From Neisseriaceae bacterium (lineage in GTDB: Bacteria > Pseudomonadota > Gammaproteobacteria > Burkholderiales > UBA11063): 64,000 nucleotides of DNA. Of this stretch, positions 1-64,000 are shown piece by piece (the stretch's first letter is position 1; the number at the start of each line of letters is the position of its first letter). The position numbers were made by a program, and so were the translations under genes. Below the pieces are notes generated by a model, which was not told the origin of the DNA, made no database searches, and saw only the letters and a list, made by a program, of their open reading frames with translations. The DNA is taken from NCBI GenBank assembly GCA_947446595.1, contig CANFGS010000007.1, forward strand, positions 1 through 64,000, given 5' to 3'.

Positions 1-141
1 CAAATTGAAAACAGCCTAAATAACAGACCAAGAAAAGCACTTAAATTTAGAACCCCTAATGAGGTTGTAAATAAGTATTTGCAACGTATTTCAGTAAATA
101 TTGCTAAACGAAAAAAAATGGCTGTTGCATTTCATGCTTGA
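1..141 (+). mobile_element. C-terminal end of an IS30-family transposase (partial)
   Basis: The first 46 codons form an open frame ending at a TGA at 139-141. It contains LNNRPRK, then a TPNEV segment and a final VAFHA. This asparagine/arginine-rich ending (LNxRPRKxLxxxTPxEx) is typical of the C-terminus of IS30-family DDE transposases, which catalyse cut-and-paste or circle-mediated movement of the element. The start lies outside the window, so I cannot tell whether the gene is intact. I could not delimit the terminal inverted repeat of the element. Dispersed palindromic repeats begin about 115 bases downstream. Confidence 0.72.
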
Positions 142-255
142 ATCTACACTCTATACTGTGAAGTCTGTTATTCCAGGTAATATTCTTAAAATAGATATGG
201 CTTACATCTAACAAATCATAGAGCTAAAAAATAATAGCGTGGATGACAATTCCTC

Positions 256-307
256 CGTCATTCCAAACATAAATATGATGCTGTTTCGATGGCGTTTGGA
301 ATCCATG
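256..307. repeat. Dispersed palindromic intergenic repeat, copy A
   Basis: The unit begins CGTCATTCCAAAC, carries GCTGTTTCG in the middle and ends TTTGGAATCCATG, so its ends are imperfect inverted repeats. Close relatives lie at 4346-4398, 63011-63062 and 63152-63204. From 338 to about 415 there are further pieces of the same style (CATGGATCCCAG, CCGGGATGAC, CTGGGATGACC). Together these fill most of the 281-base gap between the transposase remnant and rnhA. I see no gene in the gap. Confidence 0.7.
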
Positions 308-422
308 TACTAAAAGAGCAATGAGGGCAAGTGCATGGATCCCAGCCTGCTGCTTTGATGACGATATTTGAGCGCCGGGATGACTGATAAAATGCTGGGA
401 TGACCAAGAAAATGTGGGTGTT

Positions 423-851
423 TTAGCGTTTAGCTAAGTATTCTTCGATAGCTATATTAGCTAACTCATCAGCTCTTTCGTTTAGTGGGTCGCCGTTATG
501 GGCTTTTACCCAATTCCAGGTAACTTTATGGCTTGATGCTAGACTATCTAATTCCTGCCATAGTTCGATATTTTTTACTTTATTCCAGTTTTTCTTTTTC
601 CACCCAGTTATCCACTCAGTCATGCCTCTTTGGACATACTGTGAGTCAGTGTAGATGTCGATGCTACATTCGAATTTGATTTGTTTTAAGGCTTCAATTA
701 CTGCAGTTAATTCCATTTTATTATTGGTGGTATCGGGTACTGCGCCTTTGATTTCTTTTTTATGTTCATTATACATAAGAATCGCTCCATAGCCACCAAG
801 TCCTGGATTACCTTTAGACGCTCCATCTGTGTATATGATTACTTTTGACAT
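423..851 (-). CDS. rnhA: Ribonuclease HI
   Basis: 142 aa, the usual length. RNase HI cuts the RNA strand of RNA-DNA hybrids with two metal ions, removing R-loops and RNA primers in the cytoplasm. The four carboxylates are visible: Asp9 in IYTDGASKGNPG, Glu47 in NNKMEL, Asp69 in YTDSQY and Asp128 in NERADELAN, plus the assisting His118 in WVKAHNGD. The basic-protrusion region with its tryptophans (residues 80-90) is present. The start overlaps the end of the upstream methyltransferase gene by 13 bases, so the two are probably co-transcribed. The order rnhA / methyltransferase / divergent gloB matches the E. coli rnhA-yafS-gloB region. Confidence 0.95.
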   Translation of the reverse strand: MSKVIIYTDGASKGNPGLGGYGAILMYNEHKKEIKGAVPDTTNNKMELTAVIEALKQIKFECSIDIYTDSQYVQRGMTEWITGWKKKNWNKVKNIELWQELDSLASSHKVTWNWVKAHNGDPLNERADELANIAIEEYLAKR

Positions 852-1534
852 ATTTTTGCGGTTCCTAGAATTGGGGATGGTTTTGCTTGATAACTTTGAG
901 GTTGTTTTTTTATTTTTATAAAAGTAGCAATATTTTTGACAGCAACTAAACCAAAAGAATTTGCTAATGTTGGAAACCAGCGATCGCCAATTTTATCAAT
1001 GAAACCAAGTCTTGATAGCGTTTTCTCGTTTTTTACAATAGGGCAATAACCCAAGAATTTACCACCTTGAATACTGAAATGTAGATTATTTAATTGCTTT
1101 TTAATGATATTTAATTTAATCGGAGTTGCATTATTTAGATATTCATTATTTTTAATTTGATGTCCAAAAAATGAATTACTGTTAAAAATCGTGATGACTA
1201 ATTTACCGCGGGGGATGAGAACTCTTTGAAACTCATTAAGTATTAGTTCATAATTAGGCATAAATTCAAGAGCGTGGGGACATACGATAAGGTCAAGACT
1301 ATTCGTCTCAAAAGGTAAATTAAATAAATTACATTTTATATCTTTACCAATTACATAATGGTTGTTTATTTTATTACCATCAAGAAAATTTAATTCTGGT
1401 AGTCCAATTTGTAATGAGTAGTAACCAAAGACATTGTGTACCGCATTTTGATAGAATTTTGTTTCATTCAGAAGTGTATACTTACCGTGGGCGGTGTATA
1501 ATAACCACTGTTGTAATTTTTGAAGATTTGGCAT
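839..1534 (-). CDS. SAM-dependent methyltransferase, YafS-like
   Basis: 231 aa. It looks like a class I S-adenosylmethionine methyltransferase of the Methyltransf_11 type. LPFETNSLDLIVCPHALEF around residues 74-92 is the strand IV region, and LNEFQRVLIPRGKLVITIFN around 100-119 is the post-motif seen in this fold. A canonical glycine-rich motif I is not obvious, as in E. coli YafS. The substrate is unknown. It overlaps rnhA by 13 bases and is divergent from gloB; the two start codons are separated by one base. The start is supported by the N-terminal aromatic stretch resembling proteobacterial homologues. Confidence 0.75.
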   Translation of the reverse strand: MPNLQKLQQWLLYTAHGKYTLLNETKFYQNAVHNVFGYYSLQIGLPELNFLDGNKINNHYVIGKDIKCNLFNLPFETNSLDLIVCPHALEFMPNYELILNEFQRVLIPRGKLVITIFNSNSFFGHQIKNNEYLNNATPIKLNIIKKQLNNLHFSIQGGKFLGYCPIVKNEKTLSRLGFIDKIGDRWFPTLANSFGLVAVKNIATFIKIKKQPQSYQAKPSPILGTAKICQK

Positions 1535-1535
1535 A

Positions 1536-2297
1536 ATGCAAATTGGTTACCTTAAAGCTTTTAGCGACAATTATATTTGGTTTATACAACACGAGAGAGA
1601 CTTAATTGTTGTTGATCCAGGCTCATCTACTGTAGTGCTTGATTATATCATAACTAACAAACTTAATTTGCTAGCTATTTTATTAACTCATGATCATGCT
1701 GATCATATGGGTGGTGTTGCTGATATTGTTAGCTATGCTCCAAATGTTCCAGTATATGGCATGGGAAGTATTGCAACTAATGAACTATTTGGCAATGAAA
1801 GTATTCCTTTATGTCCTTGGCTACAAGTTAAAACAATTGCAACTCCAGGGCATACGTATACTGGGATTTGCTATATTGTGGAATCTCTGGGATTGACGCA
1901 TATATTTACTGGAGATACATTATTTGCTTCAGGTTGTGGGCGGGTATTTACTGATGATTTTGTTGCTATGTATAAATCTTTAACTCAGTTGTCTAGTTTG
2001 CAACAAGATACTTTGGTATATCCAGGTCATGAGTACACTATCAAAAATTTACAATTTGCACAGTTTATTGAGCCTGATAACAAGGATATCGCTAAACGTG
2101 TAAAGCTTGAACAAGATAAATTAGATCGTCTAGGAAACTCACTTCCAGTATCAATGGGGGTAGAGCTTTTAACAAATCCTTTTTTACGAACCAATGATAG
2201 AAATATAATTGATAGTGTTTCTAAAATTACTGGGCAAGAAGTTAAATCTGGTTTAGATTGTTTTATAAAATTACGCGAATTAAGAAATAATTTTTAA
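1536..2297 (+). CDS. gloB: Hydroxyacylglutathione hydrolase (glyoxalase II)
   Basis: 253 aa. Glyoxalase II hydrolyses S-D-lactoylglutathione to D-lactate and glutathione, the second step of methylglyoxal detoxification. The metallo-beta-lactamase fold is shown by THDHADH (the metal-binding THxHxDH motif, near residue 51), ATPGHT, FTGDTLF and YPGHEYT. The N-terminus (MQIGYLKAFSDNYIW) fits the family, so the ATG at 1536 is credible although its promoter and ribosome binding site must lie inside the divergent methyltransferase gene. A glyoxalase I gene was not recognised here; the VOC protein at 18100 is a different type. Confidence 0.93.
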   Translation: MQIGYLKAFSDNYIWFIQHERDLIVVDPGSSTVVLDYIITNKLNLLAILLTHDHADHMGGVADIVSYAPNVPVYGMGSIATNELFGNESIPLCPWLQVKTIATPGHTYTGICYIVESLGLTHIFTGDTLFASGCGRVFTDDFVAMYKSLTQLSSLQQDTLVYPGHEYTIKNLQFAQFIEPDNKDIAKRVKLEQDKLDRLGNSLPVSMGVELLTNPFLRTNDRNIIDSVSKITGQEVKSGLDCFIKLRELRNNF

Positions 2298-2342
2298 GTT
2301 TTATACCATATATGTAATGGTAGTATAAAGAATAGGTTAATA

Positions 2343-3710
2343 ATGGAAGAAAATAATATTGTATCAATCCTAAAAACTCCGCCACATTCAATTGAGGCGG
2401 AGCAAATGATTTTAGGAGGGTTATTGATTGATGAAGATGCGTATATAGATATAGCTGGTATTTTACATGAAGGGCATTTTTATCGTAAAGAACACCAGAT
2501 AATCTTTCATCATATGGTACGCCTAAAAAGTATTAACAAAAATGTTGATGCAATTACTATTTCTGATGCATTAGTACAATCGAATCAATTAGAATATATT
2601 GGTGGTTATGAATATATCAATAATTTAGTAGATGCAACAGTTAGTAGTAGTAATATCAAAAGCTATGCTTCAATTGTAAGAGAGCGCTATGTACTTCGTG
2701 AGCTTGTAAAGGCTGGATCTGAAATTGCTGATAATGCGTACTCTCCTGAAGGGCGTGATATCGATGTTATTTTGGATGAATCAGAGCAGCGGATTTTTAA
2801 GATTAAGGATTTAAATACCAGCAATAAGCAATTTGCAGATTTGAAGATTTTATTGGAACGAGTTATTGAACGAACTATCCAAATGGCAGAGAGAGAAGAT
2901 AAAAATGCGGTTACAGGTATCGCAACACATTTTCATCAACTAGATCAGATGACATCAGGGTTACAGCGTGGGGAATTAATTATCGTTGCAGGACGTCCTG
3001 GTATGGGTAAAACATCTTTCGCACTTAATATAGCTGAGAATGTTGCACTTAAAAACAAACTTCCAGTAGCAGTGTTTTCAATGGAGATGACTGGAGAGCA
3101 GTTGGTACAAAGGTTGCTGAGTTCTGTTGCTATGGTTGATCAAGGTTCGATAAAAAGAGGTGATTTATCCCATGACGATATGGACAAAATGTTTTTAGCA
3201 ATGAATGAATTACGTAATGCTCCAATTCATATAGCAGAAACGCCAGGGATTAATGTAATTGATTTGAGAGCTCGTGTAAGACGTCTAAAAGATACTTTGG
3301 GAGACTTGGGACTTATTGTCATTGACTATGTACAGATTATGTCGGGGCTTGGTAATGGTAGAAATAGCAATAGAGCTCAGGAAATAGCAGATATTTCAAG
3401 ATCTTTAAAATCACTTGCTCTAGAGTTAAATGTACCAATAGTGTTATTGTCGCAGTTAAATCGTGAAGTTGAGAGTCGGCAAGATAAACGCCCGAATATT
3501 GCAGATTTACGTGAGTCTGGAGCCTTGGAGCAAGATGCGGATATTATCTTATTACTTTATCGTGATAGCTATTATGATAAAGAAAGTAAAAAAGGTAATC
3601 TATCTGAAATTAATATTGCCAAAAACAGAAGTGGCTCAACTGGGGTTGTAGAGTTAGCCTTTATAGCTAAATCTACTCGTTTTGAAAACCCATATTTGGA
3701 TTACTCGTAA
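2343..3710 (+). CDS. dnaB: Replicative DNA helicase DnaB
   Basis: 455 aa, full length. DnaB is the hexameric 5'-3' helicase that unwinds DNA at the fork and recruits primase. The N-terminal domain begins PPHSIEAEQMILGGLL. The RecA-like domain starts near residue 185 with Walker A GRPGMGKTSFALN and continues with FSMEMTGEQL, Walker B LIVIDYVQIM and the LSQLNREVESR motif. A C-terminal block carries LRESGALEQDAD and KNRSGSTG. There is no intein. It lies 45 bases after gloB, and nth starts three bases after its stop, suggesting a dnaB-nth transcript. Confidence 0.97.
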   Translation: MEENNIVSILKTPPHSIEAEQMILGGLLIDEDAYIDIAGILHEGHFYRKEHQIIFHHMVRLKSINKNVDAITISDALVQSNQLEYIGGYEYINNLVDATVSSSNIKSYASIVRERYVLRELVKAGSEIADNAYSPEGRDIDVILDESEQRIFKIKDLNTSNKQFADLKILLERVIERTIQMAEREDKNAVTGIATHFHQLDQMTSGLQRGELIIVAGRPGMGKTSFALNIAENVALKNKLPVAVFSMEMTGEQLVQRLLSSVAMVDQGSIKRGDLSHDDMDKMFLAMNELRNAPIHIAETPGINVIDLRARVRRLKDTLGDLGLIVIDYVQIMSGLGNGRNSNRAQEIADISRSLKSLALELNVPIVLLSQLNREVESRQDKRPNIADLRESGALEQDADIILLLYRDSYYDKESKKGNLSEINIAKNRSGSTGVVELAFIAKSTRFENPYLDYS

Positions 3711-3713
3711 ATA

Positions 3714-4343
3714 GTGAATAGAAGTGAGCAGGCAAAAGAGATATTTGCGATTTTAAGTAGTGATAACCCAAATCCAACTACTGAATTAGTTTATAACTCA
3801 GAGTTTGAACTATTGGTAGCTGTTGTGCTATCGGCTCAGGCAACTGATGTGGGGGTTAATAAAGCAACTAAAGTACTTTACAAAGTAGCTAATACTCCAG
3901 AAATGATTATCAATTTAGGGCAAGAAAAGCTTGAGCAATATATTAAAACAATTGGCCTATATAAAACCAAAGCTAAAAATGTCTATAACCTCTGTCACAT
4001 ATTGGTAAATCAATATCAATCAAAAGTGCCACAAGAATTTGATGATCTTGTTAAATTACCTGGAGTAGGGCGTAAAACTGCAAATGTAATTTTAAATACA
4101 TTATTTGGAAAACCTACAATAGCAGTTGATACCCATATTTTTCGGGTTGGTAATCGCCTTGGGGTAGCTAAAGGCACGACTCCATTAGCCGTGGAACTAA
4201 AATTAAACAAAGTAATCCCTAAAGAATTTAAACTAAATGCCCACCATCACCTGATTTTGCATGGTCGCTATATTTGTAAAGCACGAGCACCTATGTGTAG
4301 TCAATGTATCATAAATCATTGCTGTGATTATTATTCGTCTTAG
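3714..4343 (+). CDS. nth: Endonuclease III
   Basis: 209 aa with a GTG start three bases after dnaB. It is a base-excision-repair glycosylase/AP lyase for oxidised pyrimidines. The helix-hairpin-helix motif LPGVGRKTANV (residues about 115-125) contains the expected catalytic lysine, and VDTH carries the catalytic aspartate. The 4Fe-4S cluster cysteines follow the family spacing C-x6-C-x2-C-x5-C near the C-terminus (CKARAPMCSQCIINHCC). The N-terminus aligns with the family from the GTG, and no better start is present. Confidence 0.95.
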   Translation: MNRSEQAKEIFAILSSDNPNPTTELVYNSEFELLVAVVLSAQATDVGVNKATKVLYKVANTPEMIINLGQEKLEQYIKTIGLYKTKAKNVYNLCHILVNQYQSKVPQEFDDLVKLPGVGRKTANVILNTLFGKPTIAVDTHIFRVGNRLGVAKGTTPLAVELKLNKVIPKEFKLNAHHHLILHGRYICKARAPMCSQCIINHCCDYYSS

Positions 4344-4345
4344 GG

Positions 4346-4461
4346 CATTGATCCCAAACTCGTATCGAAACAGCAGTATGTTTTTGTTTGGAATGACGGA
4401 AGTGAGAATGTCATCCCAGATATAAACTAGTCGCTGCCTAAATGCGAGTCTGGGATCCATG
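4346..4461. repeat. Dispersed palindromic intergenic repeats, copy B (two units)
   Basis: Unit 4346-4398 reads CATTGATCCCAAAC, then CGAAACAGCA, then TTTGGAATGACG. It is the reverse orientation of the unit at 256-307. A second unit, 4410-4461, is an inverted repeat with ends TCATCCCAGA and TCTGGGATCCATG but a different centre. They occupy most of the gap between nth and hisN, a location where a bidirectional stop or transcript-end hairpin would fit. Confidence 0.7.
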
Positions 4462-4517
4462 CACTAAAAAATATTGGCAAGTTTCTCTTCGGTGTGTTGG
4501 TGTCAAATTACCATACA

Positions 4518-4526
4518 TGATATAAT
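4518..4526 (+). promoter_or_regulatory. Extended -10 promoter of the his operon
   Basis: TGA directly followed by a perfect TATAAT (4521-4526), about 33 bases before the hisN ATG. No good -35 is visible, as expected for an extended -10 promoter. The predicted leader is only about 25 bases, which leaves no room for a His-rich leader peptide or attenuator. Confidence 0.6.
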
Positions 4527-4558
4527 TATGTCTATTTTTAGTAAGTTAGTGGTAAATT

Positions 4559-5344
4559 ATGGAAAAAGCATTTAGGGACGAATTTTTTTTAGCGGGGATT
4601 CAACTAGCTGAATTAGCGTCAGATATAAGCCGTGATTACTTTCGTAAGCCTTTAAATATTGAATCTAAAACTTATGATCATTCACCAGTCTCTATTGCAG
4701 ATAAAAAAATTGAGAAAAGTCTTAGGTCTTGGATCAAAAATAATTACCCAAGCCATGGTATAATAGGCGAAGAATATCTTGATCAAAATAAAAATGCAAA
4801 ATATACTTGGGTTATTGACCCAATTGATGGAACAGTTGCTTTTTTGTGTGGTAAACCAACATTTACAACACTAATATCATTACTTGAAAATGATTTACCC
4901 CAAATTGGAATTATAGATCAGCCAATACTTGAAGATAGGTTTGTTGGGGTTAATGGACACGGGGCTTGGTTAAATGGTAAAAAACTTGTAACTAGCGATA
5001 TTAAGTTATTAACCGATGCTAGATTAAATGCTACAACACCATATATGTTTAAAACAGATATAGAACAACAAAAATTTTCTTTATTAAAGGAACAGGTTAA
5101 GCTCACTAGTTTTGGAGGAGACGCCTATTCTTATGGTTTATTAGCCAGCGGACATATCGATTTAATTATGGAAGCTGATTTACATTTTTATGATGTTGCA
5201 GCATTGATACCTGTTATTGAAGAAAGTGGTGGAATTATTACTGATTGGAATGGTAATAAGATTACCTGGGAGAGTTTTCGCGGTCAGTGTTTGGCATCAG
5301 CTAATCAAAAACTACATGAAGCTACACTTAGAATTATTGCGTAA
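4559..5344 (+). CDS. hisN: Inositol-monophosphatase-family histidinol-phosphatase (HisN type)
   Basis: 261 aa. The metal-dependent phosphatase motifs of the IMPase superfamily are clear: IGEE, DPIDGT with the family aspartates, and YDVAALIPVIEESGG near the C-terminus in place of the more common WDxAA. The family includes inositol monophosphatase, CysQ and the HisN histidinol-phosphatase. I favour HisN because it is the first gene of a complete his operon and the HisB in that operon lacks the N-terminal HAD phosphatase half found in enterobacteria, so another enzyme must hydrolyse histidinol phosphate. hisG starts 11 bases downstream. Function is inferred from context; family assignment is firm. 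Confidence 0.82.
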   Translation: MEKAFRDEFFLAGIQLAELASDISRDYFRKPLNIESKTYDHSPVSIADKKIEKSLRSWIKNNYPSHGIIGEEYLDQNKNAKYTWVIDPIDGTVAFLCGKPTFTTLISLLENDLPQIGIIDQPILEDRFVGVNGHGAWLNGKKLVTSDIKLLTDARLNATTPYMFKTDIEQQKFSLLKEQVKLTSFGGDAYSYGLLASGHIDLIMEADLHFYDVAALIPVIEESGGIITDWNGNKITWESFRGQCLASANQKLHEATLRIIA

Positions 5345-5355
5345 AAGGGGTAAAA

Positions 5356-6234
5356 TTGAATACAAGATTAAGAATTGCACTTCAAAAATCTGGAAAACTA
5401 TCTGATGGTAGTATTGACTTATTAAATAAATGTAGTTTTAATATAAAACCTGCCAAAAACCATTATCTGGTCAAATCAGATGAATTAAATACTGATTTTT
5501 TAATGGTTAGGGATGATGATATTCCTGGCTTTATTGATAGTGGAGCTTCAGATATCGGTATTGCTGGAGAGAATTTGTTTATAGAATATCAGCTTGATAA
5601 TCCTAATAGTAATATTGAAATAATATCACGCTTAAAATTCGCTACTTGTAGATTAAGTATTGCGGTTATTAATAATGGTAGTGTTAAATGTCTAAATGAT
5701 TTAAATGGTAAAACTATCGCGACCTCATATCCTTCAACTCTAAAAGATTTCTTACATAAAAATAATATCAATGCCAAAATAATCGTCATGCATGGTTCGG
5801 TTGAATTAGCCCCCAAAATTGGGATTGCTGATGCTATTTGTGATTTGGTATCAACTGGTACAACACTTAAAGAAAATGGTTTATTAGAAATGGAAGTAAT
5901 TCTTAGAAGTGAAGCTGTTTTGGTTGGACGTAAGGGGCTTAGTCCAGATATCAAAAAGAGAGTTGATGAACTAATATTTAGATTTCAAAGTGTAATTAAA
6001 GCAAAAAATAGTAAATATATTATGTTACATATAGATAAAGCAAATGTAGCTAAATTAAAAAACCTACTACCTGGATGTGAAGCTCCAACTACCCTAGCAC
6101 TTGATGGTTATCCTGACAAAGTTGCGGTGCATGTTGTTTGTGAGGAAAATGTATTTTGGGATACGATATCAAAACTTAAAAGCATTGGTGCAACTTCTAT
6201 ATTGTCTGTTGCAATTGAAAAGATGATGGAGTAG
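5356..6234 (+). CDS. hisG: ATP phosphoribosyltransferase, long form
   Basis: 292 aa. This is the first, feedback-inhibited step of histidine synthesis: ATP + PRPP to phosphoribosyl-ATP. It is the long (HisG-L) form with a C-terminal ACT-like regulatory domain (roughly residues 215-290), so no HisZ partner is needed. The catalytic half contains the RLRIALQKSGKLSDGS start and the PRPP-binding loop DAICDLVSTGTTLKENGL. The start is a TTG preceded by AAGGGG; no ATG occurs upstream in frame, and the next methionine is inside the domain. hisD follows two bases after the stop. Confidence 0.95.
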   Translation: MNTRLRIALQKSGKLSDGSIDLLNKCSFNIKPAKNHYLVKSDELNTDFLMVRDDDIPGFIDSGASDIGIAGENLFIEYQLDNPNSNIEIISRLKFATCRLSIAVINNGSVKCLNDLNGKTIATSYPSTLKDFLHKNNINAKIIVMHGSVELAPKIGIADAICDLVSTGTTLKENGLLEMEVILRSEAVLVGRKGLSPDIKKRVDELIFRFQSVIKAKNSKYIMLHIDKANVAKLKNLLPGCEAPTTLALDGYPDKVAVHVVCEENVFWDTISKLKSIGATSILSVAIEKMME

Positions 6235-6236
6235 GG

Positions 6237-7547
6237 ATGCTAAAAGTTAGTTGGGCTGGTTTGAGCTTAAGTGAGAAAAATAGTATCTTATCTAGAGGAA
6301 GTGGTCGAGAGAATGATAATAGCTTGTCTAATATAGTAAGTGCTATTATCAATAATGTAAAAGCAAATGGTGATAGCGCACTTTACGAGTATAGTCAAAA
6401 ATTTGATGGAGTGAAATTGGATAGTCTTCTTGTGACTAAAGAAGAATATCTAGCTGCTGATAGTCTCGAACAACATTATAAAGACGCAATTATTAAGGCT
6501 TATGAGAATATTAGTCATTATCATAATATAAGTAAACCAAAAGAATTTTCGTATACTAAAGATGGAATAGTACTTGGTAAAATATATCGTCCAATTGAGA
6601 ATGTTGGTTTATATATACCAGGTGGTACTGCAACTCTTGTATCAACGCTAATGATGCTAGCAATTCCAGCAAAAATCGCGGGGTGTGAGGACAAAATATT
6701 AGTAACTCCACCAATGAAAGACTGTAGTATATCTCCCGCTATTTTATTTGCAGCAAACTTATGTGGGATTGATAAAATTTACAAAGTTGGTGGAGCTCAA
6801 GCTATTGCAGCACTATCTTATGGTACAGAATCAATTCCGAAGGTTCATAAGATATTTGGACCTGGTAATAAATACGTTACTGAGGCAAAATTACAAGTAT
6901 CAGTTGCGAAAAGTATGACAGCTATTGATATGCCAGCAGGTCCTTCTGAAGTGTTGGTTATTGCTGATACAAATGCAATACCCGAGTTTGTCGCAAGTGA
7001 CTTACTCGCCCAAGCTGAACATGATATTGATGCCCATGTTGTATTGGTTACGCCAGATCAAGATTTGGCGGATAAAGTACTATCTCATGTATTAATTCAA
7101 AAAAATCAATTATCAAGAAGTGAAATAATAGACAAGTCTTTAGCTAAAAGCGTAGTTGTAATAGCTAAAGATATTGATGAATGTTTTAAAATATCAAATA
7201 CTTATGCCCCTGAACATTTAATTCTTCATTTGGATAATGCAATGGATTATCTGAAACAAGTTAAAAACGCTGGTTCGGTGTTTATTGGTAAATGGTCTCC
7301 TGAGTCAGCAGGGGATTATTCTAGTGGGACTAATCATGTATTACCAACTTATGGATATGCCAATATGTATAGTGGACTAGATGTAATTGGTTTTATGAAA
7401 TCTATATCATTTCAAGAGTTAAGTTCTCAAGGTCTCAAAAGGCTAGGTTCAAGTATAGAAAGTTTAGCAATATTAGAGGGGCTTGATGCTCATAAAAATG
7501 CGGTTAGTATCAGACTAGATCACTTAATAAAGGTAGAAAATGTCTAA
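6237..7547 (+). CDS. hisD: Histidinol dehydrogenase
   Basis: 436 aa, the usual length. HisD performs the last two oxidations, L-histidinol to L-histidine via histidinal, using NAD+ and a zinc ion. Characteristic blocks are VGLYIPGGTA, KVGGAQAIAALSYGT, FGPGNKYVTEAK, DMPAGPSEVLV, DLLAQAEHD (zinc ligands) and APEHL. The stop overlaps the start of the next gene by 8 bases, pointing to translational coupling. Confidence 0.97.
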   Translation: MLKVSWAGLSLSEKNSILSRGSGRENDNSLSNIVSAIINNVKANGDSALYEYSQKFDGVKLDSLLVTKEEYLAADSLEQHYKDAIIKAYENISHYHNISKPKEFSYTKDGIVLGKIYRPIENVGLYIPGGTATLVSTLMMLAIPAKIAGCEDKILVTPPMKDCSISPAILFAANLCGIDKIYKVGGAQAIAALSYGTESIPKVHKIFGPGNKYVTEAKLQVSVAKSMTAIDMPAGPSEVLVIADTNAIPEFVASDLLAQAEHDIDAHVVLVTPDQDLADKVLSHVLIQKNQLSRSEIIDKSLAKSVVVIAKDIDECFKISNTYAPEHLILHLDNAMDYLKQVKNAGSVFIGKWSPESAGDYSSGTNHVLPTYGYANMYSGLDVIGFMKSISFQELSSQGLKRLGSSIESLAILEGLDAHKNAVSIRLDHLIKVENV

Positions 7548-9192
7548 TTGGTTACAACAAATTACGCGCCCTGAAATTTGGTCAATGAAAGGCTATAGTT
7601 CAGCCCGTTCTGAAATGGCAGACTTTGCCGGAATGATACAGCTTGATGCTAATGAAAATCCATTTCTACCATACCCAATGTCAAAAGAAGTGCATCAACT
7701 AAATCGCTATCCTGAGCCGCAACCAAAAGCTGTTATCTCACGTTTAGCCGCAATTTATGGAGTACACAAAGACCAAGTGCTTGTTGCTCGTGGGATGGAT
7801 GAAGTTATGGATTTACTGGTTCGGGTATTTTGTATTCCGTATAAAGATAGTATTTTATTCACGCCGCCAACTTATGGTTACTATCAAGTTGCGGCTGATA
7901 TTTCTGGAGTTGGTATTGTAAAAGTTAATCTGGAAGATGATTTTAGTCTTGATGCTGATAAACTAATTAATGCAGGGCGAAACAAAGTAAAAATAGTATT
8001 TTTATGTACTCCGAATAATCCAACGGGGAATATGATTGATATAGCAGTAATTGAAAAAATCGCCCTAAATATGCCAAATAGTATTATAGCAGTTGATGAA
8101 GCATATATGGAATTTGCAGATGCACCATCGGCGGTTAGTTTGTTAAATAAATACCCAAATATGGTGGTTATGAAAACACTGTCTAAAGCTTATGCTTTTG
8201 CTGGGGTTAGAGTTGGTACATTATTAGCGAGTAACGAGATTATTAAATTAATTGGTAAGGTGATTGCGCCATACCCAATTCCTGTTCCATCAATAAATCT
8301 GATTATTCAAGCATTATCCCCATTTGGTTTAGAGGTAGCAAATAGTAATATTGATGTTATAAAACTAGAGCGTGAACGAATGTATCAAGAGTTATCTAAG
8401 GTGTCAGGCATCCATGTTTATAAGAGTCAGGCTAATTATTTGCTAATCAAAGTATCTGAGGCTAGTAGCGTTTATCAACATTTTTTATCGCGTGGAATTA
8501 TTATTCGTAATCGTAGTCGTGATATTCCTAACACTATAAGGATTTCTATCGGTACTGTTTTGGAAAATAACCTAGTGTTACGAGCTTTTGGGGTGGATAT
8601 TAAAGAATACCTTGTTAGTGAACGAACTGCAGTAATTGTTAGAAAAACTAATGAAACTGATATACTAGCTAGAGTTAATTTAGACAAAAAAGAGCCAGTT
8701 AAAATTAGTACTGGAATTGGATTTTTTGATCATATGCTTGAACAATTAGCCAAACATGGTGGTTTTAGCTTAGAAATTAGTGCAAAAGGCGATACCCATA
8801 TTGATTACCATCATACTGTTGAAGATGTTGCTATTTCATTGGGTCAAGCATTGAAAAATGCACTAGGAGATAAGCGCGGAATTAATCGCTATGGATTTGT
8901 ATTACCTATGGATGAAGCTAATGCAGCTGCTAGTATTGATTTAAGTGGGCGTGGGGTTTTGGTGTTTAAGGCTAATTTCCCAACTCCTTTAATTGGGGAA
9001 TTCCCTGTTGAATTAGTAGAACATTTCTTTTTAAGTTTTTCTGACAAACTTGAAGCGGCAATTCATCTATCAGCAACAGGGGGAAATGCTCACCATATGG
9101 TTGAAGGCTTATTTAAGGCTTGTGCTAAAGCACTAAACCAAGCTATAAAAGAGACGAGTGATGATATTCCATCAACAAAAGGTTCAATATGA
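7540..9192 (+). CDS. HisC-HisB fusion: histidinol-phosphate aminotransferase + imidazoleglycerol-phosphate dehydratase
   Basis: One uninterrupted 550-aa frame covers two enzymes. Residues about 1-353 are a PLP-dependent class I/II aminotransferase (HisC) with LDANENPFLPYP, FLCTPNNPTGN, VDEAYMEF and the PLP lysine Lys216 in TLSKAYAFAGVRVG. Residues about 357-550 are the dehydratase domain (HisB) with RTAVIVRKTNETDI, GIGFFDHMLEQLAKH, DYHHTVEDVAISLG, LVEHFFLSF and GGNAHHMVEGLFKA. The HAD-type histidinol phosphatase half of enterobacterial HisB is absent. The fused steps are not consecutive in one active site but flank the transfer of glutamine nitrogen by HisHF and phosphate removal by HisN. The overlap with hisD is 8 bases and with hisH 4 bases. 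Confidence 0.95.
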   Translation: MSNWLQQITRPEIWSMKGYSSARSEMADFAGMIQLDANENPFLPYPMSKEVHQLNRYPEPQPKAVISRLAAIYGVHKDQVLVARGMDEVMDLLVRVFCIPYKDSILFTPPTYGYYQVAADISGVGIVKVNLEDDFSLDADKLINAGRNKVKIVFLCTPNNPTGNMIDIAVIEKIALNMPNSIIAVDEAYMEFADAPSAVSLLNKYPNMVVMKTLSKAYAFAGVRVGTLLASNEIIKLIGKVIAPYPIPVPSINLIIQALSPFGLEVANSNIDVIKLERERMYQELSKVSGIHVYKSQANYLLIKVSEASSVYQHFLSRGIIIRNRSRDIPNTIRISIGTVLENNLVLRAFGVDIKEYLVSERTAVIVRKTNETDILARVNLDKKEPVKISTGIGFFDHMLEQLAKHGGFSLEISAKGDTHIDYHHTVEDVAISLGQALKNALGDKRGINRYGFVLPMDEANAAASIDLSGRGVLVFKANFPTPLIGEFPVELVEHFFLSFSDKLEAAIHLSATGGNAHHMVEGLFKACAKALNQAIKETSDDIPSTKGSI

Positions 9193-9800
9193 TAGCTGTT
9201 ATTGATGGTGGTGGAGCTAATTTTTTATCAGTTACTACAGCTTTAGATAAACTTAAAATTGACTATCAATTTACTCATGATGCAGATGTTATTAATTTGG
9301 CTACTGGAGTAATATTACCTGGAGTTGGTAGTGCTAAATATGCAATGGAGCATCTTAAGAAACATGGCTTAGTTGATGTAGTTCGTAATCTAAAAACTCC
9401 CTTATTAGGTATATGTCTAGGGATGCAGCTATTATATGAGCATTCGACTGAAGGTGATGTAGATTGTCTTGGTGTGATTTCTGGTACAGTTAATCGCTTT
9501 ACTCCTGAAGCTAATTTGATCGTCCCTCATATGGGGTGGAATAATTTAAATGTAGAAGTGCATTCACCTTTAATTAATGGTCTAGGGCAAGATGATAATG
9601 TTTATTTTGTGCATAGCTTTTATGCACCAGTAAATGAGGCAACTATAGCATCATGTGATTATGGAAATCGATTTAGTGCAATAGTACAGAATAATAATTT
9701 TTATGGGACGCAGTTTCATCCTGAGAAATCAGGTGTATTAGGAGAGCTGCTACTGAGTAACTTTTTTGGAATAGTTAATGATAGTTTATCCAGCAATTGA
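9189..9800 (+). CDS. hisH: Imidazole glycerol phosphate synthase, glutaminase subunit
   Basis: 203 aa. HisH releases ammonia from glutamine and channels it to HisF. The class I amidotransferase triad is visible: Cys76 in LLGICLGMQLLYE, with the histidine and glutamate in GTQFHPEKSG. The oxyanion-strand motif PGVGSA lies upstream. The gene overlaps the fused hisC-hisB by ATGA and its 3' end overlaps hisA by 23 bases, so expression is likely coupled on both sides. Confidence 0.95.
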   Translation: MIAVIDGGGANFLSVTTALDKLKIDYQFTHDADVINLATGVILPGVGSAKYAMEHLKKHGLVDVVRNLKTPLLGICLGMQLLYEHSTEGDVDCLGVISGTVNRFTPEANLIVPHMGWNNLNVEVHSPLINGLGQDDNVYFVHSFYAPVNEATIASCDYGNRFSAIVQNNNFYGTQFHPEKSGVLGELLLSNFFGIVNDSLSSN

Positions 9801-10500
9801 TTTGAGAGATGGCAAATGTGTTCGCTTGACTAAAGGCGATTTTGCAACTACTAAAGTATATAATGATAATCCGATTTCAATGTTAGAAGAGTTTGCTAAA
9901 TTTGGAGCAACATGGCTACATATGGTTGATTTGGACGGTGCTAAACAAGGGAAAATTGCTCAAGGGGCGTTGATAAAATCTTTGGTAGCTTCAAGTGATC
10001 TAAAAGTACAAGTTGGTGGTGGTATAAGAACTATCGAAGATATTGAACTGCTATTTGGATACGGTGTATCAAGAGTTGTTTTAGGTAGTATATGTGTATC
10101 AAATAAAGACTTGGTTAAACAATGGCTTGATACTTATGGGCCAGAAAAAATTGTTTTAGCACTTGATTGTCATTTAAATGAAGATGGTACACCAATGGTT
10201 ACGACTCATGGTTGGCAAGAAAAAAGCACGGTTACTGTCTGGGATTTATTAAATTATTATGCAACTGCTAAATATGTATTATGTACTGATATAAGTGTGG
10301 ATGGCACTTTGGAAGGTCCTAGTATGGATTTATACCAAGAATTACAAGAATGCTTTCCACATATTAAACTAATCGCATCAGGTGGAGTTGGGTCGCTTAA
10401 TGATTTGATAAAACTAAAAGAATTAAATGTTTATGGGGCCGTAGTTGGTAAGGCTATTTATGAGGGTAAGATTCCACTTGAAAAAATTGAGTTTGCCTAA
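9778..10500 (+). CDS. hisA: ProFAR isomerase (HisA)
   Basis: 240 aa. This (beta/alpha)8-barrel enzyme converts the aminoaldose ProFAR to the ketose PRFAR. It begins MIVYPAIDLRDGKCVRLTKGD with the first catalytic aspartate in AIDLRDG. The second catalytic aspartate lies in CTDISVDGTLEGP, and phosphate-binding loops VGGGIRT and ASGGVGS are present. The ATG lies 23 bases inside hisH; HisF starts immediately after the stop. Confidence 0.96.
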   Translation: MIVYPAIDLRDGKCVRLTKGDFATTKVYNDNPISMLEEFAKFGATWLHMVDLDGAKQGKIAQGALIKSLVASSDLKVQVGGGIRTIEDIELLFGYGVSRVVLGSICVSNKDLVKQWLDTYGPEKIVLALDCHLNEDGTPMVTTHGWQEKSTVTVWDLLNYYATAKYVLCTDISVDGTLEGPSMDLYQELQECFPHIKLIASGGVGSLNDLIKLKELNVYGAVVGKAIYEGKIPLEKIEFA

Positions 10501-11271
10501 ATGCTAAAAAAACGAATTATCCCATGTCTTGATGTAAAAGATGGAGCCGTAGTTAAAGGTGTTCAATTTCGTAATCATGAAATTGTGGGCGAAATTATAG
10601 AACTTGCTAAACGCTATTCAGATTCAGGTGCGGATGAACTAGTGTTTTATGATATAACAGCTAGTAGTGATAATCGAAATATCGATAAAAAATGGATTTA
10701 TGATATTGCAAAAAATATTAATATCCCATTTTGTGTTGCTGGTGGTATTAGATCAGTCGCTCAGGCAGAGGCAGTTTTAGCTAACGGTGCTGATAAAATC
10801 TCGATTAATTCACCAGCATTAGAAAATCCACAACTAATTACTGAATTAGCTAAACGTTTTGGCACACAATGTGTGGTTGTGGGTATTGATAGTAGAATTA
10901 TTGATGGACAATATCAAGTTAATCAATATACTGGGGATGAGTCTAAAACTGTAGTTACAAGGCGATTTGTAGAAGACTGGGCGAGGGAAGTTGAACTTCG
11001 AGGAGCTGGTGAGATAGTTCTTAATTGTATGAATCAAGATGGGGTTAGATCTGGATATGATATTACTCAAACTAAACTAGTATCAAACTTAGTTAATATT
11101 CCAGTTATTGCTTCAGGTGGAGCCGGAAGTATGTCTGACTTTGCTAATTTATTTAAACAAACAAGGGTAACTGGTGCATTAGCTGCGTCAGTATTTCATA
11201 AACAAATTATTGCTATAGATGAATTAAAACAATATTTAGCAGAAGAAAATATAGAGATTAGAAAATGTTAG
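10501..11271 (+). CDS. hisF: Imidazole glycerol phosphate synthase, cyclase subunit
   Basis: 256 aa, (beta/alpha)8 barrel paralogous to HisA. It joins ammonia from HisH to PRFAR to give imidazole glycerol phosphate and AICAR. The start is [20 protein letters not shown] with the catalytic aspartate in CLDVKDG. The others are in [14 protein letters not shown], and phosphate sites are VAGGIRS and ASGGAGS. It directly abuts hisA and overlaps hisIE by 7 bases. Confidence 0.97.
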
Positions 11272-11864
11272 ATAAAATTAATTTTGCGAAAATGGATGGA
11301 TTAGTACCAGTAGTTGTTCAGGATGGTCATACACTACAGGTGCTTATGGTTGGTTTTATGAATAAAGAAGCATTAGAGGCTACGACCACAAGTGGTAAGG
11401 TTACTTTTTTTAGTCGTACCAAAAACCGTTTATGGCAAAAGGGAGAGACTTCTGGTGATTTTTTACATGTAATTGATATTCATCTTGATTGTGATGATGA
11501 TTCGCTTTTGATTATGGCAAACCCTGCAGGGCCAACATGCCATACTGGTAGTGTTTCTTGTTTTAGTACTCAAAAATTACCAGCATTATCGATAATTGGT
11601 AAATTAGATAAGACTATTATTGAACGGATTAATTATCCAATTAAGGATAGCTATACTGATCACTTACTTAAAAAAGGTGTTAAAAAAATCGCTCAAAAAG
11701 TAGGAGAGGAAGCAGTAGAGGTAGTTATTGCAGCACTTAACGAAACAACACCAGAGTATCTTGGTGAAATGACAGATCTTTTATATCATGCTTTGGTACT
11801 ACTTCACGCAAAAGGATTGACACTGGAAGATTTAGCATCTGTGATCGAGTCTAGGAACAAATAA
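11265..11864 (+). CDS. hisI: Bifunctional PR-AMP cyclohydrolase / PR-ATP pyrophosphatase
   Basis: 199 aa HisIE fusion, as in enterobacteria. The HisI half (about 1-105) opens the adenine ring and has the metal-site series DCDDDSLL together with the cysteine-bearing [12 protein letters not shown]. The HisE half (about 112-199) removes pyrophosphate and has [19 protein letters not shown] and ADLLYH-like [16 protein letters not shown]. It closes the his operon, giving a complete pathway from PRPP to histidine. serS follows after 23 bases with no terminator seen between them. Confidence 0.95.
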
Positions 11865-11875
11865 TAATTTAATAG

Positions 11876-13165
<1,290 letters not shown>

Positions 13166-13199
13166 GTAATTATATAAGTTAGCACTAATAACAGATATA

Positions 13200-13208
13200 T
13201 GTTAAAAT
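13200..13208 (+). promoter_or_regulatory. Extended -10 promoter of the AAA/TOPRIM module
   Basis: TGT followed by TAAAAT (13203-13208), 28 bases before the ATPase start. It suggests that the two-gene module is transcribed separately from serS. Confidence 0.45.
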
Positions 13209-13235
13209 AATAAAAATATTTATCGAGTAATAAAA

Positions 13236-14423
13236 ATGCATATTGAAGCAATAGAATTAAAAAACTTTAGAGCGTTTAAACATATAAAAATGCAGGATAT
13301 TCCCAAGTTTTGTATTATCGTTGGAGCAAATGGTACTGGAAAATCTACGATTTTTCAGGTGTTTAATTTTCTCAAGGATGCAATGTCGGATAATGTACAA
13401 ACTGCTTTGGCTAAACTTGGTGGTGGTTTGGGCTTTAAAGAAGTAAGAACTCGTAATTGTAGTGGTAGTATTGAGATAATCATTAAATTTAGAATTGAGA
13501 TTGATAAACCTCTTTGTACTTATCATTTGGAAATAGATGAAGAGGAAGGTCAACCGATTGTGGTGCGTGAAGTGCTATCTTATCGAAGAGGGCCAAGGGG
13601 TAAGCCATGGCAGTTTTTGAACTTTCGTCGAGGCTCTGGTACTGCGATTACGAATGAATTAGCTGAAATTATTGATGATACTAAATTAGATAGAGTTGAG
13701 CATACTTTAAAAGCTAAAAATATACTCGCGATTAAAGGTCTCAGTCAGTTTGAAACATTTCCAGCTGTTAAGGCTTTGGGGGATTTGATTCAAAATTGGC
13801 ATATTTCAGATTTTCATATCACTAACGCAAGATATGAAAATCCGTATGATTTTGCTGAACACTTATCAAAAGATGGTGATAACTTATCTTCGGTAACAGA
13901 TTATCTATATAAAAATCATCCTCAAGTATTCAAAGCTATTTTAAATGGATTATCACATAGAGTGCCAGGAATTGCTGATGTTGAAACAAAAATTACCGAA
14001 GAAGGTAGGGTGCTGTTAAAATTCAGAGATGGAGCTTTTGAGGATCCATTTTTAGCACGTCATGTATCAGATGGTACTATTAAAATGCTGGCATATTTAA
14101 TTTTGCTTTATGATCCAAAACCACATCCATTGTTATGCGTTGAAGAACCAGAGAATCAACTTTACCCTAAACTATTAACAGAGCTAGCAGAAGAGTTTAG
14201 GCTTTATTCACAGCGTGGAGGCCAGGTTTTTGTGTCTACACATTCTCCTGAGTTTTTAAATGCTGCCAAATTAAATGAAGTATTCTGGTTGGTAAAAAAA
14301 AGCGGTTTTACGGATATCAAACGTGCTAATACAGATAAACAAATTAGCGAATATATGCAAGATGGTGATCAACTAGGATACTTATGGCAACAAGGGTTTT
14401 TTGAAAATGTTGATCCACAATGA
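13236..14423 (+). CDS. AAA-family ATPase of an ATPase/TOPRIM two-gene module
   Basis: 395 aa. It starts with the SMC/RecF-like opening MHIEAIELKNFRAFKHI. Walker A is VGANGTGKST (about residues 30-39), a signature-like HVSDGTIKMLAYL occurs near 280, Walker B is LLCVEEPENQLYP, and an H-loop STHSPEF follows. This arrangement (AAA_21 / DUF2813, OLD-like ATPase) is typical of ATPases paired with an effector in phage-defence systems. The stop overlaps the next gene by four bases (ATGA), so the two products are made together. A DNA-repair role cannot be excluded. Confidence 0.8.
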   Translation: MHIEAIELKNFRAFKHIKMQDIPKFCIIVGANGTGKSTIFQVFNFLKDAMSDNVQTALAKLGGGLGFKEVRTRNCSGSIEIIIKFRIEIDKPLCTYHLEIDEEEGQPIVVREVLSYRRGPRGKPWQFLNFRRGSGTAITNELAEIIDDTKLDRVEHTLKAKNILAIKGLSQFETFPAVKALGDLIQNWHISDFHITNARYENPYDFAEHLSKDGDNLSSVTDYLYKNHPQVFKAILNGLSHRVPGIADVETKITEEGRVLLKFRDGAFEDPFLARHVSDGTIKMLAYLILLYDPKPHPLLCVEEPENQLYPKLLTELAEEFRLYSQRGGQVFVSTHSPEFLNAAKLNEVFWLVKKSGFTDIKRANTDKQISEYMQDGDQLGYLWQQGFFENVDPQ

Positions 14424-15364
14424 AAAAGTTGGTTTTTTGGCTAGAGGAGTTATCTGCTAAAGCCATGCTTGAAAGCCTTATTCCTAGACTTTTTATTAAT
14501 GAAGTTGGATTAAATAATTTGAAAATTGAATACCATCCTTTTCAGGGTAAGTCTGATTTGGAAAAAAATATTTCAAAAAGAATTGGTAAGTATGTTTTAC
14601 CAGATGGGTATAAAGTGGCTCATCTTATATTACGAGATCAGGATGCAGGGGATTGTAAAGTTATCAAGAAAAAGCTTCTGGAGTCAATTTCTATGGGAAC
14701 TAATTGCCCTTTGCTTGTGCGGATAGCTTGCCATGAGTTGGAGTCATTTTATTTGGCAGATCTTATGGCTGTTGAAAATGCTTTGCATATTCCAAACCTA
14801 AGGCTCTTACAAAATAAAAAAACCTATCGAAGCCCTTACTCAAAAAGAAGTCCTGCCGACTTACTTGATAAAATAACTGAAGGTATATATCAAAAAGTTT
14901 CAGGGTCAAGAGAAATTGGAAAGTTTTTGGATATATATAATCAAAGGTCTTTAAGTTTTTATCATCTAGTTAAAGGTATAAAATCGTTGCTGATGCAAAT
15001 TGGTATATCTCCTTCTGAATTACATTATAATGCTATTTATGATAAAAACTTTAATGAAATAAACCAGAAAGAGTTAGAGGATTTGCTACTGCAAGATGGG
15101 GCTAAACTAGATAGCATAACTATTTTAACCAATCTACTATTAGGTAGTGGTATTACTCTTGATACACAAGTTGAAACAGTTATTGTTGATAGCTTATACA
15201 GAGTTGAAGATAAGATATTTATTCTTAAAGAGTTTGAATTAAAACCAGATTTATTTGATGGTATCGAATATATAATAGTGTATGCTATGCATGTCACTAA
15301 TGATAGCTTTATTGCCAATTTAGGATCATTTGTTGATAAAGATAGGATTGTAATTAAAGGGTAA
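14420..15364 (+). CDS. DUF4276-like TOPRIM protein, putative nuclease partner
   Basis: 314 aa. The N-terminal part has the two TOPRIM signatures: an early acidic pair (Glu9/Glu10 in VFWLEELSAKAMLE) and a DxD motif (Asp73, Asp75 in LILRDQDAGD). ACHELESFYLAD near residue 110-121 resembles the E-W/F-LAD block of DUF4276 proteins, which are commonly encoded next to AAA ATPases. TOPRIM folds cut nucleic acid using a metal ion, so I infer a nuclease effector controlled by the upstream ATPase. The last ~110 residues go beyond the usual DUF4276 length and I do not recognise them. Confidence 0.68.
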   Translation: MKKLVFWLEELSAKAMLESLIPRLFINEVGLNNLKIEYHPFQGKSDLEKNISKRIGKYVLPDGYKVAHLILRDQDAGDCKVIKKKLLESISMGTNCPLLVRIACHELESFYLADLMAVENALHIPNLRLLQNKKTYRSPYSKRSPADLLDKITEGIYQKVSGSREIGKFLDIYNQRSLSFYHLVKGIKSLLMQIGISPSELHYNAIYDKNFNEINQKELEDLLLQDGAKLDSITILTNLLLGSGITLDTQVETVIVDSLYRVEDKIFILKEFELKPDLFDGIEYIIVYAMHVTNDSFIANLGSFVDKDRIVIKG

Positions 15365-15416
15365 GCTATTCATCTTAAGAAGATTATCGGTGGTAGGTGG
15401 TATTTTAATATGATTC

Positions 15417-15656
15417 TTATGCTAGTTTACGAGCTCTTGCAAGAACTTGGTCTATATGGAAGTCATGATCATAGTCCCAGTATATGCGCTCACTTTTAAA
15501 CTTTACTTGCTTAAAGTATTCTTTATCATATAATCGCTTATATGATGGAATGCGCTCTAATTCAGCAAGAACATTAAAATCATACGCTCCGCTATCATCA
15601 GTGAGAATATATAATATGTAATTGTCTAATGGCGTTATTTTAATAAACTTAGTCAT
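15417..15656 (-). CDS. DUF2442-like small protein
   Basis: 79 aa. The pattern of an N-terminal ITPLDNYILYILTDDSG beta-hairpin, then FDV, a hydrophobic middle and a C-terminal IYWDYDHDFHIDQVL resembles DUF2442 proteins, which are often paired with a DUF4160 partner in toxin-antitoxin-like operons. No partner is seen here; it stands alone between the ATPase/TOPRIM module and rpsT, facing the module tail to tail. Function unknown. Confidence 0.6.
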   Translation of the reverse strand: MTKFIKITPLDNYILYILTDDSGAYDFNVLAELERIPSYKRLYDKEYFKQVKFKSERIYWDYDHDFHIDQVLARARKLA

Positions 15657-15852
15657 GTTATATTACCTTAAAGGATCTATTTTTAGGGGCTATTCTCAAT
15701 TTATAGCTAATACACTTAGGTATTAAGCCTTTAAAACTGTAACTACTAGTAGTTTACCATAGTTTAAACTTTCTGTTACCAGGCAAATTGAGCATAAATT
15801 TGGTACTTGAATTAAATTATTTGTAAAAGTCAATATCCAGTGATTTTGGATA

Positions 15853-15861
15853 TGATATAAT
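15853..15861 (+). promoter_or_regulatory. Extended -10 promoter of rpsT
   Basis: TGA followed by TATAAT (15856-15861), about 86 bases before the rpsT ATG. A small inverted repeat, ATATCC...GGATAT, sits immediately upstream (from 15833). The rest of the 290-base gap (15657-15946) shows a perfect 12-base palindrome ACTACTAGTAGT but no gene. Confidence 0.6.
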
Positions 15862-15881
15862 CACGTTAGTGTATAAACTTT

Positions 15882-15916
15882 GGTTTTAACTTGGAGATGA
15901 GTTTCTCAAGAAAACC
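15882..15916 (+). promoter_or_regulatory. Hairpin in the rpsT leader
   Basis: GGTTTT (15882-15887) pairs with AAAACC (15911-15916), and inside it CTTG-g-AGA pairs with TCT-CAAG. The result is a nested stem of about 13 pairs in the transcribed leader of rpsT. S20 represses its own translation in E. coli, so a leader structure could serve such control here; this is inference. Confidence 0.45.
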
Positions 15917-15946
15917 GTCGAATAAATATTATTAGGAAAATAATTC

Positions 15947-16210
15947 ATGGCAAATACAGTACAAGCAAAAAAACGTGCACGTCAGTCGATTAGTCGTCGC
16001 GATCATAACTTCTCACTTAGAACTGAATTCAGAACTGCAGTTAAGAAAGTCTTAAAAGCTATCTCTGGTGGTGATAAATTAGTAGCTCAAAATGAGTTTA
16101 AAAGCACACAATCAACAATTGACAAGATTGCCCGTAAAGGTATATTCCACAAGAATAAAGCAGCACGTCATAAAAGTAGATTATCTGCTAAAGTTAAAGC
16201 TATGGCTTAA
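15947..16210 (+). CDS. rpsT: Small ribosomal subunit protein bS20
   Basis: 87 aa, the usual size. S20 binds 16S rRNA early in 30S assembly. The lysine/arginine-rich start [20 protein letters not shown] and the pattern [20 protein letters not shown] at the C-terminus are diagnostic. It is monocistronic, with its own extended -10 promoter upstream and a strong terminator downstream. Confidence 0.97.
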
Positions 16211-16260
16211 TTACGCTATTTAATTAGCTCAGAATATTTCATTATGAGCAATTAATTTGC

Positions 16261-16289
16261 AAAAAACCCCGTATTGTTCGGGGTTTTTT
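16261..16289 (+). terminator. Rho-independent terminator after rpsT
   Basis: AAAAAACCCCG pairs perfectly with CGGGGTTTTTT across a 7-base loop. The right arm ends in a T run. It separates rpsT from argS, which starts 22 bases later. Confidence 0.92.
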
Positions 16290-16310
16290 AATAACTAAAG
16301 GTATATAAAT

Positions 16311-18074
16311 ATGTTACATACAATTTCTAATGTTTTAGAAACTAAATTTAGGGAAGCTTTTAATGAGCTTGGAATTGCACCTGAAACTCCTGTATTATTA
16401 GTTGAAGCAACGCGTTCTGAGTTTGGGGATTTTCAAATGAATGGTGCTATGGGTGCCGCTAAGATGCTAAAACAAAACCCTAGAGAACTAGCGAACAAGA
16501 TTATTGCTGCGGTTAAGTTGGATGGTCTCGTAACAAAACTTGAAATTGCAGGTCCTGGATTTATTAATATCACTTTAGATAATAAATATTTAGAGAGTTT
16601 TGTAGCAAGTCTTAATCCTAGCAATCACTATGGAGTTAGTTATCTATCCCATTCTGCTCAGACTGTTGTTGTTGATTTGTCTTCTCCAAATTTAGCTAAG
16701 GAAATGCACGTAGGGCATTTACGTAGTACCGTTATTGGGGATGCATTAGCAAGAGTTTTTGCGTATATGGGAGATAGTGTTATTCGCCAAAACCATGTTG
16801 GGGATTGGGGAACTCAGTTTGGGATGCTTATTGCTTATATGAAAGAGCAAGATTTTGTAAGTCCAAACTCGAATAATGATACTAATTTCTCAGTTAGAGA
16901 TTTAGAACAATTTTATCGTAGTTCAAAACAAAAGTTTGATGAAGATGTAGAGTTTGCTAATAAGGCACGGGAATATGTAGTAAAACTACAAAATTGGCGT
17001 AATGGATACGATGATGTATATAGAGATTGGTCTACTTTTAGAGATGAGTCATTAAGACACTGCCAAGAGATATATGATTTACTTGGAGTGCCATTGACAA
17101 AAAATAATGCTATTGGTGAGAGCTTTTATGAAACTAAGTTACCTAATATAATTAAGGTGCTTGAAGATAAAAAGTTAATAACTGATAGTAATGGTGCTAA
17201 ATGTGTGTTTTTTGCTCCAGGTGAATTATCTGGTGGGGAAGAGACTCCTTTTATAGTTCAAAAACAAGATGGTGGATATTTGTATGCAACTACAGATTTG
17301 GCGGCTATTAATTATCGAGTAGATAATCTGAAAGCTACTCGTATTGTATATGTTGTTGATGCAAGGCAATCATTTCATTTTAAACAATTATTTTTGGTGG
17401 GTAAAAAAGCAGGTTTAGTAAATCCTGATACCAAGCTTGAGCATACGCCTTTTGGTACTATGATGAATGAAGATGGCAAGCCATTTAAGACTCGTGACGG
17501 TGGTACTGTTCGTCTTATAGATTTGATTAGTGAAGCTAAACTACGTGCGAAGAAAATTATTGAAGATAGAAATCTAGAATGGAGTGAGCTTGATAAAAAT
17601 GAATTAGCCAATATTTTAGCGATAGATTCGATAAAATATTCAGATTTATCAAAAAACCGTAATAGTGATTATATTTTTAGTTTTGATAAGATGCTTGCTT
17701 TTGATGGTAATACTGCGCCATATTTACTCTATGCCTACACTAGGATACAAAGTATTCTAAAAAAAGCTGAGGTTACAGATTGCAGTAACTATCAAATTAA
17801 TATTAATGAGGTAGCAGAACATAAGTTAGCTCTTCATATTGCTAAATTTGCTGATACTGTAGATGTTACCGCTAAAGAAGCATATCCACATTATATGTGC
17901 CAATATCTGTATAATTTGGCTAGTTTGTTTATGCAGTTTTATGAGGCGTGCCCAATTCTGAAATCTGAAAATAATGCTATTAAAGAAAGTCGTCTGGCGA
18001 TTGCAAACTTAACTGCTGAAATTTTAAAAACTGGCTTAGACCTACTGGGAATAACTACCATAGATAGAATGTAG
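16311..18074 (+). CDS. argS: Arginine--tRNA ligase
   Basis: 587 aa, full length. This class I synthetase charges tRNA-Arg. The HIGH-type signature is HVGHLRST in SSPNLAKEMHVGHLRST, and the ArgRS-specific block QNHVGDWGTQFG follows. The KMSKS region is degenerate (GKPFKTRDGG), as is usual for ArgRS. The N-terminal additional domain (residues 1-110) and C-terminal anticodon-binding helices, ending in the family-like LLGITTIDRM, are present. Confidence 0.97.
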   Translation: MLHTISNVLETKFREAFNELGIAPETPVLLVEATRSEFGDFQMNGAMGAAKMLKQNPRELANKIIAAVKLDGLVTKLEIAGPGFINITLDNKYLESFVASLNPSNHYGVSYLSHSAQTVVVDLSSPNLAKEMHVGHLRSTVIGDALARVFAYMGDSVIRQNHVGDWGTQFGMLIAYMKEQDFVSPNSNNDTNFSVRDLEQFYRSSKQKFDEDVEFANKAREYVVKLQNWRNGYDDVYRDWSTFRDESLRHCQEIYDLLGVPLTKNNAIGESFYETKLPNIIKVLEDKKLITDSNGAKCVFFAPGELSGGEETPFIVQKQDGGYLYATTDLAAINYRVDNLKATRIVYVVDARQSFHFKQLFLVGKKAGLVNPDTKLEHTPFGTMMNEDGKPFKTRDGGTVRLIDLISEAKLRAKKIIEDRNLEWSELDKNELANILAIDSIKYSDLSKNRNSDYIFSFDKMLAFDGNTAPYLLYAYTRIQSILKKAEVTDCSNYQININEVAEHKLALHIAKFADTVDVTAKEAYPHYMCQYLYNLASLFMQFYEACPILKSENNAIKESRLAIANLTAEILKTGLDLLGITTIDRM

Positions 18075-18099
18075 ATTTAAGCCATTAAATAAATTTAGT

Positions 18100-18510
18100 C
18101 TAGTCATTTGGGGTTTGGCAAACTGCTTCAATATTGTATCCATCAGGATCAAATACAAAAGCAGCATAGTAATCAGGGTGATATTCCTTGCGTATTCCTG
18201 GTTTACCATTATCTTTGCCTCCAGCCTTTATTGCTGCATGATAAAATTCATCAACTTCTTTGTGGCTTGCTGCATTAAAAGCAATATGGTGTGCCGGACT
18301 GGTTGAATTCTCAGATCCTGCACTACTTATAGAAAAATCTGGAATATTAGTGGCAGATTCACCAAATGCGGCAACTTTGCTACTTCCTGTCTTTTCTTTT
18401 GTAAGATCTAACAGTTTAGCATAACCAATTGGTGCTAATGCTAATTCATACCATTTTTTACTAACTTCAAAATTATTTACAATTAAATTAACATGATTAA
18501 TCATGGTCAT
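18100..18510 (-). CDS. VOC-family (glyoxalase/bleomycin-resistance fold) protein
   Basis: 136 aa. It begins MINHVNLIVNNFEVSKKWY and ends AAFVFDPDGYNIEAVCQ, the two beta-alpha-beta-beta-beta halves of the vicinal oxygen chelate fold. The metal-ligand positions (His5 region, His in PAHHIAFNA, Glu in NIEAV) are consistent with a metal-dependent lyase or dioxygenase-like enzyme, but the substrate cannot be told. It faces argS tail to tail. Confidence 0.82.
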   Translation of the reverse strand: MTMINHVNLIVNNFEVSKKWYELALAPIGYAKLLDLTKEKTGSSKVAAFGESATNIPDFSISSAGSENSTSPAHHIAFNAASHKEVDEFYHAAIKAGGKDNGKPGIRKEYHPDYYAAFVFDPDGYNIEAVCQTPND

Positions 18511-18670
18511 TTCCTTTTAAGTTTATTATGTATAAATGAACAACATAACTATAACATACAATTCATAAAAAACTTGAGGTATAAAGTGGTAATTTTAGCT
18601 ATAAAAAAATTGTCTAATAATTTAGCTATATAATAAATGATGTTTTTAATGAAAATTTAGAATTTGAGTG

Positions 18671-18679
18671 TGGTACAAT
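18671..18679 (+). promoter_or_regulatory. Extended -10 promoter before the 2Fe-2S protein gene
   Basis: TGG followed by TACAAT (18674-18679), 55 bases upstream of the 18734 start. Likely drives the 2Fe-2S protein and the downstream kdpD-like gene. Confidence 0.4.
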
Positions 18680-18733
18680 TTTCTAACTCTAACTACAAAA
18701 TGATACTAAACTATATATAGAAAGGGGCCTAAA

Positions 18734-19036
18734 ATGTTTTATAAAAAGCATATATTTTTTTGTACTAATATAAAAAAAGATGGAGCTGGATGTGGAAGTA
18801 TCTGTAGTCAAGATATGCAAAGTTTAGCTAAAAAGCACCTCCAAAATACTGATAATTGGGGTGAGGGTAAGGTTCGTGCTAGTAAATCAGCTTGTTTGGG
18901 GCGTTGTGAGCTAGGTCCTGTTGCTGTCGTATATCCAGAAAGTACCTGGTATACATATATTGATGAAAATGATGTAGCTGAAATTATTGATAAGCATTTA
19001 ATAGATGGTGAAATTGTAAAGCGTTTGCAGATTTAA
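18734..19036 (+). CDS. Thioredoxin-like 2Fe-2S ferredoxin
   Basis: 100 aa. Cysteines in FFCTNIKKDGAGCGSICSQ and SACLGRCELGP match the 2Fe-2S ferredoxin of thioredoxin-like fold, where C-x(10-12)-C and C-x3-C hold the cluster. A small soluble electron carrier is the likely role; the partner is unknown. The AAGGGG stretch before the ATG is a strong ribosome binding site. The kdpD-like gene follows after about 20 bases, probably on the same transcript. Confidence 0.85.
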   Translation: MFYKKHIFFCTNIKKDGAGCGSICSQDMQSLAKKHLQNTDNWGEGKVRASKSACLGRCELGPVAVVYPESTWYTYIDENDVAEIIDKHLIDGEIVKRLQI

Positions 19037-19057
19037 TCAAGTAACTTGGATATAAAT

Positions 19058-21010
19058 ATGAATCATGATAATCGTCCAGATCCAGAAGAGCTATTAAAAC
19101 AAATAGAGGAGCATAAGCGTGGTAGCTTAAAGATATTTCTAGGTGCTGCTGCTGGTGTTGGTAAAACTTATGCAATGCTAAAAGCTGCAAGCCAATTAAA
19201 AGCAGATGGTGAAGATGTAGTCATTGGTTATGTTGAAACTCATAATAGGGAAGATACTAAACTTTTATTACCAAAAGATATAGAGTATATCTCTCTTAAA
19301 GTAATTAATTATAAAGGAACTGAACTTAAAGAGTTTGATATTGATAAAACTCTAGCACGCCACCCATCAATAGTTATTTTAGACGAACTTGCCCATACTA
19401 ATGTCATTGGTTCTAGAAATAGTAAACGTTATCAGGATGTTTTAGAGCTATTAAATGCAGGGATTAATGTTTATACCGCTCTAAATGTACAACACTTGGA
19501 GTCACTTAATAATATAGTCGAACAAATTACCGAAATTAAGATTAATGAAACAGTTCCTGATCAGATTGTTGAAGATGCTGATGAAGTGGTGTTAATTGAT
19601 TTACCTCCTGAAGAGCTTATCGAACGCTTAACCGATGGTAAAATATATCCAAAAGAGAGAATTGATGCTGCATTAGCAAATTTTTTTCGTAAAGGAAATC
19701 TGACTGCCTTACGTGAACTGTCACTTAGAAAAACTGCTCAGAAAGTAGATAAACAGGTTCTTGAGTATCGAAGCCAAGAGGCAATTGCTAATGTTTGGGC
19801 TAGTAATGATAAATTACTTCTGGTTTTAGAAGCTGGGCATTCAAGTGAACGAATCATTCGTCATGCTAAAAATCTATTTGATAAAGGGTTTAGTCAGTGG
19901 TTCGTCGCTTATGTTGAAAGCCCACGTTTTGAAAAAATTCGTGCTAAAGATAAACAAAGAATAGTGGATTTGCTAGATTTGTCAAGACAGTTTGGAGCTA
20001 CTGTAATCCAGGTCATTGGTGTTGATGAGGCTGTAGCTATTGCTAATACTATTAATGAATATAATATTAATACTGTTATATTAGCACAATATAAACAACC
20101 TTTATATCAAAGATTATTTCGTAAGAGTTTAGCTAATAGTTTATCTGCAATTCTTCCAAGCATTAATATGAGTTTAGTTGGTGATGAAACAATTTGGCAA
20201 ACTGGTAATATAAAATATAAAATTAATTATTTAAAAATTATACAGAAAATAGTATATTTTACGATTATCTTTGGAGTTGTGGGTGGGGTTGGATATAATT
20301 TACGAGGTTTATTATCCCCAGCTAATATTTTGATGATTTATTTATTAGTTATGATATTAGCAAATAAAGGACGCGGAAATTTGTCTGCATTCATTGCAGC
20401 TTTTATTGGTACATTGTCATTTGATTTTTTTATTATTCCAACGTCTTTTTCTATAAATGTTACAGATCCGCAATACTTGTTTACATTTATGTTTTTACTA
20501 ATAATTGGTGTTACTTTTAGTGTTATAAATGGCAATTTACGTTTTCAGGTTTCAAAGCTTAGTCGCTTACAACAGCAAAGTGAACTATTTAATACTTTAA
20601 ATCGTGATTTGGCTGGAGTTACAAAAGTCCCCCAAATAGGAGGAATAATACCAAAACTTTTTCGTTTAATGTTTCATACCAAATTTATGTTATTACTTTC
20701 TAATAGTAATGAAAAGCTTGAGTTTAACTGTGGGGAAAGTTTAAGTCATTATGATGAAAGTATAGCTTCATGGGTATTTACCAATAAACACAGTGCTGGT
20801 CGCAATACCGATACATTTGCAGGTAATAATTTATATTATACTCCTATACTATTTAAAACTCATTCTCTCGGGGTGCTAGTAGTTGCCCCAAATGATTCTG
20901 TTGAGTTCTTTTTACCTGATTTACAGTTATTACTTAATAGTTTTCTTGAGCAATTAGCTATTACGCTAGAGCGTATTTATTTGACAAAACCACACAAAAT
21001 CAGTAATTAA
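19058..21010 (+). CDS. kdpD: KdpD-like sensor without histidine kinase domain
   Basis: 650 aa against about 890 for E. coli KdpD. In order: the KdpD N-terminal domain with Walker A GAAAGVGKTYAML and Walker B ILDELAHTN (residues about 15-210), a universal-stress-like domain (about 245-365), four membrane segments of the DUF4118 type (about 390-485) and a GAF-like region to the end. The dimerisation/phosphoacceptor helix and the ATPase domain are missing, and the frame ends cleanly before emrB. No kdpE lies in the window. I prefer the ATG at 19058, which has GGA seven bases upstream; an in-frame TTG at 19046 would add four residues. It may sense potassium or cyclic di-AMP, but signalling by phosphotransfer is not possible with this chain alone. 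Confidence 0.88.
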   Translation: MNHDNRPDPEELLKQIEEHKRGSLKIFLGAAAGVGKTYAMLKAASQLKADGEDVVIGYVETHNREDTKLLLPKDIEYISLKVINYKGTELKEFDIDKTLARHPSIVILDELAHTNVIGSRNSKRYQDVLELLNAGINVYTALNVQHLESLNNIVEQITEIKINETVPDQIVEDADEVVLIDLPPEELIERLTDGKIYPKERIDAALANFFRKGNLTALRELSLRKTAQKVDKQVLEYRSQEAIANVWASNDKLLLVLEAGHSSERIIRHAKNLFDKGFSQWFVAYVESPRFEKIRAKDKQRIVDLLDLSRQFGATVIQVIGVDEAVAIANTINEYNINTVILAQYKQPLYQRLFRKSLANSLSAILPSINMSLVGDETIWQTGNIKYKINYLKIIQKIVYFTIIFGVVGGVGYNLRGLLSPANILMIYLLVMILANKGRGNLSAFIAAFIGTLSFDFFIIPTSFSINVTDPQYLFTFMFLLIIGVTFSVINGNLRFQVSKLSRLQQQSELFNTLNRDLAGVTKVPQIGGIIPKLFRLMFHTKFMLLLSNSNEKLEFNCGESLSHYDESIASWVFTNKHSAGRNTDTFAGNNLYYTPILFKTHSLGVLVVAPNDSVEFFLPDLQLLLNSFLEQLAITLERIYLTKPHKISN

Positions 21011-21046
21011 TTTATTGATGACACTCAAAAGTGAGATTATTTGTAG

Positions 21047-21052
21047 TATAAT
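21047..21052 (+). promoter_or_regulatory. Candidate -10 box of the efflux operon
   Basis: A perfect TATAAT 34 bases before the emrB start, in the 69-base gap after kdpD. A convincing -35 at normal spacing is not seen. Confidence 0.4.
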
Positions 21053-21085
21053 TCATCTTTCATATAGATATTAGCGAAAGTGAAT

Positions 21086-22591
21086 ATGAGCATCTGGACT
21101 GAGCGTCGAACAATTGTTGCATATGCCCTAAGTATATTGGCATTAGCTGAAATTATTGACTTGACTATTGTATCCGTTGCGATTCCTGATTTAATGGGAG
21201 CACTAGGTGCTAATATCAACGATATTTCATTAACCATGACAAGCTATATAGTTGCTGCTGCAATATGTATACCACTAACTGGGTTAATGACCAAAAAATA
21301 TGGCACTAAAAATGTAGCGCTTATTTCAACTATTATCTTTGGTTGCGCTTCAATTCTATGCGGAACAGCAACAAATCTAGAACAGATGATTATATACCGC
21401 TTGATTCAAGGGGTTGGCGGTGCTTTCTTACCAGCTTTAGCTCAATCCCATGTTGTTGGAAATTTCACAGAAGAAGAACAACCCAAAATAATGTCAATAG
21501 TAACTATCTGTATTGTTTTAGGTCCAATTATTGGTCCTGTAATGGGTGGTACTATTATTGAAAATTGGAATTGGAGATGGGTTTTTTATGTAAATGTACC
21601 TGTATGTACTCTAGGTTTTGTTATGCTGTTATTTTTTATGGAAGACAGCAAAAAAGAAGATGTGAAGATTGATTTTACAAGCTTCTTTTTTATGCTAGTT
21701 GGGGTTGGGTGTCTTGAGTATTTTGTTGATGAGGGAAATACTAATCAATGGTTCCAGTCTATTGAGATGATTTGTTTATTAGCAGTTGCGATTATATTTT
21801 TGGGTTTTTTTGTATGGCGGGGACGTATTTTATCTGCAGTAGTAAATTTTGCGATTTTCAAGAATCCAAATTTTGTATTGTCGTGTATTATGATGTTTGT
21901 ATTTTTTGCAATGTTATCAGGTGGTCTTACATATTTTTCATCAATGCTACAAAATGTTTATGGAATGGCAGTTGATACTGCAGGTTATTTGCAGGTGCCG
22001 CGTGGTGTAGCTGCAGTTATTGGCGCTCCTATTTATATTCATTTGAGTAAGAAAATAGATGCTCGTATTTTAATGTCATTTGCAATGTTATTAAGTGGGG
22101 CTTGTCTAATTGGAATGAGTTATATGGGGCCTTCTCCGAATATTAAATTAATATTCCTCTTGATATTCTTGCAAGGTTTTGGGATGATAGGTATATTTGT
22201 ATTATTAATATCAACCGCTTATATTGGAGTGCCTGAAGAATTAAGTGGGGACTGCTCTGGTGTGTTTAATTTTGCTCGGAATTTTTCGATGTCAATTGGT
22301 ACTTCAATTGCGGCAACGGTATTATCAACCCAACAACAAGTTGTCTGGAGTGATTTAGTCTCACATGTATCTGATTATGCTCGTGGGTTTCATATATGGT
22401 CACAAAATCTAAGTGGATTGTCTAGTACCAGAAATGCACAATTAATATCATATACAGTACAAAAAGGCTCTTTGTTTCAGTCATATCTTGACTTATATTT
22501 TATGACGGGCTGTATTATTTTAGGTATATTTTGGATGCCATTTATTTTGAAGCGGCCAAAACCAAATGCAAAACCTGTAATGGCACATTAA
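21086..22591 (+). CDS. emrB: DHA2-family MFS drug exporter, EmrB type
   Basis: 501 aa with about 14 hydrophobic segments. The DHA2 drug:proton antiporter family is shown by LAEIIDLTIVSVAIPDLMG (motif D1, segment 1), LMTKKYGTKNV (motif A) and RLIQGVGGAFLPAL plus GPIIGPVMGGTIIENWNWRW (motif C and the loop after it). With the membrane-fusion and outer-membrane genes behind it, it forms a tripartite pump from the inner membrane to the outside. I chose the ATG at 21086 (GAAAG five bases upstream) over a GTG at 21080. Confidence 0.9.
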   Translation: MSIWTERRTIVAYALSILALAEIIDLTIVSVAIPDLMGALGANINDISLTMTSYIVAAAICIPLTGLMTKKYGTKNVALISTIIFGCASILCGTATNLEQMIIYRLIQGVGGAFLPALAQSHVVGNFTEEEQPKIMSIVTICIVLGPIIGPVMGGTIIENWNWRWVFYVNVPVCTLGFVMLLFFMEDSKKEDVKIDFTSFFFMLVGVGCLEYFVDEGNTNQWFQSIEMICLLAVAIIFLGFFVWRGRILSAVVNFAIFKNPNFVLSCIMMFVFFAMLSGGLTYFSSMLQNVYGMAVDTAGYLQVPRGVAAVIGAPIYIHLSKKIDARILMSFAMLLSGACLIGMSYMGPSPNIKLIFLLIFLQGFGMIGIFVLLISTAYIGVPEELSGDCSGVFNFARNFSMSIGTSIAATVLSTQQQVVWSDLVSHVSDYARGFHIWSQNLSGLSSTRNAQLISYTVQKGSLFQSYLDLYFMTGCIILGIFWMPFILKRPKPNAKPVMAH

Positions 22592-22622
22592 ACTTTTAGT
22601 ATTTATTTAAGGATTATCCACA

Positions 22623-23639
22623 ATGGAAGAACAACAAGCTGCTAAAATGCGTAAGCAAACTAATACACAAAAATCATCTAAAAATCTTTTTATAGGTGGT
22701 GGAGTAATTGCATTGGTGGCAATAGCTATAGCCTTATATTATAATCATACGCGTAAGTACCCAAGTACAGATGATGCATATGTAAATGCTAATTTGATTA
22801 ATATAGCTCCAAAAGTTGGTGGGTTTATTAAAAATATCAATGTATCTAAAAATCAATTAGTACATAAGGGTGACTTGTTATTTCAAATTGACCCCATAGA
22901 TTATATGTTAGAATCAAATCAAACAGCCCATCAGGTCTCGTATGCACAGCAACAGGTGGATGTTGAGAGTCAGAATATAGCAGTTGCTAAAGTGAATGTG
23001 GCTAAAGCAAAAGCGGATTATGATTTTAGTCAAAAAATGGCAAAACGGTATACTAATTTATTTAAGCAAAAAGCTGGTACTGAGCAGGATATGCAAAAAT
23101 ATGTTAATGATGCTACCCAGTCTAAACAACAGCTTGATGCTATGAATTTAGCTTATAGTCAATCACATACACGCTATAAATCAGCTCTAGCACAATTAAA
23201 TGCTAATAAATCAGCTCTAGATAGTGCAATTACTCAAACTAGCTATGCAGATATTTATGCAGGTGCTAATGGGTTTATTACTAATCTAAATCTTGCTGAG
23301 GGGCAGTTGGTTCAATCTGGAGAGAATCTTTTTGGTTTGGTGGATGATAGTAGTTGGTGGGTTGATGCTAATTTCAAAGAAACTCAGATTGAGCGTATTA
23401 AAGTGGGCCAGATGGCAAAGGTAAAACTTGATCTTTATGACCACGTGTATACCGGTGTAGTTCAAAGCATAAGTCGTGCGAGTGGCAATACTTTCTCAAT
23501 ATTACCCGCACAAAATGCAACTGGTAATTGGGTTAAGGTTACTCAACGCTTTACCGTAGTAATTAAAATAGAAGATGACCCTAAATTTCCGCTTCGAGTT
23601 GGTGCAAGTACTGAAGTTACTGTTGATACTACTAAGTAA
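22623..23639 (+). CDS. emrA: Membrane-fusion (HlyD/EmrA) periplasmic adaptor
   Basis: 338 aa. A cytoplasmic N-terminus is followed by one membrane segment (about 24-42). Then comes the biotinyl-lipoyl-like segment STDDAYVNANLINIAPKVGG, a long alpha-hairpin coiled coil (about 95-200) and the barrel segment with PVGxS-like residues near the C-terminus (GASTEVTVD). It links EmrB to the outer-membrane channel. It begins 31 bases after emrB and ends 15 bases before the channel gene. Confidence 0.9.
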   Translation: MEEQQAAKMRKQTNTQKSSKNLFIGGGVIALVAIAIALYYNHTRKYPSTDDAYVNANLINIAPKVGGFIKNINVSKNQLVHKGDLLFQIDPIDYMLESNQTAHQVSYAQQQVDVESQNIAVAKVNVAKAKADYDFSQKMAKRYTNLFKQKAGTEQDMQKYVNDATQSKQQLDAMNLAYSQSHTRYKSALAQLNANKSALDSAITQTSYADIYAGANGFITNLNLAEGQLVQSGENLFGLVDDSSWWVDANFKETQIERIKVGQMAKVKLDLYDHVYTGVVQSISRASGNTFSILPAQNATGNWVKVTQRFTVVIKIEDDPKFPLRVGASTEVTVDTTK

Positions 23640-23654
23640 GACGGGGAGACTATA

Positions 23655-25121
23655 ATGAAGTTAAAGTTATTAAATGTGCTGTTGGTATCAGGAATACTTG
23701 CTGGGTGCGGTTTACTTGGCCCAGATTATAAAAAGCCTGATATAGATACACCATCAAATTGGAAAAATGGACATAGCAATGTGAATGAAAGTAGTGCTTT
23801 AATGTCAGACACAGCTTGGTGGGAGCAATTTAAAAATCCTGAGTTAAATGAAATGATACATCAGGCTTTACTTAATAATAATAATATACAAATAGCAATC
23901 GGTAATATAGCACAAGCACAAGCATCTCTTAAAAAAGCTCAGATGGCTTGGGTTCCTACGATAAACTTTGGTGGTAGTGCATTTGTTGGGCAGTCATTTA
24001 ACCAAAACGTTACTCCAACAGGTGCATTAAGTACAATTCCAATTGCTAACAATCTAGATTTTAATGGTGCTTATGCAGGATTTACTCCATCGTATTCGTT
24101 TAATATATTTCAAAATATAAAAAATGAAGATGTAGCAAAATTAAATCTAAAAGTGCAACAAGCGTCCAAAAATTCGGTGCGACTTGCTGTTATAGGTCAA
24201 GTTTCTGGTGGTTATTTCACGCTACTAGGGTTGCATAAGCAGCTTGAATTAGAAAAACAAATGGTAGCTGACCTTGAAGAAAATCGTAAATACACCAAAG
24301 TACAAATTGCAAATGGCTCACAAAGTCAAATGAATTTAGATGAAATTGATCAAGCTGTATATAGTATTAGTGTTAATTTATCATCAATTAAAGATAATAT
24401 TGCACAGACACAAAATGCACTTCAAGTTTTAATGAATAAAAATCCAGATACTATTATTACTAATACTGATTTTGATGATATTGAGACTGATGGAGTAGTA
24501 CCAATTAATTTACCATCTGAAGTACTAAAAAACCGTCCAGATATTATTTATTCAGAATATCAAGTACAAGTTAGTAATGCTCAAATTGGTGTTGCTATGT
24601 CGGCATTTTTCCCAAGCATTAATTTAACTTCACCGGTTGGGTTAAGTACTTTTCAACTAAGTAATCTACTAAACGGTAGTAATGATTTTTGGGTAACACA
24701 AGTTAGTGCAGCTATGCCGATACTGAATCTTGGTATCTATCAAGATATTAAGAAATCAAAAGCTAATTATTATTCTGCATACTATAATTATATTCAAACA
24801 GTTAGAAGTGCGTTTGCTGATGTAGATAATAATTTATCTAAGCATGCAAGTACTGATGAAGCATATGAAGTTCAACAAAAAAGTATGCATGCAGCAAATG
24901 AATTATATCACTTAGGAACTCTAGAATATAAAAATGGTGCAAAAAGCTATGCAAGTACTATAAATTATAAAATAAATATTGATAATACTAAATTAAATCT
25001 TAACAAAGCAAAAATGAATCAGCTAATTAGTATAGTTAATTTATATCAATCTTTGGGTGGTGGTTATAATATAGATAATACTGAAAGCCAAAACAAATTT
25101 GGTGATAGCCACGACATCTAA
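23655..25121 (+). CDS. Outer-membrane efflux lipoprotein (NodT/OprM type)
   Basis: 488 aa. A lipoprotein signal peptide ends in the lipobox LAGC (Cys18). The mature protein begins with the family's GPDYKKP and WWEQFKNPELNEMI, followed by two repeated outer-membrane-efflux-protein halves with long helices and two beta-strand pairs, including LKNRPDIIYSEYQV between the halves. It is the TolC-like channel of the emrAB pump. Transcription then passes into a 98-base gap holding the kdpB promoter. Confidence 0.92.
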   Translation: MKLKLLNVLLVSGILAGCGLLGPDYKKPDIDTPSNWKNGHSNVNESSALMSDTAWWEQFKNPELNEMIHQALLNNNNIQIAIGNIAQAQASLKKAQMAWVPTINFGGSAFVGQSFNQNVTPTGALSTIPIANNLDFNGAYAGFTPSYSFNIFQNIKNEDVAKLNLKVQQASKNSVRLAVIGQVSGGYFTLLGLHKQLELEKQMVADLEENRKYTKVQIANGSQSQMNLDEIDQAVYSISVNLSSIKDNIAQTQNALQVLMNKNPDTIITNTDFDDIETDGVVPINLPSEVLKNRPDIIYSEYQVQVSNAQIGVAMSAFFPSINLTSPVGLSTFQLSNLLNGSNDFWVTQVSAAMPILNLGIYQDIKKSKANYYSAYYNYIQTVRSAFADVDNNLSKHASTDEAYEVQQKSMHAANELYHLGTLEYKNGAKSYASTINYKINIDNTKLNLNKAKMNQLISIVNLYQSLGGGYNIDNTESQNKFGDSHDI

Positions 25122-25145
25122 CCCAAATTTTACTAAATTATATTA

Positions 25146-25175
25146 TTGACAACTAGCCTAGTGCAGTAGTATAGT
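25146..25175 (+). promoter_or_regulatory. Sigma-70-type promoter of kdpBCFA
   Basis: A perfect -35 TTGACA (25146-25151) and a -10 TATAGT (25170-25175) with 18 bases between, about 45 bases before kdpB. No direct repeat resembling a KdpE site was identified. Confidence 0.5.
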
Positions 25176-25219
25176 ATTGCAATTCTTCAAGTTTATTTAA
25201 TATTTTAGTATTGAAGGTT

Positions 25220-27271
25220 ATGAAACATAAAAATTTATTTGATAAAAAGATGCTAATTCCAGCATTAATCGATAGTTTTCTTAAGTTAAACCCCAAAGCC
25301 CAAGCCAAAAATCCCGTTATGTTTGTAGTATATATCGGGAGTATCCTAACTACATTCTTGGTTGTTTATTCTCTGTGCGGATATGATGCAGGTGGAACTA
25401 CTGGTTTTATTTTAAGTATTACTTTATGGCTATGGTTTACTTTATTATTCGCTAATTTCGCTGAAAGTATTGCCGAGGGTAGATCTAAGGCTCAAGCTGA
25501 AAGCCTAAAAAGTGTCAAAAAAGATGTTCCTGCAAAACTTCTTAAACATGCCAAATTTGGCACACGTCCTGATGTTGTCTCAAGTAGTACCTTAAAAAAA
25601 GGTGATATAGTTTTAATTGAGGCAGGGGATATAATTCCTTGTGACGGTGAAGTACTAAATGGGTGTGCTTCAGTTGATGAAAGTGCTATTACTGGAGAGT
25701 CAGCACCTGTAATTCGCGAGTCAGGTGGTGATTTTTGTTCAGTTACAGGTGGCACGAGAGTTTTATCTGATTGGGTTATTGTGCAAATTAGTGTAAACCC
25801 AGGGGAGAGTTTTCTTGATCGAATGATTTCGATGGTTGAGGGGGCTAAACGTCAAAAGACTCCTAATGAAATTGCTTTATCGATACTATTAACTGCATTA
25901 ACAATAGTATTTTTATTAGTTGTAGTTACCTTACTTCCAATGTCTATTTATAGTGTAAATGCTAATCATAGCGGTAGTCCAATTACAATAACCATTCTTG
26001 TTGCTCTTCTGGTTTGCTTGATTCCAACTACTATTGGGGGTTTATTGTCAGCTATTGGTGTAGCAGGTATGGGGCGCATGATGGAAGCTAATGTAATAGC
26101 TACTTCAGGTCGCGCGATTGAAGCTTCAGGTGATGTTGATGTCTTACTTCTTGATAAAACAGGTACTATTACTTATGGTAATCGTCAAGCACGTAATTTT
26201 TATCCGTTAGCAAATGTTGATAAAAAAGTATTAGCCGAGAGTTGCTTTTATTCATCCCTTGCTGATGAGACACCTGAAGGTAAAAGTATTATTTTATTAT
26301 CTCATGAATATGGTTTTAATGAAAATACCATTGATAAAGAAAAAATGACGTTTGTACCATTTACTGCTCAAACTAGAATGTCTGGAGTTGATATTGATGA
26401 TATTATAATTCGTAAGGGTGCATCTGATGCAATTAAGCGCTATATAATAGAAAATAAAGGTATATTCCCAGATGAAGCGCAAAAGATAGTTGATATGGTA
26501 GCTTCTCGTGGCTCTACTCCTTTAGCTGTTGCTAAAGGTAATGAAGTACTTGGGATTATCGAATTAAAAGATATCGTAAAAGAAGGTATTAAAGAAAAAT
26601 TTGCTCAGTTACGCCAAATGGGTATTAAAACCATTATGGTTACAGGTAATAATCGATTAACTGCAGCGGCTATTACAGCCGAAGCTGGAGTTGATGATTT
26701 TTTAGCGGAAGCTACACCAGAGGCAAAATTAGAAATTATTCGTAAATACCAAGCGTCAGGTAATCTAGTAGCTATGACTGGAGATGGCACTAATGATGCT
26801 CCAGCATTAGCACAAGCTGATGTGGCGGTTGCTATGAATAGTGGCACACAAGCCGCAAAAGAAGCTGCTAATATGGTTGATCTAGACTCATCACCTACAA
26901 AACTAATCCAGATAGTTGAAATTGGTAAACAGATGTTGATGACCCGAGGTTCTTTGACAACATTTAGTATAGCTAATGATATTGCCAAATATTTTGCAAT
27001 TATACCAGCAACTTTCGCTTCAACCTATCCAGTTCTAAATAAATTAAATATTATGCATTTGGCATCTCCAGCTTCAGCAATTTTATCTGCTGTGATATTT
27101 AATGCTTTAATAATAATAGCATTAATTCCATTAGCATTAAAAGGGGTTAGCTTTAAACCAATGAGTGCTAGTAGTTTACTTAGACGGAATTTTTTAATTT
27201 ATGGTTTGGGTGGCGTTATTGTGCCATTTATTGGTATTAAAATAATTGATACCATTTTACAATTAATTTAG
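25220..27271 (+). CDS. kdpB: Potassium-transporting P-type ATPase, ATP-binding subunit
   Basis: 683 aa. KdpB hydrolyses ATP to power high-affinity potassium uptake through KdpA. Features: [17 protein letters not shown] (actuator loop), a membrane segment with [13 protein letters not shown], phosphorylation motif [11 protein letters not shown], the MSGVD nucleotide-binding region, and [19 protein letters not shown]. Length and domain order are normal. I use the ATG at 25220, which matches the family N-terminus ([13 protein letters not shown]); a TTG at 25211 is less likely. It is the first gene of the operon, unlike kdpFABC. Confidence 0.95.
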
Positions 27272-27279
27272 GATTAATT

Positions 27280-27840
27280 ATGCAGCAAATAAAATCAGCA
27301 GTAATAACTTTTATAGTTTTAACTATATTAACAGGAATTATTTATCCGCTTATAGTCTTTGGTTTTGGACAAGTATTTGCATCTTATGAGGCTAATGGTA
27401 GCCTCGTAACAGTTAACGGTAAAATTATAGGTTCGGCACTTATTGGGCAAAGTTTTACTGATAATAAATATCTGTGGGGTAGGCCATCAGCAACTGGAGA
27501 CCATCCTTATAATCCTCTTGCTTCAGGTGGGGCTAATCTTGGTCCTAGTAATCCAAATCTTTTAAATGCAGTAACTGATAGGGTAAATACTTTAGGTGCA
27601 AATGCGATTAATCCAGCTCCTATTGACTTGGTAACTAGCTCTGGAAGTGGTCTTGATCCAGATATTAGTATTGCTTCAGCTTATTTTCAGATTAAAAGAA
27701 TTGCCAAAGCTCGTGGTATTAGTGAAGATAGTGTAGAAAATATTATTAATAAAAATGCCAAATATCCACTTTTAGGATTTATTGGTGAACCACGAGTTAA
27801 TGTTTTAGAAGTTAATCTAGCTTTAGATGGGGTTAAATAA
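27280..27840 (+). CDS. kdpC: Potassium-transporting ATPase KdpC subunit
   Basis: 186 aa. One N-terminal membrane segment (about 8-30) is followed by a periplasmic domain with GQSFTDNKYLWGRPSATGD and the PASGLDP-like block SSGSGLDPDISIASA. KdpC is the accessory subunit that stabilises the pump and affects nucleotide affinity. It lies 8 bases after kdpB. Its stop codon shares a base with the start of kdpF. Confidence 0.95.
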   Translation: MQQIKSAVITFIVLTILTGIIYPLIVFGFGQVFASYEANGSLVTVNGKIIGSALIGQSFTDNKYLWGRPSATGDHPYNPLASGGANLGPSNPNLLNAVTDRVNTLGANAINPAPIDLVTSSGSGLDPDISIASAYFQIKRIAKARGISEDSVENIINKNAKYPLLGFIGEPRVNVLEVNLALDGVK

Positions 27841-27929
27841 TGGATTTTTTATATATTATTTCTGGTATTATTGCAATTGGTTTACTTATTTATCTAATTA
27901 TTACTTTATTTTTTCCTGAAAAGTTTTAA
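27840..27929 (+). CDS. kdpF: KdpF small membrane subunit (29 aa)
   Basis: A 29-codon frame whose ATG shares its A with the kdpC stop. The peptide is one hydrophobic helix (IISGIIAIGLLIYLIITL) ending FFPEKF. This matches the KdpF ending, usually (L/F)xPE(K/R)F, and kdpF is normally next to kdpA, as here. KdpF stabilises the KdpABC complex in the inner membrane. It is too short for most gene callers. Stop 9 bases before kdpA. Confidence 0.85.
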   Translation: MDFLYIISGIIAIGLLIYLIITLFFPEKF

Positions 27930-27938
27930 GGTCAAAAA

Positions 27939-29684
27939 ATGATTATAGCTTATATTGATTTAGTGGTTTTTCTTGTAGTATTAACTTTCCTATCTATCGT
28001 ACTTGGGCGTTATATTGCTCTTGTATTTAATGGAAGGGTTAGTTATTTGTCTTTTATTGAACGTCCATTATATAAATTAATTGGTAATACAGGTGAAATG
28101 AAATGGGGGCAATATGCTAAAGGCATCATGTTATTTAATATTATAGGCATAGTATTTGTATTTATATTTCAGCTAATTCAGGGTGCTTTACCACTAAATC
28201 CTCAGCATTTAGGGGCAACAACTCTAGATCTGGCATTAAATACAGCAATTAGTTTTGTAAGTAACACCAATTGGCAATCATATACTCCTGAGACAACTCT
28301 CAGTTATTTAACTCAAATGCTAGCTTTAGCAGTACAGAATTTCTTATCGGCAGCAACTGGGGTGGCGGTTCTAATTGCTTTAATTCGTGGGTTTGTGGCT
28401 GTAGAAAAAGGTACAATAGGTAATGTATGGGAAGATTTAGTAAAATCTACGTTGTATATATTATTGCCATTATCTTTAATTTTGGGTTTTGCTTTAGTAA
28501 AGCTTGGGGTTCCACAGAATTTTAATAATTATCAAGATGTACAATTGATTAATCCACAAGTAGTATCAGTAACAGTTGATGGTAAAACTACAACTAATAG
28601 GTTTACTACCCAAACAATACCCATGGGGCCAGTTGCATCACAAGAAGCAATTAAAATGATAGGTACGAATGGTGGTGGGTTTTTTAATGCTAATTCAGCA
28701 CATCCCTATGAAAACCCAAATGCTATTTCAAATTGGCTTGAAATGCTTGCAATTTTATTAATTCCAGGTAGTTTATGTTTCGCTTTTGGCAGAATGGTTG
28801 GGGATAAGCGTCAAGGGTATACTTTATATGCTGTAATGACAATTGTATTTATTATTTTGGCAATAGGGGTTATGCTTGCTGAATTTAATGGGAATCCAGC
28901 ATTTTATCACCTCTCAATTGATGGGGTTATGAATTTGCTTCAAAGTGGTGGCAATATGGAGGGTAAAGAAGTACGCTTTGGTGTCTTTGGTTCTGGTTTA
29001 TTTGCTGCTGTTACTACCGCTGCTTCATGTGGAGCTGTTAATGCTATGCATGATTCTTTAATGCCATTAGGTGGCTTGGTTCCATTGTTTTTAATGCAGT
29101 TATCTGAAGTGATCTACGGTGGTGTAGGTAGTGGCTTATATGGGATGCTTATATTTTTTGCAGTTTTGTCTGTTTTTATAGCCGGGCTTATGATAGGTAG
29201 AACTCCAGAATATTTGGGTAAGAAGATTGAAAGTTTTGAAATGAAAATGGTAGCATTAGTAATTTTGGTAGTGCCATTATTAGTTTTGCTTGGTACTGCT
29301 ATATCTGTTGTAATTGCCCCTGGGTTAGTAGGAATGAGTAATCCAAGCGCTCATGGATTGTCAGAGGTGCTTTATGCCTTTACATCAGCTGCTAATAATA
29401 ATGGTAGCGCGTTTGCTGGTTTAAATGCTAATACACCTTATTATAATTTAATGCTTGGTTTTACAATTTTTGTTGGACGTTATGGAGTAATAATTCCAGT
29501 CTTAGCAATTGCAGGGAGTTTGGCTAGCAAGAAACGTTTAAATGTAACGAGTGGAACCATGCCGACTCACGGCTTATTATTTATCGGAATTTTAATTGGG
29601 GTGATAATAATTGTTGGTGCTCTAACTTATGTCCCGGCACTAGCTCTTGGACCTATTGTAGAACATTTGATATTATTTAAGTAA
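27939..29684 (+). CDS. kdpA: Potassium-transporting ATPase, channel-like subunit
   Basis: 581 aa, about ten membrane segments. KdpA selects and translocates potassium. The four selectivity-filter loops are recognisable, for example FVSNTNWQSY (loop 1), GTNGGGFFNANSAHPYENPN (loop 2), TTAASCGAVNAMHDS (loop 3) and SAANNNGSAFAGLNANTPYYN (loop 4). It is last in the order kdpB-C-F-A, which is rearranged from the usual kdpF-A-B-C. Confidence 0.96.
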   Translation: MIIAYIDLVVFLVVLTFLSIVLGRYIALVFNGRVSYLSFIERPLYKLIGNTGEMKWGQYAKGIMLFNIIGIVFVFIFQLIQGALPLNPQHLGATTLDLALNTAISFVSNTNWQSYTPETTLSYLTQMLALAVQNFLSAATGVAVLIALIRGFVAVEKGTIGNVWEDLVKSTLYILLPLSLILGFALVKLGVPQNFNNYQDVQLINPQVVSVTVDGKTTTNRFTTQTIPMGPVASQEAIKMIGTNGGGFFNANSAHPYENPNAISNWLEMLAILLIPGSLCFAFGRMVGDKRQGYTLYAVMTIVFIILAIGVMLAEFNGNPAFYHLSIDGVMNLLQSGGNMEGKEVRFGVFGSGLFAAVTTAASCGAVNAMHDSLMPLGGLVPLFLMQLSEVIYGGVGSGLYGMLIFFAVLSVFIAGLMIGRTPEYLGKKIESFEMKMVALVILVVPLLVLLGTAISVVIAPGLVGMSNPSAHGLSEVLYAFTSAANNNGSAFAGLNANTPYYNLMLGFTIFVGRYGVIIPVLAIAGSLASKKRLNVTSGTMPTHGLLFIGILIGVIIIVGALTYVPALALGPIVEHLILFK

Positions 29685-29695
29685 ATTTTGTGCTA

Positions 29696-29718
29696 AGCAG
29701 CCTATATATTAGGCTGCT
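29696..29718. terminator. Hairpin between convergent kdpA and glk
   Basis: AGCAGCCT pairs with AGGCTGCT across a 7-base AT loop, right after kdpA and before the end of glk. There is no clear T run on either side, so it is a candidate bidirectional terminator only. Confidence 0.55.
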
Positions 29719-29740
29719 AGCAATTTATAGATATGTAATG

Positions 29741-30751
29741 TTAAGGTATATAGCCTTTATTAATGAATACATCAAGAGCATAACTTGCTCCTAGAAATGC
29801 TGGGAATTGATCAGTAATTACAAAAACTGGCATTTTAGTTAAAAATGGACGATAGCGTCCTTTGCTCTCAAAGCGTGATCTAAAGTCTGATGCTATAAAG
29901 AAATCTAAAATTCTAGGTATTATTCCTCCACCTATATATACACCACCAAATGCATTTACCATTACCGCATGATTTGATGCAATAGTTCCTAAGATGCGAC
30001 AGAAAATATCTAAAGTTCTAGTACATACCAAGTTACCTTTTTGACCTAATTCAGTAATTTCTGAAGGTTGTGGGATGCTTTTTATGTTTATACGTTTAAA
30101 CTCACATATTGCTTCATAAATTAATTGTAAGCCAGGGCCAGATAGGAAGCGTTCAGCTGACACATGATTGAAGCGTTTATGTAGAAATGTCCATAATTCA
30201 ACTTCTTCTTGATTTACCGCAGGGAAACTAGAGCGTCCACCTTCAGCAGGTATTGAAAAATAGCCTTCAATTGGATGTTTAACTAATGTCGCCATGCCAA
30301 GCCCAGTTCCTGGTCCAATAATTGCCATTGGTTTATTAGGGGCGGGCTCATCTGTACCACCTATTCTAACAAGGTGATCTTTACTAATATGAGGTACTGA
30401 GAGAGCTAGAGCATGAAAATCATTTAAAAATAATATACTATCTAATCCAGTCTCTTTTTTTGTTTTGGACATCGATTGCCCGTGCCACGGACTATTTACC
30501 ATAAATAATATATCGTCAACTTCAGGTGTGGGTAATGCAAGTGCTGCATGATGTACTTTACCTATCATATTAACTGATGTAAGGTACTCGATAACAGCCA
30601 TAGCTAATGTCTTAAACTTTTTACACTCTAAAACCATTGTTGATTCATATTTATATGGACTAATTTCGATACTAAATCGTGCATTAGTGCCTCCGATATC
30701 GGCAATTAGACGAGGGAATGATTTTACAGGCATATTTTTCTTTCTATTCAT
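29741..30751 (-). CDS. glk: Glucokinase
   Basis: 336 aa. It phosphorylates glucose with ATP in the cytoplasm. The bacterial Glk fold is shown by LIADIGGTNARFSIE (phosphate loop), FLNDFHALALSV with the catalytic aspartate, IGPGTGLGMATLV, PAEGGRSSFPA and a C-terminal GGVYIGGGIIPRIL block. Its start overlaps the end of pgl by 8 bases, so pgl-glk form one unit feeding glucose into the oxidative pentose phosphate or Entner-Doudoroff route. zwf and edd are not in the window. Confidence 0.93.
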   Translation of the reverse strand: MNRKKNMPVKSFPRLIADIGGTNARFSIEISPYKYESTMVLECKKFKTLAMAVIEYLTSVNMIGKVHHAALALPTPEVDDILFMVNSPWHGQSMSKTKKETGLDSILFLNDFHALALSVPHISKDHLVRIGGTDEPAPNKPMAIIGPGTGLGMATLVKHPIEGYFSIPAEGGRSSFPAVNQEEVELWTFLHKRFNHVSAERFLSGPGLQLIYEAICEFKRINIKSIPQPSEITELGQKGNLVCTRTLDIFCRILGTIASNHAVMVNAFGGVYIGGGIIPRILDFFIASDFRSRFESKGRYRPFLTKMPVFVITDQFPAFLGASYALDVFINKGYIP

Positions 30752-31412
30752 ACCAAAAAATTTGTGTATCTGGTCTACGGCTTAAAACATAACTTATAGG
30801 GTAATTAAGATTGTCACCTTTATAAGCCTCTTTTAATACTTTAAGCTTGGCATCACCATTTATACTTAAGATTAATACTGGAATATTAATTAGAGCATTT
30901 AAGGTTAGACTTATTCGGCTATGCGGAGCTGTTACTGGGTTAGTAATTACGTAATTAGAATCATCATGAAGTGCTTTATTTAATTCTTTAGAGCATGGGA
31001 AAATAGATGCTGTATGTCCATCTTCGCCCATACCTAGAATAGCTAAATCTATGTGAGAAATTTTATTATTTGCATTTGTCAGCATTTTGTCATTGTTTAA
31101 GTTAGTGTCAGCTAATCCAAGAAGTTTTGCATTTTTTGCGTTGTTTTTTAGCAAATAAGTTTTGAGTAAGTGTTCATTACTGTCTTTATTATCTGGTGCT
31201 ACTATTCGTTCATCAACTAAGGTAAAGGTTATTTTTGAAAAGTCAAGCTCTGCAAGGCTTAGCTTTTCTAGTAATGGTATTGGACTACGTCCACCTGAAA
31301 GAGCAATAAGGATATTTTGTTTATTTTTGAGAAGCTCTTTAATTTTTAGTACTATACTGTCAAAAATCGCCTCCACTTGCGAAGAATTAGATGAGAAAGT
31401 TTGTAGATTCAT
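30744..31412 (-). CDS. pgl: 6-Phosphogluconolactonase
   Basis: 222 aa. It hydrolyses 6-phosphogluconolactone to 6-phosphogluconate. The SIS-like/NagB-type fold is supported by NILIALSGGRSPIPLLEKL near the N-terminus, TLVDERIV and ILGMGEDGHTASIFP, the key family signature. Slightly shorter than many (about 230-240). Likely co-transcribed with glk downstream. Confidence 0.9.
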   Translation of the reverse strand: MNLQTFSSNSSQVEAIFDSIVLKIKELLKNKQNILIALSGGRSPIPLLEKLSLAELDFSKITFTLVDERIVAPDNKDSNEHLLKTYLLKNNAKNAKLLGLADTNLNNDKMLTNANNKISHIDLAILGMGEDGHTASIFPCSKELNKALHDDSNYVITNPVTAPHSRISLTLNALINIPVLILSINGDAKLKVLKEAYKGDNLNYPISYVLSRRPDTQIFWYE

Positions 31413-31533
31413 ATAAAAAACCTTTATTGTTATCGACCAAAGATAATAATTCTACACTAAAACCACTTAAACTGCCTAGTAAACTTTTGCTACAATGCAA
31501 TATATTTCTGATTTTAATTATTATAGGCAATGT

Positions 31534-32286
31534 TTAATGTACGGCATTAATTACTGATAGCAAAAATGAATCATGTTCAATTGGAGCAACCATGTTTCTA
31601 ACCAATGTTGTATATGGGATACGGATTTCATCATTAAATTTTATATTTACTATATTGTCGGTTTTAAATAGGTCAGCAATATTTATGTTATCAAGCTCAT
31701 ATTCTGTTTTAAGGTTAGTCTGTATGCTATTATACACGTTTCTTGTATAGTCACAAGAGTAGTTTAGTTCTCCTAGAGTAATAAAAACTCTCATAATTTC
31801 ATAAAAAGATAATTGGCTAATATTGTCGCTTGATTTATTTGGTGAGCCTGTAAGTAATGGTTGTAGCGCTTTGTATGATGCGGCGTCTGACATTGTGTTG
31901 AAGTTGCTTTGTTGAGTATAATGGTTAAATTCGCTGATTAGTGAATAGGCTTTTTCAAAAGAACCACTAATATTATGAAGCCAGTTTAGCCAATTAGTTA
32001 TTTTAATAGTATAGTTATTTTGGTTTTTTTTAACAGCTATATACATAAGTAATAATGAATTGTTTTTTGGTGCATTATTTATTTTAGAATTACAAAAAAA
32101 GATAAAAGATTTTGTTTCCCCATATTCTATGTCTTCTAAAAATCTAGGGCTTAGACTAAATACTTCTCTAAATGTAAGTGGGGTTTCGTTTTTGGTATTA
32201 AATAACTTGCTAAAATTATCGTTATAATCAATAATGTTCGCAGTTAAGTCTAACTTACAATGCGAAACCTTAAATTTAGTAGTCAT
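31534..32286 (-). CDS. Hypothetical protein with PAS-like N-terminus
   Basis: 250 aa, not recognised. Residues 10-30 (LDLTANIIDYNDNFSKLFNT) resemble the first strands of a PAS domain, which often reads 'I-x-x-x-N-x-x-F'. The rest is mostly helical, low in glycine and rich in asparagine and serine; there is no signal peptide or membrane segment. No catalytic or DNA-binding motif is visible. It is separated from pgl by 121 bases and divergent from fabI. A cytoplasmic sensor or regulatory role is only a guess. Confidence 0.55.
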   Translation of the reverse strand: MTTKFKVSHCKLDLTANIIDYNDNFSKLFNTKNETPLTFREVFSLSPRFLEDIEYGETKSFIFFCNSKINNAPKNNSLLLMYIAVKKNQNNYTIKITNWLNWLHNISGSFEKAYSLISEFNHYTQQSNFNTMSDAASYKALQPLLTGSPNKSSDNISQLSFYEIMRVFITLGELNYSCDYTRNVYNSIQTNLKTEYELDNINIADLFKTDNIVNIKFNDEIRIPYTTLVRNMVAPIEHDSFLLSVINAVH

Positions 32287-32668
32287 TTATGCATTCTCCG
32301 TTTTTGTTATTCTGTTATTTTAGCCCTATTTAATAGTATCCTGTATTTGAAGTAAGTGATGAAAATACTTTAAGTGTCTTTGCGAAATAATTTTTTTGCT
32401 CAGTATAGATTTTATCTTGGATAATTGAAAGAAGCATACCCAAATTTTGGTGATGTACTATAAAATGTTATAATCTGTTTGTAATTTAAAAATTTATGAT
32501 TTATGAAAGGTGTTATGGTTGTTTGCGATTAGACATATGCAAATCAGATTGGATGGGTTTTTTGAGTTTCTTTTATTAAAACTGACATAATCTTAGCGCT
32601 ATTTAATATAAAAAATAGAAGTTATGCTATAATCTAGCAATATAAATAACTTTTATGGAGTGAGGCTG
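32287..32668. promoter_or_regulatory. 382-base divergent intergenic region upstream of fabI
   Basis: Two extended -10 boxes read toward fabI: TGT-TATAAT at 32466-32474 and TGC-TATAAT at 32625-32633. The second is well placed for fabI (36 bases before its ATG). The first lies about 195 bases upstream and would give a long leader or a separate small RNA. The transcribed stretch has an 8-codon open frame (ATG at 32503) that I do not consider a gene, and a T-rich tract near 32550-32570 without a convincing hairpin. Confidence 0.5.
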
Positions 32669-33454
32669 ATGGGTTTATTAACAGGAAAGAAAATACTTAT
32701 TACTGGGCTATTATCAAATCGTTCAATAGCTTATGGGGTTGCAAAAGCCTGTAGGGCACAAGGTGCTGAGATTGCAATTACCTACCAAACTGAGCGTTTT
32801 TTAGATAGAGCTAAAGGATTTGCCGAAGAGTTTGGTACTGATATAATAATACCTTGTGATGTTACTGATGATGCCCAAATTGAAGGGGTTTTTACTGAGC
32901 TAAAAAAACATTGGGATGGAGTTGATGGGGTATTACATAGTCTTGCTTACACGCCAAAAGAAGGCTTAAGTGGTGACTTCGTTGATAATGTTTCTCGTGA
33001 ATGCTTTAGTACTTCAAATGATATTAGTGCTTATAGCTTTAGCGCTTTAGCTAAAGCTGCTCGTCCTATGATGAAAGGGCGTAATTCATCCCTAATTTGT
33101 CTAACATACTTAGGTGGTGAACGTGTATTACCAAATTATAATATGGCGGGTGTTGCAAAAGCTGCACTTGATGCAACAATGCGTTATATGGCTTTTTATT
33201 TAGGTGAAGATGGTATCAGGGTAAACTCGATATCATCAGGACCAATCAAAACTCTAGCAGCTAGTGGTATTGCTGGATTTTCTAAGATCTTAGATCATGT
33301 AGCAAGTAACGCTCCACTTAGACGTAATGTTACTATTGATGAAGTTGGTAATACAGCCGCATTCTTATTCTCAGAGTTAGCAAGCGGTATTACTGGCGAA
33401 ATAGTTTATGTTGATGCTGGATATAATATCACTGCTTCAGGAATGCAGGGATAA
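32669..33454 (+). CDS. fabI: Enoyl-[acyl-carrier-protein] reductase (NADH)
   Basis: 261 aa. FabI reduces the enoyl-ACP double bond, the last step of each fatty-acid elongation cycle. It is a short-chain dehydrogenase with the FabI-type start GLLTGKKILITGLLSNRSIA, HSLAYTPKEGLSGDF, and active-site YNMAGVAKAALDA (Tyr-x6-Lys). DAGYNITA lies near the C-terminus. I chose the ATG at 32669, eight bases after GGAG; a GTG at 32660 would coincide with that ribosome binding site. kdsD follows after three bases. Confidence 0.95.
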   Translation: MGLLTGKKILITGLLSNRSIAYGVAKACRAQGAEIAITYQTERFLDRAKGFAEEFGTDIIIPCDVTDDAQIEGVFTELKKHWDGVDGVLHSLAYTPKEGLSGDFVDNVSRECFSTSNDISAYSFSALAKAARPMMKGRNSSLICLTYLGGERVLPNYNMAGVAKAALDATMRYMAFYLGEDGIRVNSISSGPIKTLAASGIAGFSKILDHVASNAPLRRNVTIDEVGNTAAFLFSELASGITGEIVYVDAGYNITASGMQG

Positions 33455-33457
33455 CTA

Positions 33458-34429
33458 ATGAATAGAGAGTCTATCTTACAAATTGCAGCTAATGTATTTG
33501 AAGATGAAATTGCTGGCATAAATCAAGTTAGAAGTTATATTGGGGATAGTTTTGTATCTGCCATAGAGCTTATCTATAACTGTAAAGGTAAAATCATTGT
33601 TACAGGTATGGGTAAATCTGGGCATATTGGGAATAAAATAGCTGCAACTATGGCTTCAACCGGAACTCCAGCATTTTTTGTGCATCCTGCTGAGGCACTT
33701 CATGGTGACTTGGGTATGATAGATGAAAAAGATGTGGTTATAGCTATTTCATTCTCCGGTGAATCTGATGAACTAATGGGAATACTACCGATAGTCAAAC
33801 GTAGAAATATACCAATGATAGCCATGACTGGTAACTCAGATTCAAGCCTTGCTAAAATAGCTAATTGTGTACTAAATATCAAAGTTGATAAAGAAGCCTG
33901 TCCTCTTGGTTTAGCGCCAACTACTAGTACAACTGCATGTTTGGTATTGGGGGATGCATTAGCTGTGTCTTTATATACGCTTCGTGGCTTTAAGCCAGAA
34001 GATTTTGCCTTGTCTCATCCTGGTGGCTCTCTTGGGCGGCGTCTTTTGACCCGTGCTAGTGATTTAATGCATACAGGTGAATGGCTTCCTCTTGTATATT
34101 CCGATACATCATTAAAAGATGTAGTTATGGAGATTAGCAAAAAGGGCCTTGGTTTTGCTGGTGTTGTTGATGGTGGTAATAAAATCATTGGAGTGATTAC
34201 TGATGGTGATTTAAGACGCTTGATAGATAATCAAATCAATATACAAACAACTACTGCACAAGCTATTATGAGTAAATCACCTAAAACTATTCTATCTAGT
34301 AGCCTTGCTGTAGAAGCTATTGAATTAATGGAAAATAATAAAATAACTGGATTTGTGGTGGTTGATGAAAATAATCAATTTGTTGGTGCGTTTAATTTAT
34401 ATGATTTGCTTCAGGCAAAATTAATTTAG
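33458..34429 (+). CDS. kdsD: Arabinose-5-phosphate isomerase
   Basis: 323 aa. It isomerises ribulose 5-phosphate to arabinose 5-phosphate, the first step toward KDO for lipopolysaccharide. The SIS sugar-isomerase domain (about 35-170) has TGMGKSGHIGNKIAATMAST, HGDLGM and SFSGESDE, followed by APTTSTTACLVLGDA. Two CBS domains occupy about 205-323 (for example VITDGDLRRL). It is followed by kdsC and the lpt genes, the standard KDO/LPS-export cluster. Confidence 0.95.
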   Translation: MNRESILQIAANVFEDEIAGINQVRSYIGDSFVSAIELIYNCKGKIIVTGMGKSGHIGNKIAATMASTGTPAFFVHPAEALHGDLGMIDEKDVVIAISFSGESDELMGILPIVKRRNIPMIAMTGNSDSSLAKIANCVLNIKVDKEACPLGLAPTTSTTACLVLGDALAVSLYTLRGFKPEDFALSHPGGSLGRRLLTRASDLMHTGEWLPLVYSDTSLKDVVMEISKKGLGFAGVVDGGNKIIGVITDGDLRRLIDNQINIQTTTAQAIMSKSPKTILSSSLAVEAIELMENNKITGFVVVDENNQFVGAFNLYDLLQAKLI

Positions 34430-34438
34430 AGATATATT

Positions 34439-34963
34439 ATGACAAAGCTATATGATAAAGCAAAAAAAATAAAGGTGATAGTTACTGATGTTGATGGTGT
34501 ATTGACTGATGGTTCTATATTTATTAACGAAGATAAAATTGAACCATTTGGTAAATTTAATATCTATGATGGAATGGCTATTGACATTGCTCACGGTAGT
34601 GGATTAAAACTTATTGTTATCTCTGGGCGGAAATCACGAGCTACTGAAGCCCGTTTTAATAAACTAGGGATTGATGAAGTTTATACTGGAATAGAGGATA
34701 AAGCAAAAAAACTAGCTGAAATTGCCTTAAGATTAGAGTTGGATTTTTTAGAGTTAGCTTATATTGGGGATGATGTGATTGATTTAAGAGCAATGGCTAT
34801 GGTGGGCTTTAAGGTTGCACCTAATAATGCTATTGAAGCGGTTAAACAAAGGGTTGATTATATAACTACAAAAAATGGAGGTGAAGGAGTGCTTCGCGAA
34901 GTGGTTGAATTAATTCTTAAATCACAAGATCGATTTGATGAATATATAAATCGATATTTGTAG
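34439..34963 (+). CDS. kdsC: KDO-8-phosphate phosphatase
   Basis: 174 aa HAD-family phosphatase of the small, tetrameric KdsC type. The nucleophile motif is VTDVDGVLTDG, then ISGRKSRA and the C-terminal YIGDDVIDL-A-M motif. It removes phosphate from KDO-8-phosphate. It lies 9 bases after kdsD and 5 before lptC. Confidence 0.94.
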   Translation: MTKLYDKAKKIKVIVTDVDGVLTDGSIFINEDKIEPFGKFNIYDGMAIDIAHGSGLKLIVISGRKSRATEARFNKLGIDEVYTGIEDKAKKLAEIALRLELDFLELAYIGDDVIDLRAMAMVGFKVAPNNAIEAVKQRVDYITTKNGGEGVLREVVELILKSQDRFDEYINRYL

Positions 34964-34968
34964 ATTTT

Positions 34969-35541
34969 ATGCAAAAAATTTATTCATCCAAAGCCTTTCA
35001 GTTTTTTGCTGTAATTATCATAGCTTCACTATGTTTATTACTTAATACATTGACGCAGATTAATTTTCATAAAATGTCATTACCAAAAACTCATCCGCAG
35101 TATAATGTTAAAGGTATAACTGGGGGCGTGTATAATAAACAGGGTAAGATGTTGTATGCTCTTAAAAGCCCGGAGGCTTTTGAATATCCAGATGACGAAC
35201 GCATATATATAAAAAATTTGGAATTGAATCTATTTAGTGAAAGTTCTAATGATATAACTTATAGCGTTACGAGTAATGATGCATGGATTAATCGGGAGAC
35301 TAAGGTTGGATTATTGGGTGAAAGTTCGGTGCTTAAAATGTATAATCCAGACCCAAAGCAGGTTGTGACTATTTATGGTAAAAATATTAATTTAGATATG
35401 AATAGCAATATTTTTAGTAGTGATGAAGATGCAAAAGCATTGCAAGGTAATGGTACAGTTTACACCCATGGGTTTAAATATGATAATAAAAAACATTTTT
35501 TAGTTTTAACTTCTAAAGTAAGAGTCGTTTATGAGCAATAA
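34969..35541 (+). CDS. lptC: LPS export protein LptC
   Basis: 190 aa. One N-terminal membrane helix (about 9-28) is followed by a periplasmic domain that should form the LptA/LptC beta-jellyroll. LptC anchors LptA to the LptBFG transporter and passes lipopolysaccharide to it. The sequence is divergent; the assignment relies on size, the single anchor, the GVYNKQGKMLYAL strand pattern and position between kdsC and lptA. It overlaps lptA by 11 bases. Confidence 0.85.
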   Translation: MQKIYSSKAFQFFAVIIIASLCLLLNTLTQINFHKMSLPKTHPQYNVKGITGGVYNKQGKMLYALKSPEAFEYPDDERIYIKNLELNLFSESSNDITYSVTSNDAWINRETKVGLLGESSVLKMYNPDPKQVVTIYGKNINLDMNSNIFSSDEDAKALQGNGTVYTHGFKYDNKKHFLVLTSKVRVVYEQ

Positions 35542-36061
35542 GTATATGAGAGCTATCATTTATAAATTTTGTATAGTATTAGTAATGTTTTTAGTGGCTA
35601 TGCCATCATATGCACTAAAAGGTGATGATAAAAAACCAGTTCAAATTGAGGCAAACTCAGGAACTGGGGACCAAAATAAAAAAGTATTAGAATTTATTGG
35701 TAATGTTGTAATTACTAAAGGGTCTTTAATAGTGCACGCCGATAAAGGCGTTGCTAGTCAAGATAACGAAGGTAATAGAATATTTATTCTATATGGCAAG
35801 CCGGTTTCATTTGAGCAAATTCAAGATGATGGTGTTAAAATTTTAGGTCAGGGTGATAAGTTTGAATATAACACCAAGAGTAATTTAGCTGTACTAACTG
35901 GACGAGCAAAAATTAGAAAAGCCAAAAGTGAGATTGTGGGTGATGTACTGACATATAATACTCAGACGCAAGTATATAGTGCCCAATCAAATTTTGGTAA
36001 TGGCGTTAAAAAAACCAGTGGTGGTAGAATAACCGTAATTTTAGATCAGGGACAAAAGTAA
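35531..36061 (+). CDS. lptA: LPS transport periplasmic protein LptA
   Basis: 176 aa. A signal peptide (cleavage after PSYA, about residue 28) precedes the OstA-like domain with PVQIEANSGTGDQNKK, FIGNVVITKGSLIVHADKG and VAVLTGRAKIRKAKSEIVGD-type repeats of beta strands. LptA forms the periplasmic bridge for lipopolysaccharide. Its last base is shared with the lptB start. Confidence 0.9.
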   Translation: MSNKYMRAIIYKFCIVLVMFLVAMPSYALKGDDKKPVQIEANSGTGDQNKKVLEFIGNVVITKGSLIVHADKGVASQDNEGNRIFILYGKPVSFEQIQDDGVKILGQGDKFEYNTKSNLAVLTGRAKIRKAKSEIVGDVLTYNTQTQVYSAQSNFGNGVKKTSGGRITVILDQGQK

Positions 36062-36795
36062 TGACTGGAGAAAAAAGCTTACTAGAAGTTAAACATCTCA
36101 AAAAAAGTTTTAAATCTCGTATGGTTGTGAAAGATGTATCATTTCATGTTAATAGCAATGAGGTTATTGGTCTACTTGGCCCTAATGGTGCGGGGAAAAC
36201 TACGAGTTTTTATATGGTTGCAGGACTCTTAGCTAGTGATGGCGGTGATATATTTCTAGATGGTGTTAATATAAAAAGTATGCCGGTTCATAAAAGAGCG
36301 ATGATGGGACTTGGGTATTTACCGCAAGAAGCATCAATCTTTAGACAAATGACGGTTGAAGAGAATGTGCGTGCTATTTTGGAGCTTAAAAAACTTGGGT
36401 ATAAAAAAGTTAAAAGTGAAGTTGATAGACTACTTTCAGCTCTAAATATTGAACATTTACGCGATGTTAATGCAATGGCATTGTCTGGTGGTGAAAGAAG
36501 ACGTTGTGAGATTGCTAGAGCGCTAGCTAATTATCCACGGTTTATTTTACTTGATGAACCTTTTGCGGGGGTTGATCCTATTGCGGTTGCTGATATCCAA
36601 AAAGTTATTAATTTTTTGAAAGACTTGGGTATTGGGGTTATTATTACTGATCATAATGTGCGTGAAACTCTTAGAATTTGTGATCGTGGCTATATAATTA
36701 GTGAAGGTAATGTATTAGCTAGCGGTATTCCTGATGAGTTAGTTAATGATGAAAAAGTGAAGCAAGTGTATTTAGGTGAGAATTTTACATTATGA
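36061..36795 (+). CDS. lptB: LPS export ABC transporter ATP-binding protein LptB
   Basis: 244 aa. It is the ATPase of the LptBFGC machine. Walker A is GLLGPNGAGKTTSFYMVAG, the Q-loop region LGYLPQEASIFR, the signature ALSGGERRRCEIARAL, Walker B FILLDEPFAGVDP and the switch histidine in ITDHNVRE. It overlaps lptA by one base and the phosphorylase gene by four. lptF and lptG are elsewhere. Confidence 0.97.
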   Translation: MTGEKSLLEVKHLKKSFKSRMVVKDVSFHVNSNEVIGLLGPNGAGKTTSFYMVAGLLASDGGDIFLDGVNIKSMPVHKRAMMGLGYLPQEASIFRQMTVEENVRAILELKKLGYKKVKSEVDRLLSALNIEHLRDVNAMALSGGERRRCEIARALANYPRFILLDEPFAGVDPIAVADIQKVINFLKDLGIGVIITDHNVRETLRICDRGYIISEGNVLASGIPDELVNDEKVKQVYLGENFTL

Positions 36796-37622
36796 ATAAT
36801 ATAGATTTACAAAAAGCACATTCGATAGCTAATTATATTCGAAATACATTTGATTGTGAAATACCTGAAATAGCTGTTATTTTAGGTTCAGGCTTGGGTG
36901 ATTTTACCAAAATGGTAAAAATGATTAAAACTATACGATACACAGATATTCCAGATTTTCCAGAAAGTCATGTTGAAGGTCATAAAGGTAGTCTTACTAT
37001 TGTAGAAGTAGGCAATAATAAGAAAGCTCTAGTAATGGAGGGGAGATTTCATTATTATGAAGGGTATGCTCCTTCAGAAGTGGTGTTGCCTATAGTAGTC
37101 TTTCATCTGCTGGGTATTAAAACCTTGATAGTTAGTAATGCTTCAGGGGGAATTAATAGAGGATTTGAGTCTGGGGATTTGATGATTATTAATGATCATA
37201 TTAATTTTACTGGCAATCATCCTTTAATAGGTAAAAATGATAATAATCTTGGGCCACGTTTTCTAGATCAAACTGAGTGTTATAGTAATGAATTAATTAA
37301 TCATGCTAAAAATGTAGCTAAGAAATTAAATATCATTCCCAAAGAAGGCGTTTATATAGCAGTATCTGGGCCTACTTATGAAACGAAGGCTGAAATAAGA
37401 GCTTTTTCTGGTATGGGGGCAGACGCTGTTGGGATGTCAACAGTATATGAAGTAATAATGGCTAATTATTTTAAAATAAAGGTGCTAGGGATTTCATCAA
37501 TTACCAATCTAGCAACTGGTATTGCAACTGAACACCATGACCATGCTAAAATTGTTGGGACTGCATCAAAGATATCTAACGTGTTTTCTTCTTGGGTAAA
37601 ACAAATTATTCTTGAATTTTAG
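36792..37622 (+). CDS. Purine-nucleoside phosphorylase (trimeric type)
   Basis: 276 aa. It cleaves purine nucleosides with phosphate in purine salvage. Motifs of the PunA/XapA class: VILGSGLGDF (phosphate site), HVEGHKGSL, MEGRFHYYEG, SNASGGIN, and SGPTYETKAEIRAF with ADAVGMSTVYE (base and ribose site). It overlaps lptB by ATGA, joining the LPS operon transcript, and overlaps the convergent antiporter gene by 17 bases. Confidence 0.92.
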   Translation: MNNIDLQKAHSIANYIRNTFDCEIPEIAVILGSGLGDFTKMVKMIKTIRYTDIPDFPESHVEGHKGSLTIVEVGNNKKALVMEGRFHYYEGYAPSEVVLPIVVFHLLGIKTLIVSNASGGINRGFESGDLMIINDHINFTGNHPLIGKNDNNLGPRFLDQTECYSNELINHAKNVAKKLNIIPKEGVYIAVSGPTYETKAEIRAFSGMGADAVGMSTVYEVIMANYFKIKVLGISSITNLATGIATEHHDHAKIVGTASKISNVFSSWVKQIILEF

Positions 37623-38859
37623 ATAGCGCTAATTTTTTTCTTAAATATAACGATAAAGATGTTGCAAAGAATGTGCATATCATTGCCATAGTTAATAAAA
37701 TAGTATAGATTTTATTGTTGATAATACCTATATCTAAACCAACGTTAAGTAATATAATCTCAATAATCCCTCGCATATTTAGTAATGAACCAAGCATTGT
37801 TGATTCATTATTTGACATGCCCATAAATTTACCAGTTATGAAAGAACCGCCAAACTTACCTATTAGGGCAATGAGAGTAAAAATTACAATCATTAATATA
37901 GTTGTATAATTAAACGAAATAACTATATTAGCAGCAACACCTGTTTCTACAAAATAAATCGGTAATAAAATTGTGTTGATAAGTAAAAATAAATTTTTTC
38001 TAAGTCCTACTATCATTTCATTATTACGTGGGAGGATTAGACCAAATAGAAATGCCCCAAAAATTTGATGTAAATTTACAGAGTCAGCAAGAGCGGCAGA
38101 AGCAAAACATCCAATTATTAAAAACCCAAGCATAGTGCTTTCTCTTTTTATGCGTGGGACAACATAAGTTAATAATTTAGGTGCAATGCCGATTATAAAA
38201 ATTAGGTAAGCTATAAAATCTATGGGAGCAAAAGAAGAGATAATCTCATTTTGTTGACTGGAAATTAAAATTACCCCAAGAATAACCCATAGGAAAATTT
38301 CATCTACAAATCCACAAAGTAATGCTAAGCTTCCTACATTGGTATTTACTAAATGCGTGTGCTTTAAAAACATTGATAAAACAGGAAATGCAGTCATTGA
38401 GACAGCAAGACCGACAAAGATCTCAAACATTAAGTTAAGATGGGAGTCGGTAATGCTTGTGTTATAGAATGATAGAAATTGTCCATTTAACCATGGAAGA
38501 TGATTGTGAACCAATAATCCTGCAAATATAAATCCCAGGATAAATGGTATTAACATATTTATTAGGGTTATTGGCATATAACGTTTTCTAATAAGTAGAT
38601 TTTTAAAGTTTAATTGATTGCCAACTAGCATCATAAACATTACAATACCCATTTGCCCAAGACCTGATATGGCATGTATATCAAAATATTTTGTTGGAAG
38701 GTTTAGATGTTGGATAATTACCCCAGCAGTTATTCCACCTAGCACAAGCGGGCGTCCAAATTTAGCCATTAGACGATAGATTAGATTAGTTAAAGTTAAT
38801 ACAATGCCTAAAGTGAAAAATAACTTATCAATACTATCAAATTCATTTATTAGTAACAT
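37606..38859 (-). CDS. CPA2-family cation/proton antiporter
   Basis: 417 aa, about twelve hydrophobic segments with no C-terminal TrkA domain. The Na_H_Exchanger fold is suggested by GITAGVIIQ, an ISGLGQMGIVMFMMLVG core and an FGAFLFGLILPR segment, similar to Kef-type and other CPA2 proteins. It exchanges monovalent cations for protons across the inner membrane; which cation cannot be told. Divergent from miaA, tail to tail with the phosphorylase gene. Given the Kdp pump in the window it could contribute to potassium balance, but this is inference. Confidence 0.82.
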   Translation of the reverse strand: MLLINEFDSIDKLFFTLGIVLTLTNLIYRLMAKFGRPLVLGGITAGVIIQHLNLPTKYFDIHAISGLGQMGIVMFMMLVGNQLNFKNLLIRKRYMPITLINMLIPFILGFIFAGLLVHNHLPWLNGQFLSFYNTSITDSHLNLMFEIFVGLAVSMTAFPVLSMFLKHTHLVNTNVGSLALLCGFVDEIFLWVILGVILISSQQNEIISSFAPIDFIAYLIFIIGIAPKLLTYVVPRIKRESTMLGFLIIGCFASAALADSVNLHQIFGAFLFGLILPRNNEMIVGLRKNLFLLINTILLPIYFVETGVAANIVISFNYTTILMIVIFTLIALIGKFGGSFITGKFMGMSNNESTMLGSLLNMRGIIEIILLNVGLDIGIINNKIYTILLTMAMICTFFATSLSLYLRKKLALSKIQE

Positions 38860-38927
38860 TAATATTTATTCCTTATAACTACACCCTATAATTTACCATA
38901 AATTAGCGATATATATACTTAAAGTTA

Positions 38928-38936
38928 TGTTAAAAT
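38928..38936 (+). promoter_or_regulatory. Extended -10 promoter of miaA
   Basis: TGT followed by TAAAAT (38931-38936). The predicted transcript start near 38943 leaves a leader of roughly 20-40 bases, depending on which miaA start is used. Confidence 0.5.
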
Positions 38937-38985
38937 ACATATAAATTTTATATGGTGAATTATAATCAAAAAAGCTATTCTTCTT

Positions 38986-39903
38986 ATGGGGCCAACCGCT
39001 ACTGGGAAAACTGATCTGGCATTGAAGTTAGCATCAGTATCTCCAGTTGAAATAATCAGTGTAGATTCAGCATTAATTTATCAAGATATGAATATCGGCT
39101 CAGCTAAACCAAGTCAGTCTGAATTGTCATTAGTCCCACATCACCTAATCAATATTATGACGCCGCTACAAACTTATTCAGTGGCTAACTTTATTAATGA
39201 TAGTGTTACCTTGATTGATGAAATTATATCTCGTGGTGCTATTCCAATGCTTGTTGGTGGAACTATGATGTACTATAATGGGCTTTTAAATGGCATATCA
39301 AGTCTACCGGAAGCAAATGTCGCTATTCGTGATAAATTATTAATAAAAGGTGAGGTAGAAGGTTTTGATAAGTTACATCAAGAGTTAAGTGCTATTGATA
39401 AGATAGCCGCTAGTAAGATTATGCCAAATGATAGACAGAGAGTTATTCGGGCTTTAGAGGTTTTTTATTTAACTGGTGTACCAATTAGCCGCTTACAGAT
39501 AGAAAATAAGGTGTATTTAGCTTCTGGTATTGATTTTTTACCCTTAGCAATTGTTCCTGAAAGCAGAGAGATTTTACATTCAAGAATTAATTCTAGATTT
39601 GATAAAATGCTAACTAATGGCTTTATTGAAGAGGTTAAGAATTTACAAATTAAATATCCAGAATTAAATATCAATCATACCTCTATGCGAAGTGTCGGTT
39701 ACCATCAGGTTTGGCAGTATTTAAGTGGAGAAATAAGCTACGTGGAGCTAGTTGATAAAGGTGCGGCTGCCACTAGGCAATTAGCAAAACGTCAGATAAC
39801 TTGGCTTCGCGGTATGAATACAATCAATCTAGATAATGGTGAACTAAATCTAGAGTATTTATTTAAAGAGCTATCTCAAAGAGTTAATGATTTTTTATGC
39901 TAA
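38986..39903 (+). CDS. miaA: tRNA dimethylallyltransferase
   Basis: 305 aa from the first standard start. MiaA attaches an isopentenyl group to A37 of tRNAs reading UNN codons. P-loop GPTATGKTDLAL, VDSALIYQDMNIGSAKP, VGGTMMYYNGLLNG and the C-terminal RQLAKRQITWLRGM are diagnostic. The ATG at 38986 begins one residue before the P-loop, although the frame is open upstream to a TGA at 38956 and encodes KKAILL, the beta strand that normally precedes MGPT. There is no ATG, GTG or TTG there, only ATT, ATA and ATC, with GGTGA at 38954-38958. I suspect a rare initiation codon. Confidence 0.95.
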   Translation: MGPTATGKTDLALKLASVSPVEIISVDSALIYQDMNIGSAKPSQSELSLVPHHLINIMTPLQTYSVANFINDSVTLIDEIISRGAIPMLVGGTMMYYNGLLNGISSLPEANVAIRDKLLIKGEVEGFDKLHQELSAIDKIAASKIMPNDRQRVIRALEVFYLTGVPISRLQIENKVYLASGIDFLPLAIVPESREILHSRINSRFDKMLTNGFIEEVKNLQIKYPELNINHTSMRSVGYHQVWQYLSGEISYVELVDKGAAATRQLAKRQITWLRGMNTINLDNGELNLEYLFKELSQRVNDFLC

Positions 39904-39916
39904 ATTAATGTTTTTT

Positions 39917-39932
39917 TAACCATATCTTGTGT
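39917..39932 (+). promoter_or_regulatory. NrdR box 1 (weaker) upstream of ftsY-nrdB
   Basis: TAACCATATCTTGTGT matches the known 16-base NrdR consensus ACACWATATATWGTGT at 12 positions by my count, all of them in the centre and right half. It lies immediately before the -10 box and 32 bases (three turns) upstream of the perfect box. Confidence 0.65.
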
Positions 39933-39938
39933 TATAAT
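39930..39938 (+). promoter_or_regulatory. Extended -10 promoter of ftsY-nrdB
   Basis: TGT followed by TATAAT (39933-39938), directly between the two NrdR boxes. The transcript start would fall near 39945-39950, at the left edge of box 2. Confidence 0.65.
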
Positions 39939-39948
39939 ACCTACATAC

Positions 39949-39964
39949 ACACTATATATAGTGT
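39949..39964 (+). promoter_or_regulatory. NrdR box 2 (perfect) upstream of ftsY-nrdB
   Basis: ACACTATATATAGTGT is a perfect palindrome and matches the NrdR box consensus at every position. NrdR is the ATP-cone repressor of ribonucleotide reductase genes, and it usually binds a pair of boxes about 31-32 bases apart, as here. A run of six T's overlaps the right arm's end, so a terminator-like hairpin is a less likely alternative reading. Confidence 0.8.
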
Positions 39965-39982
39965 TTTTTAAGAAGGGTAAAA

Positions 39983-41041
39983 GTGTTTAAGTTTTTTAAA
40001 AGTAAGAAAGATTCTAGCCCTGTTATAGATGTAGCTGAAGAAATATCTGTACCGATAGCTAATGTAATTGAAGTTGTTAGTAATGAAGTCCAACAGTCAA
40101 TAAAGCAATCGGATAGCGTGCCAGTATCTAAGATGTCGTGGTCGAGTCGGCTAAAGTCTGGCCTATCTAAAACTCGTGATAATTTTGGTAAAAAACTACT
40201 AGGGATATTTGGTGCCGGTAATATTGATGAAAATCTATATGATGAATTAGAGACGATTTTATTAGCTTCTGATATTGGGTTTTCGGCGACCAATCGCTTA
40301 CTTGAACAAATCAAAAAAAAGGTTAGCTTAAGAGGGCTTAAAGATAGAAGTGAACTTCAAAATTTACTTAAAGAGGGTCTAGAGGAATTATTAAACCCAT
40401 TAGAAAAACCACTTGTTACTGGTGGTCACAAGCCTTTTGTAATAATGCTAGTTGGAGTAAATGGAGCTGGTAAAACCACCTCAATTGGTAAATTAGCTAA
40501 ATACTTCCAATCTCAGGGTAAGAGTGTAATGCTTGCTGCTGGAGACACATTTAGAGCTGCTGCGCGTGAACAGCTAATGGCTTGGGGTAGTAGAAACAAT
40601 GTAACTGTTGTCTCTCAAGAAGGTGGCGATTCAGCCGCTGTATGTTTTGATGCTATTCAATCAGCGATAGCCCAAAAAATAGATATAGTATTAGCTGATA
40701 CGGCAGGTCGGCTACCAACACAGTTAAATTTGATGGAAGAAATTAAAAAAGTAAAACGTGTAATAGGTAAAGCGCTAAATGGTGCTCCTCATGAGGTTTT
40801 ATTGGTATTAGATTCCAATATTGGACAAAATGCGCTTAATCAAGTAAGAGCATTTGATGATGCTTTGATTCTAACTGGTTTGGTATTAACCAAACTTGAT
40901 GGTACTGCTAAAGGGGGGGTTATTTGTGCAATTGCTCGTGAACGACCAATACCACTACGATTTATCGGAGTTGGTGAAACTATAGATGATCTAAGGCCTT
41001 TTGTAGCCAAGGATTATGTTAATGCCTTATTTAATGAATAA
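39983..41041 (+). CDS. ftsY: Signal recognition particle receptor FtsY
   Basis: 352 aa. FtsY docks SRP-ribosome complexes at the inner membrane. An N-terminal acidic A domain (about 1-50) is short. Then come the N domain and the SRP-type GTPase: VGVNGAGKTTSIGKLA (G1), DTFRAAAREQL (insertion box start), ADTAGRLPTQ (G3), TKLDGTAKGG (G4) and GVGETIDDLRPF. The start is GTG with AAGAAGGG six bases upstream. It sits behind a NrdR-controlled promoter and 20 bases ahead of nrdB, so it is probably co-transcribed with it. Confidence 0.96.
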   Translation: MFKFFKSKKDSSPVIDVAEEISVPIANVIEVVSNEVQQSIKQSDSVPVSKMSWSSRLKSGLSKTRDNFGKKLLGIFGAGNIDENLYDELETILLASDIGFSATNRLLEQIKKKVSLRGLKDRSELQNLLKEGLEELLNPLEKPLVTGGHKPFVIMLVGVNGAGKTTSIGKLAKYFQSQGKSVMLAAGDTFRAAAREQLMAWGSRNNVTVVSQEGGDSAAVCFDAIQSAIAQKIDIVLADTAGRLPTQLNLMEEIKKVKRVIGKALNGAPHEVLLVLDSNIGQNALNQVRAFDDALILTGLVLTKLDGTAKGGVICAIARERPIPLRFIGVGETIDDLRPFVAKDYVNALFNE

Positions 41042-41061
41042 AATTTTGAAGGGGAATAATC

Positions 41062-42123
41062 ATGGAATTTGCTAATAATGAATCACTTATAACTAACGAT
41101 GGTGTAAATCGCGTTAATATGGTTGATAAACGTATTATCAATGGACAAACTGATGTAAATCAACTAGTGCCATTTAAATATAAATGGGCGTGGGAAAAAT
41201 ATTTGGCTACTTGTGCTAATCATTGGATGCCACAAGAAATCAATATGCAAAGAGATATTGAGTTATGGAAAACCCCCAACGGTCTAACTGAAGATGAAAG
41301 ATTAATTGTAAAAAGAAATCTAGGGTTTTTTGTAACTGCGGATAGTTTGGCTGCTAATAATATAGTTCTTGGAACATATCGTCAAATTACAGCTCCTGAA
41401 TGTCGTCAATTTTTACTACGTCAGGCATTTGAAGAAGCTATTCATACACATGCTTATCAATATATAGTTGAAAGTCTTGGTTTGGATGAAGGTGAGATTT
41501 TTAATGCTTATCATGAAGTATCAAGTATCAAAGCCAAAGATGAGTTTTTAATTCCCTTTATTGATACCTTAACTAATCCAACATTTACAACTGGCACACC
41601 TGAAGCAGACCAAAAGTTACTAAAATCATTGATAGTATTTGCATGCATTATGGAAGGTATTTTCTTCTACGTTGGTTTTGTACAAATTCTTGCTCTTGGT
41701 CGTCAAAATAAAATGACTGGAGCGGCTGAACAGTACCAATACATCCTACGTGATGAGTCTATGCACTGTAATTTTGGAATTGATCTAATTAACACAATCA
41801 AATTAGAAAACCCACACTTATGGACTGAAGCGTTTAAAGCTGAAATTACTGAGCTATTTCGTAAAGGTGTTGATTTGGAGTATGCTTATGCAGAAGATAC
41901 TATGCCTCGTGGAGTGCTTGGATTAAATGCTAGTATGTTTAAAGAATATTTACGCTTTATCTGTAATCGTCGGATGCAGCAAATTGGGGTTAATGAGCTA
42001 TTTCCAGGTGCGACAAATCCATTCCCGTGGATGAGTGAGATGATAGACCTTAAGAAAGAGAAGAATTTCTTTGAAACAAGAGTGACAGAGTATCAAACTG
42101 GCGGTGCATTAGCCTGGGATTAA
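41062..42123 (+). CDS. nrdB: Ribonucleotide reductase class I, beta subunit
   Basis: 353 aa. NrdB houses the di-iron/tyrosyl radical needed to make deoxyribonucleotides. Metal ligands and radical tyrosine are visible: Asp94 (FFVTADS), Glu125 and His128 with Tyr132 in [11 protein letters not shown], a Glu in [10 protein letters not shown], and Glu/His in [10 protein letters not shown]. The C-terminal tail TGGALAWD should bind NrdA. The sequence blocks [20 protein letters not shown] and [15 protein letters not shown] are very close to what I know from betaproteobacteria. nrdA is not adjacent or elsewhere in the window. AAGGGG precedes the ATG. Confidence 0.96.
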
Positions 42124-42245
42124 TAGAAGCCTACATCACTGCTAACTTCGTCATATGTTACAAGACGCAATCCTCACGTACTTAATGTACGTTCCGGTTG
42201 CTTAGTTGTAACTATTCCTTGTTATCAGCGCGTAGGCTTCTATTA
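42121..42245. repeat. 125-base palindromic element at the nrdB end
   Basis: The first 14 bases (42121-42134) and the last 14 (42232-42245) are perfect inverted repeats. The left arm contains the nrdB stop codon. Inside, CTGCTAAC faces GTTATCAG, and the centre is ACGTAC-TTAAT-GTACGT (42176-42192), exactly on the symmetry axis. GCAA and TTGC flank the centre. The whole can fold as one long imperfect hairpin. It looks like a REP/MITE-style intergenic element rather than a simple terminator. The remainder of the 310-base gap to 42433 holds a separate terminator and a 9-base inverted repeat. Confidence 0.78.
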
Positions 42246-42261
42246 ATGCGGATAATGTTAT

Positions 42262-42294
42262 AAAAAAATCAAGTAAAACTTACTTGATTTTTTT
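42262..42294 (+). terminator. Rho-independent terminator after nrdB
   Basis: A 15-base stem (AAAAAAATCAAGTAA with TTACTTGATTTTTTT) around a three-base loop, ending in a T run. AT-rich but long and perfect. It ends the ftsY-nrdB transcript. Confidence 0.85.
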
Positions 42295-42350
42295 ATTTTT
42301 GAATCAAAAAAATCATTGAGCGAGTAGGTTTACAATAAAATAAGTGCTTT

Positions 42351-42371
42351 TTTTGCGTACATTACGCAAAA
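42351..42371. promoter_or_regulatory. Perfect 9-base inverted repeat upstream of 42434
   Basis: TTTTGCGTA and TACGCAAAA separated by CAT, about 63 bases before the lipoprotein gene. Could be an operator or a weak terminator of the opposite strand; nothing in the sequence decides. Confidence 0.4.
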
Positions 42372-42433
42372 TTTGCTTCAATAGGTTGTATAAAATAGCG
42401 AAAGTTCAATAAATATAAGGAGTTTACTAACTT

Positions 42434-43030
42434 ATGAATCTCAGGTTAAATAAAAAAATGAAAATTATTATTGGGGTAGTGTTATCAATTACCGCTATTA
42501 TTATGATTGCTTGTGCAGTTAATAATGATAATCCAAAATCTCAATCACAAAAAATGGTTACCAAATGGAATTATAATTACCCACAGCTGGTCAAAATGGC
42601 TGGCAGTGCTCCTATAAACAAAAAGCCAGCACAAAATATATCAGTAGAATCTGAGGATGTTTTACTTGGAAAAATAACTAATGAATTTGGAATTAGAGAT
42701 GATGTTTTAACTAAAATCTTAAAGACTATTCCTGCGGATAATGAGTCAGCTACGATACATGCGATACGTATGGAGCAGTATGATCAAAAAGTATTTACTG
42801 CAACAAATACAAAAGATGCTGTTAATTATGCTGAAAAAATGGGGGCAAGTATGGAGTGTTTAATGAAGAGTTTTGGTATGTTGAATACACATCATTTAAT
42901 TATGAGTATTTCAGACATGCAGCAAGATACACCAGCTAGATTTGAACAAAAACAATATGTTCAGCAAAAACTATTAGGGTGGCAAGTTATTCACGATATT
43001 AATGGAGATTGTAATGCAGGCAATTACTAA
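42434..43030 (+). CDS. Hypothetical, probably membrane-anchored or lipoprotein
   Basis: 198 aa, not recognised. One hydrophobic stretch (about 10-26) ends in MIAC, a weak lipobox (Cys27), so the protein is likely exported and held at a membrane. The rest is polar with no catalytic motif I know. It has a single cysteine pair later (MECLM and GDCN). AAGGAG is present about ten bases before the ATG. It overlaps the next gene by 17 bases, suggesting that it works with, or is exported alongside, the secreted hydrolase behind it. Confidence 0.6.
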   Translation: MNLRLNKKMKIIIGVVLSITAIIMIACAVNNDNPKSQSQKMVTKWNYNYPQLVKMAGSAPINKKPAQNISVESEDVLLGKITNEFGIRDDVLTKILKTIPADNESATIHAIRMEQYDQKVFTATNTKDAVNYAEKMGASMECLMKSFGMLNTHHLIMSISDMQQDTPARFEQKQYVQQKLLGWQVIHDINGDCNAGNY

Positions 43031-43247
43031 TTATAAAAAAATTATTTCTGTATTTTGTTTTATGTGCTTCGGAATGGTGTTTGCTGGGAACTTACCTACA
43101 ATATATTTATTGCATATTAATGGTATAGATACAAGTTATCAAGAAGCGTATAACAATTTGATAGCTCTTAGAGCTAATTCTCCAAATCAAAATACACCTA
43201 ATACAGATATGACAGAATGGGATTTAGTATATAACCCAACAAAATAA
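43014..43247 (+). pseudogene. N-terminal piece of a secreted alpha/beta-hydrolase-like protein
   Basis: 77 aa. A signal peptide ends in VFA (cleavage about residue 26), followed by NLPTIYLLHINGIDTS, which looks like the first core strand and oxyanion region of an alpha/beta hydrolase. It then stops at TAA 43245-43247. The reading continues in another frame (see next entry); switching by minus one at the AAAA run near 43241-43244 would give a single protein of about 510 residues. I chose the ATG at 43014 with GGAG six bases upstream rather than 43002. Confidence 0.65.
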
Positions 43248-43261
43248 CAAGTATTATTCCA

Positions 43262-44542
43262 ATGTGGGGTTCATTGGGTGATATTGCCCACCAAAAATCA
43301 ATGGAACAACAAATTATCACTTTGGAAGATTATACTAATTCTTATATGCAGGCTTATGGACTTAATTATCCAGTAGGAAGTCTAGAATATAGAGCTCTAG
43401 AAAGCCAGATGTATCCAATATATTCTGAATCATTTAAAGAAGCAGAAGGTGCTAATTTTGATGTAATACTTGATGAGTTTGGCTTAGTGGTTCCTTCGAG
43501 ATTTAGTAGTGTAGTTCAATTATTAGAACGTGGTAACACTGAGTTGAAAAATATAAATCTTAAATCGCTAACTAAGGCAGAGGGTAATCCTACTAATCCA
43601 GCTTATGTTATTTTGTTACCTCATTCACAAGGGAATTTATATGCGAATGAGCTCTATGACTATTTGATATCTAACAATCTGTTTGATAAAACAGAAATTG
43701 CTGCGTATGGAATTGGTTCAGCAGCAAATTCTAATGATGGTGGAGTCTATATGACTTCTAGCTTGGTATCTTTAGAACATAAGACTGGGTTAGATTTCGG
43801 TAATATAAATAGCTATCTTACTTCAAATAATGATTTCGTAATAAGTGGTGAACGTATATTATGGAGTAAAACTTTACCAGGGAATTTTGAAATACCCTTT
43901 AATTTATCGTTTCCATTAGGACATAATTTAATTGAAGTTTATTTATCTAACCAAGCTGCATCGGCACAGATATCGAAAATGATTGATTTGTATATGTCAA
44001 TCTTTATAAGTGTTTTTTCTTCAACCGATAATATGGATGTGAATAACATTGGGATGTCAGCATCTGGAGTCGAGGGTGGTTTAGGTGTTCTTATGGGGCC
44101 AGATGGTTATGTGTACGGGAATGGACTTGCGTATTTATCATCAGATAAATATCTTAGTATGTCATCATTGATAAATGGAGGGGCAAAAATTCATTATTTA
44201 CCCCACGGTGGTTATACACCAGGGACTTATTATGGTCTTGCTCCCTTATCAGGTTATTCAGGTTTTGCTGAAACCCCTTTATACATTAACTTCCCTCAGA
44301 GGCTTGGCATATATTATTATTCAATTGGTTGTTATATATCTGGAGATTCTCATGGTAATATAGTATACAACTGTTCTTGCAATTATCTAAATCATTATAT
44401 AGCATTCTATGCTGCGATATTGGATATACATTATGCAGATACTTTTGGTAGTAATCCAGAATATACCTCAGCTTCAATGCAGCGGTTCCCTTATGCATTT
44501 ATTAATGGATTGTTTATAAATTCATCTGTATATATCCCTTAA
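43262..44542 (+). pseudogene. C-terminal piece of the frameshifted secreted hydrolase-like protein
   Basis: 426 aa open frame without its own signal peptide. It contains YVILLPHSQGNLYANELYDYL, where HSQGN resembles the nucleophile elbow (G/H-x-S-x-G/N) of lipase-like alpha/beta hydrolases, and later SFPLGHNLIEVYL with a possible active-site histidine. The last ~170 residues are rich in glycine, tyrosine and serine and may be a separate surface-type domain. The frame is open upstream to 43235, so joining to the previous piece needs only one base. No strong ribosome binding site precedes 43262. Substrate unknown. Confidence 0.65.
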
Positions 44543-44612
44543 TTATTAATGCTAAAATAGAGTATGTAGATAAATGTAGAAATACAAAGTAACAATTGTT
44601 GGCACTGAACTC

Positions 44613-44621
44613 TGGTATAAT
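44613..44621 (+). promoter_or_regulatory. Extended -10 promoter of the DUF29 gene
   Basis: TGG followed by TATAAT (44616-44621), 35 bases before the ATG at 44656. This shows that an upstream in-frame TTG at 44596 is not the start. Confidence 0.55.
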
Positions 44622-44655
44622 TATTAGTGAAATGGGGATTAACGGAGTTAAACTG

Positions 44656-45078
44656 ATGAGAACAGCAACAACATTATATGAAAAAGACTTCTATGCTTGG
44701 ACTAGGGAGCAGGCTAATTTAATTGAGACGAAAAGTTTGAATAAGTTAGATTTAATCCATTTACAACAGGAATTGCAAATAATGGGTGCAAGTGAAAAAA
44801 GAGAGTTAGCAAGTAGATTAGAAGTTTTACTAATGCACTTACTTAAGTGGAAGTATCAGCCAGATTTGAAATGTAATAGCTGGAAGTATACTATTGAAGA
44901 ACAACGAGATCAATTAAGGTATCATTTGGAAGATAATCCAAGTTTAGGTAGTCCAGAGTATTTAGATGTTATATTTAAACGAGCATTTAATTCAGCAACA
45001 CGAGATGCTGCAAAAAAACTGGTCTATCTAAATCATTTTTTCCAGAGACTTGTGAATGGAGTTTTGCTCAAATTCTAG
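44656..45078 (+). CDS. DUF29 family protein
   Basis: 140 aa. The DUF29 pattern is clear: TLYEKDFYAWTREQANLIE, then LQQELQIMGASEKRELASRL, VLLMHLLKWKYQPD, SWKYTIEEQRDQL and NPSLGSPEY. Such proteins are all-helical and of unknown function, frequent in cyanobacteria and some proteobacteria, often near mobile or defence genes. The ATG at 44656 has CGGAG eight bases upstream and lies downstream of the promoter. It precedes the Septu-like pair but has separate promoter signals. Confidence 0.82.
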   Translation: MRTATTLYEKDFYAWTREQANLIETKSLNKLDLIHLQQELQIMGASEKRELASRLEVLLMHLLKWKYQPDLKCNSWKYTIEEQRDQLRYHLEDNPSLGSPEYLDVIFKRAFNSATRDAAKKLVYLNHFFQRLVNGVLLKF

Positions 45079-45104
45079 ATAACGAATTTTACCCAAACTA
45101 AGGT

Positions 45105-45113
45105 TGTTAAAAT
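45105..45113 (+). promoter_or_regulatory. Extended -10 promoter of the Septu-like module
   Basis: TGT followed by TAAAAT (45108-45113), 58 bases before the ptuA start. Confidence 0.4.
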
Positions 45114-45170
45114 AGTATTTTGTAATCCTAGAGTGCGACTGATGATAAAATCTTGGGTGAGGATAAAATT

Positions 45171-46508
45171 ATGAAAATTAAAACACTGAGATTGATCAAT
45201 TTTCGCAATCTTGAGAATTTTAAAATAGAGTTTGAAGATAACTTGACTGTATTGGTTGCGGATAACAGTGCGGGTAAAACTTCTATATTAGATGGAATTA
45301 CTATTGCATTAGGGCCTTATATCGGTGAGTTCCCAACGGCTTCTGCTAAGGGCTTTAAGCATGAAGATGTGATGAGGCTTAAAGCTAAAAATAGTATAGA
45401 GAAACTTTATCCTGTAGCACTTGAGGCTTTTTTTGCTCTGGATTCAGATTCTCAATCAATAAAGACGGCTCATGTTATGAGAGCTTTAAATAGCGCTAAG
45501 TCGAAAACCACAATAAAAACTGCAGAAGAGTTATCTACTCATGGTAAGAATTTATATCAATCGGTAAAGAAAGATACGGATGTTATCTTGCCTATTGTCT
45601 CGTATTATGGAACGGCTCGTTTATGGGCGCAAATAAAATATACTCAAAAGTCAGATAGAAATAGTAACTCAAGATTTTTTGCATATCATGATTGTCTATT
45701 ACCAGAATCAAACTATAAAGAGTTTGAAAAGTGGTTTATTGATTTATCGCTAGCTGAATATGATGAAATAGTAAAATACGCACAAGAAACAATTGCATCA
45801 GGTGGTGCTCCTGTTGTTGCGACAGTTAACCCCCTTCTTCAGGCTGTTCGTGAAGCTGTTAATATTGTTCTCGAAGAAACTAAATGGGGTAATTTACGTT
45901 ATGATGCTTCTGAAAAAACAATAGCTGTTGAAAATAGTTCAACAAAGTTACCTGTTAAATTAATGAGTGATGGTGTGCAAAGTACTTTAGCACTTGTAGC
46001 TGATATTGCATACCGATGTGCAAAATTAAATCCTCACCTTGATAGCCCATGTAAAGATACAAATGGCATAGTATTAATCGATGAAATTGATATGCATTTA
46101 CATCCAAAATGGCAACAAACAATTCTACTGAGTTTACAAAAAATCTTTCCTAAGATACAGTTTATTGTTACTACACATAGTCCTCAGGTATTAAGTACCG
46201 TAAGAAATGCTAATATTAGGATTATTGACCCTACAAAAAATGAAGCTGAGACTCCAAGAATAAATCCATATGGTAGGGATAGTATTGTTGCTTTAGAAGA
46301 TGTAATGAATGTGTCTGCAACAGCAATTGAAGTAATTCCAGAAGCAAAGCTTTTAGATTTATATTTAGAAATCATTAATAGAGGCGAGATTGATAATCCA
46401 GAGCTACCTTTAATACGTAAACAGTTAGAGTTGGAGTATGGTAGTGGTGATATTAAGTTGCAGATAGCAGACATGGTAATAAGTAAATACAGAGCATTAA
46501 AGAAATGA
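45171..46508 (+). CDS. ptuA: Septu-like ATPase (PtuA type)
   Basis: 445 aa AAA/SMC-like ATPase. It opens KIKTLRLINFRNLENF. Walker A is ADNSAGKTSILDG (Ala replaces the first Gly), the signature-like LMSDGVQSTLALVADIA lies near 275, Walker B is IVLIDEIDMHLHP and the H-loop is TTHSPQVLST. PtuA-type ATPases pair with HNH nucleases in the Septu phage-defence system. Here the next gene is exactly such an HNH protein, overlapping by ATGA. Start: ATG 45171, eight bases after GAGG; a TTG at 45153 is not favoured. Confidence 0.82.
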   Translation: MKIKTLRLINFRNLENFKIEFEDNLTVLVADNSAGKTSILDGITIALGPYIGEFPTASAKGFKHEDVMRLKAKNSIEKLYPVALEAFFALDSDSQSIKTAHVMRALNSAKSKTTIKTAEELSTHGKNLYQSVKKDTDVILPIVSYYGTARLWAQIKYTQKSDRNSNSRFFAYHDCLLPESNYKEFEKWFIDLSLAEYDEIVKYAQETIASGGAPVVATVNPLLQAVREAVNIVLEETKWGNLRYDASEKTIAVENSSTKLPVKLMSDGVQSTLALVADIAYRCAKLNPHLDSPCKDTNGIVLIDEIDMHLHPKWQQTILLSLQKIFPKIQFIVTTHSPQVLSTVRNANIRIIDPTKNEAETPRINPYGRDSIVALEDVMNVSATAIEVIPEAKLLDLYLEIINRGEIDNPELPLIRKQLELEYGSGDIKLQIADMVISKYRALKK

Positions 46509-47215
46509 TACATGTTAAACATCATTTAAGTGAACCTGAAAAATTAAAAAAAAGAAAAATTCAATCAGACAAAGGAATACCTGATAATCCACGAAATGCT
46601 TGGAGCAATTTTGGTGGTAAACCTGAATTAATTAAAGATTTACTTAGACTTCAAAAAGGATTATGTGCGTATTGTGAAAATAAGTTAAATAATGAATTAG
46701 GCTATCATGTTGAACATATAGAACCTAAAAGTCTCAACCCACATTTAACCTTCGAATACACTAATTTAATATTATCATGTTTTTCTTCTGATCTACTTAG
46801 TTCATCATATAGTATTAGTTGTGGGCATGCTAGGGGTAATAAATTTAATTCTGAATTATTTATTAGCCCTACACTCAAAGATTGCGAAAATTATTTTTGG
46901 TATGAGTTATATGGTAAGATTGTGCCTAATTATAGGCTTAACGATAGTGATACATGTAAGGCTAATTATACTATTAACTTATTAAATTTAAATTGTCTTC
47001 GTCTAATAAGAGAGCGCGAGAATATTATTGAGGAAGGATTTGTAATTATACAAGAATTAATTGATAATCAGTATGCCTTAGAGAATTTTTTGGAATTAGA
47101 GTTTCATTGTGCGAGAAATGAGTATTTGTTTCCATATATTAACCTACGAAAGCAATTTTTTCAAAATTATATGATGAAGCCAACAACAGTAATAAATAAA
47201 TTGGCACAGGAATAA
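46505..47215 (+). CDS. ptuB: Septu-like HNH endonuclease (PtuB type)
   Basis: 236 aa. The HNH fold is visible as C54-A-Y-C57, HVEHIEPKS (His68, His71), Asn87 in YTNLILSC, then Cys92 and Cys106, and GNKF. This is the arrangement of the TIGR02646/PtuB group, which is found beside AAA ATPases and in some retrons. It is the likely DNA-cutting effector. The ~120-residue C-terminal part is helical and not recognised. The dinG-like gene starts nine bases after the stop. Confidence 0.8.
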   Translation: MIHVKHHLSEPEKLKKRKIQSDKGIPDNPRNAWSNFGGKPELIKDLLRLQKGLCAYCENKLNNELGYHVEHIEPKSLNPHLTFEYTNLILSCFSSDLLSSSYSISCGHARGNKFNSELFISPTLKDCENYFWYELYGKIVPNYRLNDSDTCKANYTINLLNLNCLRLIRERENIIEEGFVIIQELIDNQYALENFLELEFHCARNEYLFPYINLRKQFFQNYMMKPTTVINKLAQE

Positions 47216-47223
47216 ACTAATTA

Positions 47224-49350
47224 ATGCAATTAAAACAAATATATAACAAAATAACAAATGCTATACCTGGATTTCGGGTGCGGGATAGTCAACTCTTAAT
47301 GATAAATGCTATTTCTGAATGTTTTGATAAAGCAAATCCTGAACTAAAAGATGGTAGTAATATATGTTTGATAGAAGCTCCAACTGGTACTGGAAAAAGT
47401 TTAGCCTATATATTGTCAGGCGTAGTATCAGCTCAAAAGCTATACAAAAAGCTTATCATTGCTACAGCAACTAAAACTCTACAAAGCCAATTAGTCGAAA
47501 AAGATATCCCCTTACTCCAAAAGCATAGTGGAGTAAAATTTAGCTACGGTTTAGCTAAAGGTAGGGGTAATTATTTATGCCCATATCAGCTTGAATTATC
47601 AATTCAAGAAAATACTGGTGATATGTTTACTGATAATAAACAAAGCCAAGAACAGCTACTCGAAATAAAAAGTAATTTTAATAAAAAGCTTTGGGATGGT
47701 GATTTGGATATTTCTCCTATTCAAATAGACCATAAATTAAAGCAGAGTATTACAACAGATAAAGAACGCTGTTTGTCGTATTCATGTCCGTTTAATCAAA
47801 AAGATGAATCTACCTGCCCATTTTATCTAAACCGTGAAAAACTAAAGACTTGTGATGTTATTGTTACAAATCATAGCTTATTACTATCGGATATTACTAT
47901 AGGTAGTGGTAGTGTTTTACCGTTTAAACCAGCTGATTATTTTTTATGCGTAGATGAGGGACATAATTTATCGGATAATGCGATTTCTAGTTTTAGTAAA
48001 AGCTTTGAATTAAAACACGCTATTGGTAACTGTAATAATCTATCAAAATTAATTTATAATCAACAAGGTAATCATTATCTTATAACTGATACTGCAAAAT
48101 GCGATGAAATGTATGAACAGACTAGTAATCTAATAATTATGTTAGATGAAATGCAGCAGTTATTGACCCAAAATATTCATCTATTTAAAGATAATCAATT
48201 GATTTTAAATGATTATCTAAACTCAGTGCTTGGAACTGAATTTCGTGATCGTTTTGTTAATATTACTTATATAGCTGGTGAATTATATGCAAATGTAGTA
48301 GATGTAGTAGATGGTATCAAGGAGCAACTACGTGCCAATCAAGATAATTTGTTGGAAGCTAATCTTAATAAGCTAGGATTTTATCTAACAGTAGTTGAAA
48401 GAGTTATGCAAACTTGTCAGTATATTATCAATCAAGATGACTCACGTTATAACGCTAATGCCAAATGGATAGATTTTAAATCAGTACGTGGCCATGAAGA
48501 TTTTGTACTTAATGCTCGTCCAACACATATTGGAAATTTATTATTAAATAAACTTTGGAGTAAAGTACATGGCGCGTTAATAGCTTCAGCTACTCTTGCT
48601 GTTGGTGAAGACTTTAGATATTATTTACATAAATTAGGACTAAATTTATTACCTAAAGTAGCAACATTCAAACTTCCTACAAGTTTTACTTATGAAAAAC
48701 AAGCACAAATTGTAGTGCCAAGATTTAAACATTCACCAGAATATACTACACGAGATGAATTTACTAATGAACTTAGTCAGTATTTACTGAAAACCTTAAA
48801 TTATAATGATGGTTACGGAACTTTGGTGCTATTTTTTAATCGCAATCAATTAATTGAAACGCATAAAATGCTACCCAAAGGAATGCATAAAAATATCCTG
48901 CTTCAAACTGATTATATGAGTACCCAAAGACTACTAGATGAACATAAAGAGAAAATTAATTCTGGTGCTCCAAGTATTATATTTGGGTTAAATTCATTTG
49001 CTGAAGGGGTTGATTTACCATCTTTATATTGTATTCATGTAATAATTACTAAACTTCCTTTTGAAACGCATAAGAATCCGCAAAGTATGGTTGAAGAATA
49101 TTGGGTAAAATACGAAAAAGGTAATTATTTCTTTGAAGTATCGATGCCAGAGACGTGTATCCGTCTTATTCAAGCTGCCGGACGTCTTATACGCGATGAG
49201 GGTGATTATGGGCAGCTAAGTATATGTGACAATCGTTTGGTTACCAAAAATTATGGTAATATCCTTTTAGATTCATTACCAAGATTTAATCGTAAATATA
49301 ATAGTGAGTTTATAAATGAATCTTTTGCTAAAATATCGGCTGAGGTTTAA
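47224..49350 (+). CDS. dinG: DinG-family ATP-dependent DNA helicase
   Basis: 708 aa XPD-like superfamily 2 helicase with a 4Fe-4S cluster. Walker A is APTGTGKSLAYI. Four cysteines occur in GNYLCPYQ and in RCLSYSCPFNQKDESTC. The DEGH box is CVDEGHNL, helicase motif III SATL, and the C-terminal RLIQAAGRLIRDEGDYG. DinG unwinds 5'-3' and resolves R-loops and other barriers. YoaA is the alternative paralogue. The gene follows the defence pair closely but belongs, with rsmD behind it, to a housekeeping set. Confidence 0.85.
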   Translation: MQLKQIYNKITNAIPGFRVRDSQLLMINAISECFDKANPELKDGSNICLIEAPTGTGKSLAYILSGVVSAQKLYKKLIIATATKTLQSQLVEKDIPLLQKHSGVKFSYGLAKGRGNYLCPYQLELSIQENTGDMFTDNKQSQEQLLEIKSNFNKKLWDGDLDISPIQIDHKLKQSITTDKERCLSYSCPFNQKDESTCPFYLNREKLKTCDVIVTNHSLLLSDITIGSGSVLPFKPADYFLCVDEGHNLSDNAISSFSKSFELKHAIGNCNNLSKLIYNQQGNHYLITDTAKCDEMYEQTSNLIIMLDEMQQLLTQNIHLFKDNQLILNDYLNSVLGTEFRDRFVNITYIAGELYANVVDVVDGIKEQLRANQDNLLEANLNKLGFYLTVVERVMQTCQYIINQDDSRYNANAKWIDFKSVRGHEDFVLNARPTHIGNLLLNKLWSKVHGALIASATLAVGEDFRYYLHKLGLNLLPKVATFKLPTSFTYEKQAQIVVPRFKHSPEYTTRDEFTNELSQYLLKTLNYNDGYGTLVLFFNRNQLIETHKMLPKGMHKNILLQTDYMSTQRLLDEHKEKINSGAPSIIFGLNSFAEGVDLPSLYCIHVIITKLPFETHKNPQSMVEEYWVKYEKGNYFFEVSMPETCIRLIQAAGRLIRDEGDYGQLSICDNRLVTKNYGNILLDSLPRFNRKYNSEFINESFAKISAEV

Positions 49351-49353
49351 TAA

Positions 49354-50529
<1,176 letters not shown>

Positions 50530-50542
50530 AAAGAAGACATAT

Positions 50543-51337
50543 ATGAAGCAATATCACGGTTTATTAAAGCATGTACTAAATACTGGTATTAAAAAATCAG
50601 ATCGTACAGGAACTGGTACAGTTTCAACATTTGGGTATCAAATGCGATTTAATTTAGCTGATGGATTTCCGCTAGTTACTACAAAAAAAGTCCATCTGAA
50701 ATCAATTATTCACGAATTATTATGGTTTCTTGCAGGTGATACTAATACTAAATACTTAAAAGATAATGGGGTATCTATCTGGGATGAGTGGGCAAATGAT
50801 AATGGTGATCTAGGGCCAGTATATGGGCATCAGTGGCGTAGCTGGGAGACATCGGATGGCCGTGTGGTTGATCAAATTAGTGATGTGATACAACAAATTA
50901 AGGCTAACCCAGATTCAAGGCGTCTGATAGTGTCGGCTTGGAATGTTGGGGATTTGGATAAAATGGCTTTGATGCCTTGCCATAATTTATTTCAGTTTTA
51001 TGTAGCTAATAATCGTTTATCTTGTCAGTTGTATCAGCGTTCGGCTGATGTATTTCTTGGGGTTCCGTTTAATATAGCAAGTTATGCCTTACTTACTCAG
51101 ATGATAGCTCAGGTATGTAATTTAGAACTAGGTGACTTTGTTCATAGCTTTGGGGATGTGCATATTTATCTAAACCATATGGAGCAGGTGAACTTACAGT
51201 TATCAAGGACGCCTAGAAGTTTACCTCAGATGAAAATTAATCCTGAAGTTAAGAGTATCTTTGATTTTAAATATAGTGATTTTGAATTAGTAAATTATGA
51301 TCCAGAGCCGGCAATCAAAGCTCCAGTTGCAATTTAG
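50543..51337 (+). CDS. thyA: Thymidylate synthase
   Basis: 264 aa, the same length as E. coli ThyA. It converts dUMP to dTMP using methylene-tetrahydrofolate. Motifs: [16 protein letters not shown], the dUMP-binding arginines in [10 protein letters not shown], the catalytic cysteine in [31 protein letters not shown] and HIYLNH. The carboxy-terminal VAI contributes to folate closure. Together with mutT it is a nucleotide-metabolism pair. Confidence 0.97.
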
Positions 51338-51357
51338 TTTTTGAAAGTAGTGTTTAA

Positions 51358-52395
51358 GTGATTAAAACTGATAATTTGGTGAGTATCGATACTAATTTGG
51401 ATAAAAGGGTAATGGCGCCTGAAAAGGTAACAGGGGATGAGGTAATTGAACGCGCCCTAAGGCCAAAGCTCTTTACTGAATATATTGGGCAAGATAAAGT
51501 AAAAGCACAATTAGAGATTTTTATACAAGCAAGTCTCCATAGGAATGAAGCACTTGATCATGTGTTATTATTTGGTCCTCCTGGGCTTGGGAAAACTACT
51601 CTAGCTCATATTATTGCCAGGGAAATGGGTGTAAATCTACGCCAAACTTCAGGGCCTGTTTTAGAAAAGGCAGGGGATTTAGCTGCACTATTAACTAATC
51701 TCGAAGCTAATGATGTATTATTTATTGATGAAATTCATAGGCTGTCTCCCGTCGTAGAAGAGATTTTGTATCCAGCTTTAGAAGACTTTCAGCTTGATAT
51801 TATGATAGGCGAGGGGCCTTCTGCTCGTAGCATTAAAATTGAATTACCGCAGTTTACTTTAGTTGGCGCAACAACTAGAGCTGGAATGCTAACTAATCCA
51901 CTTCGTGATCGATTCGGAATTATCTCTCGTTTGGAGTTTTATTCGATTGAAGAATTAACTGAAGTAATCAAACGTTCAGCAAATTTACTTAATTTAAATA
52001 TAACTCCTGATGGGGCAATTGAAGTAGCCAAGCGTTCGCGCGGTACTCCTAGAATTGCAAATCGTTTATTACGAAGAGTTCGAGATTACGCACAAGTTAA
52101 ACATGATGGTAAGATTGATAAAGATATCGCAGATGCTGCGCTAAATATGCTTGATGTAGATAGAATCGGGTTAGATATAATGGATAAAAAGCTACTAGAT
52201 GCTATTATCAATAAATTTGGTGGGGGTCCTGTAGGGCTTGAGACATTATCAGCTACTTTGGGTGAAGCATCAGATACTATTGAAGATGTGATTGAGCCAT
52301 ATTTAATGCAAAGTGGACTCTTACAGCGTACTCCACGTGGAAGAATAGCAACTGATTATGCCTATCGGCATTTTGGCGTTGAAAATTTAAAATAA
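51358..52395 (+). CDS. ruvB: Holliday junction branch migration ATPase RuvB
   Basis: 345 aa. RuvB drives branch migration with RuvA during recombination repair. [18 protein letters not shown] is followed by Walker [13 protein letters not shown], Walker [16 protein letters not shown], sensor 1 [18 protein letters not shown], sensor 2 [18 protein letters not shown] and a winged-helix C-terminus with [11 protein letters not shown]. The GTG start is supported by the family-like N-terminus MIKTDNLVS. ruvA and ruvC are not nearby. Confidence 0.97.
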
Positions 52396-52418
52396 TCAAA
52401 TCTTTAGAAAGGTCATGT

Positions 52419-53996
52419 ATGAGTTCAAATACAAATTTTAAATACCATTGGTTTGCTAGTGGTGATATAGCGGCTAGTGCTACTATTGTATTTGATAATC
52501 TTGCCGTATTAACTTTTATGGCTTTGATCCTTCAGTTTGGCTATCATTTCCCATTAGAAGTTATTATGTCACATATAATCCCAGGCACTGTTGTTGGGGT
52601 TATGGTTGGTAATTTATTGTGTTTGTGGTTAGGGTTTCGTCTGGCTAAAAAAGCTGGTAGAAATGTAACAGCTATGCCTTTTGGGCTTGATGCACCTTCA
52701 GCGATTGGTTTTGTGGTTTGTATAATTGGGCCAGCATTTAGTTATTTGTATACCCAAGGCTTGGATTCACATGCTGCAGGTATTAAGGCATGGCAAATTG
52801 GGGTTGGGTGTTTATTTACCGCGGGAATTATAAAATTAATATTTAGTTTTTTTGCTAATCGCTTAAAAGCAAGAATTCCACAACCAGCACTACTTGGTGC
52901 TATTGGTGGAGTTGCAATTGCTTTAATTGGTTTTTTTCCACTTAATTCAATTTTTAAAGTTCCATCAGTTGGGTTTTTGTCTTTAACAATAGTAATGCTA
53001 ACAATGTTTGCTAAAGTTAAATTGCCATTTAGATTATCAGGTATTCCAGTTGCAATTGTGCTTGGCACTGTGGTTTATTATCTACTTTCACCATTAGGTT
53101 TAAGTGGGGCGATTCCTAATTTGACGGCTAATATTACATTTCTTCTGCCAACTCCAACTTTTGCATTTATGCATGAAGCTACATCTATAATCAACTATCT
53201 ACCAGTGATATTTCCATTTGCATTATTAGTGATTTTTGGTACTATGTCTGTAGTTGAAAGTGCTGATTGCATGGGAGATGAGTATGTGGTTCGGGATCTT
53301 ATGTTGATTGATGGAGTTGCGACAATAGTTTCTTCATTTTTTGGAGGGGTGCTACAAACTACGCCATATGCTGGATTTCCTGCGTACAAAAAAATGGATG
53401 CAAGAGCTGGTTTCTTATTAATAAATATAGTTGTAGTTGGTATGGGCGGCATCGTTGGTTTGGTTGGCTTTATTGTGAATTTAGTACCTGAAGTAACTGT
53501 TGCACCTGTACTATTTTATGTGGCATTTGAAATAGCAATGCAAGGATTTATGCATTCAGATAAAAAACATTATCCAGTAATCCTATTTGCGATATTTCCA
53601 TCAATTGCTAGACTTGTTGAAATCAAAATCACTGATGGATCTTTAATTCCTGTTGATAAATTACAAGAGCAAATGTTTGCCAATGTATTACCTACAATTA
53701 GTGATCATTTAGCAATCGTGGTACTAGGAAATGGCTTTATTGTAACTGGTATGCTATGGGCAACTATGCTTTATTTTGCAATGGAGCGTAAATGGATGAA
53801 ATCATTTGTATCTAGCTGTGTTTTGGCGGTTTTAGCATTTTTCGGAATAATCCATTCTTTATACATAAGCGGTCAGTTGTATCTACCTTGGTCGCTACCA
53901 GAAAGTGTTAGAAATATTCCGTATGAATTAGCGCTTGGCTACCTGTTTTTTGGGGTAATAACCTTGCTTTTATCAAAAACTTCTGCAAATAGGTAA
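52419..53996 (+). CDS. NCS2-type xanthine/uracil-like permease
   Basis: 525 aa with about 13-14 hydrophobic segments. It resembles the nucleobase/ascorbate transporter superfamily: TAMPFGLDAPSAIGFVVCIIG and VVESADCMGDEYVVRD plus SSFFGGVLQTTPYAGFPAYKK, near the substrate site (conserved acidic residue followed by the NTG-like segment). The precise substrate (purine, pyrimidine or other) is unknown. The closest group may be the AzgA-like family. It lies 23 bases after ruvB. Confidence 0.8.
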   Translation: MSSNTNFKYHWFASGDIAASATIVFDNLAVLTFMALILQFGYHFPLEVIMSHIIPGTVVGVMVGNLLCLWLGFRLAKKAGRNVTAMPFGLDAPSAIGFVVCIIGPAFSYLYTQGLDSHAAGIKAWQIGVGCLFTAGIIKLIFSFFANRLKARIPQPALLGAIGGVAIALIGFFPLNSIFKVPSVGFLSLTIVMLTMFAKVKLPFRLSGIPVAIVLGTVVYYLLSPLGLSGAIPNLTANITFLLPTPTFAFMHEATSIINYLPVIFPFALLVIFGTMSVVESADCMGDEYVVRDLMLIDGVATIVSSFFGGVLQTTPYAGFPAYKKMDARAGFLLINIVVVGMGGIVGLVGFIVNLVPEVTVAPVLFYVAFEIAMQGFMHSDKKHYPVILFAIFPSIARLVEIKITDGSLIPVDKLQEQMFANVLPTISDHLAIVVLGNGFIVTGMLWATMLYFAMERKWMKSFVSSCVLAVLAFFGIIHSLYISGQLYLPWSLPESVRNIPYELALGYLFFGVITLLLSKTSANR

Positions 53997-54034
53997 AAAT
54001 CAGTAACTTAACCTTGCTTTGTTGGGTTATCCTA

Positions 54035-54043
54035 TGTTATAAT
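54035..54043 (+). promoter_or_regulatory. Extended -10 promoter of the S10-type operon
   Basis: TGT followed by TATAAT (54038-54043), about 120 bases before rplC. A second TATAAT-like box at 54108-54113 may be a further promoter. Confidence 0.6.
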
Positions 54044-54047
54044 CTCG

Positions 54048-54100
54048 TTCCCATTTATATTAAGATGGGAATGAAGTAGTTGGTCAATTGTAACCAACGC
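54048..54100 (+). promoter_or_regulatory. Two hairpins in the rplC leader
   Basis: TTCCCAT pairs with ATGGGAA (loop of ten), then GTTGGT pairs with ACCAAC (loop of eight). Both lie in the transcribed leader ahead of rplC. In E. coli the S10 leader is the target of autoregulation by L4; rplD is the second gene here, so a similar role is possible but unproven. Confidence 0.45.
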
Positions 54101-54165
54101 CTTGGGCTATAATGGCTTATGTCATTATATGCTTAACGGAAAATAATAATAAGAAGGGTAACAAA

Positions 54166-54810
54166 ATGAGTCTTGGTCTATTAGGTCAAAAACTCGGAAT
54201 GACTCGCATCTTTGCAGATGATGGTAGTTCTATTCCCGTGACTGTTGTTGCAGTCGGCGGTAACCGAGTGGTTCAAGTTAAGACAAATGAAGTTGACGGC
54301 TATACAGCTGTTCAAGTTGCATTTGGCGAGCGTCGTGCATCTAGAGTAAACAAAGCTGCTAAAGGGCATTTTGCCAAAGCAGGTGTTGAAGCTGGAAATG
54401 CACTTGGCGAATTTAAAATAAGTCCTGAAGATGTAGCTAATATAGCTACTGGTAGTGCTCTTGCTGCGGATATCTTTACCGCAGGTCAATTAGTTGACGT
54501 AACAGGTACTACAAAGGGTAAAGGTTTTTCTGGTGTAATTAAACGTCACCATTTTAGTTCTAATCGTGCATCTCATGGTAATTCACGTTCACATAATACT
54601 CCAGGTTCTATCGGTCAACGTCAAGATCCAGGTCGTGTATTCCCAGGTAAGAAGATGGCGGGGCACTTAGGTAATGTGCAAGTTACTGCACAAAACCTTG
54701 AGATCGTTCGTGTTGATGTAGAGCGTGGTTTATTATTGGTTAAGGGTGCAATCCCTGGTTCTACCAATGGTAAAGTTATTGTGCGTCATAGCGTGAAGGC
54801 AGGTGCGTAA
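54166..54810 (+). CDS. rplC: Large ribosomal subunit protein uL3
   Basis: 214 aa. uL3 nucleates 50S assembly near the peptidyl-transferase centre. It begins [16 protein letters not shown] and includes the diagnostic [20 protein letters not shown] block with the glutamine that is methylated in E. coli. A longer reading from 54112 is rejected because AAGAAGGG sits eight bases before 54166. It is the first gene of the cluster; rpsJ, usually in front, is absent. Confidence 0.96.
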
Positions 54811-55439
54811 TGGATTTTAAAATAATAAATACAAGCGGCAGTGAAACTGGTAGCTTAAAACTTAATGAAGATCTTTTTGGTCGTGAATATAACGAAGCGT
54901 TGGTTCACCAAGTTGTAACTGCTTATCTAGCTAATGCTAGAAGTGGTACACGTGCACAAAAAACTCGTTCTGAAGTAAATCATTCAACTAAAAAACCTTT
55001 TAAACAAAAAGGTACTGGTCGTGCCCGTGCTGGTATGACTTCATCTCCTTTATGGCGTGGGGGCGGTAGAATATTCCCTAATCGACCTGAAGAGAATTTT
55101 ACTCAGAAAATCAATCGTAAGATGTATCGTTTAGCAATGTCTTCAATCATTTCACAATTAGTAAGAAGTGATCGTTTGATAGTTGCAGATAATATCGTGG
55201 TTGATACTCCAAAAACTAAGAACTTTGTTCAATTATTAAAAAATATGTCATTGACAAGTGGCCGTATTTTGGTTGTTGTAGATGAGATTGATTATAACCT
55301 AATTTTATCGTCTCGTAATATTCCAAATTTATTGGTTTTAGAATCTTATCAAGTTGATCCATATACATTGCTTCGTAGCGATAAAGTTGTTTTCACAGCT
55401 AAAGCTATTGAACAATTTCAGCAAGGACACACGCTATGA
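54810..55439 (+). CDS. rplD: Large ribosomal subunit protein uL4
   Basis: 209 aa. The central basic loop [20 protein letters not shown] and [20 protein letters not shown] reaches into the exit tunnel. uL4 is the regulator of the S10 operon in E. coli. The start shares a base with the rplC stop (TAATG), and the 3' end overlaps rplW by four bases. Confidence 0.97.
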
Positions 55440-55735
55440 AAAAAATAGATTTATATAATGTATTGATAACACCGCTAATTACGGAAAAATCAAATACAGT
55501 TGCTGAAAAGCGTGAACAAGTGGTATTTAAAGTACAAAAACATGCAACAAAAGATGATATTAAAAATGCATTTGAGTTGGTGTTTGAAGCTAAAGTTGCT
55601 AAAGTATCTGTATTAAATGTACAAGGTAAAGCTAAGAAATTTGGACGCTTTGCTGGTAAGAGAGCTGACTGGAAAAAAGCATATATTTGCCTTACTCCAG
55701 GTCAAAAATTTGATTTAGCTTCGAATCAGAAATAG
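55436..55735 (+). CDS. rplW: Large ribosomal subunit protein uL23
   Basis: 99 aa. uL23 sits at the tunnel exit and docks SRP and trigger factor. [17 protein letters not shown] at the start and [30 protein letters not shown] are characteristic. Confidence 0.97.
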
Positions 55736-55748
55736 GGAGTAGAGAAAA

Positions 55749-56576
55749 ATGGCTATAGTAAAATTAAAACCAACAACCCCGGGTCAACGTGGTGTTGTAA
55801 GAATTACCTCTCCTGAATTATATAAAGGCGAGCCACATGAACCTCTATTAGCACCACAAAAGCGTGGTTCTGGTAGAAATCACCATGGACGTATTACTGT
55901 GCGTCATAAAGGTGGTGGTCATAAACAACAATATCGTATTATTGACTGGAAAAGAAATAAAGCTGGTGTAGTTGCGAATGTAGAACGTATTGAATACGAT
56001 CCTAATCGTACTGCTCATATTGCTTTATTGTTTTATGTTGATGGCGAAAAAACTTATATTATTGCACCTAAAGGATTAACTGCTGGTATGCAAGTTGTGT
56101 CAGGAAGTGACGCAGCAATCAAAGTTGGTAATACATTACCACTTAGAAATATCCCAGTTGGTACTACTATTCACTGTATTGAAATGAGTCCAGGCAAAGG
56201 AGCTCAATTAGCTCGTTCTGCTGGTAGTTCAGCACAGTTACTTGGTCGTGATGGTATATACGCACAGCTTCGCTTACGTTCAGGTGAAATTAGAAAAGTT
56301 CACATTGATTGTAAAGCAACTATTGGTGAAGTAGGTAATGATGATCATAGCTTACGTCAATATGGTAAAGCTGGAGCTAAGAGATGGCTTGGTATACGTC
56401 CAACGGTTCGTGGTGTTGCCATGAATCCGGTAGATCATCCACACGGTGGTGGTGAAGGTCGTACAGCAGCAGGACGTCATCCGGTTTCTCCTTGGGGTTT
56501 ACATACTAAGGGTAAGAAAACCCGTAGAAGCAAACGTACTGATCATTTAATCATTCGCGATCGTCGTAGAAAATAG
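55749..56576 (+). CDS. rplB: Large ribosomal subunit protein uL2
   Basis: 275 aa, usual size. uL2 is needed for peptidyl-transferase activity and subunit joining. The motifs are [20 protein letters not shown] near the N-terminus and [20 protein letters not shown] near the C-terminus, including the conserved histidine. The gene lies 13 bases after rplW. Confidence 0.98.
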
Positions 56577-56594
56577 TAGTTAAGGAAATAACAA

Positions 56595-56870
56595 ATGACT
56601 CGTTCATTAAAAAAAGGTCCTTTTATAGACCAACATTTAATAAATAAAGTATTGGTGGCAATAGAAAAAAGTGATAAGCGTCCTATTAAAACATGGTCAC
56701 GCCGTTCGACAATTATTCCTGATATGATAGGATTAACTATTGCTGTACATAATGGTAAAGCTCATGTGCCGGTTTATATATCTGACAATATGGTTGGTCA
56801 TAAATTGGGTGAATTTGCGTTAACACGCACATTCAAAGGGCATCTTGCCGATAAAAAAGCTAAGAAGTAA
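56595..56870 (+). CDS. rpsS: Small ribosomal subunit protein uS19
   Basis: 91 aa. [15 protein letters not shown] and [20 protein letters not shown] with the basic [13 protein letters not shown] ending identify uS19, which binds the 30S head near S13. An upstream AAGGAAAT provides the ribosome binding site. Confidence 0.98.
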
Positions 56871-56882
56871 GGGAGTTTACAG

Positions 56883-57212
56883 ATGAAAGTTTCTGCTCAC
56901 TCAAATGGAATTCGCGTATCAGCGCAAAAGTGTAGACTAGTTGCTGATTTAATTCGCGGCTTAAATGTAGCTAATGCTCTTAATATACTAGAGTTTAGTC
57001 AAAAAAAATCAGGTGGAATTTTAAAGAAAACTTTAGAATCAGCAATAGCTAATGCCGAACACAATGAAGGCGCTGACATTGATGCTTTGAAAGTTAGAGA
57101 AATTTATATTGACAAAGGACCGAGCTTAAAGCGTTTTTCTGCTAGAGCTAAAGGTCGTGGTGCCAAAATAGAGAAGCAAACCTGTCATATTAATATTGTT
57201 GTTGGTTACTAA
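56883..57212 (+). CDS. rplV: Large ribosomal subunit protein uL22
   Basis: 109 aa. [16 protein letters not shown], and the long beta-hairpin loop with [16 protein letters not shown] that lines the exit tunnel (a macrolide-resistance site), identify it. 12 bases separate it from rpsS and 12 from rpsC. Confidence 0.97.
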
Positions 57213-57224
57213 GGAGATTAGGTC

Positions 57225-58013
57225 ATGGGACAAAAGATAGACCCTCGTGGTTTTAGGTTGGCAGTTACGAAAGACTGGTCTTCTCGTTGGTTTGCTAACA
57301 ACAAAAATTTTGCAGTTAATTTACTCGAAGATATTAAAATTCGTGAATATTTAACTTCTAAATTTGGTCGTCGTGCATCGGTTGGTCGTATTCTTATTGA
57401 GCGTCCTGCTAAAAGTATCAAAGTTACTTTGTTCACAGCACGTCCAGGTGTTATTATTGGTAAAAAGGGTGAGGGTATTGAGCAAATTAAAGCTGAATTA
57501 CAAAAAATCACTACTGTGCCTTTACACCTTAATGTAGAAGAAATCAGAAAACCAGAAATGAATGCTCAAATTGTTGCTGATCAAGTAGCAATGCAAATTG
57601 AAAAACGTGTAGCATTTCGTCGTGCGATGAAACGTGCTATGCAAACTTCAATGAAGATGGGTGCCATTGGTATTAAGATTCAAACTGCTGGTCGTCTAAA
57701 TGGTGTTGATATTGCTCGTAATGAATGGTATCGTGAAGGTCGTGTGCCTCTTCATACTCTTAGAGCAAATGTTGATTACGCAACTAGCGAAGCATTGACT
57801 ACATTTGGAATTATTGGTATCAAAGTGTGGATTTATAAAGGTGACTTAAATTTAGCTAAAAATAAATTTGTAAAAGAAGTTACTTCACATGATGAAGAAG
57901 AAAAACCACGTCGTGCAGCTCCTAAAAAAGCTCAAGACAAACCTGCTGCAGCCAAAAAACCAGCAGCACCTAGGAAAAGAAAGGTAGGCACAGAAGATGT
58001 TGCAGCCGAATAG
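57225..58013 (+). CDS. rpsC: Small ribosomal subunit protein uS3, with long C-terminal tail
   Basis: 262 aa; E. coli S3 has 233. The KH domain contains [18 protein letters not shown], and the C-terminal domain [19 protein letters not shown] and [18 protein letters not shown]. After about residue 222 there is an extra charged tail rich in Ala, Lys and Pro ([16 protein letters not shown]...). The tail end overlaps rplP by 17 bases. Confidence 0.97.
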
Positions 58014-58413
58014 ATTAAAATACCGTAAGGTACAAAAAGGTAGAAACACGGGTATTGCTACACGCGGTACTAAAGTGAGTTTTGGTGAGTTTGGGTTAAA
58101 GGCGGTTGTTCGCGGTCGTTTGACTTCACGTCAAATTGAGGCGGCTCGTCGTGCTATGACTCGTCATATCAAACGTGGTGGCCGTATTTGGATTAGAATA
58201 TTTCCTGATAAACCAATTTCTAAAAAACCTGCTGAAGTACGTATGGGTGGAGGAAAAGGTTCTCCTGAGTATTTCGTTGCTGAAATACAACCAGGAAAAA
58301 TGTTATATGAAATGGATGGGGTTAATGAAGAACTAGCGCGTGAAGCATTCCGCTTAGCTAGTGCTAAATTACCTTTGAAAACAGCTTTTGTGGTAAGACA
58401 GGTAGGTGAGTAA
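57997..58413 (+). CDS. rplP: Large ribosomal subunit protein uL16
   Basis: 138 aa. [19 protein letters not shown] and [22 protein letters not shown] identify uL16, near the A-site finger and needed for tRNA binding. The start overlaps rpsC by 17 bases, consistent with translational coupling. Its last base is shared with the rpmC start. Confidence 0.97.
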
Positions 58414-58610
58414 TGAAGGGTGCTGAATTAAGAGCTAAGACAGTTGAAGAATTGAATGGCGAATTAGAAACGTTGCTTAAAGCACATTTCTCACTACGTA
58501 TGCAAGCTTCAATGCAACAGCTTACTAAAACTAGTGAAATACAAAAAGTACGTCGCGATATCGCACGTGTTAGAACAATTTTGCATGCAAAGGTGAAAGC
58601 AAATGACTAA
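58413..58610 (+). CDS. rpmC: Large ribosomal subunit protein uL29
   Basis: 65 aa, two-helix protein at the tunnel exit. [20 protein letters not shown] and the [20 protein letters not shown] helix match. Start overlaps the rplP stop by one base (TAATG), and the end overlaps rpsQ by eight. Confidence 0.96.
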
Positions 58611-58851
58611 AGTAGTTCGTTCTTTGGTTGGCACCGTAGTTAATGATGCCAAAAATAAATCAGTAACTATACTGATTGAACGTAGAGTTAAACATCCATT
58701 ACTTGGTAAAGTTGTGAAGAAGTTTAAAAAATACTATGCACATGATGAAAATAATCAGTATAAGGCTGGTGATTTAGTTAATATAGTAGAGTCTAAACCT
58801 CTTTCTAAAACCAAAACTTGGATTGTTCAAGGTATTGTTGCTAAACAATAA
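58603..58851 (+). CDS. rpsQ: Small ribosomal subunit protein uS17
   Basis: 82 aa. [20 protein letters not shown] and [20 protein letters not shown] identify uS17. It is the last gene; a terminator follows and no spc-operon gene (rplN) comes next, unlike in most proteobacteria. Confidence 0.97.
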
Positions 58852-58865
58852 TCTATTCTATAAAT

Positions 58866-58897
58866 AATAAAGGCGGTACAAATGTACCGCCTTTATT
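58866..58897 (+). terminator. Terminator-like hairpin after rpsQ
   Basis: A perfect 14-base stem (AATAAAGGCGGTAC with GTACCGCCTTTATT) around AAAT. The 3' arm is T-rich but the following run is only ATTTCTT. It marks the end of the ribosomal cluster and fits a strong stop. Confidence 0.85.
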
Positions 58898-58917
58898 ATT
58901 TCTTAAACTCATAACTA

Positions 58918-58926
58918 TGCTATAAT
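58918..58926 (+). promoter_or_regulatory. Extended -10 promoter of the APC permease gene
   Basis: TGC followed by TATAAT (58921-58926), 41 bases before the ATG. Confidence 0.6.
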
Positions 58927-58967
58927 TCAGCATTAATTTTTAAATATATTTTTATGGATTAAAATTT

Positions 58968-60536
58968 ATGAGTTCAGTGACAACACTTAAAAAAAACATG
59001 TCTACTTTTTCACTAATGATGACTGGTGTTACATCTATTGTTGGTTCTGGGTGGTTATTAGCAACACAAAAAATTACTGCAGTTGCAGGACCTGCTGGTA
59101 TTCTTGCTTGGGTTGTAGGTATGTTTGTAGCAATTTTGATTGCATTTTTTTGTATTGAAATTGGTACGGTTAATCCATCTGCTGGCGGAGTTGGTTATTA
59201 TTCGGGTATTACACATGGACGCTTTAGCGGTTTTATTACTCAATGGGTGAATTGGTTAAGTATATTGGCTGTGCCTGCCGTTGAAGCTCAAGCTATTGTA
59301 CAATATTTAAGTAAAGTAAGTTTGTGGTGTCACGGCTGGTACTATGTTGATGAGAATATATTATCTCCAACGGGGATTATTGTTGCTATTGGTTTTATGA
59401 TTTTATTTATGGGGGTTAATTATTTTGGTTCTAAATTATTTACTCGCTTTAATAATACATTAACTATTATTAAAATAGTTGTTCCTGTTTTAACAATATT
59501 GTTTTTATTATCTTCAGGGTTCCATCTTGATAATTTTGGACATTCAGCACATGAGTTTGTACCATATGGCTGGAGTGCAGTTGGTAGTGCTGTTATTAGT
59601 TGTGGTGTAGTAATGTCTTTCAATGGTTTTCAATTGCCATTAAATTTCTCTGAAGAGATTAAAGATCCGAAGCGTCAATTGCCAATAGCTATTATAGGTA
59701 GTATTTTATTTACTTTTGTGCTTTATGTTGCACTCCAAGCTGTTTTTATTGGTTCAATTAGTCCTGATAAAATAGTAAACGGATGGCATGGCATTAATTA
59801 CCGTTCACCTTATGTTGATCTATTACTAGCAGCTAATTTCCAGGTTATGGCGTGGGCAGTAATGAGTACGTCAGTAGTGGCGCCTGCTGCTTGTGGAGCG
59901 GCATTTGTTGCTTCAGCATCCAGAATGACATATGCTTTATCTAGAGTTAATTTGCTACCTAAATTTCTTGGCAAATTAAATAGTAAATATGCAGTCCCTC
60001 GTGCTTCGATATTAGTTAATTTTGCCTTAGGCAGTATATTTTTATTTATGTTTAAAGGCTGGACACAACTAGTTGCTGTAATCTCTGTGCTACATATATT
60101 TTCATATTTATCAATGCCTGTTGTTGTGGTTGCATATCGAGCTCAGCAGGTAGCTAATTTATCAAAGATTGATAATTTTCGTTTACCATTTGCACCGTTT
60201 TTTGCAGTATTAGTGATGTTTGTATTATCGTTACTATTATTTTTTGGTGCTTGGCCAAGTATTGGTTATATGTCTATTCTACTAATTCCAGGGTTAATGT
60301 TTTTCTTTTATTATGAACATAAAAATAATGGAACTAAAGATATGTGGCAACTTATCAAGAGTGGCTCATGGTTACTTTATTTTACATTTGGAATTACCTT
60401 GATTTGCTATTTAGGTAATAATAAAGATCATAATTTGATTGATTTATCAACTTCTTTAATTTTATTACTTTTATTATCTTTAACAAGTTTTGCTTATGGT
60501 GTTTTATCACCGATTAAAAACCCCGACCTAAACTAA
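58968..60536 (+). CDS. APC-superfamily amino-acid permease
   Basis: 522 aa with about 12-13 hydrophobic segments. The first segment, [16 protein letters not shown], contains the amine-binding G-S/T-G type motif of the APC fold. [20 protein letters not shown] is the segment 6-7 loop typical of amino-acid:proton symporters. It resembles aspartate/glutamate-type transporters of the YveA kind, but the substrate is not decided by sequence. It stands alone between the ribosomal terminator and rhlE. Confidence 0.82.
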
Positions 60537-60567
60537 TGGTCATGCTTTAATTTTATTTAGGAAATAT

Positions 60568-61827
60568 ATGTCTTTTTCAAATCTTAATCTAGCTCCAGAG
60601 ATTCTACGTGCTGTAAATGAGCTTGGTTATACAACTCCAACTCCAATTCAAAATGCTGCAATACCTGTGGTTTTAGCTGGTGGAGATCTAATGGCAATGG
60701 CACAAACAGGGACTGGAAAGACTGCTGGTTTTACACTACCGGTGTTACATATGTTAGCCTCAATGGCACCAGCTCATACCGGGCGTCCTTTGGCTTTAGT
60801 ATTAGTTCCTACACGGGAGTTAGCGCTACAGGTTCAAGAGAGTGTAAATGGCTATGGTAAATATCTTAAATTAAACTCCATGTCTATGATAGGTGGGGTT
60901 AATATCAATCCCCAAATCAAACAGCTAAGAGGTAAAGTAGATATTTTAATTGCGACTCCTGGGCGGTTACTTGATCATGTTACGCAAAAGACATTAGATT
61001 TATCGCAAGTTAAGATACTAGTTCTTGATGAAGCAGACCGTATGCTTGATATGGGCTTTGTACGAGATATCAAAAAGATTTTGGCTTTGTTACCCAAGAA
61101 GCGTCAAAATTTATTATTTTCAGCTACTTTTTCTGATGAAATAAAAGCTCTTGCTGATGGCTTACTTAATAAACCAGCTATGGTTGAAGTTGCAAGACGT
61201 AATACTACTGCTGAGATGATTACTCATAAGGTTCATCCAGTTGATACGGATAAGAAAAAAGGACTTCTTGCTCATCTAATTAAAGAATACAACTGGCATC
61301 AAGTGCTAGTATTTACTCGTACTAAGCATGGAGCTAATAAATTAGCTGAATACTTGGACAAAAATGGTCTTCCTGCTCTTGCAATTCATGGTAATAAGAG
61401 TCAAGCTAATCGAGTTAGTACTTTGGCCAAATTTAAGGATGGCTCATTACAGGTTTTGGTGGCTACAGACATAGCCGCTAGAGGGCTAGATATAGTTGAT
61501 TTACCGCATGTAGTTAATTTTGAATTACCTAATGTGCCTGAAGACTATGTACACCGTATTGGTAGAACAGGACGTGCAGGGCAAACTGGAGATGCAGTAT
61601 CGCTAGTATCAAAAGATGAGAAAAAACTGCAAATTGCAATCGAGCGATTATTAAAGAAAAAAATTGATGAAGAGATTATTACAGGTTTTGAACCAAATCC
61701 AAATGCACCTAGTATAGCTCATACAGATACAACAAATCATCGCAATAAACCAAGAAGTACTGTAGCCATTAATCGAAGTAATAGTACAAGAAACGCTAAT
61801 TCTAATCGTGGTGGCTTTAAAAGATAA
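60568..61827 (+). CDS. rhlE: DEAD-box RNA helicase, RhlE type
   Basis: 419 aa. The Q motif ([20 protein letters not shown]), Walker [16 protein letters not shown] in [16 protein letters not shown] in LFSATFSDE, and [15 protein letters not shown] are all present. RhlE-type helicases act in rRNA maturation and RNA decay. The C-terminal ~60 residues are polar (Asn, Arg, Ser-rich), ending RGGFKR, likely an RNA-binding tail. The stop is one base from the convergent stop of the next gene. Confidence 0.9.
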
Positions 61828-61838
61828 GCTATCTTTTA
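61818..61838. terminator. Hairpin shared by convergent rhlE and YaiI-type gene
   Basis: TAAAAGATA and TATCTTTTA pair perfectly around AGC, and both genes' stop codons lie inside it. A T-rich arm is present on each strand, so it could end transcripts from both sides. Confidence 0.6.
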
Positions 61839-62272
61839 GCTAGTAGTTTGTCCAGTTGGTTAGCAAAAGCCTGGGTATTATCTTTAGAGAAACTTTTGGG
61901 GCCACCTGAGATAAGTTGATCATTTCTTAATTGCTCCATTAAGTTTCGCATTGCTAGTTGGTGTTTGATACTGTCTTTTGTATATAAACGCCCTCTAGGG
62001 TTCAGTGCAATAGCGTCTTTATCAATAACATTTGAAGCTAGTGGAATGTCAGCGGTAACAACTATATCTTTAGCATTAATCATTTCAACTATCTTATTGT
62101 CAGCTTCGTCAAATATTTTTGCAACTTGAATTATTCTTATAAGTGGTGAACTAGGTATTGGTATATATTGATTGGCTACTAATATAAGCTCGGTATTGGT
62201 TCTGATTGCTGCTTTAAACAATATTTCTTTGATTGGTTTGGGGCAAGCATCAGCATCGATAAATATTCGCAT
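61829..62272 (-). CDS. YaiI/YqxD family (DUF188) PIN-like protein
   Basis: 147 aa. MRIFIDADACPKPIKEIL with the acidic cluster, DIVVTADIPLASNVIDK and ALNPRGRLYTKDSIKHQLA identify the UPF0178 family, related to the PIN nuclease fold. Its biochemical role is unknown. Acidic residues at the start, Asp in ADNKIVEMI and the TADIPLA block would fit a metal-dependent nuclease, an inference. Confidence 0.9.
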   Translation of the reverse strand: MRIFIDADACPKPIKEILFKAAIRTNTELILVANQYIPIPSSPLIRIIQVAKIFDEADNKIVEMINAKDIVVTADIPLASNVIDKDAIALNPRGRLYTKDSIKHQLAMRNLMEQLRNDQLISGGPKSFSKDNTQAFANQLDKLLAKR

Positions 62273-62359
62273 CGGTTCTCCATATTATATTAATCTCATA
62301 GTCTAAAGAGTGAATTTAGTATTTAAGATTAATTTTAACACAAGCAGGGAATGGTTTCG

Positions 62360-62368
62360 TGTTAAAAT
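62360..62368 (+). promoter_or_regulatory. Extended -10 promoter of the BON lipoprotein gene
   Basis: TGT followed by TAAAAT (62363-62368); a second box, TATAAT at 62373-62378, overlaps the likely start region. The ATG follows at 62409 with GAGG upstream. Confidence 0.4.
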
Positions 62369-62408
62369 TGCGTATAATTTAAGTGTTTTTGTTGAGGATT
62401 GAGGTTTT

Positions 62409-62996
62409 ATGTCGTCAAAGTTTGGAGTTTTGGTATTGCTATCTTTAGGTATTGTGGTAGGATGTGGAGTACCAAATCCTTATAATCCAAATTATGAGAA
62501 TCCATATAATGGGGCTCAAATGAATAATACTAACGATAATAAAGTATTAGCCCAAAAAATTCAGGATATTTTAGATGATATATATTCTAAATCAGCTGAT
62601 GTAGTAGTTTTGGCTGACCATTTTAATGTGTTAGTTGCAGGTGAAGTTGATAGTGAAGCTACAAAAAATAAAATTGCCGATACAATAAAAGGTATTCCTT
62701 CAGTAAAAGAGTATGATGATTATTTAACTGTACAAGCATTTAAACCGACTTTATATAAAAACAAAACGGCTACTAAAAATGCACAGTTAAGAATTGATAA
62801 TCAAGCAAATATTTCTCTAGAACATTTACAGGTAGTTGTTGTTGCTGGTAGTGCTTATGTAATGGGTAATATAAAACCAGACCAAGTAAAAGATCTAAAT
62901 TCTGCAATAGATGGTATTTATTCAGTTGATGGGGTTACTAATGTGGTTAACTTAACTAAGATAATCCCTTATGGTGACACAGGTCATTCTTTATAA
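62409..62996 (+). CDS. BON-domain outer-membrane lipoprotein (DolP-like)
   Basis: 195 aa. The signal peptide ends in VVGC (lipobox, Cys19). After a short Asn/Pro-rich linker two BON domains follow (about 43-115 and 118-190), with the pattern VLVAGEVDSEATKNKIAD in the first and VVVAGSAYVMGNIKPDQ in the second. The best-known relative is DolP (YraP), an outer-membrane lipoprotein that helps maintain envelope integrity. A lipid-binding role is inferred. Confidence 0.78.
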   Translation: MSSKFGVLVLLSLGIVVGCGVPNPYNPNYENPYNGAQMNNTNDNKVLAQKIQDILDDIYSKSADVVVLADHFNVLVAGEVDSEATKNKIADTIKGIPSVKEYDDYLTVQAFKPTLYKNKTATKNAQLRIDNQANISLEHLQVVVVAGSAYVMGNIKPDQVKDLNSAIDGIYSVDGVTNVVNLTKIIPYGDTGHSL

Positions 62997-63010
62997 GAAT
63001 TGGGTTATGG

Positions 63011-63204
63011 CATGGATCCCAAACTCTATACGAACAGCAAAGTATTCATGTTTGGGATGACGTCAGAGTAAAGAACAGCACCACTTAATTCTTATTATAA
63101 AGTCCTACATCCATGCCAAATCAAAAATATATGCTGTTTCGTACCATACTTCGTCATCCCAAACAAAAACTTTTTGCTGTTTCGTCACGAATTTGGGATC
63201 CATG
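63011..63204. repeat. Dispersed palindromic intergenic repeats, copy C (two opposed units)
   Basis: Unit 63011-63062 runs CATGGATCCCAAAC ... CGAACAGCA ... TTTGGGATGACG. Unit 63152-63204 is the same in reverse (CGTCATCCCAAAC ... TGCTGTTTCG ... TTTGGGATCCATG). A partial third lies near 63132-63142 (TGCTGTTTCGT). These fill most of the 226-base space between the BON lipoprotein and fadH. No gene is seen there. Confidence 0.75.
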
Positions 63205-63222
63205 CCCCCTAATAGTAATTAC

Positions 63223-64000
63223 CTATAATGCTGCTGCTAATTCTGCTCCTTGCTTAATCGCAAATTTAGCATCTAACTCATGTGCTTCGAAAGCTCCACC
63301 AATTACGTGTGATTTAATATTTTTTGCGGTTAGTTCAACTGCTAATTTATTATAGCTATCTTGTCCGGCACAGATAATAATATTGTCTACAGGTAGAACA
63401 GAAGTCTTACCATCTTTAATAAAATGAAGTCCAGTATCATCTATCTTGGTATATTCTAAGTCAGAGAGCATTTTTACTTTATGTTTTTTTAGGGATGCGC
63501 GATGTATCCAACCGGTTGTTTTACCTAGTTTTTTACCGGGTTTGCCTGGTGTTCTTTGACATAAATATATTTCGCGGGCGGTATGTGGTATAACTTTGTG
63601 GCTTAATAGACCACCTCGAGTACTAAGTGTATAATCAATACCCCATTCTTGCATAAAACTTATTGCATCTGGAGTTTCCAGTTTGTTATGGAGTAGGTAT
63701 TCCGCTACATCAAAGCCAATTCCTCCAGCACCAATAATTGCTACTTTATCACCAACAGGTTTCTTATGTTTAATTACATCAATATAACTTAATACTTTAG
63801 GATGATTGATACCATCTATTTTCGGAGTTCTTGGAGTAATTCCAGTTGCTATTACTATCTCATCAAATTTTTCAGCGACTAACTCATCCGATGTAACTTC
63901 ATGCCCAAGCTTGAGACTAATACCGTATTTTTCAATTTTGGTTTGATAATAGCGTAGTGTTTCATAAAACTCCTCTTTACCGGGGATTTGTTTAGCAATG
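63223..64000 (-). CDS. fadH: 2,4-Dienoyl-CoA reductase (NADPH), C-terminal part
   Basis: At least 258 residues are open to the window edge; the N-terminal TIM-barrel half lies beyond it. The visible part has AKQIPGKEEFYETLRYY, ILATG-like EIVIATGITPRTPKIDGI, the second dinucleotide-binding motif AIIGAGGIGFDVAEYL, GLGKTTGWIHR-like KLGKTTGWIHRASLKK and IICAGQDS. These blocks match E. coli FadH closely, a flavin/iron-sulphur enzyme that reduces 2,4-dienoyl-CoA in breakdown of polyunsaturated fatty acids. An ATG at 63654 lies inside the protein and is not the start. Confidence 0.9.
   Translation of the reverse strand, partial: IAKQIPGKEEFYETLRYYQTKIEKYGISLKLGHEVTSDELVAEKFDEIVIATGITPRTPKIDGINHPKVLSYIDVIKHKKPVGDKVAIIGAGGIGFDVAEYLLHNKLETPDAISFMQEWGIDYTLSTRGGLLSHKVIPHTAREIYLCQRTPGKPGKKLGKTTGWIHRASLKKHKVKMLSDLEYTKIDDTGLHFIKDGKTSVLPVDNIIICAGQDSYNKLAVELTAKNIKSHVIGGAFEAHELDAKFAIKQGAELAAAL

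What the first reader, a model, noticed from the sequence alone, without database searches (positions are those of the whole stretch)
19058..21010. KdpD lacks the histidine-kinase half and no kdpE is present
The protein keeps the KdpD nucleotide-binding, Usp-like, four-helix DUF4118 and GAF-like parts but ends where the phosphoacceptor helix should begin. The frame ends cleanly with the next gene 75 bases away, so this looks like an established short form rather than a fresh break. It could work as a potassium or cyclic di-AMP sensor that acts through another protein.
Basis: partly seen in the sequence, partly recalled or inferred. Interest (0 to 1): 0.58.

Follow-up and report, generated by a model that had tools for sequence, protein, structure and literature searches.

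The report
Potassium sensor lacking its histidine kinase
A potassium-sensing regulator in this freshwater bacterium and its relatives has lost the half that switches genes on, but keeps the half known elsewhere to switch the potassium pump itself off; this kind of short form has been described before, so it is an uncommon but not a new kind of thing.

Summary
The 650-aa kdpD (19058-21010) keeps the N-terminal KdpD, Usp, four-helix DUF4118 and GAF parts and stops just before the phospho-acceptor helix. The short form is established: in the genus, 11 of 23 genomes have kdpD, and all 10 whose 3' end is sequenced stop at the same place. Elsewhere in the order KdpDs are full length. The short proteins form one clade, all domains are under purifying selection, and kdpD occurs with kdpA even where the two are unlinked. 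The genome has no OmpR-type DNA-binding domain, no canonical receiver domain and no separate KdpD-type kinase.

The likely mechanism is published. Silberberg et al. 2024 (PMC11018627) showed that the N-terminal domain is an atypical serine kinase that phosphorylates KdpB Ser162 and shuts the pump off at high K+. An E. coli KdpD cut at residue 662 still does this. They also describe a class of KdpDs with truncated kinase parts in species lacking KdpE. The window protein carries the Walker A, Walker B and Arg190 equivalents; Trp39 is Tyr. c-di-AMP control is unlikely: no diadenylate cyclase in 61 genomes. This is a new member of a known kind, with kinase activity and K+ gating inferred, not shown.

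The parts
19058..21010 (+). kdpD, short form, 650 aa, no DHp/CA (histidine kinase) part
19115..19747 (+). KdpD N-terminal domain (PF02702), the atypical serine kinase domain by homology
   Evidence: (E 1.7e-93)
19142..19168 (+). Walker A, G-X5-GKT (residues 29-37)
   Evidence: G29, G33, G35, K36 and T37 invariant in the 9 genus members aligned
19382..19387 (+). Walker B Asp109-Glu110 (equivalents of E. coli D109/E110)
19625..19627 (+). Arg190 (equivalent of E. coli R190, adenine contact)
19805..20182 (+). Usp-like domain (limits approximate)
   Evidence: profile match to 7ji4, E 4.9e-5
20261..20557 (+). four-helix transmembrane DUF4118
   Evidence: profile match to 2ksf, E 8.1e-16
20560..20980 (+). 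GAF-like domain plus start of the helix that in full-length KdpD leads to DHp (limits approximate)
   Evidence: profile match to 4qpr, E 4.3e-19; alignment
18734..19036 (+). [2Fe-2S] ferredoxin-like gene directly upstream; same pair in G001, G003, G014
21086..25121 (+). three efflux genes (MFS 21086-22591, HlyD 22623-23639, outer-membrane factor 23655-25121) lying between kdpD and kdpB
25146..25175 (+). promoter-like site TTGACA-18-TATAGT (11 of 12), best-scoring in 18500-30000
   Evidence: the scan as a whole finds no more sites than shuffles: 46 vs 55.3
25220..27271 (+). kdpB; TGES at residues 158-161, Ser161 (codon 25700-25702) equivalent to E. coli Ser162
27280..27840 (+). kdpC
   Evidence: ORF; homologous genes beside kdpB and kdpA in relatives; name by position and reading
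27840..27929 (+). 29-aa hydrophobic ORF, probable kdpF (by position and look)
27939..29684 (+). kdpA

Best explanation
This is a KdpD reduced to its serine-kinase and sensor halves. At high K+ the transmembrane/GAF part (inferred sensor) lets the N-terminal Walker A/B domain transfer phosphate from ATP onto the serine of the TGES loop of KdpB (Ser161 here), which stops the Kdp pump; at low K+ it leaves the pump active. With KdpE and the histidine kinase gone, kdpBCFA is probably made without KdpDE control, and pump activity is set after translation. Shown here: architecture, conserved motifs, genus-wide truncation at one position, constraint, co-occurrence with the pump, absence of KdpE and of diadenylate cyclase. 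Inferred from the E. coli work: kinase activity, target and K+ gating. Constitutive expression is only a guess.
For: E. coli KdpD lacking residues 663-894 still phosphorylates KdpB and inhibits the pump, Walker A or Walker B mutants do not, and the class of KdpDs with truncated DHpCA goes with absence of KdpE (PMC11018627). The natural proteins end at E. coli positions 655-668 (9 of 10 computed; the tenth, L014, has IER for LER and was misplaced by the script but ends at the same place in the alignment), before His673. Walker A, D109/E110 and R190 are invariant in the genus. KdpB keeps TGES. All domains are constrained: dN/dS 0.00-0.06 over ASK, Usp, TM and GAF in the closest pair. kdpD and kdpA: both in 10, kdpD alone in 1 (G014, 88% complete), neither in 12 of 23 genus genomes, Fisher p 9.6e-6, not corrected for relatedness. 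kdpD stays short also where it is not next to the pump genes: G013, G019, G022. One clade, support 100/100. No DAC in 61 genomes; no Trans_reg_C in 22 of 23 genus genomes.
Against: The adenine-contact Trp39 of E. coli is Tyr in the window and Y/T/F/S in the genus (Y or F in the 12 full-length relatives too), so one of the paper's motifs is not literally kept. TGES occurs in P-type ATPases in general (recalled), so the target serine is weak evidence. The window's Usp, TM and GAF parts are only 25-27% identical to E. coli against 53.5% for the N-terminal domain, so K+ sensing by those parts is not assured. Nothing was measured. In the three more diverged pairs synonymous sites are near saturation and dN/dS reaches 0.36.
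Confidence: 0.75

Rival explanations
1. Non-enzymatic K+ sensor that docks on another kinase (for example one of the three PAS-HATPase proteins in the genome) and so works as half of a split two-component system.
For: Three PAS-HATPase_c proteins with H-box-like HDIRSP/HDITSP segments exist in the genome.
Against: None carries KdpD, Usp, DUF4118 or GAF parts; each has its own PAS sensor and REC-like tail; no OmpR-type regulator to receive a signal; the Walker motifs needed for serine kinase activity are invariant.
Confidence: 0.08
2. Cyclic di-AMP-controlled short KdpD, as in Deinococcus geothermalis.
For: Short KdpD lacking the HK part; Usp-like domain present; D. geothermalis precedent (PMC11018627).
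Against: No DAC domain in any of 61 genomes, while 11 of 14 control genomes ring; the TM and GAF parts that D. geothermalis KdpD lacks are kept and constrained.
Confidence: 0.04
3. A decaying remnant: the gene lost its second half and is drifting.
For: Two-component machinery is scarce in the genus, so loss of the HK half could be passive; kdpA is interrupted in two relatives.
Against: The same endpoint in 10 of 10 sequenced ends, open frames, low dN/dS in every domain including the last part in the closest pair, co-occurrence with kdpA.
Confidence: 0.05
4. Assembly or frameshift error that cut a full-length KdpD.
For: Single-genome finding as first reported.
Against: Ten genus assemblies end alike; no trace of KdpD residues 650-894 or KdpE in the window or nine relatives' loci at E <= 0.4.
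Confidence: 0.01

Closest known systems
KdpD versions with truncated DHpCA (Silberberg et al. 2024, PMC11018627, section 8 and part 1 of section 9 read)
   Same: KdpD domain kept, histidine kinase part missing, found mostly in species without KdpE; proposed sole role serine phosphorylation of KdpB
   Different: The discussion names Campylobacterota and Archaea for this type; here it is fixed in a genus of Pseudomonadota (the paper's supplementary species lists could not be opened)
E. coli KdpD deltaDHpCA laboratory construct (deletion of 663-894; same paper)
   Same: Ends at almost the same residue; retains inhibition of the pump
   Different: The window form is natural, diverged, and without KdpE in the cell
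Deinococcus geothermalis short KdpD (KdpD + Usp only, c-di-AMP controlled; same paper)
   Same: Serine kinase domain without HK
   Different: Lacks TM and GAF; needs c-di-AMP, for which no cyclase is found here
NCBIfam NF038185 KdpD_non_kinase
   Same: Matches over residues 6-376 (363 bits)
   Different: Below its cut-off of 550 and the model ends at 373 aa
Full-length KdpD of E. coli and relatives in the same order
   Same: Homologous over the first ~650 residues
   Different: Window protein lacks DHp and CA and has no KdpE

Membership tests
KdpD with truncated DHpCA (serine-kinase-only KdpD) | N-terminal KdpD domain with Walker A G-X5-GKT | tested here: met
KdpD with truncated DHpCA (serine-kinase-only KdpD) | Walker B Asp-Glu (E. 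coli D109/E110) | tested here: met
   10 of 10 short forms
KdpD with truncated DHpCA (serine-kinase-only KdpD) | adenine-contact pair W39/R190 | tested here: inconclusive
   R190 kept in 10 of 10; W39 is Y in the window and Y/T/F/S in the genus, Y or F in 12 of 12 full-length relatives aligned
KdpD with truncated DHpCA (serine-kinase-only KdpD) | Usp, TM and GAF parts present | tested here: met
   profile matches to 7ji4, 2ksf, 4qpr
KdpD with truncated DHpCA (serine-kinase-only KdpD) | no DHp/CA part; no KdpE in the genome | tested here: met
KdpD with truncated DHpCA (serine-kinase-only KdpD) | KdpB substrate with TGES serine | tested here: met
   (weakly specific)
KdpD with truncated DHpCA (serine-kinase-only KdpD) | serine kinase activity on KdpB, gated by K+ | not testable with these tools
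   needs biochemistry
KdpDE two-component system | phospho-acceptor histidine and ATPase domain in KdpD | tested here: not met
KdpDE two-component system | KdpE response regulator | tested here: not met
c-di-AMP-controlled short KdpD | diadenylate cyclase in the genome | tested here: not met
   0 of 61
NF038185 KdpD_non_kinase | score at or above the curated cut-off | tested here: not met
   363.1 against 550

The most novel reading that the evidence does not exclude
A lineage that has lost most two-component signalling and, in the window's genome, also Trk/Ktr and Kup, and that runs an always-expressed Kdp pump with a K+-gated serine kinase as its only regulator: potassium control moved wholly to the protein level.
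Probability: 0.3. Interest if true: 0.55.

Novelty: new member of a known kind. Interest (0 to 1): 0.36.

Why it matters
The claim that the serine kinase is the more conserved job of KdpD rests, as far as I read, on one laboratory's biochemistry and a survey of annotations (PMC11018627). Here a whole genus keeps exactly that part plus the sensor, at nearly the same cut point as the working E. coli construct, with no response regulator. It is a natural separation of function: any K+-dependent effect of this kdpD must go through something other than KdpE. A cultured relative (very probably Aquella oligotrophica P08T) exists.

Tried and rejected
Split kinase half elsewhere: rejected; none of the six HATPase_c proteins of the genome is a KdpD C-terminal half. 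KdpE elsewhere: rejected; 0 Response_reg, 0 Trans_reg_C in the genome. The one Trans_reg_C in the genus (G019) is an OmpR-type regulator on an 11-kb contig with ParA-like and replication-protein-like genes (names by reading), 31% identical to E. coli KdpE. Receivers of about 200 aa with E near 1e-30 occur in several members; the two fetched (G002, G013) sit beside a membrane protein that looks like an NtrY-type kinase and beside a cysS-like gene, not beside kdp (names are my reading). Remnant of the lost half downstream: none, best E 0.42. c-di-AMP: no cyclase. Riboswitch: Rfam finds nothing in the window at gathering thresholds. Promoter reading: one 11-of-12 site before kdpB, but the scan finds no excess over shuffles, so it is a hint only. 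Structure prediction was not run: the genus sequences came from whole-genome tools that are not on its list of allowed sources, and a single-sequence model of the window protein would probably have been poor. The paper listing gave nothing used; one search gave only PMC7535926.

Full report
Observation. The gene at 19058-21010 encodes 650 aa. Pfam finds the KdpD domain (20-230), DUF4118 (402-500) and a sub-threshold GAF_3, and neither HisKA nor HATPase_c. A profile of nine genus proteins matches four solved pieces of KdpD: 2r8r, 7ji4, 2ksf and 4qpr/4y2f. In an alignment with E. coli KdpD the last shared motif is LER at E. coli 642; the window protein ends at about position 655, before His673. 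The single H that the aligner placed under His673 belongs to the unrelated tail PHKISN and is an alignment artefact. The stop is followed by 75 bases before the ATG of the next gene.

Is it a fresh break? No. PF02702 was searched in the window's genome and 60 relatives: 11 of 23 genus genomes have a KdpD. One (G001) is cut by its contig end; the other 10 all end in frame at the same region, with protein lengths of about 650-670 aa (one, G011, lacks its start because of a contig end). In the 38 other genomes of the order in that call, 13 have KdpD: 12 with open frames of 886-1086 aa and one cut by a contig end (463 aa). In a wider draw of 300 genomes of the order, 97 have a match: 6 are of this genus (frames 657-696 aa) and 91 are not; of those 91, 88 have frames of 850 aa or more, two are cut at contig ends (G052, G302), and one (G103, 763 aa) matches only the later part of the N-terminal domain. 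In 398 genomes drawn from the phylum, 136 have an above-cut-off match; besides the window I see short frames only in G381 (a second copy, 380 aa), G492 (380 aa) and G334 (752 aa, not examined). These counts of frames were made by reading the tables. A tree of nine short forms, 12 full-length relatives and E. coli puts all nine on one side of a branch with 100/100 support and a long stem; the program warns that long branches meet (L024, which lacks its start, was left out). So one loss before the sampled members diverged is the simplest account.

Constraint. Nei-Gojobori dN/dS for the closest pair (G002, G011) is 0.028 (N-terminal), 0 (Usp), 0.034 (TM) and 0.056 (GAF). In the second pair (G013, G022) it is 0.045, not computable (saturated), 0.121 and 0.04. 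In three more diverged pairs dS is near saturation, with values from 0.07 to 0.36 where computable (all). kdpD and kdpA occur together: both in 10, kdpD only in 1 (G014, 88% complete), neither in 12 of 23 (Fisher p 9.6e-6, relatedness not corrected). This holds although linkage varies: kdpD lies directly before kdpB-kdpC-kdpA in G015, faces them tail to tail in G016, is separated from them by three efflux genes in the window, and lies on another contig in G013, G019 and G022 with no pump gene in the 12-16 kb fetched around it.

The missing partners. The window's genome (1.74 Mb, 57 contigs, 99.98% complete) has no Response_reg match at E <= 0.001, no Trans_reg_C match and six HATPase_c matches: by reading, GyrB, MutL, HtpG and three related proteins with PAS and HATPase_c, weak HisKA in two of the three, and REC-like tails that do not reach the Response_reg threshold. 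Across the genus 22 of 23 genomes lack Trans_reg_C; the exception, G019, carries one OmpR-type regulator on a small plasmid-like contig, 31% identical to E. coli KdpE. No residue of the lost kinase half or of KdpE was found in the window or nine relatives' loci around kdpD (best E 0.42).

Mechanism. Silberberg et al. 2024 (PMC11018627; I read the abstract, passages, section 8 and part 1 of section 9) show that E. coli KdpD phosphorylates KdpB Ser162 with its N-terminal Walker A/B domain, that deleting 663-894 leaves this intact, that Walker A, D109 or E110 mutations abolish it, and that the activity is K+-stimulated in native-lipid discs. They report KdpDs with truncated DHpCA, mostly in species without KdpE, and suggest that serine phosphorylation is then the only role. 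An eLife 2020 paper (PMC7535926, passages only) shows that Ser162 phosphorylation inhibits the pump. The short proteins here end within a few residues of that deletion. Walker A, Asp109/Glu110 and Arg190 are invariant; Trp39 is replaced by Tyr, as in most full-length relatives. KdpB keeps the TGES serine, though that motif is general to P-type pumps (recalled). I therefore think this KdpD is a K+-gated serine kinase for KdpB with no transcriptional role. Kinase activity and gating are inferred.

Signal. c-di-AMP is unlikely: no DAC match in 61 genomes while 11 of 14 controls ring. The TM and GAF parts, which the c-di-AMP-controlled Deinococcus form lacks, are kept and constrained here. No riboswitch is found in the window.

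Wider setting. The window's genome has no TrkH/KtrB (PF02386) and no Kup (PF02705) match, nor have the 14 other genus genomes drawn in those calls, apart from one sub-threshold hit in G009. That would make Kdp the main known K+ importer of the window's bacterium. Against over-reading this: eight genus genomes in the same calls (G004-G010, G012) lack Kdp, TrkH and Kup alike, so an importer of another family, not searched here, probably exists in the genus.

Identity. A closely related contig (91-98% protein identity over the shared genes) is named Neisseriaceae bacterium ZE-Oct18-46.

Verdict. The most likely function is already described for this architecture. What is added is a genus-wide natural case in Pseudomonadota with conserved sensor parts and no KdpE. 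I saw no paper on KdpD in this genus in the searches made, and could not open the species tables of PMC11018627.

Noticed in passing
L057-L062 (own genome); whole genus: The genus has little two-component signalling: the window's genome has no canonical receiver domain and no OmpR-type DNA-binding domain, yet three related PAS-HATPase proteins with REC-like tails (ILDDD-SIHG-W) that Pfam's receiver model does not recognise; G015 has 19 HATPase_c matches.
   Followed up: partly
G004-G010, G012: Eight genus genomes, four of them 93% complete or more, have none of KdpA, TrkH/KtrB or Kup above cut-off, so their potassium importer is unknown.
   Followed up: no
L068 8190-8320 (G016) and L078 near 7950-8110 (G019): kdpA is interrupted by frame breaks at two different places in two relatives, including the probable Aquella oligotrophica type genome; pseudogene or sequencing error not settled.
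   Followed up: partly
window 18734-19058; L064, L069, L071: A [2Fe-2S] ferredoxin-like gene is directly upstream of kdpD in the window and G001, G003, G014, overlapping it by four bases in G003.
   Followed up: no
window 25220-29684: The pump genes run kdpB-kdpC-(29-aa kdpF-like)-kdpA, not the F-A-B-C order of E. coli; the same B-C-A order is seen in G001, G013, G015, G016, G019 and G022.
   Followed up: partly
window 13236-15364: An AAA ATPase-like gene and an adjacent 314-aa gene (named by eye only) sit between serS and rpsT in the window; they are absent from that place in G001/L027.
   Followed up: no
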